Position numbers and translations under genes: made by a program. A DNA stretch of 64,000 nucleotides from positions 372,001-436,000 of the forward strand of contig CANMRT010000004.1 of the NCBI GenBank assembly GCA_947500415.1. Reading direction: 5' to 3'. Under the pieces are notes generated by a model, which was not told where the DNA came from, did no database searches, and saw only the letters and a program-made list of their open reading frames with translations. This DNA is from an uncultured Roseicyclus sp. Its GTDB lineage: Bacteria; Pseudomonadota; Alphaproteobacteria; Rhodobacterales; Rhodobacteraceae. Below, one piece after another: positions 1 to 64,000 of the stretch. How positions within the stretch are numbered: position 1 is the first letter of the stretch; every line of letters starts with the position of its first letter.

Positions 1-327
1 TGCAGAATGGGCGATCACGAACTCTGGCATGGCCGCTTGCTCAGCCAATAGCGCTGCGACATCGGTTGCCACATCCGGCAACCGCGCGCGCCCTTTTGGG
101 CTTTGCGTGAATCCGTGCCCAGGCAGGTCCGGTGCGATGAAGTCCCAATCCCCGATACCGGCATCCAACAAAGGCGCCCAGGTGTGCGTCGAGGCCCCAG
201 CGCCATGCAGCAGCAAGGCGGACGGCCCGGTTCCCATGCGTTGAAAATGCCACCGATGCGGTGCGATACGCGCGCTTTGGCTGGTAGAACGGTTCGGCCA
301 CCCGGGCGGCGGCAAATGCGCACTCAC
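1..327 (-). CDS. bchO: Magnesium chelatase accessory protein BchO (3' part missing, window edge)
   Basis: Alpha/beta-hydrolase-fold protein that accompanies magnesium chelatase in purple bacteria; its exact role is unsettled. The ORF track shows only wrong-frame shadows here. In the frame starting with GTG at 327 the translation reads HRWHFQRMGTG, then LLLHGAGASTHTW (oxyanion-hole region) and DLPGHGFTQSPKG. This is the hydrolase N-terminus typical of BchO. The GTG overlaps the bchD stop as GTGA, so translation is probably coupled. About 109 codons are visible and the remainder lies left of base 1. The position directly after bchD supports the name. Confidence 0.9.
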   Translation of the reverse strand, partial: MSAHLPPPGWPNRSTSQSARIAPHRWHFQRMGTGPSALLLHGAGASTHTWAPLLDAGIGDWDFIAPDLPGHGFTQSPKGRARLPDVATDVAALLAEQAAMPEFVIAHSA

Positions 328-2015
328 GGTGTCAGCGCCGCGTCCACGGCGCGTGAAAGGCTACGTCCGTCGGCACGGGGCAAGGGCAGATAGGGTGCGC
401 CCATCTCCTGCGCCAAGCCGTCGAGGCCCTTGGTCGGTCGCAACCCGGTGTCGATGACAAGGCCAGGCACACCTTCTGACCGTAGGAAGCGCGCCATTGT
501 AGTCGCGTCTTCCGCGGCCTGCGCCCGGTTCGCGGCACCGCTCAGGTCCACATTTGCGCGCCCATCAGTCAGCAGGGCGATCGAAGGCGTCATGCCTTTC
601 CCACGCGCTAGTCCCGCCAGCTCAAGCGCAGCCTTCAAACCTGATGCCAGTGGTGTGCCGCCCCCTCCCGGAAGGCTCGACAACCGGCGTTTGGTCTGCA
701 CCAGCGACCGCGTCGGCGGCAGCAACACGTCCGATCCTTCGCCACGGAATGCCACCAGCGCCACGTGATCGCGCCGCGCATACGCTTCGGCCAGCAACAA
801 CTCCACCGCGCCCTTCGCCTCTGCCAAGCGCGCCATCGCGGAGGAGCCTGAGGCATCCACCACGAAGATAATCGCGCGGTCCGAGGCCTCTTGATAGCGC
901 CGAATACGCAGGTCCGACGCGCGCACATGGATACGTGTCGCATCGCCGGTCAGCTTACGCCGGATCGTCTGCCAAGGGGCCGCCGTGCGCAGCGTTGCCA
1001 CAAGGTCCAGCCGCGCACCGCCACCGAGTTTTCCGGCGCGTGGCGGCAAGGGACGACCGCGTCTGTTGCCGGTGCGCTTTGCGCCAGACCCAAGACCAGA
1101 CGGCGTGCGATTAACCTTGCCAGCGGCCAGCCGCGCCAACAGATCGACGGGAATCATGGCGCGCGCAGCCTCAAGCAAGATGTCAGTTGGGAATTCGTCC
1201 ACGGAAGGTTCGGTATCCGGCTGATCTTCAGGCGTGCTTTCCGAGGGCGGGGGTGGTGGTGTGTCATCCGCGTGATCTTCTGCCTGCTCCGGCATCTGCG
1301 TGGCCCGTGGCGCAAGCACCAACTCGACGGCAAGCAACAGATCCGGCTCCTCCACCTGCTCCGCGCCAGACAAGGCAGCGGAAGCCCGTGCAACGGCCAG
1401 TGCAAGAAGCGGCGCCCTAAGCGAATCGACTCCCAACCGTGCTGCAACGGTTACGATCTCAGCGACCGCCTCAGGCGCCACTTTTACCTTGGACAAACCC
1501 GCGCGCGCTTCCGCCAATGCAGCGGCGTTAATCTCCAGATCGGGCGCGTCGGACAAGCCATGCTCCGTCAGATCGATATGCAAGGCCAGGCGATCCAGCA
1601 GGGCCGAAGGTGTCCGCTCTCCGGGCTCGGCACCTTCATCAAACGCCACTAAGGACAAGTCCTCGTGCTGGTCCAATGCCGTCGCCAGTCGAGCTGCCAG
1701 CCCGGGTTCGACACGCTCTGCCATTGGCATCAACAATGTTCCGGGAAGGTCCAACAGCCCGTGGGTGCGGTGCAAAGCGCCGGTTTCCAAAGTCGCAGTA
1801 AGGTCCAAACCGCCATAGAGCGCCTCATCGGACATCGAAGGGGCCATGCGTCGAAGGGGCAAGCCATCCAAAGCGGCCTTCAGACCCGCCTCAAACCGAT
1901 CCCTTACCGGGCCAACTCTGGCGCGCACCGAAATGCCGCCAAAAGAAGCGGGATCAAGCGCAAAGCACGCGACGGCCAGATTGACCGAATGCCAGCGTGC
2001 CTCAGCCGCACTCAC
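324..2015 (-). CDS. bchD: Magnesium chelatase subunit D
   Basis: Subunit D of the ATP-dependent chelatase that inserts Mg2+ into protoporphyrin IX, the committed step to bacteriochlorophyll. 563 residues, normal for the family. The N-terminal half is a degenerate AAA+ domain related to BchI. Then comes a proline-rich and acidic linker (TPPPPPSESTPEDQ, near residues 250-275) and a C-terminal von Willebrand A domain with the MIDAS motif DASGS at about 387-391 and a TDGR segment near 484. The start is GTG, overlapping the bchI stop (GTGA), and its own stop overlaps bchO in the same way. The three genes thus form a tightly coupled bchI-bchD-bchO operon behind crtA. Confidence 0.96.
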   Translation of the reverse strand: MSAAEARWHSVNLAVACFALDPASFGGISVRARVGPVRDRFEAGLKAALDGLPLRRMAPSMSDEALYGGLDLTATLETGALHRTHGLLDLPGTLLMPMAERVEPGLAARLATALDQHEDLSLVAFDEGAEPGERTPSALLDRLALHIDLTEHGLSDAPDLEINAAALAEARAGLSKVKVAPEAVAEIVTVAARLGVDSLRAPLLALAVARASAALSGAEQVEEPDLLLAVELVLAPRATQMPEQAEDHADDTPPPPPSESTPEDQPDTEPSVDEFPTDILLEAARAMIPVDLLARLAAGKVNRTPSGLGSGAKRTGNRRGRPLPPRAGKLGGGARLDLVATLRTAAPWQTIRRKLTGDATRIHVRASDLRIRRYQEASDRAIIFVVDASGSSAMARLAEAKGAVELLLAEAYARRDHVALVAFRGEGSDVLLPPTRSLVQTKRRLSSLPGGGGTPLASGLKAALELAGLARGKGMTPSIALLTDGRANVDLSGAANRAQAAEDATTMARFLRSEGVPGLVIDTGLRPTKGLDGLAQEMGAPYLPLPRADGRSLSRAVDAALTP

Positions 2016-3031
2016 CCCAAGACCTCTTCCACAACGCGCATAACGCGGGTCGTAGAACCGGCCTCATCCAAGGGATCACGGCGCAGGCGATGGCGCAGTG
2101 CGCTTGGGGCCACCAACCGCAAATGCTTGCGGGACACTTCCGCATCCCCATCAAACGCTGCCAAAGCCCTTGCGGCCCGCAGCAAGGTCAATTCGCCCCG
2201 CAACCCGTCCGAGCCAAGGGCGACGCACAAGGTGGCGCAGTCGCGGATTATCGCATCATCGGCCTCAACCGTCGGCAGCCGTTTGCGGGCGTCCACGATC
2301 CGCGCGCGAAGTTCGGCATCCGCCCCGTCCCAATCGGCACAGAAGCTGAGCGCATCACGATCATAGGCGTCGCGGCGGCGGATCACGTCGATGCGCACAT
2401 CCAGATCCTTGGGGCTTTCGACCTCAACCGACAGACCGAAACGGTCCAACAGCTGCGGCCGCAATTCGCCTTCTTCGGGATTGCCAGAGCCCACCAGCAC
2501 GAACCGCGCGGCATGGCGGATTGAAAGACCTTCCCGCTCCACAACGTTCTGCCCTGATTGTGCGACGTCGAGCAGCAAATCGACGATATGATCCTCCAGC
2601 AGGTTTACCTCATCGATATAAAGATACCCCCGGTTCGCGCGCGCCAGCAGGCCCGGCTCAAACGCCTTTTCGCCCTTGGTCAGCGCCTTCTCGATGTCGA
2701 GCGCGCCAACCACCCGATCCTCGGTCGCGCCAAGGGGCAGGTCGATAACAGGCGTGGGTTTTGCCACGGTATTGGCATCCAGAAGTGTGACCCAATCCGG
2801 CACATCAGAGACGAATTCTGAGTTCACCGGGCACCCGGCCACAGCGTCAATCTCAGGCAGCAGTGCCGCCAACCCGCGCACGGCGGTTGATTTACCAGTG
2901 CCGCGATCCCCAAAGACCAAAACCCCGCCGATGCCACCGTCAATGGCAGTCAGCACCATGGCGCGCTTCATCTCATCCTGCCCGACAATCGCGGAAAACG
3001 GGAACGGCCCGGGTCGCTTCATATCTTTCAT
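2012..3031 (-). CDS. bchI: Magnesium chelatase ATPase subunit I
   Basis: AAA+ ATPase subunit that forms hexameric rings with BchD and drives Mg2+ insertion by BchH. 339 residues, full length. Walker A is GDRGTGKST at residues 41-49; Walker B lies in the segment YIDEVNLLEDH; the C-terminal helical lid includes RHLRLVAPSALRHRLRRDP. The ATG overlaps the crtA stop (ATGA) and the stop overlaps the bchD GTG. BchH is not in the window. Expression is likely governed by the promoter upstream of crtA and its PpsR-type box. Confidence 0.97.
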   Translation of the reverse strand: MKDMKRPGPFPFSAIVGQDEMKRAMVLTAIDGGIGGVLVFGDRGTGKSTAVRGLAALLPEIDAVAGCPVNSEFVSDVPDWVTLLDANTVAKPTPVIDLPLGATEDRVVGALDIEKALTKGEKAFEPGLLARANRGYLYIDEVNLLEDHIVDLLLDVAQSGQNVVEREGLSIRHAARFVLVGSGNPEEGELRPQLLDRFGLSVEVESPKDLDVRIDVIRRRDAYDRDALSFCADWDGADAELRARIVDARKRLPTVEADDAIIRDCATLCVALGSDGLRGELTLLRAARALAAFDGDAEVSRKHLRLVAPSALRHRLRRDPLDEAGSTTRVMRVVEEVLG

Positions 3032-3762
3032 TCGGCGGCTATCCTTGTGTCGGCTCGCAGCGGCTCCGCGAGGTCGAATTGTGCGGGTTCACCATCCCAG
3101 ATGCCTTCGACAGCATCGACGTTGAACCGGGCGTAGAGGTCTTCTTTGAACCATTGTTCCGTCCGCACGGCGCGAATGGCGCGGGCGTGGGGACCATCAT
3201 GGCGCGCGAAGGCGGCCATGCTATCGGCATCTGGCCAGATCGAGAGCGTCACCTGATGCAGCCAGGGCACTTCACCGATCCCGATCTTGAACAAAACGTT
3301 CGGATCTTCCCCGATCACTTTCGAGATGCCGGGTACGCGGCCCCAGAACTTGGCGGCAATGCGCGGCTTGATCGTAGCCCTCGTAAGCGCCGCAATCGGG
3401 CCTGCGTTCGGTTCGGCACTCACATCGAAGGGCGTATCGCCGGCCCATGTGCCTCGGGCGGAGGTTGTGCTCAGGAACAGCGTCCGCGATTCGTCAGCGT
3501 GCTCCCGATACCGCCGGAACACGCGGTTTCCATACATCGCGCGGCGGGCGGTGTCGTGATCGGGCCAGGTCGCCAGAATCGCATAGACGGCGGTGTTTGG
3601 AATGGGCGTGAACCCTTCGCCAGTGCCTGATCCGCACAGTTTCCACGTTCCAATGTCGCGAATCGCAGCCAAACCGCGCCTTGCTAGACCCATCTGCGCA
3701 AACGCCCAAAGACGTGCACGGGGCGCGCCAAAGCGGAACAAGCTTAGAGTCACTGATTGCAT
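3028..3762 (-). CDS. crtA: Spheroidene monooxygenase
   Basis: Heme monooxygenase that adds the keto group converting spheroidene to spheroidenone in the carotenoid pathway. The ORF track begins at 3777 (MERPA...), but I prefer the internal ATG at 3762. It gives the family-like N-terminus MQSVTLSLFRFG and has a GGAAAG ribosome site about 7 bases upstream, while the 3777 ATG sits 2 bases from a PpsR-type operator. 244 residues from that start. It heads crtA-bchI-bchD-bchO with an ATGA overlap into bchI, and is divergent from crtI. The presence of crtA implies the cell can make spheroidenone under oxygen. Confidence 0.93.
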   Translation of the reverse strand: MQSVTLSLFRFGAPRARLWAFAQMGLARRGLAAIRDIGTWKLCGSGTGEGFTPIPNTAVYAILATWPDHDTARRAMYGNRVFRRYREHADESRTLFLSTTSARGTWAGDTPFDVSAEPNAGPIAALTRATIKPRIAAKFWGRVPGISKVIGEDPNVLFKIGIGEVPWLHQVTLSIWPDADSMAAFARHDGPHARAIRAVRTEQWFKEDLYARFNVDAVEGIWDGEPAQFDLAEPLRADTRIAAE

Positions 3763-3778
3763 GGCCGGTCTTTCCATG

Positions 3779-3796
3779 TGTCAACTTAATCTGACA
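3779..3796. promoter_or_regulatory. PpsR/CrtJ-type operator, crtA-proximal
   Basis: The sequence TGTCAACTTAATCTGACA fits TGT-N12-ACA exactly, with 5-base symmetric arms TGTCA/TGACA. This is the established binding motif of the redox/light repressor PpsR (CrtJ) at photosynthesis promoters. It lies just upstream of crtA in the crtA-crtI divergent region. Binding here is inferred. Confidence 0.85.
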
Positions 3797-3854
3797 CACT
3801 GGATTGCGTAATGGAAGGTAAATCGCCTTTGCAAAGTGGTAGCGCTCCTCATAC

Positions 3855-3872
3855 TGTAAACAACAATGGACA
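3855..3872. promoter_or_regulatory. PpsR/CrtJ-type operator, crtI-proximal
   Basis: TGTAAACAACAATGGACA is a second exact TGT-N12-ACA match, 76 bases from the first (start to start). A possible crtI promoter, TTGCAA (3829-3834), 17 bases, TACTGT (3852-3857), puts the operator across the -10 element. The box lies inside the longer crtI ORF of the track, which argues for the later start at 3883. Confidence 0.78.
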
Positions 3873-3882
3873 CTCTAGTGAA

Positions 3883-5436
3883 ATGAACAGAACCGTGCCC
3901 CCAACAGATGCATCGAGCGCCATTGTCATCGGTGCGGGCCTGGGCGGATTGTCGGCCGCCATGCGACTCGGTGCCAAGGGCTACCGCGTCACCGTGCTGG
4001 ATCGTCTGGACCGTGCCGGCGGGCGTGGGTCATCGATCACACAGAACGGTCACCGCTTTGATCTGGGCCCGACGATCGTGACCGTGCCGCAGGTCTTCCG
4101 CCAGCTTTGGTCGGAGTGTGGGCGCGAATTCGACGCAGATGTCGATTTGCGACCCGTCGATCCTTACTATGAGATCCGCTGGCGCGATGGCTCGTCCCTC
4201 AAAGTACAACAAGACGAAACCGCGATGGAGGCCGAAGTCGCGCGCCTTTCGCCCGGCGACCTCAAAGGCTACCGCAAGTTTCTGGCCGATAGTGAAACCC
4301 GTTACGAGTTCGGCTTCGAAGGATTGGGCCGTCGCCCCATGAACAAGCTGATGGACCTGATCCGCGAACTTCCCGGTTTTGTCCGCTTGCGTGCCGACCG
4401 TTCCGTCTACGCCCATGCCGCGCGCCGCGTGAAAGACGAACGCCTGCGCATGGCGTTGTCGTTCCATCCGCTCTTCATCGGCGGCGATCCCACGCGCGTG
4501 ACGAGCATGTATATCCTCGTCAGCCACCTCGAAAAGGAATTCGGTGTTCACTACGCGATGGGCGGCGTGCAGGCGATGGCCGACGCCATGGTCCGCGTGA
4601 TTGAGGATCAAGGTGGCACGGTTCGACTCAACACCGATGTCGACCAAATCACCGTTGAACGAGGCCGCGCCACGGGCGTGACCATGGGCGATGGCGAGCA
4701 GCTGAATGCAGACATCGTCGTCTCCAATGCTGACCCCGGCACGACGTATGAACACCTTCTGTCGAAGCACCAAAAGAAGCGTTGGACGCACAAGCGCCTG
4801 AACCGGTCCCGCTGGTCCATGGGGCTGTTTGTCTGGTACTTCGGCACCAAGGGCACCCGCGGCAAATGGGAAGATGTCGGCCACCACACGATCCTGAACG
4901 GTCCGCGCTATCAGGGCTTGCTGGACGACATCTTCATCAACCGCGACCTTGCCGATGATATGTCCGTTTATCTGCACCGCCCGTCCGTCTCGGACCCCAG
5001 CGCCGCACCTGAAGGCGACGATACGTTCTACGCGCTGTCTCCCGTGCCCAACCTGCATGGGAAAGGCTCCGTCGATTGGGATGAGATGTGCGAGACCTAC
5101 CGCCAACGGCTTGCCGGTGTCCTCAACGATCATCTCCTGCCGGGATTTGAGGATCACCTGAGCGCCTCGCATATTTTCACGCCGGAAACCTTTGTTTCCC
5201 GCTACCGGTCGCCCCATGGGGCCGGGTTCTCGCTTGAGCCGCGCATTTTCCAATCCGCCTGGTTCCGCCCACACAATATCTCGGAAGAGATTTCGGGCCT
5301 ATTCCTTGTCGGTGCGGGAACACATCCGGGCGCAGGCATCCCCTCGGTCGTCACCTCGTCCGAGGTTTTGACGAAACTTGTTCCCGATGCACCGCGCCCC
5401 TGGGTTCAGCCCACTCAACGCCTTGCTGCTGAGTAA
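3883..5436 (+). CDS. crtI: Phytoene desaturase
   Basis: FAD-dependent desaturase that converts phytoene to neurosporene or lycopene. The dinucleotide-binding motif GAGLGGLSAA is at residues 17-26 of the chosen start, followed by VTVLDRLDRAGGRG. The C-terminal family signature FLVGAGTHPGAGIP is present. I chose ATG 3883 (517 residues). The track start at 3811 would add 24 residues lacking family character and place an operator inside the gene. The Shine-Dalgarno site is weak at either start. crtB follows after 4 bases, so the two are cotranscribed. Divergent from crtA, with two PpsR-type boxes between. Confidence 0.95.
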   Translation: MNRTVPPTDASSAIVIGAGLGGLSAAMRLGAKGYRVTVLDRLDRAGGRGSSITQNGHRFDLGPTIVTVPQVFRQLWSECGREFDADVDLRPVDPYYEIRWRDGSSLKVQQDETAMEAEVARLSPGDLKGYRKFLADSETRYEFGFEGLGRRPMNKLMDLIRELPGFVRLRADRSVYAHAARRVKDERLRMALSFHPLFIGGDPTRVTSMYILVSHLEKEFGVHYAMGGVQAMADAMVRVIEDQGGTVRLNTDVDQITVERGRATGVTMGDGEQLNADIVVSNADPGTTYEHLLSKHQKKRWTHKRLNRSRWSMGLFVWYFGTKGTRGKWEDVGHHTILNGPRYQGLLDDIFINRDLADDMSVYLHRPSVSDPSAAPEGDDTFYALSPVPNLHGKGSVDWDEMCETYRQRLAGVLNDHLLPGFEDHLSASHIFTPETFVSRYRSPHGAGFSLEPRIFQSAWFRPHNISEEISGLFLVGAGTHPGAGIPSVVTSSEVLTKLVPDAPRPWVQPTQRLAAE

Positions 5437-5440
5437 TCCC

Positions 5441-6454
5441 ATGATTGATCCGAACGATATGGACCACTGCCGTGCCGCGATCCGGGAAGGCTCCTATTCC
5501 TTCCACGCGGCGTCGAAACTTCTTCCTGCCTCCGTCCGTGATCCTGCCTTAGCGCTCTACGCGTTCTGCCGCTGCGCCGATGACGAAGTCGATTTCGGTG
5601 ATGACAAACCCGCCGCCGTGCTCGCCCTGTCGGAACGTCTTGAAGCCGCCTACCGCGGTCAGCCGCGCAACACCCCGACAGATCGCGCCTTCACCGCGAT
5701 GATCGAAGAATTCGACATGCCGCGCGCCTTGCCTGAGGCGTTGCTGGAAGGCCTCGCCTGGGATGGGATGGAGCGTCGCTACGCCACCCTTTCCGACCTG
5801 CGCGCTTACTCCGCCCGTGTCGCCTCTGCCGTGGGCGCCATGATGTGCGTGCTGATGCGTGTCCGCGACGAACAGGCCCTCGCGCGCGCCTGTGACCTCG
5901 GCGTTGCGATGCAGCTGACCAACATTGCCCGCGATGTTGGTGAGGATGCCCGCGCAGGGCGGCTCTACCTGCCGACCGAATGGCTGGACGAAAACGGCCT
6001 GAGAGATGCCGACGTTCTCGGCAATCCTGCCCCGTCCCAAAAGCTGCAACGCCTCACCAAACGCTTGCTGGCTGAGGCCAACCGCCTTTACCTGCGCAGC
6101 GAGCCTGGCATCGCCCGCCTTCCGCTCCCTGCGCGCCCCGGCATTTTTGCGGCGCGGCACTGCTACGACGCCATCGGGCGCAAGCTAGCGCGTTCTGGAT
6201 ATGACAGCATCTCGATGCGCGCGACGACTACAGGACGGCATAAAATGGCACTTTTGGGCCTGTCCGTCATCCGAGCCGGCTGGGTCAGCATCACGCCCGA
6301 AAGCCCCGTGATCTTCGCGAAGCCCTTGCCCGAGACAGCCTTCCTGGTTGAGGCCGCGTCGCATCCGAAGCCAAATCAATCGGCCTGGAGCGATCCGGTC
6401 ATTTCCGTGCTCAGCCAGCTCAAAGCGCAGGAACGTCTTACCGCCGCCGAATAG
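5441..6454 (+). CDS. crtB: Phytoene synthase
   Basis: Condenses two geranylgeranyl diphosphates to phytoene, the first carotenoid-specific step. 337 residues from ATG 5441; the upstream part of the track ORF (from 5378) lies inside crtI. Both Asp-rich substrate-Mg motifs are visible: DDEVD at 47-51 and NIARDVGED at 161-169. The N-terminus GSYSFHAASKLLP is typical. It follows crtI by 4 bases. In Rhodobacter, crtB is often followed by tspO/crtK; here a DMT transporter on the opposite strand occupies that place. The stop lies within a 14-base palindrome shared with that gene's stop. Confidence 0.95.
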   Translation: MIDPNDMDHCRAAIREGSYSFHAASKLLPASVRDPALALYAFCRCADDEVDFGDDKPAAVLALSERLEAAYRGQPRNTPTDRAFTAMIEEFDMPRALPEALLEGLAWDGMERRYATLSDLRAYSARVASAVGAMMCVLMRVRDEQALARACDLGVAMQLTNIARDVGEDARAGRLYLPTEWLDENGLRDADVLGNPAPSQKLQRLTKRLLAEANRLYLRSEPGIARLPLPARPGIFAARHCYDAIGRKLARSGYDSISMRATTTGRHKMALLGLSVIRAGWVSITPESPVIFAKPLPETAFLVEAASHPKPNQSAWSDPVISVLSQLKAQERLTAAE

Positions 6455-6462
6455 CGCTATTC
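6449..6462. terminator. 14-base palindrome at convergent stops
   Basis: GAATAGCGCTATTC is a perfect palindrome. It contains the crtB stop TAG (6452-6454) and the stop of the opposing DMT gene (6457-6459). It may be a weak bidirectional terminator, but no U-tract follows on either side, so termination is only a guess. Confidence 0.35.
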
Positions 6463-7335
6463 TTGCTCTCGCGCCTTGGTGCGCCACAGTGTGAACAGCC
6501 CTGCGCAGATCACGATCGACGCGCCTACAACCACATTTGTGCTCAACGCTTCCCCAAAGACCGTCAGACCAAGGGCTGCCGCAAAGACCAACTGTAGATA
6601 GGCAAAGGGCTGCACGGTTGAGGCTTCGGCGTATTCGTAGGTCTTGATCAGTAGAAAGTGCCCACTCGCGCCGGTGACACACAGAAGGCTCATCCACAGC
6701 CAGTCGCGGCCACTCATCGGCTCCCAGAACCAGACGCCAACGCAGGTCATCAACAAGGCTCCCATCGTGCCTGTCCAGAAAAAGCTGGTCGCCGCGCGAT
6801 CTTTGCGTGCGGCGTAGCGGGTCAGCAGATTGTAGAGCGCGAACAGGAACGCCGAGCACAGCGGCACCAGCGCATAGGGGGAGAACACCGTGATCCCCGG
6901 TTGCAAGATTACAAGAACCCCGATGAACCCGATCCCGATCGCCGTCCAACGCCGCCAACCGACCTTTTCGCCAAGAATAGGGCCTGACAGGGCGGCGACC
7001 AGCAGCGGATAGCAGGTGAAGATCGCATGCGCTTCCACCAGCCCCAGCAGCACGAATGCACCGACCATCACGCAGATCTCGGTCGCCAGCAGGATGCCGC
7101 GAAAGGCTTGCAATACGGGCTGGCTTGTGCGCGCAGCGGCGGCGACTCCACCGGCCTGCCGGGTCGCGATGGTGATGACGAAAGCGGCGAAGAACCAGTA
7201 GCGGATCATCACGACCATCAGCACGTTGTATTCGCCCGCCAGATGTCGGCTGATCCCGTCCTGCATGGCGAAAACGAACGTGGTGGCGATCATCAGAGGG
7301 ATGCCGATCCTTGGATTCTCACTCATGGCATCCAC
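6457..7335 (-). CDS. DMT superfamily transporter (EamA)
   Basis: Integral membrane protein of 292 residues with about ten hydrophobic segments in two EamA-type repeats, for example LMIATTFVFAMQDGISRHL at the start and VQPFAYLQLVFAAALGL in the second half. These carriers export small metabolites such as amino acids or take up nucleotide sugars; the substrate cannot be read. The start overlaps the end of the upstream mnmD gene by 13 bases, so the two are probably cotranscribed. Convergent with crtB and marks the end of the photosynthesis block. Confidence 0.85.
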   Translation of the reverse strand: MDAMSENPRIGIPLMIATTFVFAMQDGISRHLAGEYNVLMVVMIRYWFFAAFVITIATRQAGGVAAAARTSQPVLQAFRGILLATEICVMVGAFVLLGLVEAHAIFTCYPLLVAALSGPILGEKVGWRRWTAIGIGFIGVLVILQPGITVFSPYALVPLCSAFLFALYNLLTRYAARKDRAATSFFWTGTMGALLMTCVGVWFWEPMSGRDWLWMSLLCVTGASGHFLLIKTYEYAEASTVQPFAYLQLVFAAALGLTVFGEALSTNVVVGASIVICAGLFTLWRTKAREQE

Positions 7336-7988
7336 CCACGGGTCATGTGGCGTTTGCGTCCGAATCCCGGCACGCGTTCCACCGTGAATCCCGCCTTAGC
7401 TAGCGCGCGCCGGACATCGCCCACAGCCGTATAGGTCGCGAATGTCCCCTGCGCCGCTGTGTGCTTAGCGACCTCCGTCATCACATCTGAGCCCCACATT
7501 TCCGGGTTCTTCGCCGGGGCAAAGCCATCAAGGAACCAGGCATCTGCCTGCCCATTCCAGGCCGGCAGCGTTTCCCGCACATCGCCATGGATCACCGATA
7601 GGGTGAAATCGGGGCCTTCTATGCGTGACGGCAACTCCGCTCCCGCTGCACCCAACAGCGCGTCCTTCGGCAAGCCCTCGAACCCAGCCAGCGCCTGTTT
7701 CAATGCCACTATCGACAGCGGAAATGCCTCGAACGAGGTGAAATGCAGCGTCCCCCTCACGCCAGCTGCCCGAAACGCCTCCAACGTCGCCAGAAAGTTC
7801 AGCCCAGTGCCAAAGCCAAGCTCCACCACTCGAAATCCATCACAAAACCGCTCCGGCAGATCATTCCCACGCAGGAAGACGTAACGCGTTTCCTCCAGCC
7901 CATTGTCCAGCGAATAGAACGGATCATCGAACTGCACCGAGACCGGCACATTCCCACGCCATTCGATCTTGTGCTGGTCCTGACCCAT
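7323..7988 (-). CDS. mnmD: tRNA 5-methylaminomethyl-2-thiouridine methyltransferase (MnmD-type)
   Basis: SAM-dependent methyltransferase for the last step of mnm5s2U modification at the tRNA wobble position, equivalent to the N-terminal half of E. coli MnmC. The N-terminus IEWRGNVPVSVQFDDPFYSLDNG and motif I VVELGFGTGLNFLATLEAF are characteristic, as is AWFLDGFAPAKNPEMW. The track starts at a GTG (8003); I prefer ATG 7988, preceded by AGGA at suitable distance (221 residues). The oxidoreductase half (8043-9074) is a separate, divergent gene 54 bases away. Confidence 0.88.
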   Translation of the reverse strand: MGQDQHKIEWRGNVPVSVQFDDPFYSLDNGLEETRYVFLRGNDLPERFCDGFRVVELGFGTGLNFLATLEAFRAAGVRGTLHFTSFEAFPLSIVALKQALAGFEGLPKDALLGAAGAELPSRIEGPDFTLSVIHGDVRETLPAWNGQADAWFLDGFAPAKNPEMWGSDVMTEVAKHTAAQGTFATYTAVGDVRRALAKAGFTVERVPGFGRKRHMTRGWMP

Positions 7989-8042
7989 CTCGCGTCCTAT
8001 CACCTGACCGGCGGACGATCTGCCAAGGATGGGGAAGTTTCA

Positions 8043-9074
8043 ATGGCCGAAATCACGGTTCGGGGCGCAGGCATCATGGGCCTCATGTGCGCCTGGGTGC
8101 TGACCAAACGTGGCGCCTCCGTGCAGGTGGTCGACCCGAACGGCGTGGCCTCAGGCGCATCCGGCGGTATCGTTGGCGCGCTCGCCCCCCATGTGCCGGA
8201 GAATTGGAACCCCAAGAAGGCCATGCAATTTGAGGCGCTCGACAGGGCAGAGGCGCTCTGGGCCGAGATTGCCAACGTCGGGGGCTGTGATCCCGGCTAC
8301 GCCCGCACCGGTCGCATTCAGCCCCTTGCTGACGAAGCCGCGATTGCCCTCGCGCAGGGCCGCGCCGAAACAGCGCTGGAGCTATGGCAGGGCCGATACG
8401 TCTGGCAGGTCATGGATGCGAAAGAGGCCGACGTTGTTGTTGAGAGCCCCACCGGAAAGGTCATCAAGGATACGCTCACGGCTAGAATTCATCCCAAACA
8501 GGCATGTTTGAGCCTTGCATCAGCGCTGAACGCGCGTGGTGTCGAAATCAAAACAGACGCCCCAACCACCGGCACTGAAATCTGGGCCACCGGGTCGGCT
8601 GACCTGATCGAAATGTCAGAACACCTTGGCAAACCCATCGGCGCGCCGATCAAAGGGCAGGCTGCCTTGCTGCACTGCGCTATACCCGACGCGCCTCAGA
8701 TTTTCGCCGATGGCCTCCATATCGTGCCCCACGCCGATGGCACCGTCGCCATTGGCTCCACGACCGAGCGTGAGTTCACCGACCCCACCGCTACCGACGC
8801 GCAACTCGACCCGCTGATCGAAGCCGCGCGCCAAGCCGTGCCCATCCTCACTGATGCGCGTGTGATCCAGCGCTGGGCAGGTCTGCGCCCCCGTGCCCGC
8901 AGCCGCGCGCCAATGGTGGGCGTCCATCCAACCCGCCCAAATGCCTTCATCGCAAACGGCGGCTTCAAGATCGGCCTCGCCATGGCCCCGGTGGTTGCCA
9001 ATCTTCTCGCCGATCTGATCCTCGACCAGATCGACACGATCCCTGACAGTTTCCGCCCGGAAGCCAGCCTTTAG
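8043..9074 (+). CDS. FAD-dependent oxidoreductase, MnmC C-terminal-domain type
   Basis: DadA-like FAD oxidoreductase of 343 residues. The FAD motif GAGIMGLMCAWVL begins near residue 8; the C-terminal part RWAGLRPRARSRAPMVGVHP is typical of glycine/D-amino-acid oxidase folds. Beside an MnmD homologue it most likely removes the carboxymethyl group from cmnm5s2U in tRNA, as the C-terminal half of E. coli MnmC does. The track ORF starts 100 codons earlier inside antisense mnmD; the real start is ATG 8043 with GGGGAAG in front. Another amine substrate cannot be excluded. Confidence 0.8.
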   Translation: MAEITVRGAGIMGLMCAWVLTKRGASVQVVDPNGVASGASGGIVGALAPHVPENWNPKKAMQFEALDRAEALWAEIANVGGCDPGYARTGRIQPLADEAAIALAQGRAETALELWQGRYVWQVMDAKEADVVVESPTGKVIKDTLTARIHPKQACLSLASALNARGVEIKTDAPTTGTEIWATGSADLIEMSEHLGKPIGAPIKGQAALLHCAIPDAPQIFADGLHIVPHADGTVAIGSTTEREFTDPTATDAQLDPLIEAARQAVPILTDARVIQRWAGLRPRARSRAPMVGVHPTRPNAFIANGGFKIGLAMAPVVANLLADLILDQIDTIPDSFRPEASL

Positions 9075-9140
9075 CCGCTGGACATATCTGGCGTCCCACC
9101 ACACAAATCGATCTATCAGACGATTTCGCACGGGGTTCCC

Positions 9141-10760
9141 ATGACACAGCAACACGGCGGCAAGATCCTTGCAAAACGCTTGGCGATGCACGGGGTTGAG
9201 CGGGTCTTCTCTGTCCCCGGCGAAAGCTTCCTCGCCGCCCTCGACGGTCTGCATGATGAGGCGATCCCGAACATCGTTTGCCGCCAGGAAGGCGGCGCTG
9301 CGATGATGGCCGAGGCCTACGGCAAGATGACAGGCCAGCCCGGCGTCCTGTTCGTCACCCGTGGTCCCGGGGCTACCAACGCCAGCGCGGGCCTGCACAT
9401 CGCAATGCACGACGCGACGCCGATGGTGTGTTTCGTGGGGCAGATCCCCCTCAAGCACCGCGACCGCGGCGTGTTTCAGGAGGTCGACTACCGTGCCTTC
9501 TTCGGGCCGTTGGTGAAGTGGGTGGCCGAGGTTGAGCGGACTGACCGACTCGCCGAATACATCGACCGCGCCTTTGCTGTCGCCCAAGCTGGCCGACCCG
9601 GCCCCGTGGTTCTGGCGCTCCCCGAAGACATTCTCTCCGCGATGACCGATCCGCCGGAAATTCGCCCCGGTGCCCGCGCCATGCCAAGCGTGCACCTAGA
9701 CACACTCGCTCCCTTCGTTCAGGCTCTATCACTGGCGAAAAGCCCCCTTATCATCTGCGGCGGGCCGCATTGGTCCGACACAGATCGCCAATCGGCGCAG
9801 ACTCTTGCCGAACGCACAGGCGCACCCATCGCCGTGACCTTTCGCAAGCAGGATTACATCGACAACGACCACCCCAACTACGCGGGTGATTTCGGCGTTG
9901 GCATGAACCCCGCCCTCGGCGCGCGCCTCTCTACCTCCGATTGCATCCTGCTGCTTGGCGCTGAACTCAACGACATCACGACCGCTGATTTCACTCTGCT
10001 TGATCCTGCCAAAGCGCCCACGATCCTTCAGGTTCACCCCGAACCAGAAGCCGCCAGCAAGACCTACCCCGCAACCTTCGCCGTTACCGCCACGCCAAAC
10101 GCCGTCCTGCATCAGCTTGTCGAAGCCATCGAGCCGCTGAACAGTGACAAAGGCGCAGTCGAAGCGCGCGCGTCCTATGAGACCTGGCAGAAACCGCAAC
10201 CCACCCCCGGTGCCGTCCAGATGGAGCAGGTCATCGGCTGGCTGCGCGACAACGCCTCCCCCGATACGATCATCACCAACGGCGCAGGCAACTATGCGGC
10301 CTTCCTGCACCGCTATCACCGCTTCCGCCAATACGGCACGCAGGTCGCGCCAACGTCAGGCTCTATGGGTTACGGCCTGCCCGCTGCGATTTCTGCCAAG
10401 TTGCACAACCCGGACCAGCCGGTCATCTGCCTTGCTGGCGATGGCTGCCTTCAGATGTCAATTCAGGAGCTTTCGACCGCCCGCCAATACGGAGCTGACA
10501 TCATCGTGATCGTCGCCAACAACGGCCGCTATGGCACGATCCGCATGCATCAGGAAAAGACATATCCCGGCCGCGTCTCTGGCACTGATTTGTTTAATCC
10601 GAACTATGCAACGCTCGCTGCGGCTTATGGTGGTACGGGCCATACCGTGACAGACAACGCACAATTCGCTGATGCTTACACTGAGGCTCTTACGGGCGGA
10701 CTACACATCATCGAATTGAAACTCGACCCCAAGATGCTTGCGACCACAAAGAGCCTCTAG
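9141..10760 (+). CDS. Thiamine diphosphate-dependent enzyme, acetolactate synthase-like
   Basis: 539 residues with the three-domain layout of acetohydroxyacid synthase, oxalyl-CoA decarboxylase or benzoylformate decarboxylase enzymes. The catalytic glutamate that activates ThDP is in VCRQEGGAAMM (E50). The ThDP-Mg motif begins GDGCLQMS at 433 and ends with ANNGRYG about 30 residues on. No regulatory subunit gene lies beside it, so it is probably not the biosynthetic IlvB but a paralogue of unknown substrate. It is followed by an opposing MscS gene whose stop overlaps by 4 bases. Confidence 0.85.
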   Translation: MTQQHGGKILAKRLAMHGVERVFSVPGESFLAALDGLHDEAIPNIVCRQEGGAAMMAEAYGKMTGQPGVLFVTRGPGATNASAGLHIAMHDATPMVCFVGQIPLKHRDRGVFQEVDYRAFFGPLVKWVAEVERTDRLAEYIDRAFAVAQAGRPGPVVLALPEDILSAMTDPPEIRPGARAMPSVHLDTLAPFVQALSLAKSPLIICGGPHWSDTDRQSAQTLAERTGAPIAVTFRKQDYIDNDHPNYAGDFGVGMNPALGARLSTSDCILLLGAELNDITTADFTLLDPAKAPTILQVHPEPEAASKTYPATFAVTATPNAVLHQLVEAIEPLNSDKGAVEARASYETWQKPQPTPGAVQMEQVIGWLRDNASPDTIITNGAGNYAAFLHRYHRFRQYGTQVAPTSGSMGYGLPAAISAKLHNPDQPVICLAGDGCLQMSIQELSTARQYGADIIVIVANNGRYGTIRMHQEKTYPGRVSGTDLFNPNYATLAAAYGGTGHTVTDNAQFADAYTEALTGGLHIIELKLDPKMLATTKSL

Positions 10761-12100
10761 TCCCCTTGTTCGGGTCGATCCTCCAGCATCCTGACTTCCC
10801 GCTGCGGGAACGGGATGTTGATATCATTCGCCTGAAAAGTGTCCCAAAGCGCCAGGAACACATTGCCACGAATGTTGGTTAGGCCTCCGGTCGGATCGGA
10901 GATCCAAAACCGCAGAATATAGTCGACCGAACTGTCACCGAACCCAACAACATGGCAAACGGGCGGGCGATGACTCAGCACCCGGTCCACGCCTTGCGCC
11001 GCCTCAATCGCAAGCCTCCGTACCTCATGGGGATCGTCACCGTAGGCCGTGCCAAAATGGATATCGAGCCGCACGAAATCGTTGGAATGGGACCAATTCA
11101 CCACCTGACTGGTGATCAGGTCTTCGTTCGGGATCAGGTATTCCTTTCCGTCCCGCGTGACGACACTGACGTATCGCGCGCCGAGCGAATTAATCCACCC
11201 AAACGTCTCCCCCAGCGAAATCACGTCCCCGGGTTTGATCGACTTGTCGAGCAGGATGATAACGCCCGACACGAGGTTTGAGACGACCTTTTGCAGACCA
11301 AAACCAAGGCCCACACCAATCGCACCGGACAACACCGCAAGCCCCGTCAGGTCGATGCCCGTCAGCCGGAGCCCCACGTAAATCGCCAGACCATAGAACG
11401 CGACCTGCAGGAACTTCTTCGCCAACACCCGCATGGAGGGCGAAATCTCTTCGTTCTTCTCGATCCGCCCCGTGGCACTCACCGTCAGGAATCGCGCCAC
11501 GAATACGAGCACTGCAACCACCAGTACCGCTTGCACCAGGGTCAGCAGCGACAGCCGTGCCTCCCCCAGATTGAACCCAACTGAATCTAGGATCGCTGCG
11601 GCTTCGTCCTGCAAATTCAGGATCGCCAGCGTAACGAAGATCCACGCCCCGTAGCGCACGATCGCCCGCATCAGGTTCGACCGGATTAGCCGCGTGGCGA
11701 AGGCCACGAACAGCCACGCGGTCACCAACTCTGCTATCACGGTTAGTAGGAACGTGCGCGACGGCCATGTCACTTCGCGCATCACAAGAATGACCAACCA
11801 GATCAGCACGACGTAGAAGATCATCTGCAATCTCGTGTGGATCACCACAAGAATGCGCATCCGCCACGTGGGCCAACCCTCCCGCGCGGCCATCCACGCG
11901 CGAACCCTTGGCCCGAACGTGCGCCGCAGGATGATCGCAACCAGCAAAATCGCCAGAGCTATGCCAACCTGATAGGCGTTCCATGGGCGCAGCAGGCTCT
12001 CGGCGAAAGCCTGTCCCTGTTCCCAAAGACCGCTTATCTCCTCCAGCGCTGCATCAACCGCTTCGGACTCTACAGTCTGCTCTTCCGTTTCAGGCTCCAT
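10757..12100 (-). CDS. MscS-family mechanosensitive ion channel
   Basis: 447 residues. Five or so membrane segments in the N-terminal half precede the MscS pore helix ([30 protein letters not shown]) near residue 270, then the beta domain with [24 protein letters not shown]. Such channels release solutes during hypo-osmotic shock. The larger N-terminal membrane region resembles YbdG/MscK-like relatives more than small MscS. Convergent with the TPP enzyme; divergent from leuC across about 250 bases. Confidence 0.9.
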
Positions 12101-12346
12101 CTCTGCTCCGTGCGCCTCGTTTTTTCCACCTTACTCGCGCGCACGCCCTCCTTGGCAAGCCCGCATGTGCGGTGTAATCCCATCGGCCATGACCAGCTTC
12201 TTCGATATCGGCGACCGCGCGCGCCTGCCTTGGCGCTTCCACGGCGTCCGCGCGTCGCGACTTGGCGGGCTATAAGGCCGCGTCCACTCTCCGATATCGA
12301 CCAGCAAGACACACCCGGACATCCGGGACACCCGAGGATCAATTCC
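12101..12346. other. Non-coding region upstream of leuC
   Basis: About 246 bases between divergent mscS and leuC. It holds the inverted pair TCGATATCGG (12202-12211) and CCGATATCGA (12291-12300), a possible -10 (TATAAG near 12271), and a short hairpin CCCGGA-CA-TCCGGG at 12314-12327 in the leuC leader. A 28-codon frame at 12188 lacks a ribosome site and was not called. Promoter assignment is weak. Confidence 0.4.
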
Positions 12347-13750
12347 ATGACCGGCAAGACACTTTACGACAAAATCTGGGACGCGCATTTGGCGCATGAG
12401 GCCGAAGACGGCACCTGCCTCCTCTACATCGACCGCCACCTGGTCCACGAAGTGACCTCGCCCCAGGCGTTCGAAGGCCTCCGCATGGCGGGCCGCAAGG
12501 TCCACGCGCCCGACAAGACCATCGCCGTGCCGGATCACAACGTGCCGACGACCCCGGGCCGCGAAAACCCCGAGAACATGACACCGGACAGCGCCATTCA
12601 GGTCGCAGCCCTCGACAAGAACGCAAAGGACTTCGGCATTCACTACTATCCCGTGTCTGACGTGCGCCAGGGCATCGTGCATATCGTCGGTCCCGAGCAG
12701 GGCTGGACGCTTCCGGGCATGACCGTCGTCTGCGGCGACAGCCACACCGCCACCCATGGCGCTTTCGGCGCACTGGCCCACGGCATCGGCACGTCCGAGG
12801 TGGAACATGTTCTGGCCACGCAAACGCTGATCCAGAAGAAGTCCAAGAACATGAAGGTCGAGATCACGGGCAAACTCGCGCCCGGCGTCACGGCCAAGGA
12901 CATCACCCTGTCTGTGATCGGCAAGACCGGCACCGCTGGCGGCACCGGCTACGTCATCGAATACATGGGCGAGGCAATCCGCGATCTGTCCATGGAAGGG
13001 CGGATGACCGTCTGCAACATGGCCATCGAAGGCGGTGCCCGCGCAGGCATCATCGCGCCCGACGAGAAGACGTTCGAATATTGCATGGGTCGCCCCCACG
13101 CGCCCAAAGGCGCGCAATGGGAAGCAGCACTTGCGTGGTGGAAGACCCTCTATTCTGACGACGACGCCCATTGGGATGAGGTCGTCACCATTCGCGGCGA
13201 AGACATCGCGCCGGTCGTCACCTGGGGCACCTCGCCCGAAGACGTCCTGCCGATCACCGCTGACGTCCCCGCCGCCGACAGTTTCACGGGCGGCAAGGTC
13301 GACGCCGCCGCGCGCTCGCTCGATTACATGGGCCTGACCCCTGGCACCGCTTTGCGCGATGTGGAGATCGACACCGTTTTCATCGGCTCCTGCACCAATG
13401 GCCGGATCGAAGACCTCCGCGCCGCAGCTGAGATCCTCAAAGGCAAGAAGGTCGCCGTGAAACGCGCCATGGTTGTTCCCGGATCGGGCCTCGTCCGTGC
13501 CCAGGCGGAAGAGGAAGGCCTCGCCGACATCTTTAAAGAAGCTGGCTTCGAATGGCGCCTCGCGGGCTGTTCCATGTGCCTCGCCATGAACCCCGATCAG
13601 CTTCAGCCCGGCGAACGCTGCGCGGCCACCTCCAACCGCAACTTCGAAGGCCGCCAGGGCCGCGGCGGACGCACGCACCTGATGTCGCCCGCCATGGCGG
13701 CCGCAGCGGCAGTGACCGGCAGGCTCACCGATGTGCGTGAGATGATGTAA
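12347..13750 (+). CDS. leuC: 3-isopropylmalate dehydratase large subunit
   Basis: Aconitase-family subunit that, with LeuD, isomerises 2- to 3-isopropylmalate in leucine synthesis. 467 residues from ATG 12347, which has GAGGA 8 bases upstream; the track ORF begins 170 codons too early. The [4Fe-4S] cysteines are in GSCTNGR and GCSMC, and VPDHNVPTT and [22 protein letters not shown] are family hallmarks. Its partner leuD is about 17 kb away on the other strand, with leuB between; in many relatives these genes sit close together. Confidence 0.97.
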
Positions 13751-13756
13751 CGCGCC

Positions 13757-15433
13757 TTACGCTGTGGTCTTGTGACCGATCGGCCGCGCCGCCGATCGGT
13801 CCCGACCAAGTCCGACGCACAAGATCACCACCGGCAATAGCCCAACCATTGCAATCACCAGCGACGGCACCGCCGCCTCGCCCAACCGTTCATCCGCGGC
13901 CAACCGATGCGCCTGCACGGCCAGCGTGTCCATGTTGAACGGACGCATGATCAGCGTCGCGGGCAGTTCCTTCATCACGTCCACGAATACGATCAAAAGC
14001 CCGGTCAGGATTGACGGTCTTAGGATCGGCAAATGCACCCCCCTCAGCATCGAACGTGGGGTGCGCCCAAGGGTCCGTGCGACGGCGTCGACATTGGGGT
14101 TAATCGTACTCAAACCCGCATCATAGGCACTCAATGCCGCCGCGATAAACCGCACGGCATAGGCCGCCACGAGCAGCCAGATCGACCCTGTAATCAGCAA
14201 CCCGGTATCTATGCCAAACCGCGTCTCCATGAACGCATCCAGCGCATTGTCGAAAGCGGCAAACGGCACCAGCAGACCCACTGCAATCACACCCCCCGGC
14301 ACGGCGTAACCCAGCCCCGCGATCCGCACCGCCACGTTTGCGCCTTTGCTCGGGTGCAGACGCGCGTTGAACCCCAGCAGCACCGCAGCGCTGACTGTTA
14401 GGATGGCGGCGATCAGCGCCAGAACCACTGAATTGCGCAGGAAGCCCAGATACCGTTCCGTCAGCAGGTTGTCGAAGGACGACCACCCAAGATCCAACAA
14501 CAGGAACGCGGGCAGCAGGAAGCCCAACAGAACGGGCAATCCACAGAACGTGGCCGCCCCTAACGCCTGCCACCCACTCAACTCCACACTCTGCATCGCC
14601 TCAAACCGCCGCCCCGCCGCGTGCTGTCTTTGATCCCTCCGCTGTCGCCGTTCCAGCGCCGCAATCACCAGCGCCACGATCAGCAGGCACAGCGCCAATT
14701 GGGCGGCGGCGCTCCGGTCGAAGAAGGAATACCACGCCTGATAGATGCCCGTCGCAAAAGTCCGGACGCCGAAGTAGGACACTGTCCCGTAGTCCGCCAG
14801 CGTCTCCATCAGCGCCAGTAACACGCCTCCGGCAATCGCAGGCCGGGCAATCGGCAGGCTCACCCGGAAGAACGCCCGCCACGCGCCATCTCCCAACGTG
14901 CGCGCGGCGATATAGGCCGTGGCAGATTGCTGGAGAAATGCCGCGCGGGTCAGCAAGTAAACGTAAGGGTACAGCACCAGCGTCAGCATCGCCGCCGCCC
15001 CGCCGAGCGACCGGATCTCAGGGAACCAATAGTCGCGCGGGCCCCATCCGGTCAGGTCGCGCAAGGTCGTCTGAACCCACCCGGGATGATCGAGCAAATC
15101 GGTGTAGGCGTATGCAAGCACATAGGCCGGAAACGCCAGCGGCAGGGCCAAGGCGATCTCCAGCAGCTTCCGTCCGGGGAACCGTGTGGCCGTCACAAGC
15201 CACGCCGACCCGGTGCCGATCACGGCGGTGCAAGTACCGACCACGACGATTAGAATGGCCGTCGTCAGGGCAAACTCGCCCAACACTGTGTTCCATAGTC
15301 CCACAAACGTGTCGAACCCGCCCGTAAAGGCCGCAAGCGCCGCGGCAACCATCGGCAGAAGGCATATGCCCGCGATCAGCCATGACAAGCTGCCAAGCCG
15401 AAAGGCTGAGGGAGTGCGGTAACGTTTGGCCAT
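13757..15433 (-). CDS. Iron-type ABC transporter permease (FbpB/ThiP-like, fused double permease)
   Basis: Polytopic permease of 558 residues carrying two copies of the binding-protein-dependent permease domain, each with an EAA loop region (ARTLGDGAWRAFFRVSLPIARPAI and ARTLGRTPRSMLRGVHLPILRPSI). This duplication is typical of FbpB/SfuB ferric-iron and ThiP permeases. I start at ATG 15433 (MAKRYRTPS), with AAGG close upstream, rather than the track start 15472. No ATPase or binding protein is adjacent. A matching ferric binding protein lies at 35024-36043, suggesting a scattered transporter. Confidence 0.85.
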   Translation of the reverse strand: MAKRYRTPSAFRLGSLSWLIAGICLLPMVAAALAAFTGGFDTFVGLWNTVLGEFALTTAILIVVVGTCTAVIGTGSAWLVTATRFPGRKLLEIALALPLAFPAYVLAYAYTDLLDHPGWVQTTLRDLTGWGPRDYWFPEIRSLGGAAAMLTLVLYPYVYLLTRAAFLQQSATAYIAARTLGDGAWRAFFRVSLPIARPAIAGGVLLALMETLADYGTVSYFGVRTFATGIYQAWYSFFDRSAAAQLALCLLIVALVIAALERRQRRDQRQHAAGRRFEAMQSVELSGWQALGAATFCGLPVLLGFLLPAFLLLDLGWSSFDNLLTERYLGFLRNSVVLALIAAILTVSAAVLLGFNARLHPSKGANVAVRIAGLGYAVPGGVIAVGLLVPFAAFDNALDAFMETRFGIDTGLLITGSIWLLVAAYAVRFIAAALSAYDAGLSTINPNVDAVARTLGRTPRSMLRGVHLPILRPSILTGLLIVFVDVMKELPATLIMRPFNMDTLAVQAHRLAADERLGEAAVPSLVIAMVGLLPVVILCVGLGRDRSAARPIGHKTTA

Positions 15434-15496
15434 AATCCTTGGTGTTTTTGTCGGGATCAGCCAGTAATGCAAGCCCGCATCGCCCAGGCGGGTGGA

Positions 15497-16294
15497 TTAG
15501 ACCCTGCGATAAACCGTCGGAAACCAATCCTCGCGCAGTCGCTCTCCCGGCTGCATCCCATGGCCGGGAAACGGCGGAGAGGTCTTTCCGGGCCGCTGAA
15601 CATAGCGCGCGTCATCCCCCACGAACCGCAGCGACAGAGCCCGCCGGCGCTGGTCCGAGGTATTCCCTCGCGCGCCGTGCAGAATCCAGAAGTTGAACGC
15701 CACGGCATCGCCGGGCTCCAATGCCCACTCCCGGATATCCATGCCCTCCGCATCCGGGTCTGGGACTGGCATGGAGGCCTCCTCATCCGGGTAGAAGTTG
15801 TCCTCGTTCAACCACCGCGTCGGAAGCACAGGCTTCTCCCACAAATGAGACCCTGCAACGCACCTTAGGGACGCATTTGTCACTGAATCGACAGGCGCCC
15901 AAAAGCTGACTGTCTGCTGCCCACCCACGAAATAGTAAGGCCCATCCTGATGCCATGGCGTGGCCTTCGAAGTTCCAGGCTCCTTCACCAGAACATGGTC
16001 GTGAAACAGCTGCGCCGTGGTTGATTGCATCAGGTCGGCCGCTACCTCCGCCGCGGCGCTATCCCGGACAACCGCCTCGAACTCTCCAATGCGCTGCCAG
16101 TTGCAATAGTCGTCAAAGAACCGCCCCTGATCGCCCGGTTTCAGGTTCTCCGCCGCATAGGGGCCGGGTTCCTCCATATTCCGGGCGATGCCCTTGCGAA
16201 TAGTCTCGACGTGATCCGCAAACAGACCCCGCACAACTGTCACACCGTCCCGCTGGAATCCTTCAACCGTCCCACTGTCCAACAGCTCATGCAT
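15497..16294 (-). CDS. Phytanoyl-CoA dioxygenase (PhyH) family protein
   Basis: Fe(II)/2-oxoglutarate dioxygenase of 265 residues. The iron ligands appear as the HxD in TPWHQDGPYYF and a distal His in NFWILHGARGNTSDQRRRALSLRFVGDD, whose Arg would hold 2-oxoglutarate. Start chosen at ATG 16294 (MHELLDSGTVEGF) with GGGAG upstream; the track start 16330 lies inside puuD. It follows puuD by 4 bases, so it is probably cotranscribed with purine genes, but its substrate is unknown. Confidence 0.85.
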   Translation of the reverse strand: MHELLDSGTVEGFQRDGVTVVRGLFADHVETIRKGIARNMEEPGPYAAENLKPGDQGRFFDDYCNWQRIGEFEAVVRDSAAAEVAADLMQSTTAQLFHDHVLVKEPGTSKATPWHQDGPYYFVGGQQTVSFWAPVDSVTNASLRCVAGSHLWEKPVLPTRWLNEDNFYPDEEASMPVPDPDAEGMDIREWALEPGDAVAFNFWILHGARGNTSDQRRRALSLRFVGDDARYVQRPGKTSPPFPGHGMQPGERLREDWFPTVYRRV

Positions 16295-16298
16295 CCGA

Positions 16299-17549
16299 TC
16301 ACTCCCCCAACGCGGCCCGCTCCGCCCCAAGCCCGCGATACCAATTCACGATCAGCGCGCGTTCTTCTTCGGACATCGCGGTGATGTTCCCCGGCGGCAT
16401 CGCGTGGCTCACGCCCGAATGCAGGTAAATCGACCGCGCATTGATCGCAATCTGCGCGTCATCATCCAACCGCACCCCGCGTGGGGCCCAGTTCAGCCCC
16501 GGCCAGACAGGTTCGGCGTTGTGGCACATCGAACAGCGCCCCAGCACCGTATTGCGCACATCCTCGAACCCGGCGGAGGCCACGACATACTCAAGGTTCT
16601 CCGGAACGACGACCTCGGCCTCATAATCGTAATCCTGATACATCGGGATCGAAGACAACCACATGATGATGATGAAAATCACCGCGCTCGCGCCCCACGT
16701 CCAATGAGGCTGTCCTTTGCCTGCGTGCATCGAGTTGAAGTAATGCCGGATCAGCACCCCCAAAAGAAACACCAACGACGCGATGATCCACGCGTATTCC
16801 GTGCCAAATGACAGCGGATAGTGGTTCGACAGCATCAGGAAGATGACCGGCAGCGTCAGGTAGTTGTTGTGGGTGGACCGCAGCTTGGCGATCTTGCCGT
16901 ATTTTGCATCCGGCATTCGACCCTCTTTCAGATCTTTCACCACGATTCTTTGGTTCGGCATGATGATGAAGAACACATTCGCTGTCATGATCGTGGCGGT
17001 GAACGCCCCCAGATGCAGCAGCGCCGCGCGCCCCGTGAACACCTGATTATAGCCCCAGGCCATGATCACAAGGATTACGAAAAGCAGGAGCATCAGCGCC
17101 GTGGGATGCTCCCCCAGCGGGCTCTTGCACAGAAAATCATACAGCACCCAGCCAATCGCCATGGATCCGCCCGAGATCAGGATGGCCTGAAACGTGCTCA
17201 ACTCGATCTTGTCGTAGTCGATCAGGAACATTTCTGCCCCGCCCCAATAGACAAGCATCAACAGCGCGGCACCGGACAGCCAAGTCCAGTAACTCTGCCA
17301 TTTGTGCCATGTCAGATGCTCGGGCAACCGGGCCGGGGCGACGTTGTATTTCACGGTGTTGTAGAACCCGCCGCCATGCACCTCCCATTCCTCGCCGGTG
17401 GCGTCTTCGGGCAGGTCATCTGCGGGCTTCAGCATCAGATCGAGCGCGATGAAGTAGAACGATGCGCCGATCCACGCCATCGCGGTGATGACATGCAGCC
17501 ACCGCACCGCGAACGCCAGCCAATCTGTGAATACGGCAAGATCGTACAT
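16299..17549 (-). CDS. puuD: Membrane urate hydroxylase, cytochrome c domain
   Basis: PuuD oxidises urate to 5-hydroxyisourate at the membrane, replacing soluble uricase. 416 residues: an N-terminal region with eight or so membrane helices (starting LAFAVRWLHVITAMAWIGASFYF) and a C-terminal c-type cytochrome with heme motif CSMCH at 339-343 and probable Met ligand in SHAMPPGN near 384. The downstream enzymes hiuH and ureidoglycine aminohydrolase lie within 3.5 kb. A LysR gene is divergent across 102 bases, with a 17-base palindrome between them. Confidence 0.93.
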   Translation of the reverse strand: MYDLAVFTDWLAFAVRWLHVITAMAWIGASFYFIALDLMLKPADDLPEDATGEEWEVHGGGFYNTVKYNVAPARLPEHLTWHKWQSYWTWLSGAALLMLVYWGGAEMFLIDYDKIELSTFQAILISGGSMAIGWVLYDFLCKSPLGEHPTALMLLLFVILVIMAWGYNQVFTGRAALLHLGAFTATIMTANVFFIIMPNQRIVVKDLKEGRMPDAKYGKIAKLRSTHNNYLTLPVIFLMLSNHYPLSFGTEYAWIIASLVFLLGVLIRHYFNSMHAGKGQPHWTWGASAVIFIIIMWLSSIPMYQDYDYEAEVVVPENLEYVVASAGFEDVRNTVLGRCSMCHNAEPVWPGLNWAPRGVRLDDDAQIAINARSIYLHSGVSHAMPPGNITAMSEEERALIVNWYRGLGAERAALGE

Positions 17550-17603
17550 GGCGCGCGTCCCTCTGACAGTATGGGCGCACGCTATACGGTCGCCGGTCTA
17601 TAT

Positions 17604-17620
17604 GATAATTCCTGATTATC
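17604..17620. promoter_or_regulatory. Palindromic operator between puuD and lysR
   Basis: GATAATTCCTGATTATC has perfect 6-base arms (GATAAT/ATTATC) around TCCTG and fits the loose LysR T-N11-A pattern. A further AATAATC half-site lies just before the lysR start. It is probably the site of the neighbouring LysR protein, controlling itself and puuD. Confidence 0.6.
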
Positions 17621-17651
17621 CGGATCAGCTTCAAGAAAAACCGAATAATCG

Positions 17652-18554
17652 ATGACCAACATCAATAATATCCGCATGTTCGCCCGCGTCTATGAGCTTG
17701 AGAACATGTCCGCCGCCGCCAGGGATCTGCGCGTCTCGGCGGCCGTGGCGTCCAGCCGGATAGGGGAGTTGGAAAAGCAGCTTGGCATTCGTTTGTTCAC
17801 CCGTACCACGCGCTCCATCCAGCCGACGGAACAGGGGCGCATCTTCTATCCCAAGGCGCTGAAGGTGCTGGAAGCGTTGGAAGAGGCTGAAGCCGCCGTT
17901 CACGAGATCACGCTGAACCCGCGCGGCTCGATCTTCGCCTCCGCGCCCCTTGGCATCGGCCGCCGGTTGATCGCGCCGAACGTCGCGCTTTTCCGTGAAA
18001 AGTATCCCGAAGTGCACACCCGCTTACGCTTGTCTGACCGCGCATTGGATGTGACGGGGGAGGGGTTGGATGTCGCCTTCATCGTCGGCAACCCGCCGGA
18101 TTCGGGACTGATGATGAAACTCATCGCCACGTTTCAACGGGTGCTTTGTGCGGCGCCGGAATATATCAAGCGCAAGGGTCGTCCGGTCTATGGCTCTGAC
18201 CTCATCACGCAGGATCATGATTGCCTTCTCTTGCGCTTTCCCGGCTCCACTGAGTTCCGCTGGTCTCTGCATACGACCGACGGCTACCAGAATTTTGACG
18301 TGACCGGCCCTTACGCCTGCGACGATGGCGACGTGTTAACCCAATGGGCGCTCGACGGGCGCGGGATCATCAACAAACCGGCCTTCGAGGTTCAGGAGGA
18401 TCTGAACAGTGGTGCCCTGGTTCCGGTCTGTCAGAAGTCCCCGCCGCCCGACGCGCAACTGGCCGTACTCTTTCCGCATCGCAAGAACCAGGACCCCAAA
18501 AGCCGGTTCTTTATCGAGTTCATGTCGGAAAAACTGAAGGCGGCCTTCGCTTAG
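17652..18554 (+). CDS. LysR-family transcriptional regulator
   Basis: 300 residues. The N-terminal winged HTH reads NIRMFARVYELENMSAAARDLRVSAAVASSRIGELEKQLGIRLFTRTTRS; the rest is a LysR substrate-binding domain. The order between divergent puuD and convergent hiuH suggests a regulator of urate degradation, with a purine intermediate as possible effector. The stop overlaps the hiuH stop on the other strand by 4 bases. Confidence 0.9.
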   Translation: MTNINNIRMFARVYELENMSAAARDLRVSAAVASSRIGELEKQLGIRLFTRTTRSIQPTEQGRIFYPKALKVLEALEEAEAAVHEITLNPRGSIFASAPLGIGRRLIAPNVALFREKYPEVHTRLRLSDRALDVTGEGLDVAFIVGNPPDSGLMMKLIATFQRVLCAAPEYIKRKGRPVYGSDLITQDHDCLLLRFPGSTEFRWSLHTTDGYQNFDVTGPYACDDGDVLTQWALDGRGIINKPAFEVQEDLNSGALVPVCQKSPPPDAQLAVLFPHRKNQDPKSRFFIEFMSEKLKAAFA

Positions 18555-18895
18555 CTGCCGCGATAGGTGCTGTAGCTGAACGGGCTCAGTAGCAGGGGCA
18601 CATGGTAGTGATCATTTTCTGTCATGCCAAAGCGTAGTGGGATGACATCCAAAAAGTCACTCGGCGCGCCGCAGGCACGCAGGTAATCGCCCGCATGAAA
18701 GACCAACTCGAAGATGCCGGTCTCAAACTGATCCGGCGGCAGTATCGGGCTATCGGTGCGGCCATCCGCGTTCGTTACTGTCTCCGACAGGTTCACACGC
18801 GTGTCGCCCTCCAGTTTGAACAGCTCAATCCGAAGGCCAGGCGCAGGGCTTCCCTTGGCCGTATCCAGAACATGTGTCGTCAGATAGCCGGTCAT
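18551..18895 (-). CDS. hiuH: 5-hydroxyisourate hydrolase
   Basis: Transthyretin-like enzyme that hydrolyses 5-hydroxyisourate, the product of PuuD, to OHCU. 114 residues, the usual size. The N-terminus LTTHVLDTAKGSPAPGL and the diagnostic C-terminal tetrapeptide YRGS are both present, as is HYHVPLLLSPFSYSTYRGS with its conserved His. ATG 18895 is preceded by GGGAG at 7 bases; the longer track ORF is not needed. No OHCU decarboxylase or allantoinase is seen in the window, so those steps must be encoded elsewhere. Confidence 0.95.
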   Translation of the reverse strand: MTGYLTTHVLDTAKGSPAPGLRIELFKLEGDTRVNLSETVTNADGRTDSPILPPDQFETGIFELVFHAGDYLRACGAPSDFLDVIPLRFGMTENDHYHVPLLLSPFSYSTYRGS

Positions 18896-18972
18896 CAAAC
18901 GTCTCCCGTCAGTGATTGAACCCTCATCTGCGGCACATCGATTTACTTGGAAATGCAAGAACCCCTGAAACA

Positions 18973-18993
18973 CTTTCAAGAATTTCTTGAAAG
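18973..18993. promoter_or_regulatory. 21-base perfect palindrome between hiuH and ureidoglycine aminohydrolase
   Basis: CTTTCAAGAA-T-TTCTTGAAAG has 10-base perfect arms around a single T. It sits centrally in the 214-base divergent region, about 80 bases from the hiuH start and 117 from the start of the cupin gene. It is a strong candidate operator for a dimeric regulator. The half-site differs from the GATAAT palindrome near puuD, so a different regulator may bind. Confidence 0.6.
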
Positions 18994-19109
18994 ACCAATT
19001 CTTAATCGTGGTTTATGCGAAGAATGGGGTAGGAGGGTCTCGTGCAGCAACTTGTTCAGGATATGTCGCCGTGGCACCTGTCACGCATCCCATATCGAAG
19101 GCTTTCTCC

Positions 19110-19937
19110 ATGACCACGCCCGCCCGCTACGCCTTCCCTCCCGGTGGTATGCCGGACCACAGCGCCGATCCCGTCGGCACGGCCGTTTTCAAAACTGCCT
19201 ACGCGGTCATTCCTGCCGACACGCAACGAGACATCGTCACCAGCTTTCTGCCCGGTTGGACGGACCATCGCGCCTGGATCCTCGCGCGGCCGATGACCGG
19301 TTTCGCCGAAACCTTCGCGCAATACGCGGTTGAGCTTCAGCCCGGTGGCGGCTCTCTCACACCAGAATCGGACCCGCAGGCGCAAGCGGCACTTTTCGTT
19401 GCCAAAGGCACTCTGCGCCTGACCATCGGGGCGGAAACCCATGACCTTCGCGCAGGCTCGTTCGCTTATCTGCCCGCAGGCGCGCCGTGGCAGCTTTGGA
19501 ACACGGGCAGCGACGTGGCCGGGTTCCATTGGATCCGCAAAGCCTACGTGCCGGTGGCAGGCGCGATGACGCCTGAACCCCTCGTTTGTCACGAGACAGA
19601 CATCACCCCGGTCGGCATGCCCGGCGCTGAGGACAGCTGGGCCACCCAGCGGTTCTTCGACCCCCTCGACACGGGCTACGACTTCCATATCAACATCGTG
19701 AACTTCGCCCCAGGCGGCCGCATCCCCTTTGCCGAGACCCACGTGATGGAACACGGGCTCTACGTTTTGCAGGGCACCGCACGCTACCTGCTGAACGAGG
19801 ATTGGGTTGAGGTCGGTCCCGGCGATTTCATGTGGCTGCGCGCCTTCTGCCCGCAAGCTTGCGTCGCCACCGGGTCCGAAGATTTTCGTTATCTGCTCTA
19901 CAAAGACGTCAACAGACACGTTGGGCTGACGCTATGA
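19110..19937 (+). CDS. allE: (S)-ureidoglycine aminohydrolase (bicupin)
   Basis: Cupin enzyme releasing ammonia from (S)-ureidoglycine in allantoate breakdown. 275 residues from ATG 19110 (MTTPARYAFPPGGMP), with GAAGG 8 bases upstream; the track ORF adds 41 non-family residues. Two cupin domains: an N-terminal one around LQPGGGSLTPESDPQAQAAL and a metal-binding C-terminal one with ETHVMEHGLYVLQG. The context with puuD and hiuH agrees. Followed by an NCS2 purine permease after about 140 bases. Confidence 0.9.
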   Translation: MTTPARYAFPPGGMPDHSADPVGTAVFKTAYAVIPADTQRDIVTSFLPGWTDHRAWILARPMTGFAETFAQYAVELQPGGGSLTPESDPQAQAALFVAKGTLRLTIGAETHDLRAGSFAYLPAGAPWQLWNTGSDVAGFHWIRKAYVPVAGAMTPEPLVCHETDITPVGMPGAEDSWATQRFFDPLDTGYDFHINIVNFAPGGRIPFAETHVMEHGLYVLQGTARYLLNEDWVEVGPGDFMWLRAFCPQACVATGSEDFRYLLYKDVNRHVGLTL

Positions 19938-20078
19938 AGATAAGGCGTAAGCCTAATAATGCGGCACGGGACAACCGCAACCCGGACCAGGACGACCCCG
20001 CCAGTTGAAACGGCTTGCAGGGCACTCCCCACGGTTCCGAGGATTACAAGAATAACGGTCTTTTGGAGGGACAAAACC

Positions 20079-21494
20079 ATGGCTGACACTTCAATCGGAA
20101 CGCCGGAGCAACTCCGCGATCCAAACTACACCCCACCGCTGGTCAAAGCGGTCCCCTTGGGCGTTCAGCATGTCATGGCCATGTTCGTCTCGAACGTAAC
20201 ACCGGCGATCATCGTCTGTGGCGCGGCGGGTTTCGGGTTCGGCTCCAACAGCCCCGATTTCCCGCAGATGATCTACATGATTCAGATGTCGATGTTCTTT
20301 GCGGGCCTCGCCACTCTGATCCAGACCATTGGCCTTGGCCCCGTGGGTGCGAAGCTACCCATCGTGCAGGGCACGTCATTCGCCTTCATCCCAATCATGA
20401 TCCCGCTGGTTCAGAACCAAGGTGTCGAAGCGATCGCCGTCCTGATGGGTGGCGTCGTCGTCGGCGGCCTGTTCCACGCGGTCCTCGGCCTCTTCATCGG
20501 TAAGATCCGCTTCGCCCTGCCACCGCTTGTGACCGGCCTTGTCGTCACGATGATCGGTCTGGCCCTTGTGAAGGTCGGCATCCAATACGCCGCCGGCGGC
20601 GTGCCCGCGATTGGGACCGAGGAATACGGCTCGCTTCAGAACTGGTCGGTCGCCTTGATCGTGATCTTCGTCACGCTCGGCTTGAAGTTCTTCGCCCGTG
20701 GGATGCTGTCTGTCTCTGCCGTTCTGATCGGCCTGCTGGTCGGCTATGCGGTCGCCTATTTCATGGGCATGGTGAACTTCGGCAACGTGGGGAGCGCCGC
20801 CACCGTGGCGCTTCCCAATCCGTTCCACTTCGGGATCGAATTCACGACCGCCGCCATCATTGGCTTCTGCCTGATGTCCTTCGTCTCTGCGGTGGAAACC
20901 GTGGGCGACGTCTCAGGCATCACCAAAGGGGGCGCTGGCCGTGAAGCGACGGACAAAGAGATTCAGGGCGCTACCTTCGCAGATGGTCTCGGCACCGCTG
21001 TTTCGGGCCTGTTCGGCGCACTGCCCAACACCTCGTTTAGCCAGAACGTCGGCCTGATCGCCATGACCGGCGTGATGAGCCGCCATGTCGTGACCATCGG
21101 CGCGATCTTCCTGATCCTCTGCGGGCTCATCCCCAAAGTCGGTGCCGTCATCGCGACAGTCCCGATTGAGGTTCTGGGCGGCGGCGTCATTGTCATGTTC
21201 GGCATGGTTGTGGCCGCCGGTGTCTCCATGCTGTCGGACGTCAACTGGAACCGACGCAACATGGTGATCTTCGCGATTGCCCTGTCGTTGGGCCTGGGTC
21301 TGCAGCTCGAACCGGGCGCGCTTCAGTACCTGCCGGATACGCTGAAGGTTCTGGCAACCTCGGGCATCCTGCCCGCGGCTCTGATCGCCATCGTGCTGAA
21401 CCTGATCCTGCCAGAAGACCTGGCCGCGGAAGCGACGGAAGAGGTTTCGGGTGGCATGGCCGGTCACGGTGAAGGCAGCCTTCCCAAAGACTGA
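20079..21494 (+). CDS. NCS2-family xanthine/uracil/urate permease
   Basis: 471-residue membrane carrier with about 12-14 helices. Family features are the N-terminus VPLGVQHVMAMFVSNVTPAIIV, GLGPVGAKLPIVQGTSFAF and the helix-10 region PNTSFSQNVGLIAMTGV. ATG 20079 has a clear GGAGGG site; the track start at 19959 is too early. Its place at the end of the purine cluster suggests urate, xanthine or allantoin-related uptake. A strong terminator follows. Confidence 0.93.
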   Translation: MADTSIGTPEQLRDPNYTPPLVKAVPLGVQHVMAMFVSNVTPAIIVCGAAGFGFGSNSPDFPQMIYMIQMSMFFAGLATLIQTIGLGPVGAKLPIVQGTSFAFIPIMIPLVQNQGVEAIAVLMGGVVVGGLFHAVLGLFIGKIRFALPPLVTGLVVTMIGLALVKVGIQYAAGGVPAIGTEEYGSLQNWSVALIVIFVTLGLKFFARGMLSVSAVLIGLLVGYAVAYFMGMVNFGNVGSAATVALPNPFHFGIEFTTAAIIGFCLMSFVSAVETVGDVSGITKGGAGREATDKEIQGATFADGLGTAVSGLFGALPNTSFSQNVGLIAMTGVMSRHVVTIGAIFLILCGLIPKVGAVIATVPIEVLGGGVIVMFGMVVAAGVSMLSDVNWNRRNMVIFAIALSLGLGLQLEPGALQYLPDTLKVLATSGILPAALIAIVLNLILPEDLAAEATEEVSGGMAGHGEGSLPKD

Positions 21495-21516
21495 TCCAAA
21501 CCACTGCATACGACAC

Positions 21517-21547
21517 AAAGCAGCCCCTGTTTTCGGGGGCTGCTTTT
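21517..21547 (+). terminator. Rho-independent terminator
   Basis: AAAGCAGCCCC / GGGGCTGCTTT is a perfect 11-base stem with an 8-base loop, followed by TTTGGTTT. It closes the purine permease transcript. Confidence 0.85.
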
Positions 21548-21563
21548 GGTTTAAGGACCCGAG

Positions 21564-22319
21564 ATGTTTGAGATCGCCATCCTGATCGCCGCTGCCTTTG
21601 GCGCGGGCGTGCTGAACACCATTGCAGGCGGCGGCACCTTCCTGACGTTCCCCGCGCTGGTTCTGGTCGGTATCCCGCCGGTCGCGGCGAATGCCACCAG
21701 CGCCGTGGCCGTCTTCCCCGGATACCTCGGTGGGGCAGTCGGCTTCCGGTCCGAGCTTGCGGTTTTCGACCGGCAGCGCATGGCGCGGCTTGGTGCGATT
21801 GCCTTGTTTGGCGCTGCCGTCGGCTCGGTGCTCCTGCTCATCTCCTCCAACGACGCTTTCTCGGTCGTCGTCCCGTTCCTGCTTCTGGCGGCCACGCTGA
21901 TCTTCCTGTTTGGCGACCGCATCCGCGCTTGGGCTAGCACCCATTCCAAAGGTGTGACCCCTGAGGGCGCCATTGGCCTATTTGTCGTGGCGATTTACGG
22001 CGGCTACTTCAATGGCGGCTTGGGCATCGTCCTGCTCGCCCTTTTTGCGCTTTGGGGCATGACGGACATCCACCAGATGAACGGCCTCAAATCGGGGCTC
22101 AGCTTTCTGGTGTCCTTCATTTCCGTGCTGATCTTCGCCGCAGCTGACCTCGTCGTCTGGCCACAAGCCGTGATGATGATGGTGGCAGCAACCATCGGCG
22201 GCTACGCAGGCGCGCCCCTTGCCCGAAAGCTTCCCAAACCCGTGGTGCGCAGCATCATCGGCATCGTTGGCTTCGGGATGAGCGCGGTGTTCTTCTGGCG
22301 GCTCGTCACCGGCGCTTGA
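21564..22319 (+). CDS. TauE/SafE-family permease
   Basis: 251-residue membrane protein with the N-terminal signature [30 protein letters not shown] and eight or so helices; the second repeat contains [21 protein letters not shown]. The family exports sulfite, sulfoacetate or other organic anions; the substrate here is unknown. It starts 16 bases after a terminator, so it is likely transcribed separately. tRNA-Pro lies just beyond, on the other strand. Confidence 0.88.
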
Positions 22320-22337
22320 AACAAATGTCGTGAAATC

Positions 22338-22414
22338 TGGTCGGGCTGAGAGGATTCGAACCTCCGACCCCCTGCTCCCGAAGCAGGTGCGCTACCAGGC
22401 TGCGCCACAGCCCG
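22338..22414 (-). tRNA. tRNA-Pro (anticodon CGG)
   Basis: On the minus strand the 77 bases fold as a full cloverleaf: acceptor CGGGCTG / CAGCCCG, D-arm GCGCAGCCTGGTAGCGC, anticodon arm CCTGC-TTCGGGA-GCAGG with CGG at positions 34-36, T-arm GGAGGTTCGAATCCTC, discriminator A, then an encoded CCA (22340-22338). No integrase or duplicated 3' end is seen beside it. Confidence 0.97.
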
Positions 22415-22461
22415 ACCGTGCCGCGCGGGATAGCGGTGAGCGGCTCACTTGGCAAGAGGGG

Positions 22462-23427
22462 TCAGTCCCGATCCGGCGGACCCCGGTCCGCATCATCAAG
22501 GAAGGGTGCGACCCGTGGCGCACCGGGTGTGCCCATCCGTGACCGCGTGCGCAGCACCGGCGTAGTGGTCGATCTGCCGCCGCGACCCTCGCGCAGCACG
22601 ATGTAGACACCGGACGCGATGATAATCGCGGATCCGATCACCGTCGCCTGCTCCAATCCTTCGTCGAATAGAAGCACGCCAAACAGGGTGGCCCAAAGGA
22701 TCTGTGAATATTGCATCGGCGCCACCATGACCGCAGCCGCCATTCGGTACGCCAGGATCAGGCAGAACGTCGCCACCAGTGCCAGCGCCGCAATGATCGC
22801 CAGCGCCGCAAGATCCTGCCCCGGCATCGGCTGGTAGACAAACGGCATCGCCACTCCCATCACCACAAAGTTCGCGATCATCGGGTAAAGGATCAGAACG
22901 ACGGAGCGTTCTTCGCGCCCGATCTTGCGCACGATAAGCGAGGCGAAGGCACCGCTACACGCCGCAACCAGCGCCGCCGCGTGCCCAAGCGACAGTTCCG
23001 TTTGGCCCGGTTGCAGCACCACCATAACGCCGCCGAGCCCCACGAATACCGCTGCACCGCGCCGCCAGCCCACCTGCTCCCCCAGCATGGGGATCGCCAG
23101 AAGCGTGATCAGCAAGGGGGCTGCAAACAGGATCGCGTAGGTCTGCGCCAGTGGTAGGACCGAAAAGGCGTAGAACGCACAAAACCCTGTCACGACCGAA
23201 GCCGTAGTGCGCAGCGCCGTCCACCAAGGATGCCGCGGGATCAGGTTTGCCTCCGTCGCATCCCGCAGCAGCAGGAACGTCACGAAAGGAAACCCGAACA
23301 GGACCGAGAAGAAGACAATCTGGAACGGCGCATAGGTGCCGCCCAGATATTTGATCAGCACATCATGGGTTGCGAAAATTCCGAAGGCCAACAGCGCCAG
23401 AAGCGAGCCACGAAGCGAAGCAGACAT
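22462..23427 (-). CDS. DMT superfamily transporter (EamA)
   Basis: 321 residues, ten hydrophobic segments in two EamA repeats (LLALLAFGIFATHDVLIKYLG at the start; FLILAYRMAAAVMVAPMQYSQILWATLFGVLLF in the second). A roughly 35-residue charged tail follows the last helix (REGRGGRSTTTPVLRTRSR...). Distinct from the DMT gene at 6457-7335 but of the same family. Substrate unknown. Confidence 0.87.
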   Translation of the reverse strand: MSASLRGSLLALLAFGIFATHDVLIKYLGGTYAPFQIVFFSVLFGFPFVTFLLLRDATEANLIPRHPWWTALRTTASVVTGFCAFYAFSVLPLAQTYAILFAAPLLITLLAIPMLGEQVGWRRGAAVFVGLGGVMVVLQPGQTELSLGHAAALVAACSGAFASLIVRKIGREERSVVLILYPMIANFVVMGVAMPFVYQPMPGQDLAALAIIAALALVATFCLILAYRMAAAVMVAPMQYSQILWATLFGVLLFDEGLEQATVIGSAIIIASGVYIVLREGRGGRSTTTPVLRTRSRMGTPGAPRVAPFLDDADRGPPDRD

Positions 23428-23442
23428 GCGGAACCTTTTTGG

Positions 23443-23805
23443 TTAGGCGCAGAGGCCATCCTGCCAAGTCACGGTATTTACGCCGCGATAGCAAAGCTGT
23501 TGCTGATGCATGTAGATCAACGTCCAGACCCCGTCTTCCCCGGGCTCCAGCACATACTGGTTGCGCACGCCCCGAACCGAGTCATCGGCAAACCCTGTCT
23601 CGGCCACCAGAATGGTCATGTTCCCAAAGAAATCCGTGCTGACATCCACCTCAACGCCCGGGTTCCCTTCTTCCTCGGCCAGGTAGCGGTCAAGCACCTC
23701 CGTCGCCAGAACCATCGGGTCCTCAAAAGTATCCCCAACGGTATAGCCATTGGCGTTGGCGGCAGATGCAAACAAAGCAAAACAAAGGGTCAAACGGGTT
23801 AGCAT
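23443..23805 (-). CDS. Small secreted protein of unknown function
   Basis: 120 residues from ATG 23805, which has a strong GAGGAG 6 bases upstream; the track ORF starts 39 codons earlier without support. A signal peptide is clear (MLTRLTLCFALFASAANA, cut after ANA). The mature part is acidic, with GYTVGDTFEDPMVLATEVLDRYL and two Cys near the C-terminus (QLCYRGVNTVTWQDGLCA) that could form a disulfide. No family recognised. 15 bases after the DMT start, same strand. Confidence 0.75.
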   Translation of the reverse strand: MLTRLTLCFALFASAANANGYTVGDTFEDPMVLATEVLDRYLAEEEGNPGVEVDVSTDFFGNMTILVAETGFADDSVRGVRNQYVLEPGEDGVWTLIYMHQQQLCYRGVNTVTWQDGLCA

Positions 23806-23842
23806 TGAAATCTCCTCATACGATGAATGCAGCAAGGATGAC

Positions 23843-24307
23843 CTACTTGGCGAACCTGTGCAAAGCCTTTGCGGGGACGGAGAAGTGAACCTTCTCGGCG
23901 CGTGGTGCACCCAGGGCCTCATAGAATTTCAGGGCCTCGGGCTGAAAGCTGCCCCATTCCAACCGGATCGCACCGCTGTCTTCCGCCGTCTGCGCGAGGT
24001 CACGCATCAGGGCTTTGCCCGCCCCAAACCCGCGCGCCTCCGCCGTGACGTACAGTTCCTTGAGGTAGATCGCGATCCCGTCGCCCGCCGGATACACACG
24101 GGTCCACGTTGCAAACCCATTCGCGCGACCCTCGTGCCAGGCAATGCTCGCCGACAGCCCACGCGGCGCGGAAAGGTCCGCGATGATCTCGGCCTCAACC
24201 TCAGGCATCGACGGCCCAACGCCGTAGTGAACCAGACAATCGCGGTAGAGCGTCAGGAACGCCTCCCGATCCTCCGCCGCAAAGGCCCGGACCGTGACCT
24301 CACTCAC
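23843..24307 (-). CDS. GNAT-family N-acetyltransferase
   Basis: 154 residues with the acetyl-CoA motif A region [29 protein letters not shown] and motif B ending [20 protein letters not shown]. Transfers acetyl to an amine; target unknown. Its start overlaps the leuB stop (ATGA-type, 4 bases), so it is translated from the leuB message. Confidence 0.88.
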
Positions 24308-25404
24308 GCCGCCAGTTTGGCGATGATCGCGTCGCCCATTTCGGACGTGCTGATCGGGGTGCCGCCATCGGGGCCCATCAAATCCGCTGTCCGCGCGCCG
24401 TCCGCCAAAACGGACTCAACCGCCTGCTCCAACCGCGTCGCCTCATCGCCCAGATCGAACGAATACCGCAGCGCCATCGCAAAGCTCAGGATACAGGCAA
24501 TAGGGTTCGCCTTGCCTTGCCCCGTGATATCCGGCGCGGACCCGTGGACCGGCTCATACAGCGCCTTGGGCCGCCCATTCTCCATCGGCGCTCCAAGCGA
24601 GGCCGAGGGCAGCATCCCCAACGACCCCGTCAACATCGCCGCGCAATCGCTCAGGATATCCCCAAACAGGTTGTCTGTCAGGATCACGTCAAACTGCTTC
24701 GGCGCCCGCACCAACTGCATCGCACCATTATCCGCGTACATATGCGACAGCTCCACATCGCCATATTCCGCCGCGTGCACCTCGTTCACCACATCCCGCC
24801 ACAGGATGCCGCTCTCCATCACGTTGGCCTTCTCCATGGAACAGACCTTGTTGTTCCTCCGCCGCGCCAGCTCAAACGCAGACCGCGCCGCCCGCGCAAT
24901 CTCGCTCTCCGTATAGCGCTGCGTGTTCACGCCCACGCGCTCATTGCCTTCCTTGTGGATGCCCCGCGGCTCACCGAAATACACGCCCGAGGTCAGCTCC
25001 CGCAGGATCATGATGTCGAGGCCCGAGACGATCTCGCGCTTCAGCGACGAGAAATCTGCCAGCGCGTCAAAACACTGCGCCGGCCGCAAGTTTGCATAAA
25101 GGTCCATCTCTTTGCGCAACCGCAACAACCCCCGCTCCGGCTTCACGGAGAAATCCAGATCGTCATAAGCCGGTCCACCGACAGCGCCGAGCAACACCGC
25201 ATCCACGCTTTGCGCCTGCGCCATCGTCTCGTCGGTCAGCGGCGTCCCATGGGCGTCATACGAGGCGCCGCCAACGAGCCCCTCCGACACCGTAAACCCG
25301 ATCCCCCGCGCTTGGCCGAACCAGTCAATCACCTTACGGACCTCAGCCATCACCTCGGGGCCAATCCCGTCACCGGGAAGGATAAGCAAGCTGCGGTCGG
25401 ACAT
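24304..25404 (-). CDS. leuB: 3-isopropylmalate dehydrogenase
   Basis: NAD-dependent oxidative decarboxylase of leucine synthesis. 366 residues, full length. Hallmarks are [20 protein letters not shown] at the N-terminus, [17 protein letters not shown], and the metal/substrate segments [26 protein letters not shown] and [21 protein letters not shown]. It lies between leuC and leuD in the window but is not contiguous with either. GNAT overlaps downstream. Confidence 0.97.
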
Positions 25405-25750
25405 GGGTGCGGTTCCTTTGTTGGTAAGTTGCGCACCGGGTATCTTGCACGTGCGGAAGGGTCAAGAAATCACGGGCCATCTATTGCAACTCTGAGATAC
25501 AGCTGTTGGGTTTCTCTTGGCGGTCGGCTGTCGAAAAGCGAGCATGTCGATGGTAACATGACTAATCGCTCATTAAGCTCAACCAAGTTTAAATTTGACC
25601 TGAACTTGATAGCCGTACTGTCAACAAGCCTCTCAAGACCTGCTTATTTGTCTACGACATCTCGTGTCCAACTGACGGTTTCCGACAAGGAAAAAGGGCG
25701 CTTTGCGTCCGGATCGAATAGAGTATTTCGGCAAGGTGGTAAAACTCGAT
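25405..25750. other. Gene-poor 346-base region, becoming AT-rich
   Basis: This stretch separates leuB from the XRE-type gene. The first 60 bases would carry the leuB promoter and leader. From about 25500 the DNA is visibly richer in A and T. Frames on both strands (such as a tail of the antisense leuB ORF) lack ribosome sites or family character. I see no RNA, repeat or terminator that I can support. Confidence 0.5.
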
Positions 25751-26776
25751 TTAGAACGCGCGTCGGAGGGCTTCTCGTGTGTTGCTCGAGACGTCATCGT
25801 TTCCGCCCGAAAAACCAAGGAAGAAGTCTATTAGATTTGGCTGCAATTTCTTTGAAAAGACCTCCCATTGTCTATCATCATTGAGAATTTGCAGTTTCTG
25901 GTACACTTGATGAAACCTCAGATCCTCGTCTTTAAGAAATTCAAACAGACGCTTTATTGCTGATAGTGCTAGTTCAAAGGCTTCCCTTTTGCCTTGGAAC
26001 GTACTTATCCGTAATGGTACCTCGTTTGCAGCTACCCTTATTCTACTGACATCTTCGCATGTTCCAATTTCTTCATTTTGGTCCGATCTTTCCATTTTCT
26101 CGGAACTTATACAGATCAGCTGTTCCAACTCTCGAAGACCATTCTCCAATTTCTGAACGCAGACATCGGAAGCCCTACGGTTCTTCAATGTTGAATGTTC
26201 AAGTTGGAGGAGAACATCCACATACCAATCCAGATCGGATTGAACTCTTTCCACCAATACGACTGAATTGACTCCCTTTTGGCGTCCGACTAATTGAAGT
26301 AAATACCCGAAGCGACCTGCTGCTAGCATTTTCTTTCCCTGATTGATCGATTGCTCAAGATTAGCAAAGATCCGCTGCAGGTCGGCAAGTAGGCTCACCA
26401 TACTCGATGCCTCGATGCTTCTTGAGTAAAAATCGTAGCATTGGCTTAGCTCGTCGAGTACGGCATCCATCTTCGAGATCAAGTCAGGGCCAACATCATC
26501 TTCACTTGTCGTTTCTTGCTGCTCTGGAGCTTTATCGTCTGGTGTCACTTCTCCTTCTTCGAATTCTGCTTCTTGCTCGACCAAAATGAGATCACTCAAA
26601 TCCACACCGAGGGCTGCTGCCACATCCAGTGCGTTACTCTGGCTCACCGGCTGACCTTGCTCAATGCGCTGAAGAGTCGAAAGAGAGAAGTCGATGTCAC
26701 TGAGTGCAACGAATTCCTCCTGGGTGCAGTCCATTCCCTCGCGAAGTTTCTTTACTACCCCGCCGTTGAGTTTCAT
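25751..26776 (-). CDS. XRE-type HTH protein with unrecognised helical C-terminal domain
   Basis: 341 residues from ATG 26776 (MKLNGGVVKKLREGMDCTQEEF); the track ORF adds 36 unlikely residues. Residues 1-65 form a Cro/C1-type helix-turn-helix (TQEEFVALSDIDFSLSTLQRIEQGQPVSQSNALDVAAALGV). A strongly acidic Glu/Asp/Gln linker follows at about 70-105, then about 235 residues of mainly helical, Leu/Gln/Glu-rich sequence that I cannot place. Codon use and base composition are clearly more AT-rich than all neighbours, suggesting transfer. The ribosome site is weak. Possibly a sensor-regulator of the divergent 41-residue peptide gene; function unknown. Confidence 0.75.
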   Translation of the reverse strand: MKLNGGVVKKLREGMDCTQEEFVALSDIDFSLSTLQRIEQGQPVSQSNALDVAAALGVDLSDLILVEQEAEFEEGEVTPDDKAPEQQETTSEDDVGPDLISKMDAVLDELSQCYDFYSRSIEASSMVSLLADLQRIFANLEQSINQGKKMLAAGRFGYLLQLVGRQKGVNSVVLVERVQSDLDWYVDVLLQLEHSTLKNRRASDVCVQKLENGLRELEQLICISSEKMERSDQNEEIGTCEDVSRIRVAANEVPLRISTFQGKREAFELALSAIKRLFEFLKDEDLRFHQVYQKLQILNDDRQWEVFSKKLQPNLIDFFLGFSGGNDDVSSNTREALRRAF

Positions 26777-26931
26777 TGAATTTTTCGGTCTTGGCACACC
26801 AGAAATCCCGGTTCTTGAAGGGTTTCTGAATGGTTGTTTTTGATCGGTCCTGCAAGTGCTGAGGTGTTCTTGCCGTGGAAGCAAACCGTCGAGAGCCCAT
26901 CTTGGTTCAATATCAATGACGGAGTAGAGGC

Positions 26932-27057
26932 ATGAGCAAGCTGTATGAACTGATTGAGAAGGCGGAGCTTACGATTTCCGCACGACAAGTCCACGCCAAG
27001 GGCATCGCGGTGTTCCTTTTGGTGGCCGCCATGCTTTTGGTCGTGGTTTTCGGCTAG
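26932..27057 (+). CDS. 41-residue single-pass membrane peptide
   Basis: Too short for the ORF track. ATG 26932 is preceded by GGAGTAGAGG. The product begins MSKLYELIEKAELTISARQVH, a charged amphipathic part, and ends with an uninterrupted hydrophobic run GIAVFLLVAAMLLVVVFG, a good transmembrane helix at the very C-terminus. It is divergent from the XRE-type gene across 155 bases. I know no family; it could be a regulator of a membrane complex, a toxin-like peptide, or an adapter. The ribosome site and hydrophobicity pattern argue that it is real. Confidence 0.6.
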   Translation: MSKLYELIEKAELTISARQVHAKGIAVFLLVAAMLLVVVFG

Positions 27058-27176
27058 GTTTACCTTGCCGTGTCCGGGAATGCGTTCAAGGTAGAGCTGC
27101 TATCGCAGGCAACTAAATCCGGCCGTTGTTTACTGTGTTCTAATTTGGCGCACTTCCACGGCCTAACCCCTCACCC

Positions 27177-28064
27177 TCACCCACACACCCCACCAACCCC
27201 CTCCGCCAGCATCTCCCACACCGCCGCGACGCGCGGCTGATGCCGCAGCCGGTTATGCGCCGTCAGCCACACGGGCAGGCTCGGCAATTCCAACTCCGGC
27301 ATCACCTGCACCACGTCCGGTGATCGCTCGGCCACCACCCCCTGCCCGATGCCAATGCCGCACCCGGCGAGCACGAACTGCCAATAGGCCACCTGATCAT
27401 CGGTCGTCACCGTGAACCAGTTGCGCGTCACCAGCATCCCCATCTCGCGCATGGCCCTGATGATCCGATCATCGCGGTCATAGCCGACCATGCCGAAATC
27501 GCGCAGGTCGTCCACCGATGTCGGCATCCCGTGCGCCTCAACAAACGAACGGCTCGCATAAAGCCCCAAGGGCAAATCCCCCAGATGCCGTGTGACGGTA
27601 TCCAGTTGCGTGGGCCGATACATGCGCAGCGCGATGTCGGCCTCGTGGAACAGCAGGTTCTCGGTCGAATCCGTGGCCACCACGTCCAGCCGGATGCTCG
27701 GATACTCCGCCCTAATATCCGCCAAAATCGGCGGCAGGATATGCGTCGTCACAAAGACGGATGCTGTGACCCGCACCCGCCCCTCCAGCCCCGGCTGCTC
27801 CCCCGCCACCTTCAGCGAGGCACGCCGTAACGCATCGCGGATGTCCCGCGCCTCGGCGATCAGGCTTTCGCAGAACTCGCTGGGGGTGAAGCCGGTCTCA
27901 TCCCGCCAAAACAGGTAGTCCCCTGCAACCTCTTCGGCGGCGCGGATCAGGCGGCTGATGGTGGGCTGGCTGGTGCCCAGAACCTTCGCCGCCCCGGTCA
28001 TGGTGCCCTCTTCCGCCACCGCCAAAATGGCGCGCAGCATGGGCCAGTCAAAATCATGTGCCAT
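27177..28064 (-). CDS. LysR-family transcriptional regulator
   Basis: 295 residues. N-terminal HTH: DWPMLRAILAVAEEGTMTGAAKVLGTSQPTISRLIRAAEEVAG, then the effector domain (RVRVTASVFVTTHILPPILADIRAEYPSIRLDVVATDSTENLL). Divergent from an NAD(P)-binding epimerase-like gene with two ATTCA-N4-TGAAT palindromes between them, one covering its own start codon. This suggests autorepression and control of the neighbour. Confidence 0.9.
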   Translation of the reverse strand: MAHDFDWPMLRAILAVAEEGTMTGAAKVLGTSQPTISRLIRAAEEVAGDYLFWRDETGFTPSEFCESLIAEARDIRDALRRASLKVAGEQPGLEGRVRVTASVFVTTHILPPILADIRAEYPSIRLDVVATDSTENLLFHEADIALRMYRPTQLDTVTRHLGDLPLGLYASRSFVEAHGMPTSVDDLRDFGMVGYDRDDRIIRAMREMGMLVTRNWFTVTTDDQVAYWQFVLAGCGIGIGQGVVAERSPDVVQVMPELELPSLPVWLTAHNRLRHQPRVAAVWEMLAEGVGGVCG

Positions 28065-28076
28065 TCAAAAATGAAT
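28063..28076. promoter_or_regulatory. Palindromic operator 1 of the LysR/epimerase region
   Basis: ATTCAAAAATGAAT: 5-base arms ATTCA/TGAAT around AAAA. It overlaps the ATG of the LysR gene (28064-28062). Its centre is 42 bases, four helical turns, from the second copy. Confidence 0.65.
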
Positions 28077-28104
28077 AGCGAACCTCAGGATTCAGTCAAT
28101 TGCT

Positions 28105-28118
28105 ATTCATGGATGAAT
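28105..28118. promoter_or_regulatory. Palindromic operator 2 of the LysR/epimerase region
   Basis: ATTCATGGATGAAT: the same ATTCA-N4-TGAAT arms, extended to 6 bases. It lies about 42 bases upstream of the epimerase start. An extra ATTCA half-site occurs at 28090-28094 between the two palindromes. Confidence 0.65.
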
Positions 28119-28159
28119 GATCAACGTGATACAGGAGACCTCAACCGATGGAGAACCCC

Positions 28160-29065
28160 ATGCCCAAAACCGCCCTCATCCTCGGCGCCACCGGCCGTTT
28201 TGGCCGCCACATGGCAGTCGCCCTGAACCGCCACGGCTGGACCGTCCGGAGCTTCAACCGCGCAAAGGACGACCTCGTCCAAGCCGCTCAGGGCGCGGAC
28301 CTGATCGTAAACGCCTGGAACCCGCCCTATTCCAAATGGGCCAACACGGTTCCGGGCCTCACCAAGCAGGTGATCGAAGCCGCCAAATCCTCCGGCGCCG
28401 CCGTCATGATCCCCGGAAACGTCTACGTCTTCGGCGAGGACATACCCGCGATCATCGGCCCCGACACCCCCCACCGCGCCACGAACCATCTCGGCCAAAT
28501 CCGGCGTCAGCTGGAAGATGCATACCGCGAGGCAGGCGTGAAAACCGTGATCCTGCGGGCAGGCGATTACATCGACACAGAAGCCTCTGGCAACTGGTTC
28601 GACCAGATCATCGCCGCCAAAATCGCCAAGGGAAAGCTCAGCTACCCCGGCCCCCTCGACCAGATGCACTGTTGGGCCTACCTGCCCGACCTCGCCGAAG
28701 CCGGCGCGCAGCTGGCCGGAAAGTTGGACGATTTACCTACGTTCAGCGATTTCATGTTTGAAGGTTACAATATGACCGGCGCGGACCTCGCCAAAGCCGT
28801 AGAGAAAGCAACGGGCAAAACGATCAAAGCGAAACAGATGTCATGGTTTCCGATCCAACTGGCGCGCCCCTTCTGGGCAGAGGCCAAACACTTGATCGAA
28901 ATGCGCTACCTTTGGCGACTTCCACATCAAGCAGATGGCTCGGCTTTGGCGAAGGTCTTGCCTGACTTTCCCCAAACGTCGCTGACGGATGCATTGCGAA
29001 CCGCCTGCGCACCGATGCTTCAGAATGCGATGTCCACCCAAACCAGCCGGTGGTCAGAAGCCTGA
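28160..29065 (+). CDS. NAD(P)-binding epimerase/dehydratase-like protein
   Basis: Short-chain extended Rossmann protein of 301 residues. The coenzyme motif GATGRFGRHMAVAL starts near residue 8; conserved strands follow (ADLIVNAWNPPYSKW, GAAVMIPGNVYVFGE). ATG 28160 (MPKTALILGATG) has GGAG 6 bases in front; the track ATG at 28148 is also possible. The substrate is unknown. Likely controlled by the divergent LysR. Its 3' end overlaps the opposing phosphatase/nuclease gene by 46 bases. Confidence 0.82.
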   Translation: MPKTALILGATGRFGRHMAVALNRHGWTVRSFNRAKDDLVQAAQGADLIVNAWNPPYSKWANTVPGLTKQVIEAAKSSGAAVMIPGNVYVFGEDIPAIIGPDTPHRATNHLGQIRRQLEDAYREAGVKTVILRAGDYIDTEASGNWFDQIIAAKIAKGKLSYPGPLDQMHCWAYLPDLAEAGAQLAGKLDDLPTFSDFMFEGYNMTGADLAKAVEKATGKTIKAKQMSWFPIQLARPFWAEAKHLIEMRYLWRLPHQADGSALAKVLPDFPQTSLTDALRTACAPMLQNAMSTQTSRWSEA

Positions 29066-30033
29066 ACGACTGCTTCCGCCAGTGGCCCATCCTCAGGCCA
29101 GATTACTGCACTGCCTATCACCTCCAGCTCGGCGGCGGGCAGGATGTAGTCGACCCGCAAATCCCCCGGCGTCGGATCCTCCCAATCGGCAGTGGCACGT
29201 CCAAAGGCGCTTTCAGGAGTAGGGTCTTGCAGCGCGGGCAGCGACAGAAGCGCATGAAGCGCCTCGCGCCGCCCTTCCCCGCGCAGTGGGTCGAGGTTCA
29301 AAGTGCCGACATATGCAAAATGCTCTGCCTCGAAGGCCTCGCCGTCCGGGCTCCAACCCTCAAGATAAAGCTCCCAGAACCGCAACTCATCAGCATTGCG
29401 CAGGCCGTTACGATCCTCAGGCCCGTCAAAAACCGGAGCGGAAGCGTGGGAGGTGAGGATGTGAAACGAGCTCTCAGGCAGCAGGATTTCAACATCCCAA
29501 GCCGCAACCGAATGCAGCCGCAATATCGGCAACGCTGCCTCTGGCGTCACGCCTGCGGCGCTGTTGTCCGGTAAATCCTGCCACAGAAGCTCCGAGAAAT
29601 TCCGGACCTCCCCGATGGGATATCGCGACAGAAGGGCCATGCCGCCTGCGCCACTAAAGCGTCCGTAGCCATGAGCATCGCGAGCCCTATCCGTGCGGCC
29701 ATCGCCATCGAGGTCAAAGCCCGTCGGCCAGCCGGAGTTGGGACGCAGGCTGACATAGTGAGGGTAGGTCAACCCACGCTCATCCAGTGCATCAGCGAGG
29801 GCTGAAATCGTCGCGCCACCGGCATTGTAGTCGACGTCCTGCAACACGATGATGTCCGCATTTGCGGCCAGAATGACCTCAACCGTCGCAGCGGGAATTT
29901 CATCAAGCCGAAGGATGTCGCGCAGGATCACACCGGGGCCACGGCCTGAAAGCTCAGTGTGGAAAGTGGCCAGACGTAAGGTATCTGCCGCGGCCGCAAC
30001 ACTCCCGACGACAAGCGCAAAACATGCGATCAG
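29020..30033 (-). CDS. Secreted endonuclease/exonuclease/phosphatase-family protein, unusual start
   Basis: EEP-fold hydrolase of about 337 residues. The mature part starts ADTLRLATFHTELSGRGPG after a signal-like stretch (IACFALVVGSVAAA). Further motifs are NADIIVLQDVDYNAGG, FHILTSHASAPVFDG and the C-terminal active-site SDHRLVWVD. No ATG, GTG or TTG exists in frame after the end of the upstream gene; the nearest candidate is CTG at 30033, overlapping that gene's TGA as CTGA. The next in-frame ATG, at 30165, would lie deep inside the upstream gene. The start is therefore uncertain; the protein itself looks real. Probably periplasmic or extracellular. Confidence 0.7.
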   Translation of the reverse strand: MIACFALVVGSVAAAADTLRLATFHTELSGRGPGVILRDILRLDEIPAATVEVILAANADIIVLQDVDYNAGGATISALADALDERGLTYPHYVSLRPNSGWPTGFDLDGDGRTDRARDAHGYGRFSGAGGMALLSRYPIGEVRNFSELLWQDLPDNSAAGVTPEAALPILRLHSVAAWDVEILLPESSFHILTSHASAPVFDGPEDRNGLRNADELRFWELYLEGWSPDGEAFEAEHFAYVGTLNLDPLRGEGRREALHALLSLPALQDPTPESAFGRATADWEDPTPGDLRVDYILPAAELEVIGSAVIWPEDGPLAEAVVQASDHRLVWVDIAF

Positions 30034-30908
30034 GAGGGAACGGCAGCACCCGGTGCGTCGGTTTCGACGCTGGCGACCAGGCGCGAGCGACGGGCACGGA
30101 TCATCCGCGCAATCCGCAACATGGCCAGCCCGCGCATCACGAGGCTGAGGGGAAGGAACATCCATATCGTCACCGCCCATACCATCGTCTGTGTCGACCC
30201 CAGCACAGGCACCTGCATCTGATTGGCCGCCATGACGGCAACCACCGGGATGATGAATGGACTGCAAATTCCAAAGATAACGTTAACGCGGGCGTCGCGG
30301 ACCAACCTTTTGATAACGTCTCCACCGGCAGTTGGGTCAAACGTGGGTAGATTTACCCAGACGTTGAAGGCCGTACCACGGTTGGGCCAGTTCCCCGTGC
30401 GCAGCAGTGCCGAGAACAAAAACAGCGACAGGATAGTGATCAGCACGGCAAAGCCAGCCATCGCCTGAACCTGCGTAGCGATGATGGGGTCAACACCTTC
30501 GGGGAGGTGATCCAGCACAAGGCGAAGCGGGCTGAACGTGAAATCCAAAGCGCGACCAACAAGGAACCCAAGCGCGGTGATGACAACGGACAGGGTCGAG
30601 CCTTCGCGTTCTGCACCCATGATGACGGACAGACCAAACAGCATCAGGAACAGCGCGATCACACGAATGCGGTTGAATGGGGGGGCGTCGCGAAACTCGA
30701 TCAGGCCGGGAAACTTGGCGCCGTATTCAAAGGCAGTCACAAGCGCGAAGGCCAATGCAACCAGTGTGATGACTTGCGCGCTTTCCGCCGTTGCGCCCGG
30801 CGCAAGCAGGGACGGCGTCAGAATGACGACGACGATCATTATCGCCCGCACAATTGCGCCGACCAATCTGGTGAACACCGTTACTACCTCAATCTGATGT
30901 CGGTTCAT
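30030..30908 (-). CDS. Integral membrane protein of unknown function
   Basis: 292 residues from ATG 30908 (MNRHQIEVVTVF); the track ORF from 30998 has an extra polar N-terminus without a ribosome site. Six or so hydrophobic segments, for example LVGAIVRAIMIVVVILTPSLLAP, VIALFLMLFGLSVIMGAE, VQAMAGFAVLITILSLFLFSALL and GICSPFIIPVVAVMAANQM. A basic stretch (MIRARRSRL) follows the last helix. No family recognised. The stop overlaps the likely CTG start of the EEP hydrolase, so the two are probably a translationally coupled pair. Confidence 0.72.
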   Translation of the reverse strand: MNRHQIEVVTVFTRLVGAIVRAIMIVVVILTPSLLAPGATAESAQVITLVALAFALVTAFEYGAKFPGLIEFRDAPPFNRIRVIALFLMLFGLSVIMGAEREGSTLSVVITALGFLVGRALDFTFSPLRLVLDHLPEGVDPIIATQVQAMAGFAVLITILSLFLFSALLRTGNWPNRGTAFNVWVNLPTFDPTAGGDVIKRLVRDARVNVIFGICSPFIIPVVAVMAANQMQVPVLGSTQTMVWAVTIWMFLPLSLVMRGLAMLRIARMIRARRSRLVASVETDAPGAAVPS

Positions 30909-31042
30909 GCCGACACCTTGTTCTGCCTTTTGGCCCGCTTCGTGTTGGGATCCGTCCAATTTCATGTGAATTGGTAAGGATGCCCCTATTGCAGGCACGA
31001 TTTTGACACATTTGTGCCCAATTTGCCCCGGTCCCGCAACTG

Positions 31043-31075
31043 AAACGGCGCGCCTCTGGCTGAGACGCGCCGGTT
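31043..31075 (-). terminator. Hairpin terminator downstream of leuD
   Basis: Read on the minus strand: CGGCGCG ... CGCGCCG, a 7-base GC stem extended by TCT/AGA with one bulge, then TTTCAG. It would end the leuD transcript. The U-tract is short, so efficiency is uncertain. Confidence 0.55.
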
Positions 31076-31130
31076 AAGCTGCTGACCTGTCACAGTTTTG
31101 CATCACCGCACAAAGGTGCGGCGTAGCGGT

Positions 31131-31736
31131 TCAGACCCAGGGACGCGCCTGTTCGGCCTGTGCCTCAAACGCTTCGATGGAGGCGGATTTTTCGAGCGTC
31201 AGGCCAATGTCATCAAGACCATTGAGCAGGCAATGTTTGCGAAACGCATCAACTTCAAAGTTGATTTCGCCGCCATCGGGGCCGGTGATCGTTTGGCTCT
31301 CAAGATCAACGGTAACGACGGCATTCGCGCCGCGCTCCGCGTCGTCCATCAACATATCGACCTGCTCCTGCGGCAGAACGATGGGAAGGATGCCGTTCTT
31401 GAAGCAGTTGTTGTAAAAAATGTCGGCAAAGCTGGTAGAGATCACGCAGCGGATGCCGAAATCCAACAAGGCCCAAGGCGCATGTTCGCGGGAGGAGCCG
31501 CAACCAAAGTTGTCGCCGGCGACAAGGATCTGAGCCTCACGATACGCGGGTTTGTTCAGCACGAAATCCGGGATCTCGTTGCCGTCATCGTCAAAGCGCA
31601 TCTCATCAAAGAGGTTCACCCCAAGGCCCGAGCGTTTGATCGTCTTCAGGAACTGCTTCGGGATGATCATGTCGGTGTCGACATTGATCAGGGGCATGGG
31701 CGCTGCAATGCCTGTGAGTTTGGTGAACTTTTCCAT
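31131..31736 (-). CDS. leuD: 3-isopropylmalate dehydratase small subunit
   Basis: Small swivel-domain subunit partnering LeuC. 201 residues, normal for LeuD. Motifs: [26 protein letters not shown] at the N-terminus and [28 protein letters not shown] in the middle. It is preceded by a DUF4198 gene on the same strand (56-base gap) and not by leuC, which lies 17 kb away. Confidence 0.96.
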
Positions 31737-31792
31737 GGGCCTCTCCTTGCCGTCGTGGCGTGGCTTACCGCCTTGGCCAGCGGGTCACAAGA

Positions 31793-32602
31793 TCACTCAG
31801 GGGTGGCGAAGGTCATGTTTGCCCAATGGGTCGCCCAAATCGCGCCGTTGTCGGAGGTTTCGGGGTCCAATTCTTCAAGGAACACCGCATCGGCCATATA
31901 GTTCATACCCGGTTCAACCGGCAGAGTTACGACGCCCTCGGCATTTGTGCGGTGAAGCGTGATCTCAACTTCGCCGTCTGCGTTTTCGGCGAAGAGTTCC
32001 ACCTGATAGTCGGGCTGCAACGCGCCGTCATAATAGAGCTGCATCTCGATGCCGCCCGTGGTGTCATCGGTATAGGGGTTGGTGAGAGAGACAAGCTCAG
32101 CCCGCAGCCCGAACTGACGATCCGTGCCGGCACCTTCGCCGATGGACACCATGGATTTTGCATAGCGGATGTAGTTTTCGCTCACGTCTTCCAGGCTCAG
32201 CCCGCGGTCTTCGTGCATCGCCGTGACGTCGCCCAGGTCCTTATGCTCGGCGAAACCCAAGAAGCGCTCCCACTCGGACCAGACGATATTGAGCGTGTTG
32301 GATTGGTAGATGATGATCGACAGGCCCTCGGGCACACCTTCCATGTTCAGTGCGGGAATATCCCCCAGTCGCCCGTTCACGTTGGACCCACCGGTTCCGG
32401 CGATAACGGCGAAAGCCTCAAAGGATTGCGGAAGGAAACTGCTCGGCGCACCAACGAAATCCTCACCCACGCGGATGTCAGCCACCAAAGCATCGCCTGC
32501 GTCGATCATGAAATCGACGGGATCGATCCAAAACTCATGGGCCATGCCCTTGCCTGTGAGTGTCAGTAAAGTAAGTGTCGCGGCAGCGAGTACGGGTTTC
32601 AT
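31793..32602 (-). CDS. Periplasmic DUF4198-type protein, possible metal uptake role
   Basis: 269 residues with a signal peptide (MKPVLAAATLTLLTLTGKGMA). The mature protein starts HEFWIDPVDFMIDAGDALVADIRVGEDF, the signature of the DUF4198 family, often found beside nickel/cobalt transporters. A late segment, EITLHRTNAEGVVTLPVEPGMNYM, is typical of the carboxypeptidase-regulatory-like beta fold. It is divergent from a HupE/UreJ-type permease with only 15 bases between the starts. A metal-binding or delivery role is inferred from family and context. Confidence 0.8.
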   Translation of the reverse strand: MKPVLAAATLTLLTLTGKGMAHEFWIDPVDFMIDAGDALVADIRVGEDFVGAPSSFLPQSFEAFAVIAGTGGSNVNGRLGDIPALNMEGVPEGLSIIIYQSNTLNIVWSEWERFLGFAEHKDLGDVTAMHEDRGLSLEDVSENYIRYAKSMVSIGEGAGTDRQFGLRAELVSLTNPYTDDTTGGIEMQLYYDGALQPDYQVELFAENADGEVEITLHRTNAEGVVTLPVEPGMNYMADAVFLEELDPETSDNGAIWATHWANMTFATPE

Positions 32603-32617
32603 GAGAAGGTCCTTCCG
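32603..32617. promoter_or_regulatory. Shared palindrome carrying both divergent ribosome sites
   Basis: The whole intergenic space is GAGAAGGTCCTTCCG, with GAAGG-T-CCTTC as an inverted repeat. Read rightward, GAGAAGG serves the HupE-like gene; read leftward, GGAAGGACC serves the DUF4198 gene. Each promoter must then lie inside the opposite coding region. Confidence 0.7.
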
Positions 32618-33745
32618 ATGGATGGTTTAACGATGATGTGGCGTGCGCTGTTGTCAATCGCACTGTTGTTCACGTGTCTGCCAGCGACCGCGCATGAGAT
32701 ACGCCCGACGATCGCAGATATCGAGGTCGGCGAAGCGGAAGTGACCATGTCGCTGCGGGTGACGCTTGAGACGTTGATCGCCGGTATCGACCTGAGCGAG
32801 GTGGACGACACCAACGACGCGCCTGAGGCTGCGGTCTACGACAGGTTGCGCGCGCTTGATCCCGGTGCGCTTGAAGAAGCCTTGCGGGAAGCCTGGCCGC
32901 GGATCAGCGAAGGCTTCATTCTGGAGGTCGAAGAACAGCGGCTTTCGCCTGAGATCGAAACGGTGCAGATCCCGCCTGTAGGTGATGCAGAACTGCCGCG
33001 CGACAGCCTTCTGACCGTGACCGCCGATTTGCCCGACGGAGATGCCGGCGTTCAGATTGGCCTTGCCCCGCAATTCGGCACCTTCATCCCACGCCAGATC
33101 GGTGGCGGGGAGGATGCCTATGAGGGCTTCCTTGATGGTGGCGAACTCACGCCGGAACTGCCGCGCGCGGAGGTGCTGACCGAAGGCTGGCTTGACGTTT
33201 TCCTGCGCTACATCGGGGCGGGGTTTGAACATATCATTCCTCTGGGCCTCGACCACATCCTGTTCGTTCTGGGCCTCTTCTTCTTTGCCACGCAGCTGCG
33301 CCCACTTTTGTTTCAGATCACGGCGTTTACCGTGGCCCATACGATCACCTTGGCACTGGCCGCGACGGGTGTCGTCAGCATCCCCGCAAGCATCGTGGAG
33401 CCGATGATCGCCGCGACGATTGTCTTTGTCGGCATTGAGAACACGCTGGGTTGGGGCAGCACGCGGGGCAGGACGACATTGGTCTTCGCCTTCGGCCTTT
33501 TGCACGGCCTCGGTTTCGCAAGCGTTCTTGGCGACTACGGCATCGCGTCGGACCGGTTCGTTGTGGCCCTGATCGGGTTCAATATCGGCGTGGAGTTCGG
33601 GCAGATCGCAGTCGTGGCAATCGCCTTTGCGCTGGTCGGATGGTTCATGTCGAAGCCGTGGTACCGCAAAGCCATCGCGATCCCCGCATCCCTCGTGATT
33701 GCAGCGATCGGCGCCTATTGGGTGATTGAACGGACCCTTCTGTGA
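32618..33745 (+). CDS. HupE/UreJ-family permease
   Basis: 375 residues. A signal peptide (MMWRALLSIALLFTCLPATA), then HEIRPTIADIEVGEAEVTMSL and an extracytoplasmic domain of about 160 residues. The membrane part follows with the family signature FLRYIGAGFEHIIPLGLDHILFVLGLFFFA, FQITAFTVAHTITLALAA and GLLHGLGFASVLGDYG. Members move nickel or cobalt; the His-rich helices fit this. Co-oriented with an MFS gene by a GTGA overlap and divergent from DUF4198. Confidence 0.86.
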   Translation: MDGLTMMWRALLSIALLFTCLPATAHEIRPTIADIEVGEAEVTMSLRVTLETLIAGIDLSEVDDTNDAPEAAVYDRLRALDPGALEEALREAWPRISEGFILEVEEQRLSPEIETVQIPPVGDAELPRDSLLTVTADLPDGDAGVQIGLAPQFGTFIPRQIGGGEDAYEGFLDGGELTPELPRAEVLTEGWLDVFLRYIGAGFEHIIPLGLDHILFVLGLFFFATQLRPLLFQITAFTVAHTITLALAATGVVSIPASIVEPMIAATIVFVGIENTLGWGSTRGRTTLVFAFGLLHGLGFASVLGDYGIASDRFVVALIGFNIGVEFGQIAVVAIAFALVGWFMSKPWYRKAIAIPASLVIAAIGAYWVIERTLL

Positions 33746-34965
33746 GCTTTGTTCGGGAGAACGCCCGTTGGCTTGCAACCGGGCTTCTCCTGTCCCTCGG
33801 ATCCTCTTTCGGACAGACTTATTTCATTGCGCTTTTCGCGGGTGAAATCCGGGCGGCCTATGGGCTGACCGATGGGCAATGGGGCGGCATTTACACCGTC
33901 GCTACACTCTCTTCAGCCGTCCTGCTGATCGCCCTTGGGGGACGGGCAGATACGATGCGTTTGTCCCGACTGGCTTTAATAGTCGCTGTCGTTTTGGCGG
34001 TGGCTGCCGTGTTGATGGCGGTTGGCCAATCCGTCTGGTTGCTTGTGGTCACCGTGTTCCTTTTGCGGTTCTGCGGACAGGGTATGATGACCCACATGAA
34101 GGCTACCGCCATGGCGCGATGGTTTGTGGCGACGCGAGGCCGTGCGATGGCCATCACCAACCTTGGATATCCGGTGGGCGAGGCACTTTTGCCCCTGCTG
34201 GTCATCGGCGTCGTCGCGGCAATCGGATGGCGCGCGACGTGGGGGGTGACAGCCCTTGTTATCGTGGCCGTGTTGATCCCGTTGTTGATGGTGTTGCTGT
34301 CGCAAGACCGCGCGCCGAAGGGGTCCAATGGCGGGCAGGGTTCGCCGGGCCTTTACGGGCGGCACTGGACGCGTGCGGAGGTTCTTTCGCATCCGCTTTT
34401 CTACGCCTTCATCCCTTTCCTTTTGACACCCGGTTTCATCGGAACCGTGGTCTTTTTCCATGCCGTGCATGTGGCCGAAGTGAAGGGATGGGATTTGATC
34501 CAGCTGGGACCAAGCTATTCCTCCTACGCCATCGCAAGTGTGACGGTTGGGTTCCTGTCCGGGGCCCTGGCGGATCGGTTCGGCCCCACCCGCCTTTTGC
34601 CCTTCGCCTTGATCCCCATGGCGTTGGGCATGTTCCTGATCGGGCCCGCTGATACGCCGATGGAATGGGCGGCGGCGCTGGCGCTTGTTGGCGTGACGCA
34701 AGGCGTGGCGGCGACTTTGGGTGGCACGTTGATGCCGACGCTTTTTGGCACCAACCATCTGGGGTCGGTTCGTGCAATTGCGACGGCGATTATGGTGGTC
34801 TCTACCGCCATTGGTCCGGGGCTGACGGGGTGGGTGATCGATCTTGGCATCACCTATCCGGAACAGGGCATTGCGCAGGGGCTTTGGTGCCTGTTGATCA
34901 GTGCTGCGATGGTTCCGGTGATGCTTTGGGCCGGGCGTTTGCAAAAGCAAAAGGCGCCCGTTTGA
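33742..34965 (+). CDS. MFS transporter
   Basis: 407 residues, 12 predicted membrane segments, GTG start overlapping the HupE-like stop (GTGA). Features: LSLGSSFGQTYFIALFAGEIR, ALGGRADTMRLSRLALI between helices 2 and 3, and the second-half equivalent GFLSGALADRFGPTRLLPFA. The substrate is unknown; coupling to HupE suggests a metal- or metallophore-related role, but this is context only. The stop codon lies in the loop of a terminator. Confidence 0.86.
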   Translation: MSFVRENARWLATGLLLSLGSSFGQTYFIALFAGEIRAAYGLTDGQWGGIYTVATLSSAVLLIALGGRADTMRLSRLALIVAVVLAVAAVLMAVGQSVWLLVVTVFLLRFCGQGMMTHMKATAMARWFVATRGRAMAITNLGYPVGEALLPLLVIGVVAAIGWRATWGVTALVIVAVLIPLLMVLLSQDRAPKGSNGGQGSPGLYGRHWTRAEVLSHPLFYAFIPFLLTPGFIGTVVFFHAVHVAEVKGWDLIQLGPSYSSYAIASVTVGFLSGALADRFGPTRLLPFALIPMALGMFLIGPADTPMEWAAALALVGVTQGVAATLGGTLMPTLFGTNHLGSVRAIATAIMVVSTAIGPGLTGWVIDLGITYPEQGIAQGLWCLLISAAMVPVMLWAGRLQKQKAPV

Positions 34966-34975
34966 GGGCGCCTTT
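34950..34975 (+). terminator. Terminator enclosing the MFS stop codon
   Basis: AAAGGCGCCC-GTTTGA-GGGCGCCTTT: a perfect 10-base stem whose loop contains the TGA stop (34963-34965). The hairpin therefore encodes the last four residues. The tail on the 3' side is TTTCAGG, a modest U-tract. Confidence 0.7.
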
Positions 34976-35023
34976 CAGGTGTAGTGAATCTGTAGTTTTT
35001 TTGTAGTTATTCTGTAACTACAC

Positions 35024-36043
35024 TTATTCCCAACCAACGTCGTTGAAGATGGCCTGCGCGAGCGGCACGTTTCCGGCAACGGCGGCGAGGTCCACATCGT
35101 CGGCTTCCCATTCGCCCAGAGCCATGACCGACTCGGCCAGTGGAACACCTTCGACGACGGGGTATTCATCATTGCCAGCGCTGAAATACTGCTGCGCCTG
35201 ATCCGAGGCGAGGTATTCGAGGAAGGCCACGGCGGCCTCTTGGTTGGGCGCGTTGGCCGCGATGCCGCCACCAGACAAATTCACGTGGGCGCCGTTGCCA
35301 CCCTGATCCGGGAAAACCCAGTTGATCGTGGCGCGGTCGGCTTCGTTCAGACCTTCGACGTCACGGCGTAGAGCGCGGGCGAAGTAGTAGGTGTTCGAAA
35401 TCGAGATATCGCATTCGCCCGACACAAGCCCGCGCAGCTGGTCGGTGTCGCCGCCCTGCGGATCGCGGGCGAAGTTGTTCACGACACCAGCGGCCCATTC
35501 GCGGGCGGCTTCCTCGCCGAAGTTCTCGATGATCGAGGACAGAAGAGTCTGGGAGTAAACGTTGCCGGAGGAGCGGTGGCAGACCATGCCCTCATAGGCG
35601 GGGTCGGCGAGATCGACATAGGTCTGGGGCGGGTTTTCGACATCGGCGCTGTCGTAGAAGATGATCCGCGCGCGCTGGCTGAATCCGAACCACAGGTTAT
35701 CGTCGTCGCGCAGGTTTGCGGGGATGCGATCCGCCAGAACGTCGCTCTCGACGGCTTGCAAAAGGCCCAGGTCAGCAGCGCGCTGCAGGCGGCTGGTGTC
35801 GACAGTCAGGAACACATCAGCGGGGCTGTTGGCGCCCTCGGCTTCCATCCGCGCGATCAACTCATCCGCGTTGCCTTCGATGCGGTTGATGGTGATGCCG
35901 GTCGCATCGGTGAAGTCCGAATACAGACGCTCGTCCGTTTCGTAGTGGCGCGAGGAATAGAGGTTCAGCTCCTGTGCGTGTGCGGCAGTGGCGGCTGAAA
36001 CGGCGATGGTGGTGCCAAGAAGGGCGGCGATTGTGCGTGTCAT
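35024..36043 (-). CDS. fbpA: Ferric iron ABC transporter, periplasmic binding protein
   Basis: Fbp/Fut/Afu-type Fe3+ binding protein of 339 residues. Signal peptide MTRTIAALLGTTIAVSAATAAHA; the mature start QELNLYSSRHYETDERLYSDF is characteristic. Iron-ligand tyrosines are likely in ISNTYYFARAL. It has no permease or ATPase next door; a double permease of the right type lies at 13757-15433. Two near-identical 21-base repeats upstream look like operator sites for an iron regulator. Confidence 0.9.
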   Translation of the reverse strand: MTRTIAALLGTTIAVSAATAAHAQELNLYSSRHYETDERLYSDFTDATGITINRIEGNADELIARMEAEGANSPADVFLTVDTSRLQRAADLGLLQAVESDVLADRIPANLRDDDNLWFGFSQRARIIFYDSADVENPPQTYVDLADPAYEGMVCHRSSGNVYSQTLLSSIIENFGEEAAREWAAGVVNNFARDPQGGDTDQLRGLVSGECDISISNTYYFARALRRDVEGLNEADRATINWVFPDQGGNGAHVNLSGGGIAANAPNQEAAVAFLEYLASDQAQQYFSAGNDEYPVVEGVPLAESVMALGEWEADDVDLAAVAGNVPLAQAIFNDVGWE

Positions 36044-36057
36044 GGAAGGCTCCTCGA

Positions 36058-36078
36058 GTTTCCGACTAAAACAGTCAG
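36058..36078. promoter_or_regulatory. Repeat A upstream of the ferric binding protein gene
   Basis: GTTTCCGACTAAAACAGTCAG. It contains the inverted pair GACT/AGTC and matches repeat B at 17 of 21 positions. 15 bases upstream of the fbpA-like ATG. Candidate iron-responsive operator. Confidence 0.5.
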
Positions 36079-36114
36079 ATGCTTTGAAGCGCAGAGTCGC
36101 CGGGTCGTCAAGAT

Positions 36115-36135
36115 GTTTCCGACAAAAACTATCGG
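36115..36135. promoter_or_regulatory. Repeat B upstream of the ferric binding protein gene
   Basis: GTTTCCGACAAAAACTATCGG. It contains CCGA/TCGG arms and shares the GTTTCCGAC-AAAAC core with repeat A, 57 bases away in the same orientation. On the minus strand a TTGACG hexamer (possible -35) lies between the two copies. Confidence 0.5.
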
Positions 36136-36253
36136 AGATTGGCAGCTCGCCTCGGATAAGAACCCCTTGAACGTCACACCAGAACTTCGCGGTTGCCGCT
36201 GCGTTGGGAGCGCGTAGGTTTCAGAGAACGGGCAAGAGGAAGGGACAGCCACG

Positions 36254-37420
36254 ATGCGCGCAGGCCTTGCCTTTCTGATCGTCGCCTATTGCCTCAGCCA
36301 ATTCTTTCGCGCGTTCCTCGCCGTTCTCAGCCCTGTGCTTGAGGCGGAGTTAGGGACAACAACGGGCGATCTCGCGCAGGCCTCAGGCCTTTGGTTCGCC
36401 GCCTTCGCGCTGTTCCAGCTCCCCGTGGGATGGGCGCTCGACACCATCGGGCCGCGCCGCACGGCGTTCACATTGTTCAGCATTGGCGCGGTCGGGGGCT
36501 GCGTTGTTTTCGCCGGTGCGAGTGCGCCGTGGATGATCTCGCTCTCCATGGTGATGATCGGCATCGGATGTTCTCCGGTTCTGATGTCTGCCTACTTCAT
36601 CTTCGCCCGCAGCTTTTCGCTCGCCGTGTTCGGCACGCTTGCAGGGGTGACGGTGGGCATCAGTTCCCTCGGCAACCTCCTGTCCGCCGCGCCCCTTGCC
36701 GCAGCGGTCGAGGCCTACGGATGGCGGGAGACGCTCTGGGCCGCAGCCGTGTTCACCGCATGTGTGGCCATAGGCATCGGAGCCTTCGTGCGCGACCCCG
36801 AGAAACCGCAGGGGGAGGCGGTGGGTTCTTTCGCGGAGCTCCTCCGCATCCGCGCGATCTGGCCGATCCTTGTGGGGATGTTCATCTGCTACACGCCCAT
36901 GGCCGGTATTCGCGGCCTGTGGATCAGCCCCTATGTGACGGAGCGGTTTGACGCAACGCTATCGCAGGTCGGCACGGCAACGCTTGTCATGGGATTGGCC
37001 ATGGTGGCGGGCAATTTCCTGTACGGTCCGATTGATAAAGTCTTCAGCCGAAAGTGGGCCGTGTTCGCAGGCAACCTTTGCGTGGCATTGCTGTGCTTGT
37101 CGCTGTTTGCTGTGCCGCCCGCAACGCTACCCTTGGCCATCGCGACCTTCGCGGCCATCGGCCTGCTCGGCGCGTCTTACCCTGCGGTCATGGCCCACGG
37201 GCGCAGTTTCCTACCGCCTCACCTGACGGGGCGGGGTGTAACGCTGTTGAACCTGTTCGGGATGGGTGGCGCGGGCGTGATGCAATTCGCCTCCGGCCCG
37301 ACCCATGCCGCATTGGCGGGGTCCTTGGGCGCAGAGGCGGCTTTTGGCATTCTGTTCGCAATCTTCGCAGCGGTCATCCTTGCGGGCCTGACCGTCTACG
37401 CCTTTGCGAAGGATGGTTAG
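36254..37420 (+). CDS. MFS transporter
   Basis: 388 residues, about 12 membrane segments. N-terminus FLIVAYCLSQFFRAFLAVLSPVLEAELG; loop 2-3 motif VGWALDTIGPRRTAFTLF; second half GNFLYGPIDKVFSRKWAVFAG. Resembles the NNP/CynX-like branch, but the substrate is not readable. Convergent with the DEAD-box helicase, stops overlapping by 4 bases; divergent from the ferric binding protein. Confidence 0.86.
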   Translation: MRAGLAFLIVAYCLSQFFRAFLAVLSPVLEAELGTTTGDLAQASGLWFAAFALFQLPVGWALDTIGPRRTAFTLFSIGAVGGCVVFAGASAPWMISLSMVMIGIGCSPVLMSAYFIFARSFSLAVFGTLAGVTVGISSLGNLLSAAPLAAAVEAYGWRETLWAAAVFTACVAIGIGAFVRDPEKPQGEAVGSFAELLRIRAIWPILVGMFICYTPMAGIRGLWISPYVTERFDATLSQVGTATLVMGLAMVAGNFLYGPIDKVFSRKWAVFAGNLCVALLCLSLFAVPPATLPLAIATFAAIGLLGASYPAVMAHGRSFLPPHLTGRGVTLLNLFGMGGAGVMQFASGPTHAALAGSLGAEAAFGILFAIFAAVILAGLTVYAFAKDG

Positions 37421-38709
37421 GCGGCTGTCTTGCGGCGCCGGTTGCGACGGGGGCGACGTGGTTTGCCCTCGGCACCTGCCGGTTTGGGGGCACGGTTGCG
37501 TTGACCTTGGCCACCGCCGCCGCCGCCACCAGCACGACGACGTCCGCCGCCACGCTTGGGCTTGTCGACCTTCACGGCCTCGGGCCGCTCACCGTAGGCC
37601 ACCGGAATGCTGATCTTCATCAGTTTCTCGATGTCTTTCAGCAGATCAACCTCTTCCGCGCTGACCAGAGCAATCGCTTCCCCCTCACGGCCCGCACGCG
37701 CGGTGCGGCCAATCCGGTGGACGTAGTTGTCTGGTGTATCGGGAAGCTCATAGTTGATGACGTAAGCCACGCCCGGAATGTCGATGCCACGCGCGGCCAC
37801 GTCGGTTGCTACGAGGATCTTCACGGTGCCGTCGCGGAACGCCTTGATGGCGCGGTCGCGCTGGCCCTGCGATTTGTTGCCGTGGATCGAGGCCGCGTTG
37901 AAGCCGTCGGCCACCAGCCCTTTCATCAGCTTCTCACAGCCATGCTTCGTGCGGCCAAAGACCAGCACCAGCGCCTCGGGATCCTTGCGCAGGATCGCGC
38001 GCAGGGCATCGCCCTTTTCGGGCTTGGACATGAACCGCACCGATTGCGTGACCTTGTCCGCCGCCTTGCCGGGGGGAGAGACCTGAACGCGCCTGGGGTT
38101 GTTCAGGTAAGCCTGCGACAGCTCTTCCATCTGCTTGGGCATGGTAGCCGAAAACAGCATCGTCTGGCGTGGCGTACCAAGCGCGGGCGCGATCTTGCGC
38201 AGCGCGTGGATGAAGCCGAGGTCGAGCATCTGGTCCGCCTCGTCCAGTACAAGGTGCTGCACGGTATCAAGGCGGATCGCCTTGCGCTCCATCAAGTCGA
38301 TCAGACGGCCGGGCGTGGCGACAAGGATGTCGATGCCCTTGGCAATCGTGGAGATCTGACGCCCGATGCTTTGGCCGCCCACAACGGTGGCCACTTTGAT
38401 CGGCGAGTTCTGCGTGAAGACACGAAGGCTATCGGCGATCTGGTTCACCAACTCACGCGTCGGTGCAAGGATCAGGGCGCGGGTCGTCTTGGGCTCGGGC
38501 TTGCCGTGCAGACCCAAGAGATGCTCCAGCAGAGGCAGGCCAAAGGCGAGCGTTTTGCCGGTGCCGGTCTGGGCGAGGCCCATGATGTCGTGGCCTTCCA
38601 GCGCCAAAGGAATGGCCTGGTTCTGGATCGGAGTGGGTTCGCTGAACCCGGCGGTTTTCAGGGATTTGGCGAGGCTTGGCTTCAGGCCAAGCATGTCGAA
38701 ATCAAACAA
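37417..38709 (-). CDS. DEAD-box RNA helicase
   Basis: ATP-dependent RNA helicase of about 430 residues. Motifs in order: Q motif (GFSEPTPIQNQAIPLAL), I AQTGTGKT, Ia PTRELVNQ, II DEAD, III SAT, IV region VLVFGRTKHGC, V ATDVAARGID, VI HRIGRTARAG. A basic Gly/Arg-rich tail follows (PKRGGGRRRAGGGGGGGQGQRNRAPK), as in RhlE-like RNA-binding helicases. I favour TTG 38709 as the start: it gives the common MFDFDMLGL N-terminus and has AAGGA 6 bases upstream. The track start at 38763 has no such site. Confidence 0.93.
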   Translation of the reverse strand: MFDFDMLGLKPSLAKSLKTAGFSEPTPIQNQAIPLALEGHDIMGLAQTGTGKTLAFGLPLLEHLLGLHGKPEPKTTRALILAPTRELVNQIADSLRVFTQNSPIKVATVVGGQSIGRQISTIAKGIDILVATPGRLIDLMERKAIRLDTVQHLVLDEADQMLDLGFIHALRKIAPALGTPRQTMLFSATMPKQMEELSQAYLNNPRRVQVSPPGKAADKVTQSVRFMSKPEKGDALRAILRKDPEALVLVFGRTKHGCEKLMKGLVADGFNAASIHGNKSQGQRDRAIKAFRDGTVKILVATDVAARGIDIPGVAYVINYELPDTPDNYVHRIGRTARAGREGEAIALVSAEEVDLLKDIEKLMKISIPVAYGERPEAVKVDKPKRGGGRRRAGGGGGGGQGQRNRAPKPAGAEGKPRRPRRNRRRKTAA

Positions 38710-38763
38710 TACGTATCCTTTCGGGATCGCGCCATCAGGGCACGAACCGAATTGGCCGCACAT

Positions 38764-39185
38764 GGACGTGCGGCGAAGCTAGGGTGCGACCGGGCGGCTC
38801 ATCCGCCGATCGTCAGAGCCCTGCGTGATGGGGATCTTGGGAATGTGTATCGGTGCTGGTGGCCCACTTTTTGGGCGACTGCTCACGCGGCAGTGCAGCA
38901 TCGTTATGGAGCAGATGGAGGGTTGCGGTGGATAAGTCAAGTTTTTCCCACGATAACTTCTGAGCGCGAAGGGCGGCCCCTGACCCTGGGTGGGGGTAAA
39001 GCCCCCTCCCAGGGGGAGGGTCGGGGGCTGCCCGATGGTTCCCATCGTGCGGGGTGGGCATTGACCGTCGCTACCCATCATCACCGACCTTTATGACACC
39101 CTTCAGTGATCTTGGTGTCGCGCCTCTTCCCTTGCCCGCGCCCTTCGCGTAAGCCCGCGCCGTCCCATTCGAAAAGGAACAGATC
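38764..39185. other. Intergenic region with GC-rich nested hairpin
   Basis: About 420 bases between helicase and asd. The main structure is at 39000-39029: AGCCCCC and GGGGGCT form an outer stem and CCCTCCC-AGG-GGGAGGG an inner one. This looks like a REP-type intergenic palindrome rather than a terminator, since no U-tract follows. No convincing coding frame is seen; the large plus-strand ORF across it is a shadow of the helicase. Confidence 0.5.
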
Positions 39186-40208
39186 ATGGGTTACCGAGTC
39201 GTCGTCGCAGGCGCCACCGGCAACGTGGGCCGCGAAATGCTGAACATCCTGGCCGAGCGCCAGTTCCCTGTCGATGAGATCGTGGCGCTTGCCTCGCGTC
39301 GGTCGCTGGGGTCCGAGTGCAGCTTTGGTGACAAGACACTCAAGACGAAAGACCTCGACACGTTCGATTTCGAGGGCTGGGATATCGCTCTGTTCGCCAT
39401 TGGCTCGGACGCGACTAAGAAATATGCACCCAAGGCAGCGAAGGCCGGGTGCATCGTGATCGATAACTCCTCGCTCTACCGCTACGACCCGGAAATTCCG
39501 CTAGTCGTGCCGGAGGTGAACCCCGAGGCCGTCGATCAGGTGCACAACAAGAATATCATTGCGAACCCGAATTGTTCGACCGCGCAGATGGTTGTGGCGC
39601 TGAAGCCCCTCCATGATCGCGCGAAGATCAAGCGCGTGGTTGTGTCGACTTATCAATCCGTCTCCGGTGCCGGGAAGGACGGCATGGACGAGCTGTGGGA
39701 GCAGACCAAGGCGGTCTATAACCCGGTGAAGGACGTGCCGCCCACAAAATTCCAGCGCCAGATCGCTTTCAACGTGATCCCGCAGATCGACGTCTTCATG
39801 GAAGACGGGACCACGAAGGAAGAATGGAAGATGGTGGTCGAGACGAAGAAGATCGTCGACCCCGCTATCAAGGTCACGGCCACCTGTGTGCGAGTTCCGG
39901 TCTTTGTGGGTCATGCGGAAGCGGTGAACATCGAGTTCGAAGATTTCCTTGATGAAGAGGAAGCCCGCGACATCCTACGGGAAGCACCGGGCATCATGGT
40001 CGTCGATAAGCGCGAAGACGGCGGCTATACGACGCCCGTAGAATGCGTGGGTGACTATGCGACGTTCATCAGCCGGATCCGTCAGGACTCGACGATTGAG
40101 AACGGTCTGAACCTATGGTGCGTTTCTGACAACCTGCGCAAAGGCGCGGCGCTGAATGCGGTTCAGATTGCGGAAACGCTGGGTAACCGGGTGCTGAAGA
40201 AGGGCTGA
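39186..40208 (+). CDS. asd: Aspartate-semialdehyde dehydrogenase
   Basis: NADPH-dependent enzyme reducing aspartyl phosphate to the semialdehyde for Lys, Met, Thr and diaminopimelate synthesis. 340 residues. N-terminal Rossmann motif GATGNVGREMLNILAER; catalytic cysteine in NPNCSTAQMV; STYQSVSGAGKDGMDEL and the His in CVRVPVFVGHAEAV are conserved. AAAAGGAACAG precedes the ATG. A strong terminator lies 70 bases downstream. Confidence 0.97.
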   Translation: MGYRVVVAGATGNVGREMLNILAERQFPVDEIVALASRRSLGSECSFGDKTLKTKDLDTFDFEGWDIALFAIGSDATKKYAPKAAKAGCIVIDNSSLYRYDPEIPLVVPEVNPEAVDQVHNKNIIANPNCSTAQMVVALKPLHDRAKIKRVVVSTYQSVSGAGKDGMDELWEQTKAVYNPVKDVPPTKFQRQIAFNVIPQIDVFMEDGTTKEEWKMVVETKKIVDPAIKVTATCVRVPVFVGHAEAVNIEFEDFLDEEEARDILREAPGIMVVDKREDGGYTTPVECVGDYATFISRIRQDSTIENGLNLWCVSDNLRKGAALNAVQIAETLGNRVLKKG

Positions 40209-40279
40209 TCGCGGCGATTTCAGGGGTTAAAAAACGGTTAATCGTTTCCTGGAAATGATTTAGAAACAGATACTTAAGG

Positions 40280-40312
40280 GAGGGTTGCAACCTTGCAACC
40301 CTCTTTTTTTTT
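40280..40312 (+). terminator. Rho-independent terminator after asd
   Basis: GAGGGTTGCAA/TTGCAACCCTC is an 11-base perfect stem with a minimal loop, followed by nine T residues. The clearest terminator in the window. Confidence 0.93.
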
Positions 40313-40452
40313 GGTGTCCCACCCAAGGATCGACTCTCGGCCTCCGTCTTACCTTCATATCCACCCCCCTCCCGGGCCGGGTTTCCCCACCTTGTTTGGC
40401 GGGGCGACCCGGCCGATTGTACTTATTATATTCACGTGAAGGACCGCCCCTG

Positions 40453-42132
40453 ATGAAACGCCTTTTCCTGACCACCGCCATTTGCGCCGCTTTGCCCTTT
40501 GCCGCCCAAGCCGATGACATTTTGATCCGCGCCGATCTGTCCGGCGCCACAGTTTATGCCACCGCTGCCGACGTGATCCGCACCGGTACGGCCACGATCC
40601 CCGCCGGTCGCCACCGCCTGCTGATCGCCATGCCTGACATGGATGAAGCGGCTTTGCCCCAAGTCTCCGGTCCAGAAGGCGTCCGCTTTGGCCCGCCGCA
40701 ACCGCTGCGCAATTTCGCGCTGAATGAGGGCGCGCTGGATGACGCAGCCCAAGCTGCTGCCCGCGCCGATGTGGAGGCCGCGGAAGAGGCACTGATCGCC
40801 GCGCAAGATGCCTTGGTCGAGGCCGATGCCGCCATCCGTTCGGTGGAAACGCAGCAAAGCTACGTCGCAGCGATTTTGCGCGGTGGTGAGAACGGTGTAG
40901 CGATGCCCGAAGATCCCGCGCTTGTGCCGCAGTTCCTTGCCACGCTGGGCTCCGAAAGCGCGCGTCTGGCCACGGAACTCCAGGACGCCCGCATTGCGCG
41001 GCGTGATCTGGCAGAGGCCGTGACCGACGCACAAACCGCCCTTGGCGTCGCCACCCAGGTCCTGAGCGAGCTGCGGCCTTTAGGCACCCAGATCAACGTC
41101 TTTGCGGTTGATGTGTCGGCCAGCGAAGAGGTGACCGGTGACATCTCCCTGTCTTACCTGACCGCTTCGGCGGGGTGGGCCCCGAGCTATGAGCTGGATT
41201 TGGATACCGAGGCGGATGTGCTGTCGGTCGAGCGGTTCGTTGTGTTGCGCACCTATGGTGCAGCGCGGTGGGAAGACGTGGACGTGACGTTCTCAACCGC
41301 CAGCCCCGCGCGGGATCGGGAGCCGACGAATGTGTTTTCACGCCCGGCGCGTCTGCTGAACCCGCAGGATGCGCGGGGTGGTAGCGCGCTTTCGGATGGG
41401 CTTGCGTTGGAATCCTTGCCGGCCCCGCAACCGGCCATCGCAGGCTATGCCGCCGCGATTGAGCCCGTCGTGATTGTCGAAGAGGCGCGGTCTCTTGGCG
41501 CCGAGTTTTCGGGCCTCTCCGTGTCCTACCCGTATTCGACGCCGGTGTCGGTTGGCACGACGGGCGAAGTCCTGTTGCCGTTCGATACACTGGAGCTGGA
41601 GGTCGAAACGGAAAACCGCGCAGTGCCGCGGTGGGACGAAACCGCGTTCCTGATCGCCATGACGGAGAATGACACGGGTGAGCCGATCCTGCCGGGCGAC
41701 GCTGTGTTTTACCGCGACGGCGCTTTGATGGGTGAGGGGTCACTGCCCTTGATCGCCAGCGGGGCGGAGGCCGAGATGGCTTTCGGTGCGTTGGATCATT
41801 TGCAGTTGGTCTGGCTTGATCGCTCGCTAGCCGAAGGCGACCGGGGTCTCTTCACGACCTCTACCACGCAATCGCGGGAATTGGCGTTCGGTGTCGAGAA
41901 TACTGGTGCGGAGGCGGAGAACGTGCGCATTTACCACGCGGTGCCGTTTGCGGAGCAAGAGGATCTGGAGCTTGATCTGACGCTGTCGCTACGACCCACG
42001 GAAGAAGATGTGGACGACCAGCGTGGCGTCCATGCCTGGGAAATCACTGTGGCGTCCGGCGAAACTGAACTGGTCGAAATGGGGGTCGATTTCGAATTCC
42101 CCGAAGGTCAGATCCTCGACTGGCAGCCTTGA
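40453..42132 (+). CDS. Secreted DUF4139 (MuiA-like) protein
   Basis: 559 residues from ATG 40453, with AAGGA upstream; the track ORF is 56 codons too long. Signal peptide MKRLFLTTAICAALPFAAQA. Then the DUF4140 N-terminal part (ADLSGATVYATAADVIRTGTATIPAGRHRLLIAM), a coiled coil (about 100-210, repeated AEEALIAAQDALVEA-type heptads), and the DUF4139 beta-rich half (SYLTASAGWAPSYELDLDTEADVLSVERFVVLRTYGAARWEDVDVTFSTASP). Function unknown; relatives were named mucoidy inhibitors. Confidence 0.85.
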   Translation: MKRLFLTTAICAALPFAAQADDILIRADLSGATVYATAADVIRTGTATIPAGRHRLLIAMPDMDEAALPQVSGPEGVRFGPPQPLRNFALNEGALDDAAQAAARADVEAAEEALIAAQDALVEADAAIRSVETQQSYVAAILRGGENGVAMPEDPALVPQFLATLGSESARLATELQDARIARRDLAEAVTDAQTALGVATQVLSELRPLGTQINVFAVDVSASEEVTGDISLSYLTASAGWAPSYELDLDTEADVLSVERFVVLRTYGAARWEDVDVTFSTASPARDREPTNVFSRPARLLNPQDARGGSALSDGLALESLPAPQPAIAGYAAAIEPVVIVEEARSLGAEFSGLSVSYPYSTPVSVGTTGEVLLPFDTLELEVETENRAVPRWDETAFLIAMTENDTGEPILPGDAVFYRDGALMGEGSLPLIASGAEAEMAFGALDHLQLVWLDRSLAEGDRGLFTTSTTQSRELAFGVENTGAEAENVRIYHAVPFAEQEDLELDLTLSLRPTEEDVDDQRGVHAWEITVASGETELVEMGVDFEFPEGQILDWQP

Positions 42133-42657
42133 TTATTCATCCTCGATCAGGATGATGTCTGGCTCCTCCCCCAGATCTGGAAACAGACTGGGGTGGGCGC
42201 CGGGCTTTGCCTTTTCCAACACGCGGTGGGCCAACCAATCGTGAGAATGGTTCGGAAAGGCCGCCCCGAAGCGCCGCATCAGATCGGCATAGGGCCAGCC
42301 AAGGTCCGAGGCCTTGCAGATACGGGCGGCGGTGCTCAGACAATGGAGAGCGAGGCCACCGCCACGTTCGCGGAACGTGTAGCCATGAACGGCCAAGCGT
42401 TCTTGCAGATCTTCCCATCCGGTGGCCTGAGCCAGATCAACTGCGAGGAGGGCGCGGAGCGGCCCGAGGAGCGATTGAGATCGACGCTCCTCCACCCTTT
42501 CGGGTATCCTCGCAGTTTCCCTTTGTTCCGTGAGTGATTGTACCAGAAGGAGGTGCGCAAAGGTGACCGGCGACATGCCATTGGCCTGCGCGCGGTGGCG
42601 CAGGACTTTGGTCAGGTCAGGGGGTAGGCTGACGAGGAGGGGGACGGACATTTCCAT
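42133..42657 (-). CDS. Hypothetical protein with RHH-like N-terminus
   Basis: 174 residues, no family recognised with certainty. The N-terminus MSVPLLVSLPPDLTKVLRHRAQANGMSPVTFAHLLLVQSL has the strand-helix-helix look of ribbon-helix-helix proteins. The middle has GYTFRERGGGLALH and the C-terminal part ends in an acidic IILIEDE. Converges with the DUF4139 gene with no gap between stop codons. Could be a regulator; not proven. Confidence 0.6.
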   Translation of the reverse strand: MEMSVPLLVSLPPDLTKVLRHRAQANGMSPVTFAHLLLVQSLTEQRETARIPERVEERRSQSLLGPLRALLAVDLAQATGWEDLQERLAVHGYTFRERGGGLALHCLSTAARICKASDLGWPYADLMRRFGAAFPNHSHDWLAHRVLEKAKPGAHPSLFPDLGEEPDIILIEDE

Positions 42658-42696
42658 GGCCCACCCCAGCGCGATTCTGGTTAAGGGCGCGTTAAG

Positions 42697-43227
42697 TCAG
42701 CCTTCGACGGTTTCCTGTAGACGCGCCAAGCCACGCTCATAATCCGCACCAACGAGGCCATCCATCATCAGGCCGAACCAACGGCCAATCGGGCCAGCGC
42801 CCATGTCGGCATCCAAGCCCCAAACGACGCGCGTGCCCTCGCCTTCCGGGACAAGCCGCCACCAGGCTTCAGCCGTGCCCATATCGCCGAAATCGAGCTC
42901 CGTCCGGACGCTTTCATTCTCGGCGAGTTCAACGATTTCCTGCCGTCCGTTGCCCACATTTGGATGCTCGGACGTCCACTCCATCACGTTGCCTACGCCC
43001 GTGTCAGGCCCGGAATATTCCACGACCATATCCGGGTCCAAATCCCCCCAGGGCGACCATTCGGAGAAAGCTTGAAGCGAGCTCACATGGGGGAACACGG
43101 CCTCGGGCGGGGCGTCCACGACCAGATCCCGTTCCACAATGACATGACGGGGCAGGAAAAAGCCTACCACGAGAAGCAAGGCGACTATGGCCACAAGGCC
43201 GATAAGAATGTTCCGCAGAATACGCAT
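42697..43227 (-). CDS. SRPBCC-family protein (polyketide cyclase/START-like)
   Basis: 176 residues. An N-terminal membrane anchor (ILIGLVAIVALLLVVGFFLP) precedes an SRPBCC fold with HVIVERDLVVDAPPEAVFPHVSSLQAFSEWSPWGDLDPDM and a C-terminal helix. Ligand unknown. It lies downstream of the carbonic-anhydrase operon by about 80 bases on the same strand, but a link is not shown. Confidence 0.82.
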   Translation of the reverse strand: MRILRNILIGLVAIVALLLVVGFFLPRHVIVERDLVVDAPPEAVFPHVSSLQAFSEWSPWGDLDPDMVVEYSGPDTGVGNVMEWTSEHPNVGNGRQEIVELAENESVRTELDFGDMGTAEAWWRLVPEGEGTRVVWGLDADMGAGPIGRWFGLMMDGLVGADYERGLARLQETVEG

Positions 43228-43306
43228 GGTTCCCTCCCGTGCAGTTAATTTGCGGGCGATACTACCACAGGTTGAGCGATATTAGGCAAGCCAGGGCAAA
43301 GGCCCG

Positions 43307-43618
43307 TCAGAATCTTTCGGCCCGTAGCACTTCGCAATCGCTGACACTGATCACACCGATATGCTTTTCGACCACTGCAAAAGCCTTGTTCAAAAGGTCG
43401 TCCAGCTTCTCTTCGGAAATGATGCAAATAACCTGAACCATGCCTTGCCCACGTCCGATCTGGCCCTCACGGCTCCAGTTTCCGGACCGCCCACCACCTG
43501 CGAGCACCGGCAGGATCGAATATCCCGTCACACCGGCGCTTTCCATGGCATCCGTCAGACGAGACTGCATGACGGCTTCGATAATCACGGCAACGCGCTT
43601 TGCCTTGTGGGTTTGCAT
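43307..43618 (-). CDS. sbtB: SbtB-like PII signalling protein
   Basis: 103 residues with a PII ferredoxin-like fold: KRVAVIIEAVMQSRLTDAMESAGVTGYSILPVLAGGG, a T-loop RSGNWSREGQIGRGQGM, then VQVICIISEEKLDDLLNKAFAVVEKHIGVISVSDCEVLRAERF. This pattern matches SbtB, which binds adenine nucleotides and regulates SbtA. The C-terminal CGPxGC extension of many cyanobacterial SbtBs is absent. The ATG follows the sbtA stop by 1 base. The gene pair makes the assignment strong. Confidence 0.85.
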   Translation of the reverse strand: MQTHKAKRVAVIIEAVMQSRLTDAMESAGVTGYSILPVLAGGGRSGNWSREGQIGRGQGMVQVICIISEEKLDDLLNKAFAVVEKHIGVISVSDCEVLRAERF

Positions 43619-43619
43619 G

Positions 43620-44600
43620 TCAGCCTCCGGTCACGAAACTGGCCACCGCAAGGTAAAGCGGGATGCCAAGGGTCAGGTTGAATGGGAACGTAACGCCAAG
43701 CGAAAGGGTCAGGTAGATAGACGGGTTCGCTTCGGGCAGGGCCACACGCATGGCGGCGGGCACGGCGATGTAGGAGGCCGAGGCAGAGAGCGTCATGAAC
43801 AGGACCAAGCCGCCGGGGCTAAGGGCCAGAAGGACGCCCGCGATCAATCCGAAGACTGACCCTACAATCGGCATCACAACACCAAAGAGGAATAGCCCAG
43901 GCTTCAATACGCCACGCGCTTCCCGCAGGCCGCGGCCGGCGACGAGGCCCATATCCAGCAGGAACAGGCACAGCACACCCTGGAACGGTGTGACGATGAA
44001 TGCGGCAATCAGGTCGAGCCCTTCGTTGCCCGTGATGACGCCGATCAGGAAAGAGCCAACAAGCAAAACGATGGAGCCGTTCAAAAGAATCTCGCGCATC
44101 AGGCCCGCGTCCATCTTGGCCGCGTTTTTGTCGAAGCGCGCGATGAGCCAAAGGGCCGATAAGATGGCAGGTGCCTCCATCACGGCAGCGACGGCGACCA
44201 TGTAGCCTTCGGATGCGAGACCCGCGCCCTCCACAACAGATGTGGCTGCCACAAACGTCACAATGGAGATCGAGCCATAATGGCCTGCGACCGCTGCCGC
44301 ATCGACGACGGAAAGGCCGGTCATCAGGCGGAGAAGCGCAAAGGCCACCATCGGGATCGCAAAGGACAGGACCAGACCGGCGACGAGTGAAAGGATCAGC
44401 GTGGAGTCGATGCCGTTGGAGGCAACCGCAGCGCCGCCTTTGAAGCCGATGGCGAACAGCAGGTAGATCGACATGCCCTTAGCGATGGCTTCGGGGATCG
44501 ACAGGTCTGACCGCGCGAAAGCTGCTAGGACGCCAAGCGCGAAAAACAGGATGATCGGAGACAGCAGATTATTTGCGGCCAGCGCCAGCATACCCTCCAT
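43620..44600 (-). CDS. sbtA: SbtA-type sodium-dependent bicarbonate transporter
   Basis: 326 residues, about ten membrane helices in two inverted halves. N-terminal half: NNLLSPIILFFALGVLAAFARSDLSIPEAIAKGMSIYLLFAIGFKGG, with the G-rich segment AAVAGHYGSISIVTFVAATSVVEGAG in the middle; second half: GLVLFMTLSASASYIAVPAAMRVALPEANPSIYLTLSLGVTFPFNLTLGIPLY. This is the SbtA (DUF897) family, which couples Na+ to bicarbonate uptake in cyanobacteria. It lies between sbtB and a beta-carbonic anhydrase on one strand. Confidence 0.9.
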   Translation of the reverse strand: MEGMLALAANNLLSPIILFFALGVLAAFARSDLSIPEAIAKGMSIYLLFAIGFKGGAAVASNGIDSTLILSLVAGLVLSFAIPMVAFALLRLMTGLSVVDAAAVAGHYGSISIVTFVAATSVVEGAGLASEGYMVAVAAVMEAPAILSALWLIARFDKNAAKMDAGLMREILLNGSIVLLVGSFLIGVITGNEGLDLIAAFIVTPFQGVLCLFLLDMGLVAGRGLREARGVLKPGLFLFGVVMPIVGSVFGLIAGVLLALSPGGLVLFMTLSASASYIAVPAAMRVALPEANPSIYLTLSLGVTFPFNLTLGIPLYLAVASFVTGG

Positions 44601-44666
44601 CGAGGTCTCCCCTAATCCAACGGTCGTCTGGGCTGGGCTTTACGGATGCCAGCCACAGCGTGCAAG

Positions 44667-45341
44667 TCAGGTGCGTGCGAAATGGCGGACGGTCCCGTCG
44701 AAGGTTTCGAGATCCATTTCGGCGATGTCGGCCCAGATGCCATGCAGGCTGAGCCTTCCATCGTCGACGGCTTCCTTCACGAAAGGGTAGCCCAGTAGGT
44801 TTTCCAGGCTGACGTGAATGCCTTCTTTTTCCAGAGCGGTTTGTTTGTCTTCGGCATCTTCGATGTCCGCAACACGGTCGTAGCCGGGGCGCAGAGTATC
44901 CAGCCATCGGCCAATGAAGCTCTCGGTCTTATCAAAGTCCGGCGCATTGCCTTCGCACATAGCGATGCATCCAGCTACACCGCCGCACTTTGAATGGCCC
45001 ATGACAAGGATATGTTCTACCTTCAGATGCTTCACCGCGAACTCAACAGCAGCGGCCGTGCCGTGGTGTCGGCCATCAGGGGTGTAGGGAGAGACGAGGT
45101 TGGCGATGTTGCGGTGCACGAACAGCTCGCCCGTGCGCTGACCAAAGACGGAGTTGATCGCGACCCGGCTGTCGCAACAGGCGATGACCATGGCGCGGGG
45201 GTGCTGACCCTCTTCCGCCAGTTTGCGGAACCATTCTTCGTTTTCCGGGAACCGGGTTTCCTTCCAGTCGCGGTAGCGGTCCAGAAGATAATCGGGCAGG
45301 GATTTCACGCGATGCATCGGAAGCCTCTTGGTTCGTTTCAT
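44667..45341 (-). CDS. Beta-carbonic anhydrase
   Basis: Zinc enzyme interconverting CO2 and bicarbonate. 224 residues. Zinc ligands and the Asp-Arg dyad are in ACCDSRV (C55, D57, R59), His 116 and Cys 119 in VMGHSKCGG. Also VHRNIANLVSPYTPD and AVEFAVKHLKVEH are typical. First gene of a probable operon with sbtA (66 bases on) and sbtB. A 144-base region upstream holds the promoter, but no motif I can name. Confidence 0.93.
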   Translation of the reverse strand: MKRTKRLPMHRVKSLPDYLLDRYRDWKETRFPENEEWFRKLAEEGQHPRAMVIACCDSRVAINSVFGQRTGELFVHRNIANLVSPYTPDGRHHGTAAAVEFAVKHLKVEHILVMGHSKCGGVAGCIAMCEGNAPDFDKTESFIGRWLDTLRPGYDRVADIEDAEDKQTALEKEGIHVSLENLLGYPFVKEAVDDGRLSLHGIWADIAEMDLETFDGTVRHFART

Positions 45342-45485
45342 TGAATGTTTAACGGGAATTCCAACTAAATTGCAGCCGCTTTCTGCGCTCGCATAAAGGG
45401 TTTCTTCAGCACGTCAGTTCAGTGTGTTCGTTGTTCCCTGATTGGGGACCGTCCTGTGGTGGGGGCGATGTAATGGAGCGAGAGA

Positions 45486-45890
45486 ATGACAAGGAACCAA
45501 GGGGCCGGGGTGGCCCTTGAAGTTGCGGCATTGTCGATGGAGGAACCCGCGCGGTTCGACCCGGAATGCCTTGAAACGCTGTGCCGAAAGATTGGCGAGG
45601 TGCGGGCTGAGGCGGAAGTTGCCCTCGCTCTGCATCGCATTTCCGAGGGGCTGCCCAAGCTGCCCGGCCTGCTGAACCGTGATGAGCATGCCTTCCTTCG
45701 GGAAGTGGACCAGGTTGCGCGCGACGCGGAAATGATCGGCATGTCGACATTGGCCCGCGTGGCGCAGTCGGTGCTGGATAACTTCAAGCTGGCCGATCAT
45801 GTCGCGCTGGCCGCGACCCTTGCCCGCCTTGAACGTGTTGGGGAACGTTCGATCCATGCGGTTTGGGATCTGGAGGATCTTTCCGGCTGA
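45486..45890 (+). CDS. Conserved helical protein of unknown function
   Basis: 134 residues, nearly all helical. Its core, SMEEPARFDPECLETLCRKIGEVRAEAEVALALHRISEGLPKL, and the following RDEHAFLREVDQVARDAEMIGMSTLARVAQSVLDNFKL suggest a four-helix bundle, like Hpt-type domains, though no phosphorylatable His is obvious. The ATG has GGAGCGAGAG in front. Close to leucyl aminopeptidase on the same strand. Confidence 0.7.
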   Translation: MTRNQGAGVALEVAALSMEEPARFDPECLETLCRKIGEVRAEAEVALALHRISEGLPKLPGLLNRDEHAFLREVDQVARDAEMIGMSTLARVAQSVLDNFKLADHVALAATLARLERVGERSIHAVWDLEDLSG

Positions 45891-45950
45891 TCCCATCTTG
45901 CGAAGCGGCCCCTAAACGCTAGGCTGCGCGCACCGAAGAAGGGTGCGAGC

Positions 45951-47330
45951 ATGTCATTGAAATTTGCCGAAGCGCGGGCGGATGCCCTTCCTGTAACGCT
46001 GGTCAACCCAGATACAGTAGAAGACGACCTGTCCCAGCTGACCGATGCGCAACGCGCTTGGGCGCAAGCGCACGGGTTTAGCGGGCAATTGGGTCAATCC
46101 CTGACGCTGCCGGGCGATGGATTGGCCGGTGCGCTGGTAGGGCGTGGCTCGGCCAAGGATCGGGCCCGGAAGAGGTTCGCGATAGGTGCAGCCATCGCGG
46201 GTTTGCCCGGGGGTTGCTACAGCATCGTGAACATTTCGGATGACCGGGCCGAGGCGGATGAAATCGCGCTCGGCTATTTGCTGTCGTGCTATCGATTTGA
46301 TCGGTATCGCAAGCAATCGTCCTCCAAAGCTGAACTGGTCGCGCCGGACGGATGTGATGCGGAGCGCCTTGAGCGGATTGCCGACGCTGAGGCGCTCACC
46401 CGTGACCTGATCAACACGACCGCTGAGGACATGGGACCCGATGCGTTAGAGGCCGCGGTACGCGCATTGGCAGGCGCATTCGGGGCTGAGGTTTCGACGG
46501 TCGAGGGCGACGCGCTGAAGGAGCAGAACTTTCCATTGATCCACACCGTTGGCCGCGCAGCCGCAAAAGCGCCGCGACTGATCGAGATGACATGGGGCAG
46601 CGAAGGCCCGGCGCTGACCTTGGTGGGAAAGGGCGTGTGTTTCGACACCGGCGGTCTGAACCTGAAACCCGGCGCGTCGATGGGCTTGATGAAAAAGGAC
46701 ATGGGCGGTGCTGCGAATGTGCTGGGCCTCGCGCGGATGATCATGGGGGGTGGTATGACCTGTCGCCTACGCGTGTTGATCCCAGCGGTTGAGAACAATG
46801 TCGCGGGCAATTCCTTCCGGCCTAGTGACATCTATACGGCTCGCAATGGGCTGACGGTGGAGATCAACAACACCGATGCCGAGGGGCGCCTGGTTCTGGC
46901 TGATGCGCTGGCCTACGGCGCTGAAGCATCGCCCGATCTGATGATCTGCATGGCAACGCTGACCGGGGCCGCGCGTGTTGCGGTCGGTCCCGATATTGCG
47001 CCTTTCTATACAGATGACGAGGCGCTGGCCGGGACGCTCGCCACCGCCGCCGCACAGGTTGCCGACCCGGTTTGGCGACTACCATTCCATGATGCCTACG
47101 AGCCGATGGTCGAGCCGGGTATCGCCGACCTGGACAATGCGCCAGCCGGCGGCATGGCGGGGTCCATCACCGCAGCCCTTTTCCTGCGCCGCTTTGCCGA
47201 TGTGCCCCGGTTTGTGCATTTCGACATTTACGGCTGGCAACGCGCCAATGCCCCGGCGCGCCCGAAAGGGGGCGTTGGCCAAGGCATCCGCGCGTTGTTT
47301 GAAGCCCTGCCGGAGGTTCTGAAGCAATGA
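45951..47330 (+). CDS. Leucyl aminopeptidase family protein (M17)
   Basis: Dinuclear metallopeptidase of 459 residues. Metal and active-site segments: LVGKGVCFDTGGLNLKPGASMGLMKKDMGGAANVLGLARM, and the family signature NNTDAEGRLVLADALAYG. The N-terminal domain is shorter than in PepA and resembles the PepB-like branch frequent in alphaproteobacteria. It overlaps the following NlpC/P60 gene as ATGA, pointing to a shared role in peptide recycling. Confidence 0.92.
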   Translation: MSLKFAEARADALPVTLVNPDTVEDDLSQLTDAQRAWAQAHGFSGQLGQSLTLPGDGLAGALVGRGSAKDRARKRFAIGAAIAGLPGGCYSIVNISDDRAEADEIALGYLLSCYRFDRYRKQSSSKAELVAPDGCDAERLERIADAEALTRDLINTTAEDMGPDALEAAVRALAGAFGAEVSTVEGDALKEQNFPLIHTVGRAAAKAPRLIEMTWGSEGPALTLVGKGVCFDTGGLNLKPGASMGLMKKDMGGAANVLGLARMIMGGGMTCRLRVLIPAVENNVAGNSFRPSDIYTARNGLTVEINNTDAEGRLVLADALAYGAEASPDLMICMATLTGAARVAVGPDIAPFYTDDEALAGTLATAAAQVADPVWRLPFHDAYEPMVEPGIADLDNAPAGGMAGSITAALFLRRFADVPRFVHFDIYGWQRANAPARPKGGVGQGIRALFEALPEVLKQ

Positions 47331-48163
47331 GCGATCCCCGAACTACTCCGTCCAATGGCCGTGTCGCCCATGCCTCGCTGAAGGGTGTGGTAGAGGCCGA
47401 GCGCTACTCCGAAGGCCGCATGATGATGGTGCAGCAGCCCATCGCCAACATTGCTGAGCAACCGCGTGGTGCGCGCACCAGTCAGCTGGTGTTTGGCGAA
47501 CGTTTCATGGTGCTCGACACCGAAGACGGTTTCGCTTTCGGGCAATCCGAGAAGGACGGCTACGTCGGCTATGTCTTGGCCGGTGCGTTGACCGGGGCTG
47601 AGCCTGCGACGCATTGGGTGATCTCACCCGCGACGCATCTCTATCCCAAGGCCAACCTGAAGGCGCCACCTGACGTGTGTTTGTACTTTGGAAGTCAGGT
47701 GAAAGTGGTTGGCGAGAAGGGTTCTTACAAGCGCATCCACACCGGGCATTTCATGCCGTCCCAGCATCTGATGCCGATCAAGGCGCGCTTTGCGGATCCG
47801 GTTGGTATTGCTGATCTGTTCCTTGGCACGCCCTACCTTTGGGGTGGAACGAGCCGGTGGGGCATTGATTGCTCGGGCCTTACGCAGGCGTGTCTGTTGG
47901 CCTGCGGCATCGACTGTCCGCGTGACAGTGACCAGCAAGAGGCGGCACTGGGGGAGGATATTTCCGCAGATGAGGCCCTAAAGCGCGGCGATCTGATTTT
48001 CTGGAAAGGCCACGTGGGCCTGATGGCCAGCGACCGAATGCTGTTGCACGCCAACGCGCATCATATGTCGGTGGCGTATGAGCCGTTGAAGGACGCCGCG
48101 GCGCGGATCGAGGCGAGTGAATTTGGCCCGATCACGTCCCGCAAGCGGCTGGCTTTGGATTAA
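47327..48163 (+). CDS. NlpC/P60-family C40 peptidase
   Basis: 278 residues: two N-terminal SH3-like segments (about 20-150), then the catalytic domain with Cys 182 in GIDCSGLTQACL, His 229 in WKGHVGLM and a third polar residue near 241. Cleaves peptide bonds in cell-wall peptides, usually between D-Glu and the third residue. No signal peptide is visible, so a cytoplasmic recycling role fits with the coupled aminopeptidase. Confidence 0.9.
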   Translation: MSDPRTTPSNGRVAHASLKGVVEAERYSEGRMMMVQQPIANIAEQPRGARTSQLVFGERFMVLDTEDGFAFGQSEKDGYVGYVLAGALTGAEPATHWVISPATHLYPKANLKAPPDVCLYFGSQVKVVGEKGSYKRIHTGHFMPSQHLMPIKARFADPVGIADLFLGTPYLWGGTSRWGIDCSGLTQACLLACGIDCPRDSDQQEAALGEDISADEALKRGDLIFWKGHVGLMASDRMLLHANAHHMSVAYEPLKDAAARIEASEFGPITSRKRLALD

Positions 48164-48546
48164 TCGACCGCGCGGATCAGTTTGCGTTCCAGAACACGAA
48201 GTACGGTCTTCAGGTCGTGCCCTCGTTTGAGGATGCGCCCGTCCATGCCTATGACGGCATATTCCCCCTGCTTTTCGCGCAGCTTTGGGCGTTTTTCGAT
48301 CCGATAGAGCGGGTTCTCAGCGGTTCGTCGAAAGATCGAGAAGACAGCGACATCGCTTAGATGGCTGATCCCGTAGTCTCGCCATTCGCCTGCCGCGACC
48401 ATGCGCCCGTAGAGGCCCATGATCGGCCCCAACTCCGTGCGATGAAACGCGATCTGATTTTGGGAAGAGGACGGCCCCGTGGGCTGGAAGTGCATCACCA
48501 TGAAAGGATGGTGGGGGGAAGGGGAAGGCGGGTCAAGCGACATCAT
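48160..48546 (-). CDS. DUF2794 family protein
   Basis: 128 residues. The conserved block FHRTELGPIMGLYGRMVAAGEWRDYGISHLSDVAVFSIFRRTAENPLYRIEKRPKL is that of DUF2794, a small family of alphaproteobacteria without known function. The final part, ILKRGHDLKTVLRVLERKLIRAV, is conserved. Stop overlaps that of the NlpC/P60 gene on the other strand. Confidence 0.85.
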   Translation of the reverse strand: MMSLDPPSPSPHHPFMVMHFQPTGPSSSQNQIAFHRTELGPIMGLYGRMVAAGEWRDYGISHLSDVAVFSIFRRTAENPLYRIEKRPKLREKQGEYAVIGMDGRILKRGHDLKTVLRVLERKLIRAVD

Positions 48547-48585
48547 CGGCCGTGACCCCCCGCAACGCTGTGGAAAGGTGTTTCG

Positions 48586-49029
48586 TTACTGTTCTTCAGC
48601 AGTTGCCGCCAAAGTCGCGCCCGTGCTGCCGATGTAGACGACCATGACAACGGCAGGGACATCGCCATTGTTGCTTCCGGTATGGGGCCAGTTGACGGCC
48701 TCAAGCATGACATCGCCGGGATTGTAAGTTCGCAGCCCTTCGGATCCGTAGTCGATGGTCAGGCTACCGCTCTGGAAGTAGGCAAACATCGGAACGCCGT
48801 GGATGTGCCATCCGGTTTGCGCACCGGGTTCGACGGTGATGACCTCAACAGTTATTTCGGCTTCTCCATCGGGATAGACAATCTGTTGGCCAATAACGTC
48901 TTCAGAGTCGCGGAGGATGACATTGGCTGTGATGTCAGGATGCGCTTCACCGGTTGGGGTTGAAGGATGAGCATGGGGCGCTGTCGCCAGACCGGAGATA
49001 GCAAGGGCGAGAAGGCTGGTTCGGATCAT
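48586..49029 (-). CDS. Secreted cupin-domain protein
   Basis: 147 residues from ATG 49029, with GAGG just upstream; the longer track ORF is unsupported. Signal peptide MIRTSLLALAISGLATAPHA. Cupin motif 1 reads PGAQTGWHIHGVPMFAYFQSGSLTIDY (metal-ligand His pair HIH); motif 2 YNPGDVMLEAVNWPHTGSN. A periplasmic single-domain cupin; substrate unknown. Confidence 0.8.
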   Translation of the reverse strand: MIRTSLLALAISGLATAPHAHPSTPTGEAHPDITANVILRDSEDVIGQQIVYPDGEAEITVEVITVEPGAQTGWHIHGVPMFAYFQSGSLTIDYGSEGLRTYNPGDVMLEAVNWPHTGSNNGDVPAVVMVVYIGSTGATLAATAEEQ

Positions 49030-49120
49030 ATGAGCCTCTTGGGCAAGAGCGAGGGGGCGGGCCCTTTGGGCCCATGCGAAGGGGTCGCGCCCCCTGTGTA
49101 GAATGGCGATTCCGATCACG

Positions 49121-49159
49121 AAAAGAAAAACGGCGCGCCTGCTTTCGCAAGGCGCGCCG
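49121..49159 (-). terminator. Rho-independent terminator after ilvE
   Basis: Minus strand: CGGCGCGCCTTGC-GAAA-GCAGGCGCGCCG followed by TTTTTCTTTT. Long GC stem with a GAAA loop and U-tract; it ends the ilvE transcript. Confidence 0.88.
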
Positions 49160-49184
49160 CTGTTGCAATTCGGTTGACCCTAGC

Positions 49185-50054
49185 TCAGGCGCGAACCAGA
49201 TCCTCGTAGCTCTGTGCGATATCGCGGGTCATCGCGCCGACTTCGAAGTTGTAGTCGCCGATTTGGCCCACGGGCGTGACTTCAGCCGCCGTGCCGGTCA
49301 GCCAGCATTGCTCGAAGCTTTCAAGCTCTTCAGGCATGATGTGGCGTTCGTGGACTTTCACCTGTTTGCTTTCCAGCATTCCGATGACCGTCTGGCGGGT
49401 GATGCCGTTCAGGAAGCAATCAGGTTTGGGCGTGTGAACCTCGCCGTCTTTGACGAAGAAGATGTTCGCGCCCGTCGCCTCGGCCACGTAGTTGCGGTAG
49501 TCCATGAAGAGCGCGTCCGAGCAGCCTTTGGCCTCTGCCGCGTGCTTGGAGGTCGTGCAGATCATATACAAACCAGCGGCCTTGGCGTGGACCGGGATCG
49601 TTTCAGGCGAAGGGCGCTTCCACTTGGAGATGTCGAGCTTCGCGCCCTTCATCTTGGCGTCGCCATAGTAGCTGCCCCATTCCCACGCGGCGATAGCGAG
49701 CCGGACCGGGTTCTTGGCTGAGCTGACACCCATATCCTCACCCGCACCACGCCAGGCAACGGCGCGCACGTAGGCGTCGGTCAGGCCATTTGCCTTCATC
49801 ACCTCGTATTTCGCGGCTTCGATCTCATCCACCGTGTAGGGGATCTCGAAATCGATGCATTTTGCCGAGTAATGCAGACGCTCTGAATGGCGACGGCTCT
49901 CAAAGATCTTGCCGTTGTAGGCGCGCTCACCCTCGAACACGGACGACGCGTAATGCATCGCGTGGGTCAGGAGGTGTACGTTGGCATCGCGCCAATCAAT
50001 CAGCTTGCCGTCCATCCAGATTTGACCGTCACGGTCATCATAGGCTCCAGCCAT
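49185..50054 (-). CDS. ilvE: Branched-chain amino acid aminotransferase
   Basis: PLP enzyme of fold type IV making or degrading Leu, Ile and Val. 289 residues. N-terminus DGQIWMDGKLIDWRDANVHLLTHAMHYASSVFEGERAYNG; the PLP lysine is in DISKWKRPSPETIPVHAKAAGLY; EATGANIFFVKDGEVHTP and GITRQTVIGML follow. A GGAAGGGACC site precedes the ATG. It is divergent from the MarR-type gene. Confidence 0.95.
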   Translation of the reverse strand: MAGAYDDRDGQIWMDGKLIDWRDANVHLLTHAMHYASSVFEGERAYNGKIFESRRHSERLHYSAKCIDFEIPYTVDEIEAAKYEVMKANGLTDAYVRAVAWRGAGEDMGVSSAKNPVRLAIAAWEWGSYYGDAKMKGAKLDISKWKRPSPETIPVHAKAAGLYMICTTSKHAAEAKGCSDALFMDYRNYVAEATGANIFFVKDGEVHTPKPDCFLNGITRQTVIGMLESKQVKVHERHIMPEELESFEQCWLTGTAAEVTPVGQIGDYNFEVGAMTRDIAQSYEDLVRA

Positions 50055-50176
50055 GGTCCCTTCCTTTCCTCACATTAACCCGCTTCCACTCGGGCATCGT
50101 TTCCAAATGTTGCGCAAGATGGGTCCGCTTCGGACATAAAATTACGCAAAATGCCAGTTTGGCTACCAATTGATTC

Positions 50177-50227
50177 TTGGAAAGTCAACAAGGCTGACAT
50201 AAACTGACCTAAACCGGCTGAACCGGT
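50177..50227 (+). promoter_or_regulatory. Promoter and operator candidates before petP-like gene
   Basis: A -35 TTGGAA (50177-50182), 17 bases, -10 TAAACT (50200-50205). Tandem decamers CTGACATAAA and CTGACCTAAA (50194-50213) cover the -10, and ACCGG-CTGAA-CCGGT (50213-50227) lies just downstream. The arrangement fits autorepression by the MarR protein. Confidence 0.5.
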
Positions 50228-50243
50228 CAAGGAGGGGACAGAT

Positions 50244-50756
50244 ATGGCCGATCGCGGCGGTTCCGGGGCGATCACGCGCGGGGATACCCTGCTGTTCCTG
50301 ACGGATGATCAGCTGCGTCGAGGCATTGAAGCGATGTTTTTCGCCTATCGCGGGTTTACCGCCGATCCGGACCGTATCCTGACCGAGAAGGGCTATGGCC
50401 GCGCCCATCACCGTGCTGTCCACTTTATCAACCGCACGCCAGGGACGACCGTAAACAACCTTTTGTCCATCTTAGGCGTCACGAAGCAGTCGCTGAACCG
50501 CGTGTTGCGGACGTTGGTGGATGACGGTCTGGTTGAGGCACGGGTAGGCATCCGGGACAAACGCGAGCGTCACCTTCATCTGACAGAAGAGGGCAAGGCG
50601 TTGGAACAGGCCCTGTCCGAGGCACAACGCAACCGGATGCGCGCCGCCTTTCGCAACGCTGGACCCGAAGCCGTGCAAGGCTTTCGCGCAGTGTTGGAAG
50701 AGATGATGGACCCCGAGATGCGCCGACAGTACCTTGACGGTGTGGAACAGGGATAA
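50244..50756 (+). CDS. petP: MarR-family regulator, PetP-like
   Basis: 170 residues. Winged HTH with RAHHRAVHFINRTPGTTVNNLLSILGVTKQSLNRVLRTLVDDGLVEARVGIRDKRERHLHLTEEGKAL. The pairing with an immediately following OmpR-type response regulator matches petP-petR known upstream of the cytochrome bc1 genes in Rhodobacter capsulatus, although petABC is not next to it here. GGAGGGG precedes the ATG. Confidence 0.82.
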   Translation: MADRGGSGAITRGDTLLFLTDDQLRRGIEAMFFAYRGFTADPDRILTEKGYGRAHHRAVHFINRTPGTTVNNLLSILGVTKQSLNRVLRTLVDDGLVEARVGIRDKRERHLHLTEEGKALEQALSEAQRNRMRAAFRNAGPEAVQGFRAVLEEMMDPEMRRQYLDGVEQG

Positions 50757-50759
50757 GCC

Positions 50760-51467
50760 ATGGAAATTGAGGCACATCTTCTGATCGTCGATGACGACGA
50801 ACGCATCCGGCAGCTTCTGCAGAAGTTCCTGATGCGCAATGGGTTCATGGCGTCCGGTGCGCGGGACGCGGCCCACGCGCGCAAGTTGTTGGATGGGCTG
50901 AGTTTCGACCTGATCGTTTTGGACGTGATGATGCCGGGCGAAGATGGGTTGAGCCTGTGCCGCGACATCCGCGCGACGGCTGCAACGCCGATCCTGTTGC
51001 TAACCGCCAAAGGAGAGGCCGATGACCGGATCGAGGGGTTGGAGGCCGGCGCTGACGATTACCTCGCCAAGCCGTTCGAGCCCAAAGAGCTGTTGCTGCG
51101 GATCAATGCGATCCTGCGCCGGATGCCGATCCCGGCCGAGGAAAGCACGGTACCGCAAGTGCTTCACCTTGGGCCGATCCGCTATGACATCGAACGGGGT
51201 GAGATGTTTCAGGGCCAAGACCCCGTGCGCTTGACCGCGACCGAAGCTGCCCTGATGCGTATCTTCTCGCACCAGCCGGGTGAGGCTATCACGCGGGCGG
51301 ATCTGGTGAGCCTGCTCAACCGCGACAAGGTTGGCGGCGATCCGGTGCAGGAACGTGCGGTTGATGTGCAAATCACCCGCCTGCGCCGCAAGATTGAAGT
51401 GAACCCGAAACAGCCGCGTTACTTGCAGACGGTGCGTGGCGCGGGGTACATGCTCGCCCCTGATTGA
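50760..51467 (+). CDS. petR: OmpR-family response regulator, PetR-like
   Basis: 235 residues. Receiver domain with VDDDE at 10-14 and the phospho-acceptor D55 in VLDVMMPGEDG; C-terminal winged helix ending RLRRKIEVNPKQPRYLQTVRGAGYML. No histidine kinase gene is near. Its start is 3 bases after the petP-like stop. PetR in R. capsulatus is essential for growth; the same is possible here but not shown. Confidence 0.87.
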   Translation: MEIEAHLLIVDDDERIRQLLQKFLMRNGFMASGARDAAHARKLLDGLSFDLIVLDVMMPGEDGLSLCRDIRATAATPILLLTAKGEADDRIEGLEAGADDYLAKPFEPKELLLRINAILRRMPIPAEESTVPQVLHLGPIRYDIERGEMFQGQDPVRLTATEAALMRIFSHQPGEAITRADLVSLLNRDKVGGDPVQERAVDVQITRLRRKIEVNPKQPRYLQTVRGAGYMLAPD

Positions 51468-51474
51468 GGCCCCC

Positions 51475-52386
51475 ATGCTGATTGTGAACAACCCTTCCGG
51501 CCTTCGGCACGAGATGCCCGAGGGCCACCCCGAACGCATCGCACGTTTGGAGACGGTGTTTGCCGTTCTCGCCGACGTCGATGCGCTGCGCGAAGAGGCC
51601 CCCGAAGCGAGTGAAGACGACATCGCACTGTGTCATCCGCAGGACTACATCGATGCGATGCGGGAGGCGCAGCCCACCACCGGCATGGTGCAGATCGACG
51701 CTGATACCAGCGCCTCGCCCGGCACGTGGGAGGCCGCGTTGCGCGGTGTTGGTGGCTGTCTTTTGGCCGTCGATCGGGTGCTGTCCGGTGCCCACAAGCG
51801 GGCTTTCGTTGCCACGCGCCCGCCGGGCCACCACGCTGAGAAGACCCGCGCCATGGGGTTTTGCCTGTTCGGCAACATCGCCATTGCAGCGCAACATGCT
51901 TTGGATCGGCACGGGTTGGAGCGTGTCGCGGTGGTCGATTTCGACGTCCACCATGGCAATGGCACACAGGATCTTCTTTGGGACGAGCCGCGTACGCTGT
52001 TCATCAGTTCGCACCAGATGCCGCTCTATCCCGGATCGGGTGCCGTGCATGAAACCGGCGCTTCGGACAATGTGATGAACCTGCCCTTGCCACCGGGGTC
52101 CGACGGCCTTGCCATGCGGTCGCGCTACGAGTCCCACGTTTTCCCCCGCTTGCGTGAATTCGACCCGGACTTGATCCTGATCTCCGCAGGCTTCGATGCC
52201 CACACACGCGACCCCCTTGCGAACCTTCTATGGGAGGACGAGGATTTCGCCTGGGTCACGCGGGAACTGGTGAAAGTGGCCGAAGAGGTATGCGACGGGC
52301 GCGTGGTCTCGACACTCGAAGGTGGCTATGATCTGGAAGGATTGGGCGGCGGTGTGCTGGCCCATGTGACGGAGTTGGAGGACTAA
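51475..52386 (+). CDS. Histone deacetylase-family (acetylpolyamine amidohydrolase-like) protein
   Basis: Zinc deacetylase of 303 residues from ATG 51475 (GAGG 5 bases upstream). Motifs: HPERIARLETVF, the catalytic pair HH in RPPGHHAEKTRAMGFCLFGNIAIAA, zinc ligands in VVDFDVHHGNGTQ and SAGFDAHTRDPL, C-terminal STLEGGYDLEGL. Bacterial members act on acetylated polyamines or other small amides. Lies 7 bases after petR-like and 1 base before xseB. Confidence 0.9.
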   Translation: MLIVNNPSGLRHEMPEGHPERIARLETVFAVLADVDALREEAPEASEDDIALCHPQDYIDAMREAQPTTGMVQIDADTSASPGTWEAALRGVGGCLLAVDRVLSGAHKRAFVATRPPGHHAEKTRAMGFCLFGNIAIAAQHALDRHGLERVAVVDFDVHHGNGTQDLLWDEPRTLFISSHQMPLYPGSGAVHETGASDNVMNLPLPPGSDGLAMRSRYESHVFPRLREFDPDLILISAGFDAHTRDPLANLLWEDEDFAWVTRELVKVAEEVCDGRVVSTLEGGYDLEGLGGGVLAHVTELED

Positions 52387-52387
52387 G

Positions 52388-52630
52388 ATGGCGGACACCC
52401 CAATCGAAGAGATGAGCTTCGAAGATGCGATCCGCGAGTTGGAGCAGGTTGTCACGCAACTCGATCGCGGCGAAGTCGCGCTGGAGGATTCCATCAAGCT
52501 CTACGAACGCGGCGCGGCGCTGAAGGCGCGGTGTGAGGCCAAGCTGAAGGAGGCTGAGGAAAAGGTCGCACAGATCACCCTTGATGCGAATGGTGAAGCG
52601 ACCGGGTCCAGTCCCGTTGAGGGTCTGTAA
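52388..52630 (+). CDS. xseB: Exodeoxyribonuclease VII small subunit
   Basis: 80 residues, typical size. SFEDAIRELEQVVTQLDRGEVALEDSIKLYERGAALKARCEAKLKEAEEKV is the XseB helical signature. Works with XseA (not in the window) to degrade single-stranded DNA. The order xseB-ispA-dxs is common in proteobacteria. Confidence 0.95.
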   Translation: MADTPIEEMSFEDAIRELEQVVTQLDRGEVALEDSIKLYERGAALKARCEAKLKEAEEKVAQITLDANGEATGSSPVEGL

Positions 52631-52633
52631 CGC

Positions 52634-53500
52634 GTGTTCGAAACGGCCCTGACCAATGCGCAAAGCCGCATCGGTGACTTTCTGACAGAACAGATGGCGC
52701 GACTTAGCGATGACATGATCGCCCAGGGCATGCGCTATGCGACCAATGGCGGCAAACGCCTTCGCGGGTTTCTGGTGCTGGAAAGCGCGGCTCTGTTCGA
52801 TGTGCCAGCGGAGAGGGCGCTGTATGCGGCTGGAGCCGTCGAGTGCCTTCACGCCTATAGCCTTGTCCACGACGACCTTCCCTGCATGGACGATGACGAC
52901 CTGCGCAGGGGCCAACCGACTGTTCATAAGAAATGGGACGAAGCGACTGCCGTTCTGGTGGGGGATGCGCTGCAGACTTTCGCCTTTGAATTGCTCAGCT
53001 GCGAGGAGGCTGGAACAGCCGAGGAGCGTGTGAGGTTGGTTGGTGCGCTCGCGAAAGCAAGTGGTGCCGAAGGCATGGTTCTGGGTCAGGCGCAGGATAT
53101 TGCCGCCGAAAGCGCAGGTCGTCCGCTGACCTTGGATGAGATCACGGATTTGCAGGCCAACAAGACGGGGCGTTTGATTGAGTGGCCTGCCCATGCGGGT
53201 GCGATCTTAGGTCGGGCTGATCCAACGCCGTTGCGCGCCTATGCGCAGGCGATCGGCCTCGCGTTCCAGATTGCCGATGACATTCTGGATGTTGAAGGCG
53301 ATGCGGAGAAGGCTGGCAAGGCGCTGCGTAAGGATGAAGAGGCGGGGAAGGCGACGTTTGTGTCGCTGCTGGGCCTGAATGTGGCCAAAGCCCGCGCGCG
53401 CGATCTTGTGGCGGAAGCAGATGCGGCACTCGCGCCCTATGGCGAAAAGGCGCAGGTGCTTCGCGATTTGGCACATTACATAGTGACTCGTGATAAGTAA
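52634..53500 (+). CDS. ispA: Farnesyl/geranyl diphosphate synthase
   Basis: Polyprenyl synthase of 288 residues; GTG start 3 bases after xseB. The first Asp-rich motif is DDLPCMDDDDLRRG, the second DDILD; GGKRLRGFLVLESAALF and YSLVHDDLP are typical. Supplies farnesyl diphosphate for quinones and, with a GGPP synthase (not seen), for carotenoids and bacteriochlorophyll tails. Confidence 0.94.
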   Translation: MFETALTNAQSRIGDFLTEQMARLSDDMIAQGMRYATNGGKRLRGFLVLESAALFDVPAERALYAAGAVECLHAYSLVHDDLPCMDDDDLRRGQPTVHKKWDEATAVLVGDALQTFAFELLSCEEAGTAEERVRLVGALAKASGAEGMVLGQAQDIAAESAGRPLTLDEITDLQANKTGRLIEWPAHAGAILGRADPTPLRAYAQAIGLAFQIADDILDVEGDAEKAGKALRKDEEAGKATFVSLLGLNVAKARARDLVAEADAALAPYGEKAQVLRDLAHYIVTRDK

Positions 53501-53515
53501 CGAAGGCTAAGCCAA

Positions 53516-55435
53516 ATGAGCGAGCGCCCGAATACCCCGCTGTTGGACACTGTCCGGCAACCCGCTGATCTGAAATATCTTTCAGACGAAGATCTGCGCA
53601 AACTGGCCGATGAATTGCGGGCGGAGATGATCTGGACCGTTAGCCAGACGGGCGGCCATTTCGGTGCCGGTCTGGGTGTTGTCGAACTCACCGTCGCGCT
53701 GCATTCCGTCTTCGACACGCCGCGCGACAAGCTGGTCTGGGACGTCTCGCACCAATGCTATCCGCACAAGATCCTGACTGGACGGCGCGAGCAGATGCTG
53801 ACGATCCGGCAGAAGGATGGTTTGAGCGGGTTCACGAAGCGTAGCGAGAGCCCGTTTGATCCGTTCGGGGCGGCGCATTCTTCCACGAGTATTTCCGCGG
53901 CTCTTGGCTTTGCCGTTGCACGTGACCTTGGGGGAGATTGCGACACAGGTCACGGCGATGCGATTGCCGTGATCGGGGACGGCGCCATGTCAGGCGGCAT
54001 GGCGTTTGAGGCGATGAACAACGCGGGCCATTTGGGCAAGCGGATGATCGTGATCCTGAATGACAATGAGATGTCGATTGCCCCACCGACCGGGGCGATG
54101 TCTTCCTATCTTTCACGGCTTTACGCCGGTGCACCGTTCCAGGAATTGAAGGCAGCCGCAAAGGGCGCGGTGTCGCTGTTGCCCGAGCCGTTTCAGGAAG
54201 GCGCGCGGCGGGCGAAGGAGTTGCTGAAATCCGCAACGGTTGGTGGGACGCTTTTTGAGGAACTTGGGTTTTCCTATGTCGGGCCTATTGATGGCCACGA
54301 TATGGAGAGCCTTCTGGCGGTCCTGCGTACCGTGAAAGTGCGCGCTGACGGGCCAATCCTGATCCATGCCATTACCAAAAAGGGTAAGGGGTATGCAGAA
54401 CATAGGGCCGATCGCGGACATGCAACGGCCAAGTTCGACATCGCGACGGGGGAGCAGAAGAAAGCACCGAGCAATGCGCCAAGCTACACCAAGGTCTTCG
54501 CGCAGAGCCTGATCGCGGAAGCCGTGGACGACCCGAAAGTGGTCGCCGTGACGGCGGCCATGCCGGATGGCACGGGGCTGGACCTTTTTGCGGAACGTTT
54601 CCCAACCCGTTGCTTCGATGTCGGAATTGCCGAACAACATGCGGTGACATTCTGCGCCGGGATGGCCGCGGGTGGGTTGAAACCCTTCGCGGCGATTTAT
54701 TCAACGTTCCTGCAGCGGGGCTACGATCAGGTTGTCCATGACGTGGCGATCCAACGTCTTCCAGTACGGTTCGCGATTGATCGTGCAGGGCTTGTTGGGG
54801 CTGACGGTTGCACCCATGCGGGCAGCTATGACGTAGGCTATCTCGCAAATTTGCCGGGCTTTGTCGTGATGGCCGCCTCGGATGAGGCCGAGTTGCGCCA
54901 TATGGTGCGGACTGCGTTGGAAATTTATGACCGGCCGAGTGCGTTCCGGTTTCCGCGTGGCGAGGGCGTCGGTGTTGAATTGCCGGAGCGTGGACAGGCA
55001 CTTGAGATCGGAAAGGGTCGAATGATCGCGGAAGGAAACCGCGTTGCGATCCTGAATTTCGGGGCACGCTTGAAGGAAGTGCAGGAGGCGGCGGAGAGCC
55101 TTTCGCAGAAGGGTGTCACGCCGACGGTAGCGGACGCGCGGTTTGCCAAACCGCTGGATCAAGAGATGATCCTGCAACTCGCGCGCCACCATGAGGCACT
55201 TATCACGGTGGAAGAGGGTGCGGTTGGCGGCTTCGGCTCTCATGTCGCGCAATTGTTGGCGGAGAGGGGCGTGTTTGACACCGGATTGAAGTACCGCTCC
55301 ATGGTGTTGCCTGACATCTTTATCGATCAGGCGAGCCCGGCGGATATGTATGCAGTGGCCGGGATGAACGCCGAGGATATCGAAGCAAAGGTGCTGCGGA
55401 CCCTCGGCGTGGAAGTCATGGAAAAGCGGGCCTAG
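53516..55435 (+). CDS. dxs: 1-deoxy-D-xylulose-5-phosphate synthase
   Basis: ThDP enzyme for the first MEP-pathway step. 639 residues, full length. N-terminal ThDP site: [18 protein letters not shown] and [32 protein letters not shown]; transketolase-like middle with [21 protein letters not shown] and the C-terminal domain ([14 protein letters not shown]). 15 bases after ispA, so both feed isoprenoids to the crt and bch genes at the left of the window. Confidence 0.97.
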
Positions 55436-55438
55436 GCC

Positions 55439-55633
55439 TTAGCAATCGGTGCAGGTCTTCAGGCCGAACACCCGGTAGATCGGGCAGAAGTTCATAAAGG
55501 CTGTGGCCACGAAGATCACGCCCAGATAGCCCCAGAGCCCGATGGTTCCGGTGACTGCCAAGACAATGAGAAGCGCGCCAAGGATCAGGCGCGCGGCACG
55601 GTCCCAAGTGGCAAGGTTTCGGGTGAAAGTCAT
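55439..55633 (-). CDS. DUF2892 (YgaP-like membrane) protein
   Basis: 64 residues from ATG 55633, with GGAGAGA upstream. The core NLATWDRAARLILGALLIVLAVTGTIGLWGYLGVIFVATAFMNFCPIYRVFGLKTC is the DUF2892/YgaP transmembrane pair with the CPIY-LxTC cysteines. Found with rhodaneses in sulfur-related loci. Downstream of a Crp/Fnr regulator. Confidence 0.88.
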   Translation of the reverse strand: MTFTRNLATWDRAARLILGALLIVLAVTGTIGLWGYLGVIFVATAFMNFCPIYRVFGLKTCTDC

Positions 55634-55689
55634 GGGGTCTCTCCTTTGATTGGATGGTCCCATTTTGAACTGCGTAGAATGGATTGTCG

Positions 55690-55702
55690 GTGACAGAGTC
55701 AC
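55690..55702. promoter_or_regulatory. Crp/Fnr-like palindrome before the DUF2892 gene
   Basis: GTGACAGAGTCAC: perfect 5-base arms around AGA, overlapping the stop of the crp/fnr-like gene. It lies 57 bases upstream of the DUF2892 ATG, a distance suitable for class II activation. Binding is inferred. Confidence 0.45.
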
Positions 55703-56313
55703 ACTGCTTGCGATTTCGCGTAGATCGCTAGGGCGCCAGCATCGATCACTTGCAACCTCCCGCGCCCCAATACCAACCAACCCTCCCGTTCGAAGGATTT
55801 GAGTGTCCGCGATACGACCTCACGCGCGGTGCCGATTTCTTGCGCGATGTCTTGCTGTGTCATCTCCACTGCGCCATCGCCGCGATTTGCCAGCCAGGCG
55901 GCCAGCCGTAGATCGGTGCGGTGAAGCAGGAGCGCGTCGATCACATCGGTCAGCTCACCCAAACGCTGAGTGAACCCTTCGAAGACCATATCGCGGAAGG
56001 CGGCATCCTCTGCCAACAGGCGCTTGAAGGTTTCGGCGCCGATAGCCAGCGCAGACACCGGCCCCTCGGCATAGCCATAGCCGCTATAGGGTCGCGCGCC
56101 GAGAAGACAGGAGGTCGTCATCACGCAACTTTCGCCTTCATGGACACGATAAAGAACCATCGTGCGCCCTTCGGCATTGGTCTGTTCGACCCGAACATGC
56201 CCTTTGGTGACGATAAGGAAGGCGCGACTCTCGTCGCCGGGGCTAAAGAGACAGGTGCCGTCCGGTGCGTTAATCGTACTGCCTTGCGACGCGTATTTCG
56301 CGGCGTCGATCAC
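55699..56313 (-). CDS. Crp/Fnr-family transcriptional regulator
   Basis: 204 residues: cyclic-nucleotide-like beta roll (GTCLFSPGDESRAFLIVTKGHVRVEQTNAEGRTMVLYRVHEGESCVMTTSCLLG) and a C-terminal HTH (EMTQQDIAQEIGTAREVVSRTLKSFEREGWLVLGRGRLQV). The four-Cys cluster of Fnr is missing; cysteines occur at CLF and CVMTTSCLL, the latter a possible redox pair. Start overlaps the sodium-channel stop (ATGA). DUF2892 lies downstream. Confidence 0.88.
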   Translation of the reverse strand: MIDAAKYASQGSTINAPDGTCLFSPGDESRAFLIVTKGHVRVEQTNAEGRTMVLYRVHEGESCVMTTSCLLGARPYSGYGYAEGPVSALAIGAETFKRLLAEDAAFRDMVFEGFTQRLGELTDVIDALLLHRTDLRLAAWLANRGDGAVEMTQQDIAQEIGTAREVVSRTLKSFEREGWLVLGRGRLQVIDAGALAIYAKSQAV

Positions 56314-57122
56314 CGCTTTTCCAAACGCTCTTCGATGACCTTCAGACGTTCCAGAACCTCATCGCGATACTTGTCGGTCGCGGCATTGGATTCTTCAGAA
56401 TGGGCGTCTTGCATGGAGTTCACGACGAGGCCGACGATCAAGTTCACAACGGCGAAAGTCGTGACCATGATGAAGGGCACGAAGAACATCCAGGCGTAGG
56501 GGTACACCTCTTGGACGGGCCGAACGATGCCCATGGACCACGACTCGAGCGTCATGATCTGGAATAGCGAGTAAAGCGATTGGCCGAGGCTGCCGAACCA
56601 CTCCTGAAAATTCGCGGCTTGGTCTGGCGTGCAAGTCGGGCACGGGCCGCCGAAAAGCTTCGTCGCCATAACCGCGCCGATGTAGAAGATGATCGACATC
56701 AGCAAGAAAACGGAGCCCATGCCGGGCAGCGCCGTCAGCAGACCTTCGACCACGCGGCGCAATGATGGTACGCCTGAAACAACGCGCAGGACCCGCAGAA
56801 TGCGAAGGGCGCGGAGGACGGCGAGGCCTTGGCCCGCGGGAACAAGCGCGATTCCGACGATGATGAAATCGAAGATATTCCAGCCATTGCGGAAAAAACG
56901 CAGGCCTAGGGCGAAAAGCTTTAGGGCAATCTCGGCAACGAAGATGCCAAGACACAGACGGTCGAGTGCGTAGATCAGGCCAGAATACCGCGCCATGACC
57001 ACGTCGGATGTCTCAAGCCCCAGGATGATCGCGTTGAAGATGATGACGCCGATGATGAAATTCCGGACCTGCGGACGGTCGAGGAAGTCGGCCATACGGG
57101 TGCGGAATGTCTGGTCGGCCAT
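56310..57122 (-). CDS. Bacterial voltage-gated sodium channel (NaChBac/NavSp type)
   Basis: 270 residues from ATG 57122 (AGGAG 7 bases upstream; the track start is inside another context). Six membrane segments: S1 NFIIGVIIFNAIILGLE, S4 voltage sensor AVLRALRILRVLRVVSGVPSLRR (about 101-123, Arg every third residue), pore filter TLESWSM at 191-197 identical to known sodium-selective BacNav channels, S6 to 236, then a helical tail KYRDEVLERLKVIEERLEKR forming the tetramer coiled coil. Cys pair CPTC in the pore turret. Co-transcribed with the Crp/Fnr gene. Confidence 0.93.
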   Translation of the reverse strand: MADQTFRTRMADFLDRPQVRNFIIGVIIFNAIILGLETSDVVMARYSGLIYALDRLCLGIFVAEIALKLFALGLRFFRNGWNIFDFIIVGIALVPAGQGLAVLRALRILRVLRVVSGVPSLRRVVEGLLTALPGMGSVFLLMSIIFYIGAVMATKLFGGPCPTCTPDQAANFQEWFGSLGQSLYSLFQIMTLESWSMGIVRPVQEVYPYAWMFFVPFIMVTTFAVVNLIVGLVVNSMQDAHSEESNAATDKYRDEVLERLKVIEERLEKR

Positions 57123-57142
57123 CAATGCGCTCCTGCGGGAAA

Positions 57143-58366
57143 TCAGCTTTGGATATGGGGCAGGGAAAACTTGGCCGCAAGTTCCACATGGGGCGACCAG
57201 CGGAATTGATCGACCGGCCGCACCCATTCGAGCGTGTAGCCCGCATCGGTTAAGATTTTCGCATCGCGGGCGAAGGTGACGGGATTGCAGGAGACGGCGG
57301 CGATCGTTGGGATCTGCGCCTTGGCGATTTCGTGCGTCTGAGCCTCTGCACCCGCGCGGGGTGGGTCGATGACGACGGCGTCGAACTTGGTGAACTCATC
57401 GGGCAGCAGGGGGCGACGGAAGAGATCGCGCGCCTCGGTCGTGATCGGTTTAAGGCCGGAAGTGTGGTTGGAGGCTTGCGTGAGGGCGGCGAGTAGATCC
57501 GGCGCGGCTTCGACGGCATGGACCGGTGCGTTCCGGCTGAGCGGTAGAGCGAAAGTGCCGAGGCCGCAGAAGAGATCAGCGATGTGTTTCGCGCCTTGGG
57601 TGGCCTCAGCGACGGCGGCTTGAAGGGCATCTTCGCCTTCTGGGGTGGCTTGCAGGAAAGCACCTGGGGGCGGGGTCACGCGCGCAGGGCCTACGGTAAG
57701 GGTTGGCGGCGTTTCGATGAATACGGGTTCATCCTCCCACGTCAGACGGATGAAGGGCTGCGCAATGGGGGGCAGGGCGGCGCGTAGAGGGCCGTCGAGG
57801 GGTTTGCCGCCGGTAACACGTAGGTCGATGCCGGTGTCTGTTAGCGTTAGGGCGAAGGCGAGAGTGGCGGCGCGCGAGGCACCGATGCGAGTAATTTGTT
57901 CGAGCGCTGGGAGCGTTTCGAGCAGGCTTGGATGCAGCAGAGTACAGTCTCTGATTGGCACGATAGTGTCTGATCTTCGTGCATGAAAGCCGACCAATGC
58001 ACCCTTCTTGGTGCGGGTACCTGCGAGGGTCGCGCGACGGCGCGTGCGGGGCGCGGAGGAGAGGATCAGGCGCAGTGGGGTGGGTAGATCGTGCGCCGCG
58101 AGAGCGTTTGTGATCACATCTGCTTTCCAAGCCGCTACGAATGGATCAGAAGCGTGCATCAAGCTACATCCGCCGCAGGATTTGTAATGTGGACAGGGAG
58201 CTTTCACGCGGTCGGTTGAGGGTGTGATCACAGACGGTGATGCGATGCGATCGCCTGTGATGCTCCCTGAAATGACCTCTCCTGGGAGGGTCATTGAGGC
58301 ATAAATCGGCCCGTCCGCTATGCCGTCTCCGTGGTGGCCAAGGCGTTGAATTGTGACCTCAGCCAT
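57143..58366 (-). CDS. Class I SAM-dependent RNA (uracil-5) methyltransferase, RumA/RlmD-like
   Basis: 407 residues from ATG 58366. A TRAM-like N-terminus (VTIQRLGHHGDGIADG), a 4Fe-4S motif CPHYKSCGGC, SAM motif I region HIADLFCGLGTFALPLS and the C-terminal catalytic loop AAVSCNPVTFARDAKIL. Modifies a uracil in rRNA or tRNA; which one cannot be told. Overlaps the VOC gene by 8 bases upstream. Confidence 0.9.
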   Translation of the reverse strand: MAEVTIQRLGHHGDGIADGPIYASMTLPGEVISGSITGDRIASPSVITPSTDRVKAPCPHYKSCGGCSLMHASDPFVAAWKADVITNALAAHDLPTPLRLILSSAPRTRRRATLAGTRTKKGALVGFHARRSDTIVPIRDCTLLHPSLLETLPALEQITRIGASRAATLAFALTLTDTGIDLRVTGGKPLDGPLRAALPPIAQPFIRLTWEDEPVFIETPPTLTVGPARVTPPPGAFLQATPEGEDALQAAVAEATQGAKHIADLFCGLGTFALPLSRNAPVHAVEAAPDLLAALTQASNHTSGLKPITTEARDLFRRPLLPDEFTKFDAVVIDPPRAGAEAQTHEIAKAQIPTIAAVSCNPVTFARDAKILTDAGYTLEWVRPVDQFRWSPHVELAAKFSLPHIQS

Positions 58367-58781
58367 AGGCGATGGCCGGTGAAAAGGCGTAGCCTTCGGG
58401 TGAGAGGATCGTGGCTTCGCGCAGACCGTGGGGTTTGTTGGCCGGTGGCTCAATCACATGATGACCGAGAGTTTCAGCGCGCTGGACGGCAGCTTCTGGG
58501 TCGATTCCGAACAGGTAGAATTGTGCGCCGCCGCCGCGGGGCGGGTTCTCTGGGATCAGCTGCGGCAGCGGATTGGAATGGTAGGTGCCGTCCGAGTGCA
58601 ACTGGATCAGCGCGCTGCCATGACGGATGATGGCAAAATCATCGGATAAGCGGTGGGCGATCAGGCCGAAGGTGTCGGTCAGGAATGACGCCAACGCGCG
58701 GACATCGCGGGTCAAAAGGTTGAGGCCAACGCCAGACAGGGAACGGCCGAAATCCTCGGCGGGGATTGTTTCTAGGTCCAT
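58359..58781 (-). CDS. VOC-family (glyoxalase-like) protein
   Basis: 140 residues from ATG 58781 (MDLETIPAEDF); a TTG at 58817 would give the 152-residue track form, and neither has a good ribosome site. VOC fold: GVGLNLLTRDVRALASFLTDTFGLIAHRLSDDFAIIRHGSALIQLHSDG, then GGAQFYLFGIDPEAAVQRAETLGHHVIEPP. Metal ligands may be His and Glu in these strands. Function unknown. Confidence 0.8.
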   Translation of the reverse strand: MDLETIPAEDFGRSLSGVGLNLLTRDVRALASFLTDTFGLIAHRLSDDFAIIRHGSALIQLHSDGTYHSNPLPQLIPENPPRGGGAQFYLFGIDPEAAVQRAETLGHHVIEPPANKPHGLREATILSPEGYAFSPAIAYG

Positions 58782-58838
58782 AGAGGGAGGATTGCGGGAA
58801 AGGGGGCGGCGGGACAAGTCCTGTGACAGGTGTGCACC

Positions 58839-59342
58839 CTATAGACTGTCGAGGAAGCGGGACACGTCGGATGGGGAGCGGAGGTGGTGGACCGCGACGT
58901 CGGGTTCGGCTTTGGCCATCCAGCGGAGGCCAGCGAGGCGATTCTTTTCGCGTGTGTCCCAGATCCATTTCCAGAATTCGAGGCTCACCTGTTCCGGGCA
59001 GCCGTCGGGCAGGTCTGGGCGCGTTTTTCCGTAGTGATGGAGGGTGCGTTTGGCGACGCGCCAGGCGCGGAGGGGGAGTGGGAAATCGAGGTTAATGAGG
59101 GTGTCGCAGCGACTGAGGCGGTGTTCCTTGGTGGCACCCAGCCCGCCTTCAAAGATCCACGTGTCGCGGTTCTGGACCTCCATCGCCATGGCAATTTTCT
59201 CTGGCTTGGGGCGTTCATTCCAACCGGACATCCAGTGGATCTGGTCGATGTGATAGACAGGTAGGCCAGTTTTCTCACCCAGAAGACGGGCGAGTGTCGA
59301 TTTTCCGGAGCCCGGCTGGCCTATGATCATCACGCGCTGCAT
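58839..59342 (-). CDS. P-loop nucleotide kinase-like protein
   Basis: 167 residues. Walker A GQPGSGKST at residues 8-16 and an adenylate-kinase-like layout: YHIDQIHWMSGW, WIFEGGLGATKEHRLSRCDTLINLDFP. Similar proteins are called DNA topology modulation or FlaR-like; the substrate is unknown. Three bases after the first ABC exporter start on the same strand. Confidence 0.82.
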   Translation of the reverse strand: MQRVMIIGQPGSGKSTLARLLGEKTGLPVYHIDQIHWMSGWNERPKPEKIAMAMEVQNRDTWIFEGGLGATKEHRLSRCDTLINLDFPLPLRAWRVAKRTLHHYGKTRPDLPDGCPEQVSLEFWKWIWDTREKNRLAGLRWMAKAEPDVAVHHLRSPSDVSRFLDSL

Positions 59343-59345
59343 CGG

Positions 59346-61205
59346 TCACTCGGCTGCGGCCACGTCATCCGTGCCGATGAAGCCGCCCGATTGGCGGGTC
59401 CAGTAGCGTGCGTAGAGGCCGTCGCGCGCGAGGAGTTCGTCGTGGGTTCCGTCTTCGACGATGCGGCCCTGATCGAGGACGATGATGCGGTCCATGGCAC
59501 TGAGCGTCGATAACCGGTGGGCGATTGCGATGGTGGTCTTGCCCTCCATCACGCGGGTGAGGGTAGACTGGATAGCAGCCTCAACTTCGGAGTCGAGGGC
59601 GCTGGTGGCTTCATCTAGGACGAGAATGGGTGCGTCTTTGAGAAAGGCGCGGGCCAGCGCGATGCGCTGGCGTTGGCCGCCGGAGAGTTTCACGCCGCGT
59701 TCCCCGAGGAAGGCATTGTAACCCGTACGGCCTTTGAAATCCTGGAGATCGAGGATGAAATCATGGGCCTCGGCGCGCTTGGCGGCGTCGATGATCTCGG
59801 CCTCCGTCGCTTCGGGGCGGCCATAGTGGATATTATCCCGGGCGGTGCGATTGAACATCGCGGTTTCCTGCGTGACCATGGCGATCTGCTGGCGGAGGCT
59901 GTCCTGGGTGACGCCAGCCACGTCTTGCCCATCGATCAAGATTCGACCCTGTTCGGCATCGTAGAGCCGCATTACGAGGTTCACGAGCGTGGATTTGCCG
60001 GCACCTGACGCACCGACAACGCCGAGTTTCTGACCGGGTTCGACGGTAAGGTCGATGCCATCCACACCGCCCGCGCGCTGGCCGTAGGCAAAGCTGACAT
60101 TGTCGAATTCGACGCGGCCCTTGATGCGCGGCAGGGCCGCTGCGCCAGGTGCGTCGGTCAGGCCGTGGGCGGGGGTGAGCGTTCGCATCCCATCCTCCAA
60201 CTCACCGACGTTGGCGTAGATGCCCATTAGGGTGAAAGAGACCCAGCCGGTCATCTGCGAAATGCGCATGGAGATCGCTCCGATGGCGGCAATGTCACCT
60301 GGCGTCACTGCGCCGGTGCGCCAGAGAAGGACAGCGCCGATCACTAGCAGGACAGGCAGCAACCCGGCGGTTGCCATGAGGACGAACCGGAAGGCGGTGG
60401 AGAGGTAGCCGAAGTGGAGCGCGGCCTCGCGGTAGCCTGACATTGCGCCGATGGCCGCGGTATCCTCATGGTCTGTGTGGCCGAAGAGTTTGACGGTCTT
60501 GATGTTGGTGACGGTATCGACGACCTGACCGGTGACGTTTGCGCGCGCAGCGGCGCGGGCCTTGGCGCGGATACGGATGCGAGGCAAATACCAGCGGATC
60601 AAGGCGGCGTAGATGCCCATCCAGAGGACCAGCATCAGGGCGATACGCCAGTCGATGGCGACCAGTAGGCCGATGGTGCCGATGATAGTGATGACGGCGT
60701 AAACGGCGGCGGAGATGACTTCCTGCACGATATTGACCAACGCAGAGGTCGATTGCGCCTGCTTCTGCGCGATGCGACCTGCGAAATCGTTGTCGAAGAA
60801 GGTCACGTCGTGGCCGAGGGTCCAGCGGTGGAGGCGCGACTGGATCAGGGGGGCAAGGTTCGGCGGTAGTACGATGCCAGAGAAGGCGGCGGAGAGGCCG
60901 AAGAAGAGCGGGCGGATGAGGATATAGAAGCCGATGTACGCGGCGATCAGCAGGGCATGTTCGGAGAGATAGTTGGCGCTTTCGCCTGTGGTGCTGTCGA
61001 TCATCACGCCCAGGAACCAGGCAGAGACAACCTCCATCAACCCGGCCATGCCGGAAAAGGCAGCGGCCACGAGGATCACCGGCCAAGCGCCAGTGAGACA
61101 CCATTTGATGAAGGCCCAAAGCGTCTGCGGGGGCGGCCCTTCGGCAGGGGCGAAAGGCGGGATCAGGGTGCCGAGCCAGACGCCTGCGCGTTTGATCTGC
61201 TTCAT
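59346..61205 (-). CDS. ABC exporter, fused membrane and ATPase domains
   Basis: 619 residues. N-terminal six-helix exporter domain, then ATPase: Walker A GASGAGKSTLVN, signature LSGGQRQRIALARA, Walker B ILVLDEATSALDSE, switch His in IAIAHRLSTL. Resembles MsbA/lipid or multidrug half-transporters. Its start overlaps the stop of the second exporter gene (ATGA), and the two likely form a heterodimer. Substrate unknown. Confidence 0.92.
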   Translation of the reverse strand: MKQIKRAGVWLGTLIPPFAPAEGPPPQTLWAFIKWCLTGAWPVILVAAAFSGMAGLMEVVSAWFLGVMIDSTTGESANYLSEHALLIAAYIGFYILIRPLFFGLSAAFSGIVLPPNLAPLIQSRLHRWTLGHDVTFFDNDFAGRIAQKQAQSTSALVNIVQEVISAAVYAVITIIGTIGLLVAIDWRIALMLVLWMGIYAALIRWYLPRIRIRAKARAAARANVTGQVVDTVTNIKTVKLFGHTDHEDTAAIGAMSGYREAALHFGYLSTAFRFVLMATAGLLPVLLVIGAVLLWRTGAVTPGDIAAIGAISMRISQMTGWVSFTLMGIYANVGELEDGMRTLTPAHGLTDAPGAAALPRIKGRVEFDNVSFAYGQRAGGVDGIDLTVEPGQKLGVVGASGAGKSTLVNLVMRLYDAEQGRILIDGQDVAGVTQDSLRQQIAMVTQETAMFNRTARDNIHYGRPEATEAEIIDAAKRAEAHDFILDLQDFKGRTGYNAFLGERGVKLSGGQRQRIALARAFLKDAPILVLDEATSALDSEVEAAIQSTLTRVMEGKTTIAIAHRLSTLSAMDRIIVLDQGRIVEDGTHDELLARDGLYARYWTRQSGGFIGTDDVAAAE

Positions 61206-63058
61206 TCGGCGGCCTCCCCTGTGTCCGGCTCAATCCCGATGAACCCGCCCGACTGGCGCGCCCAGAAATTTGCATATAGGCCGTTCGCGGCCAGAAGCGC
61301 TTCGTGAGTGCCGTCTTCGACGATGCGTCCGTCATCGAGCACCACGATCCGGTCCATCCGGGCAATAGTGGACAGCCGGTGGGCGATGGCGATGACGGTC
61401 TTGCCCTCCATTACGCCATAGAGAGTGTCCTGAATCTGAGCCTCCACTTCGCTGTCGAGCGCGGAGGTTGCCTCGTCCAGCACAAGGATCGGCGCGTCCT
61501 TGAGGATCACGCGAGCGAGCGTGACGCGTTGGCGCTGACCCCCGGAGAGCTTCACCCCGCGTTCCCCGACATGAGCGTCGTAGCCCGTGCGGCCCTGCGG
61601 GTCTTCGAGGTCGAGGATGAAGTTGTGCGCCTCGGCGCGGTGGGCGGCGGCCAACATCATCTCTTCGCTGGCGTCAGGACGACCGTAGAGGATGTTGTCG
61701 CGAACGGAGCGGTGCAGGAGGGAGCTGTCTTGCTGCACCATCCCGATTTGCAGGCGCAGGCTGTCTTGCGTGACTTGGGCGATGTCCTGCCTGTCGATCA
61801 AAATACGACCCTGTTCAGCGTCGTAGAACCGCAGAAGTAGCTTGACGAGAGTTGATTTTCCCGCGCCTGAGCGACCCACAAGTCCGACCTTCTCGCCGGA
61901 GTTGATAGTCAGTTGCAGCGCGTCGATCCCGCCCGCGCCGCGCCCATAGTGATGTGAGACGCCGTCGAATGTAATCTGGCAATCAGTGATCTGGAGCGGC
62001 TTCGCACCTCGTGTGTCGGTCAGTTGGATCGGTTCGGTGATCGTCTCCATCCCCTCAGCCACGACGCCGAGAGAGCGGAAGAAGGTGCTGACCGCCCACA
62101 TGATCCACCCGGTCATGGCGTTCAGGCGCAGGGTGAGCGCGGTGGCAGCGGCTACAACGCCGACGGAGGCCGCGCCTTGGCTCCACAACCATATGCCCCA
62201 GCCGACAACAGCCACGATAAGGAAGCCATTCAGCGTGACGAGCATCACGTCCATGGTCGTGAAAATCCGCATCTCGCGGGCAAAAGTTTGGCGGGTCTTT
62301 TCGATGGCGTCCTTTGCGTAGGCGAGCTCGCTGTCGTGGTGGGCGAAGAGCTTCACGGAATGGATGTTCGTGTAGCTGTCCACGACGCGACCCGTGGTCA
62401 TGGAGCGGGCATCGGCGCTGGCCTTTGATGCCGGGCCGACGCGCTGCATGGTCCAGCGGAGCAGTAGTGCGTAGAGGGCAAACCAAGCGACGAGCGGAAT
62501 GGCGAGGCGGGGGTCAGCCTCGGCCAACAAGATCGCAGCCCCGACCAAGTAGGCGAGTGAAAAGGTGATCGCATCAAAGACCTGGAAGATCGCGTCGCCC
62601 GCGCTTCCAGGGGTTTGCATAATGCGGTTGGCGATACGGCCCGCGAAGTCATTTTCGAAGAAGCCGACGGATTGACGCAGCACCTGCTTGTGGGCCCGCC
62701 AGCGAACCAGAGCGCCGAATTGCGGCAGCACGCCATTGTTTAGGAGGGCAGTGCCAAGCGCCTGCAGGGCAGGACGGAGAAGAAGGATGAAGACCGCCGC
62801 AAGGATCAGTTCGGTACCGTAGTCTGAAAGGACCTGCGCCGGTTCCCCGTCGGTCAAAAGATCGACGACACGACCTAGGTACCAGATCAACCCGATCTCC
62901 ACCGCGGCCACGACAACAGACATCACAGCAGTGATGGCGAAGAGGCCTTTGAATGGCTGCGAGTATTCCCAAAGGAACGGCCATAGACGGCGTGGGGGGC
63001 GATCGTCTTCGGGGTAGCCCGTGTACGGATCGACCAGATTTTCGAATTTACTGAACAT
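61202..63058 (-). CDS. ABC exporter, fused membrane and ATPase domains (partner)
   Basis: 618 residues from ATG 63058 (MFSKFENLVDPYTGYPED, GGGA upstream); the track ORF extends 129 codons into unrelated sequence. Exporter helices (LFAITAVMSVVVAAVEIGLIWYLGR onward), Walker A GRSGAGKSTLVK, signature LSGGQRQRVTLARV, Walker B ILVLDEATSALDSE, IAIAHRLSTI. Both active sites look intact here and in the partner, so the pair may be symmetric. Confidence 0.92.
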   Translation of the reverse strand: MFSKFENLVDPYTGYPEDDRPPRRLWPFLWEYSQPFKGLFAITAVMSVVVAAVEIGLIWYLGRVVDLLTDGEPAQVLSDYGTELILAAVFILLLRPALQALGTALLNNGVLPQFGALVRWRAHKQVLRQSVGFFENDFAGRIANRIMQTPGSAGDAIFQVFDAITFSLAYLVGAAILLAEADPRLAIPLVAWFALYALLLRWTMQRVGPASKASADARSMTTGRVVDSYTNIHSVKLFAHHDSELAYAKDAIEKTRQTFAREMRIFTTMDVMLVTLNGFLIVAVVGWGIWLWSQGAASVGVVAAATALTLRLNAMTGWIMWAVSTFFRSLGVVAEGMETITEPIQLTDTRGAKPLQITDCQITFDGVSHHYGRGAGGIDALQLTINSGEKVGLVGRSGAGKSTLVKLLLRFYDAEQGRILIDRQDIAQVTQDSLRLQIGMVQQDSSLLHRSVRDNILYGRPDASEEMMLAAAHRAEAHNFILDLEDPQGRTGYDAHVGERGVKLSGGQRQRVTLARVILKDAPILVLDEATSALDSEVEAQIQDTLYGVMEGKTVIAIAHRLSTIARMDRIVVLDDGRIVEDGTHEALLAANGLYANFWARQSGGFIGIEPDTGEAAE

Positions 63059-63096
63059 GACATTTCCCGTGTCAGGCGGGAGATATAGCGCGTGGT

Positions 63097-63672
63097 TCAG
63101 AGAAAGACCATGACGGCAGAGGCGAGAAGTCCCGTGGCCATGACGCGCGCGAAGATGGTCCAGGCCTTTGGGGTGGTGAGGAGTAGCGCGAGGAGGGATC
63201 CGGCGAACGTCCAGAAGAGACAAACGCCCAAGTTTAGGGTCGAAAATGTTGTGCCTAGACGCAGCGCTTCGCCTATCGGCGAGAGACCGCTGGGAAAGCC
63301 GGATGCGGCAGCGAGAGCCACGGCCCAGACCTTGGGGTTCACCCATTGGAAGAGGGCGGCTTTGAGAATGCCCCATGGTTCGGCGGAGGACTCGGAACGC
63401 GTGGCGGACGAACGCCAAAGGGCGATGCCCATCCAGACGATCCAAGAAGCTGCGATGATTTGGAGGGTGATTTCGAGGGCTGGGTAAGTGGAAAGTAGTG
63501 CGCCGATTCCGAACCCAGTGAGACCAGCGGTGATGCCAACGCCAAGGGCCACGCCCACGACATGGGGAAGGGTGCGGGCGAAGCCGAACCGGGCGCCCGA
63601 AGCGGTCAGTAGGATGACGTTTGGTCCGGGGCTGAAGAGGCCTGCGAAGACGAAGAGGTAGAGCGGGTCCAT
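63097..63672 (-). CDS. LysE/RhtB-family amino acid exporter
   Basis: 191 residues, six membrane helices. The signature FVFAGLFSPGPNVILLTASGARFGFARTLPHVVGVALG is that of the LysE/RhtB family; later KAALFQWVNPKVWAVALAAASGF. It exports an amino acid, which one is unknown. It starts directly after the CCA-adding enzyme stop. Confidence 0.88.
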   Translation of the reverse strand: MDPLYLFVFAGLFSPGPNVILLTASGARFGFARTLPHVVGVALGVGITAGLTGFGIGALLSTYPALEITLQIIAASWIVWMGIALWRSSATRSESSAEPWGILKAALFQWVNPKVWAVALAAASGFPSGLSPIGEALRLGTTFSTLNLGVCLFWTFAGSLLALLLTTPKAWTIFARVMATGLLASAVMVFL

Positions 63673-64000
63673 CTAGGCGAACAGGTCTGCTTTGGTCAGC
63701 GTGAAGCCGCTGTCGATCCAGCGTTGCTCAAGGTCGCGCAGCCTTTGGCCAAGGGCCGGCCCTTGTAGATCAGGCATCAAGTCGGCGGCTTGAACGGGGA
63801 AGATCGCCTTTGCGCCGAATTCGGCGGCATCGAGTGCCTTGGGGTCGACCGGCTGTTCGAACAGGGCCGCGCGAAGGAAAATGATGTCATGTGCCTTATC
63901 CGCGCCGTGGCGATAGCCGAGGGCGCCAGGGGATGTCGTGCTGGCCATCTCTGCTCTGTAGATCGCGTGCTGGGTAGTATCCGCTTTGGACAGGCGTAGG
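63673..64000 (-). CDS. cca: CCA tRNA nucleotidyltransferase (5' part beyond window edge)
   Basis: The C-terminal 108 codons of a class II nucleotidyltransferase that adds CCA to tRNA 3' ends. The track begins at an internal ATG, but the frame stays open to base 64000 with LRLSKADTTQHAIYRAE. Recognisable parts: LGYRHGADKAHDIIFLRAALF and VQAADLMPDLQGPALGQRLRDLEQRWIDSGFTLTKADLF, the C-terminal tRNA-binding helical end. The start and catalytic domain lie to the right of the window. Confidence 0.88.
   Translation of the reverse strand, partial: LRLSKADTTQHAIYRAEMASTTSPGALGYRHGADKAHDIIFLRAALFEQPVDPKALDAAEFGAKAIFPVQAADLMPDLQGPALGQRLRDLEQRWIDSGFTLTKADLFA

Follow-up and report, generated by a model that had tools for sequence, protein, structure and literature searches.

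Across the Rhodobacteraceae, gene sets that join an SbtA-type transporter to its accessory genes go with light harvesting and not with Calvin-cycle carbon fixation. One such set lies in the window, the 64,000-nucleotide stretch of an uncultured Roseicyclus sp. genome analyzed here, as an operon for a beta-carbonic anhydrase, a divergent SbtA-fold transporter, and a PII-like protein. We favor, with modest confidence, the reading that this operon serves to supply bicarbonate for anaplerotic and biotin-dependent carboxylation in a photoheterotroph that lacks the Calvin cycle. A wider and less probable proposal, which we offer tentatively, is that bicarbonate acquisition via two SbtA-type systems may be a regular, RuBisCO-independent part of aerobic phototrophy in the family, in which adenylate-gated import would replace respiratory CO2 as the carbon source of anaplerotic reactions and acyl-CoA carboxylation whenever respiration is spared by light, and the window operon would represent a separate, carbonic anhydrase-coupled subfamily with a remodeled bicarbonate site.

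The operon and its host genome

The original prediction of a carbonic anhydrase-SbtA-SbtB operon on one strand was confirmed by Pfam, with all three genes on the minus strand and all three matches far above the respective cutoffs (27 bits in the case of PF05982). The first gene, at 44667..45341, encodes the carbonic anhydrase (224 amino acids as listed; PF00484, 153 bits). It is followed after 66 bp by the Sbt_1-family transporter gene at 43620..44600 (326 amino acids; PF05982, 383 bits), the stop codon of which is separated by 1 bp from the start of the PII-like regulator gene at 43307..43618 (103 amino acids; PF00543, 53 bits). Translation of the carbonic anhydrase probably begins at the Met at 45317 rather than at 45341, since close relatives start at MHRV. 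Its predicted product carries the catalytic residues of the class, namely the zinc ligands C56, H116, and C119 and the D57/R59 pair, and its nearest solved relatives are the beta-carbonic anhydrases 1ddz and 1ekj; by profile, Cys-His-Cys ligands, and Asp/Arg pair, it is assigned to the beta-carbonic anhydrases.

The intergenic region upstream of the operon, before a divergent gene (45342..45485, minus strand), is the presumed promoter region. No sigma-70 consensus site above the level of shuffled sequences was present there, and a terminator search at the operon likewise gave nothing above shuffles. A PpsR/CrtJ-type light-responsive site (TGTN12ACA) ahead of the operon was considered and rejected, with none in 45342..45485 and a count across the whole window near chance level; the operon showed no regulatory site of a light or CO2 type. 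The SbtB gene is followed after 80 bp by a gene of the same orientation for an SRPBCC/polyketide-cyclase-like protein (42697-43227), which might be cotranscribed with the operon, a convincing terminator between the two being absent.

The source genome (4.01 Mb, 100% complete) is bacteriochlorophyll bearing, as had been proposed. The window contains a BchD/BchI-like pair at 324-3031, a CrtI-like gene at 3811-5436, and a phytoene synthase gene at 5378-6454, and pufL/M lie on the same contig, 26 to 28 kb upstream of the window. Just ahead of the CrtI-like gene, at 3779-3796, is a TGTN12ACA palindrome-type site (TGTCAACTTAATCTGACA), which fits the expectation for PpsR/CrtJ control of photosynthesis genes. 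The earlier observation that no Calvin-cycle gene was in view holds genome-wide for RuBisCO: PF00016, searched with positive controls, had no match to any form in the whole genome. A RuBisCO-based CO2-concentrating mechanism requires an enzyme that this genome lacks, and RuBisCO was ruled out as the operon's partner, being absent here and showing no positive association across the family. Among the other carboxylases that the original prediction had named as worth seeking, pyruvate carboxylase is present (1783 bits), together with three more biotin-carboxylase proteins. PEP carboxylase is absent from the genome and was ruled out as a bicarbonate consumer.

Transporter, PII partner, and the canonical pair

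The window pair had been taken for cyanobacterial SbtA/SbtB, and this identification had to be given up. A second SbtA-SbtB pair lies on contig C1 (locus L002:1151-3500, about 245.2 to 247.6 kb). The C1 SbtA scores 356 bits against Slr1512, versus only 82 bits for the window SbtA; the C1 SbtB reaches 79 to 84 bits against solved cyanobacterial SbtB-type proteins, and the window PII protein scores 40 bits against Thiomonas CPII versus 23 bits against SbtB7001. By these bit scores, the C1 pair is the canonical cyanobacterial-type pair of this genome and the window pair is not. A divergent LysR regulator gene lies beside the canonical pair on C1. Among canonical SbtA copies of the family, the LysR gene is mostly kept, and an adjacent SbtB gene is found in only 5 of 27 copies.

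The AlphaFold model of the window transporter (pLDDT, 86) had 7egl, 8zor, 7cyf, 7egk, and 7cye as its five best PDB matches (TM, 0.82 to 0.90), with 7egl and 8zor at the top (TM, 0.86 to 0.90). The protein thus agrees, as modeled, with both the SbtA family profile and the SbtA fold. The bicarbonate-site residues of Slr1512 are S114, Y140, S324, and S327, mutation of which cut transport to 10 to 40% (PMC8352866). Only part of this four-residue site is found in the window transporter: S114 and S324 remain, whereas Ala stands in place of both Y140 and S327; in addition, D325 is replaced by Tyr (Slr1512 numbering). The same three replacements occur in essentially all of the approximately 108 window-type relatives, whereas the 26 canonical family copies retain the cyanobacterial residues; the window type therefore forms a distinct subfamily. 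Bicarbonate is the predicted substrate, and because two of the four bicarbonate residues are replaced subfamily-wide, the substrate may differ.

The model of the PII protein (pLDDT, 85) found its best fold match in CPII, followed by SbtB. Like an SbtB, the protein has a PII fold and is encoded directly behind sbtA. By sequence, it is nearer to CPII, and the C-terminal CGPxGC R-loop, which is present in some SbtB proteins only, is missing, the C terminus reading LRAERF. CPII of Thiomonas intermedia (5d4n and 5d4o) is the nearest solved relative by both sequence and fold, at about 28% identity. The matched CPII structures are complexes for which the entry titles name ADP, AMP, and bicarbonate, and the window protein may, by analogy, bind the same ligands. 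Unlike CPII, it would have no carboxysome role, since the genome lacks RuBisCO. Together, these features place the window pair, as judged from sequence, in a divergent, separate Sbt subfamily, in which the bicarbonate site is altered and the partner protein resembles CPII.

Compared with Slr1512-Slr1513 of Synechocystis, the window pair has the same transporter family, fold, and transporter-then-PII gene order and likely shares Na+ symport under the control of the PII protein (PMC8352866). It differs in that the transporter is only about 27% identical and has lost Y140, S327, and D325, the PII protein is closer to CPII and lacks the R-loop, a carbonic anhydrase is part of the operon, and the genome has neither RuBisCO nor carboxysome.

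Gene neighborhoods and the transported anion

The gene order is widely conserved. In 30 family loci, the SbtB gene follows the SbtA gene in every case and carbonic anhydrase precedes SbtA in 26; among the four loci without an upstream carbonic anhydrase, two stretches end at a contig end. Leucyl-aminopeptidase and NlpC/P60 flanking genes are conserved in about 27 to 30 loci, which suggests vertical inheritance with losses within the family. Among 80 named loci, 78 have SbtB behind SbtA, about 31 carry a carbonic anhydrase homologue upstream, and 11 carry one just downstream (Roseibium/Labrenzia, Hongsoonwoonella, Thalassospira, and others); in about half, carbonic anhydrase is absent within 1.5 kb. 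In a tree of the carbonic anhydrases, those encoded upstream and those encoded downstream fall into separate groups, which points to two origins of the linkage or to its survival through a rearrangement.

Carboxylation genes also appear nearby. In Roseibium/Labrenzia, genes for crotonyl-CoA carboxylase/reductase (Ccr) and/or an ethylmalonyl-CoA-mutase-like protein adjoin SbtA-SbtB-carbonic anhydrase (L081, L083, L084, L086, and L087, at about 1.3 to 5.3 kb in each), and a Hyphomicrobium bin has Ccr beside the operon (L144:3495-4814), making a direct link to the ethylmalonyl-CoA pathway possible. Ccr neighbors were counted at L084, L086, L087, and L144 only. MDR-type dehydrogenases near L109, L112, L150, and L152 were rejected as Ccr, their sequences lacking the Ccr signature although they had clustered with Ccr. 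Form I RuBisCO (cbbL-cbbS-cbbQ) adjoins a transporter of Cereibacter sphaeroides that is 63% identical and has the same pocket residues, and in genome G253 no more than about 2 kb separates a close transporter relative from a RuBisCO match; plasmid relatives without SbtB have varied gene contexts, and the C. sphaeroides neighbor is therefore only moderate support. On the C. sphaeroides plasmid (L293:4971-8713), the window-type transporter, which there lacks SbtB, lies between an OxyR-like regulator and LysR-cbbL-cbbS-cbbQ. In several SbtA copies without SbtB (G118, G160, G205, G237, G261, and others), the matched stretch is interrupted by a stop codon; the SbtB-less group may be decay prone, or the stops may be assembly errors.

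These neighborhoods bear on the identity of the transported anion. The window transporter could be an Sbt_1 paralogue for another small anion (e.g., a carboxylate), with bicarbonate entering via the canonical C1 pair and the carbonic anhydrase serving pH or CO2 from decarboxylation. Such a specialization would fit the invariant loss of Y140, S327, and D325 alongside their retention in canonical copies, the presence of both sbtA types together in 19 of 298 genera, and a fold common to bile-acid and other anion symporters. It fits less well with the recurrence of carbonic anhydrase linkage in two gene orders, with carboxylase neighbors and a RuBisCO beside a copy having the same pocket, and with the crystallization, together with bicarbonate, of the solved protein nearest to the PII partner, and we consider it rather unlikely.

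Association with phototrophy and proposed function

With presence called by E-value thresholds and transcribed by hand from listings, window-type SbtB was found in 50 of 124 puf+ genera (40%) versus 12 of 174 puf- genera (7%; Fisher P = 3e-12; 298 genera), and when only good-quality genomes were considered, in 43 of 103 versus 10 of 160. Canonical SbtA occurred in 26 puf+ genera and a single puf- genus of the 298. SbtA copies without SbtB had no link to puf (9/124 puf+ versus 12/174 puf-), and window-type SbtB had no positive link to true RuBisCO (5 of 49 genera with the enzyme versus 57 of 249 without). An rpoB tree of 140 genera was built by case-control sampling from cases with an rpoB match and random controls. 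On this tree, Pagel's test, which can be liberal, associated puf with both the window type (LR, 31; P = 3e-6) and the canonical type (LR, 28.6; P = 9e-6), and RuBisCO with neither (P = 0.39 and 0.82, respectively). For both traits, all 2,000 simulations on the tree gave odds ratios below the observed one. The association with puf is thus controlled for phylogeny but not for habitat. Close physical linkage of puf and sbtA was considered and dropped, the distances (34 to 340 kb in 11 of 12 genomes checked and 1.2 Mb in one) not being decisive.

The operon is also found beyond the family, in nonphototrophic genera such as Thalassospira, Kiloniella, and Spiribacter, with marine or halophilic genera among them; it is therefore not specific to phototrophy. 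This distribution would suit a general, light-independent role in CO2 or pH homeostasis during growth under air or in alkaline saline waters, with the link to puf arising from shared habitat (e.g., sunlit surface water). The low-CO2 dependence of heterotrophs known from MpsAB (PMC6689103) points the same way. The strength of the puf association inside one family with phylogeny controlled, its appearance in two unrelated sbtA types, and its absence from SbtA copies without SbtB argue otherwise, and we regard this explanation as unlikely. That the operon is left over from an ancestral CO2-concentrating system built on RuBisCO, and was retained by chance after RuBisCO loss, is highly improbable: the close transporter relatives near RuBisCO in C. 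sphaeroides and G253 would fit, but the open reading frames are intact, with identities of 58 to 89% across many genera, and RuBisCO is not positively associated by genus counts or on the tree.

In the bicarbonate-supply reading, the transporter would import HCO3- with Na+ via the SbtA elevator mechanism, and a cytoplasmic beta-carbonic anhydrase would keep HCO3- and CO2 in equilibrium, thereby supplying both the enzymes that use HCO3- (pyruvate carboxylase and acyl-CoA carboxylases) and those that use CO2. The CPII-like trimer would sense the adenylate state, possibly together with bicarbonate, and use its T-loop to gate the transporter, in the manner of SbtB on cyanobacterial SbtA. Light would spare respiration and thereby lower internal CO2 while anaplerotic demand persists, which would explain why the module is kept mainly in puf+ lineages. 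Phototrophic heterotrophs are reported to save carbon for biomass in the light, with help from anaplerotic reactions (PMC10100682), and R. denitrificans fixes 10 to 15% of its protein carbon anaplerotically (PMC2749216). Carbonic anhydrase linkage in two gene orders and many genera supports the supply module, as do the Ccr/mutase and C. sphaeroides RuBisCO neighbors, the SbtA- and CPII-like models, pyruvate carboxylase, and the puf association. Against it stand the replaced pocket residues, a canonical SbtA-SbtB pair that could do the bicarbonate job, the operon's occurrence outside phototrophs, the named loci lacking a nearby carbonic anhydrase, the lack of a light- or CO2-type regulatory site, and the finding that CO2 did not enhance the growth of R. 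denitrificans in minimal medium (PMC2749216). The original interpretation is upheld in part. In its favor are an operon that seems designed for inorganic carbon, in a RuBisCO-free phototroph that has pyruvate carboxylase and further biotin-dependent carboxylases, and the strong link to puf; not borne out are the identity of the pair with cyanobacterial SbtA/SbtB, the presence of PEP carboxylase, and any specificity of the operon to phototrophy.

Many heterotrophs are known to have SbtA-like proteins (PMC10117731). An Sbt gene of "Candidatus Phycosocius," likewise an aerobic anoxygenic phototroph without RuBisCO, has already been proposed to serve anaplerotic CO2 assimilation; in the accessible part of that report, the gene receives a single mention, without a carbonic anhydrase operon, subfamily distinction, or comparative test, and the organism uses PEP carboxylase, which the window genome lacks (PMC10008586). 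MpsAB of Staphylococcus likewise supplies inorganic carbon to a heterotroph at atmospheric CO2, but is described as a different kind of transporter, and in S. aureus it replaces a carbonic anhydrase, whereas the window pair accompanies one (PMC6689103 and PMC8567241). We found no report of a carbonic anhydrase-coupled subfamily or of a family-wide link to puf in the open-licence literature. The anaplerotic idea has thus been published for one phototroph, and the subfamily distinction and family-wide association appear to be unreported.

RuBisCO-free light-harvesting bacteria are common in surface waters. If the proposal is true, a dedicated, regulated bicarbonate system would be tied to the reaction center rather than to RuBisCO, making light-dependent anaplerotic uptake genetically testable, and a small, carbonic anhydrase-coupled transporter-PII gene set would be usable for bicarbonate supply in heterotrophs.
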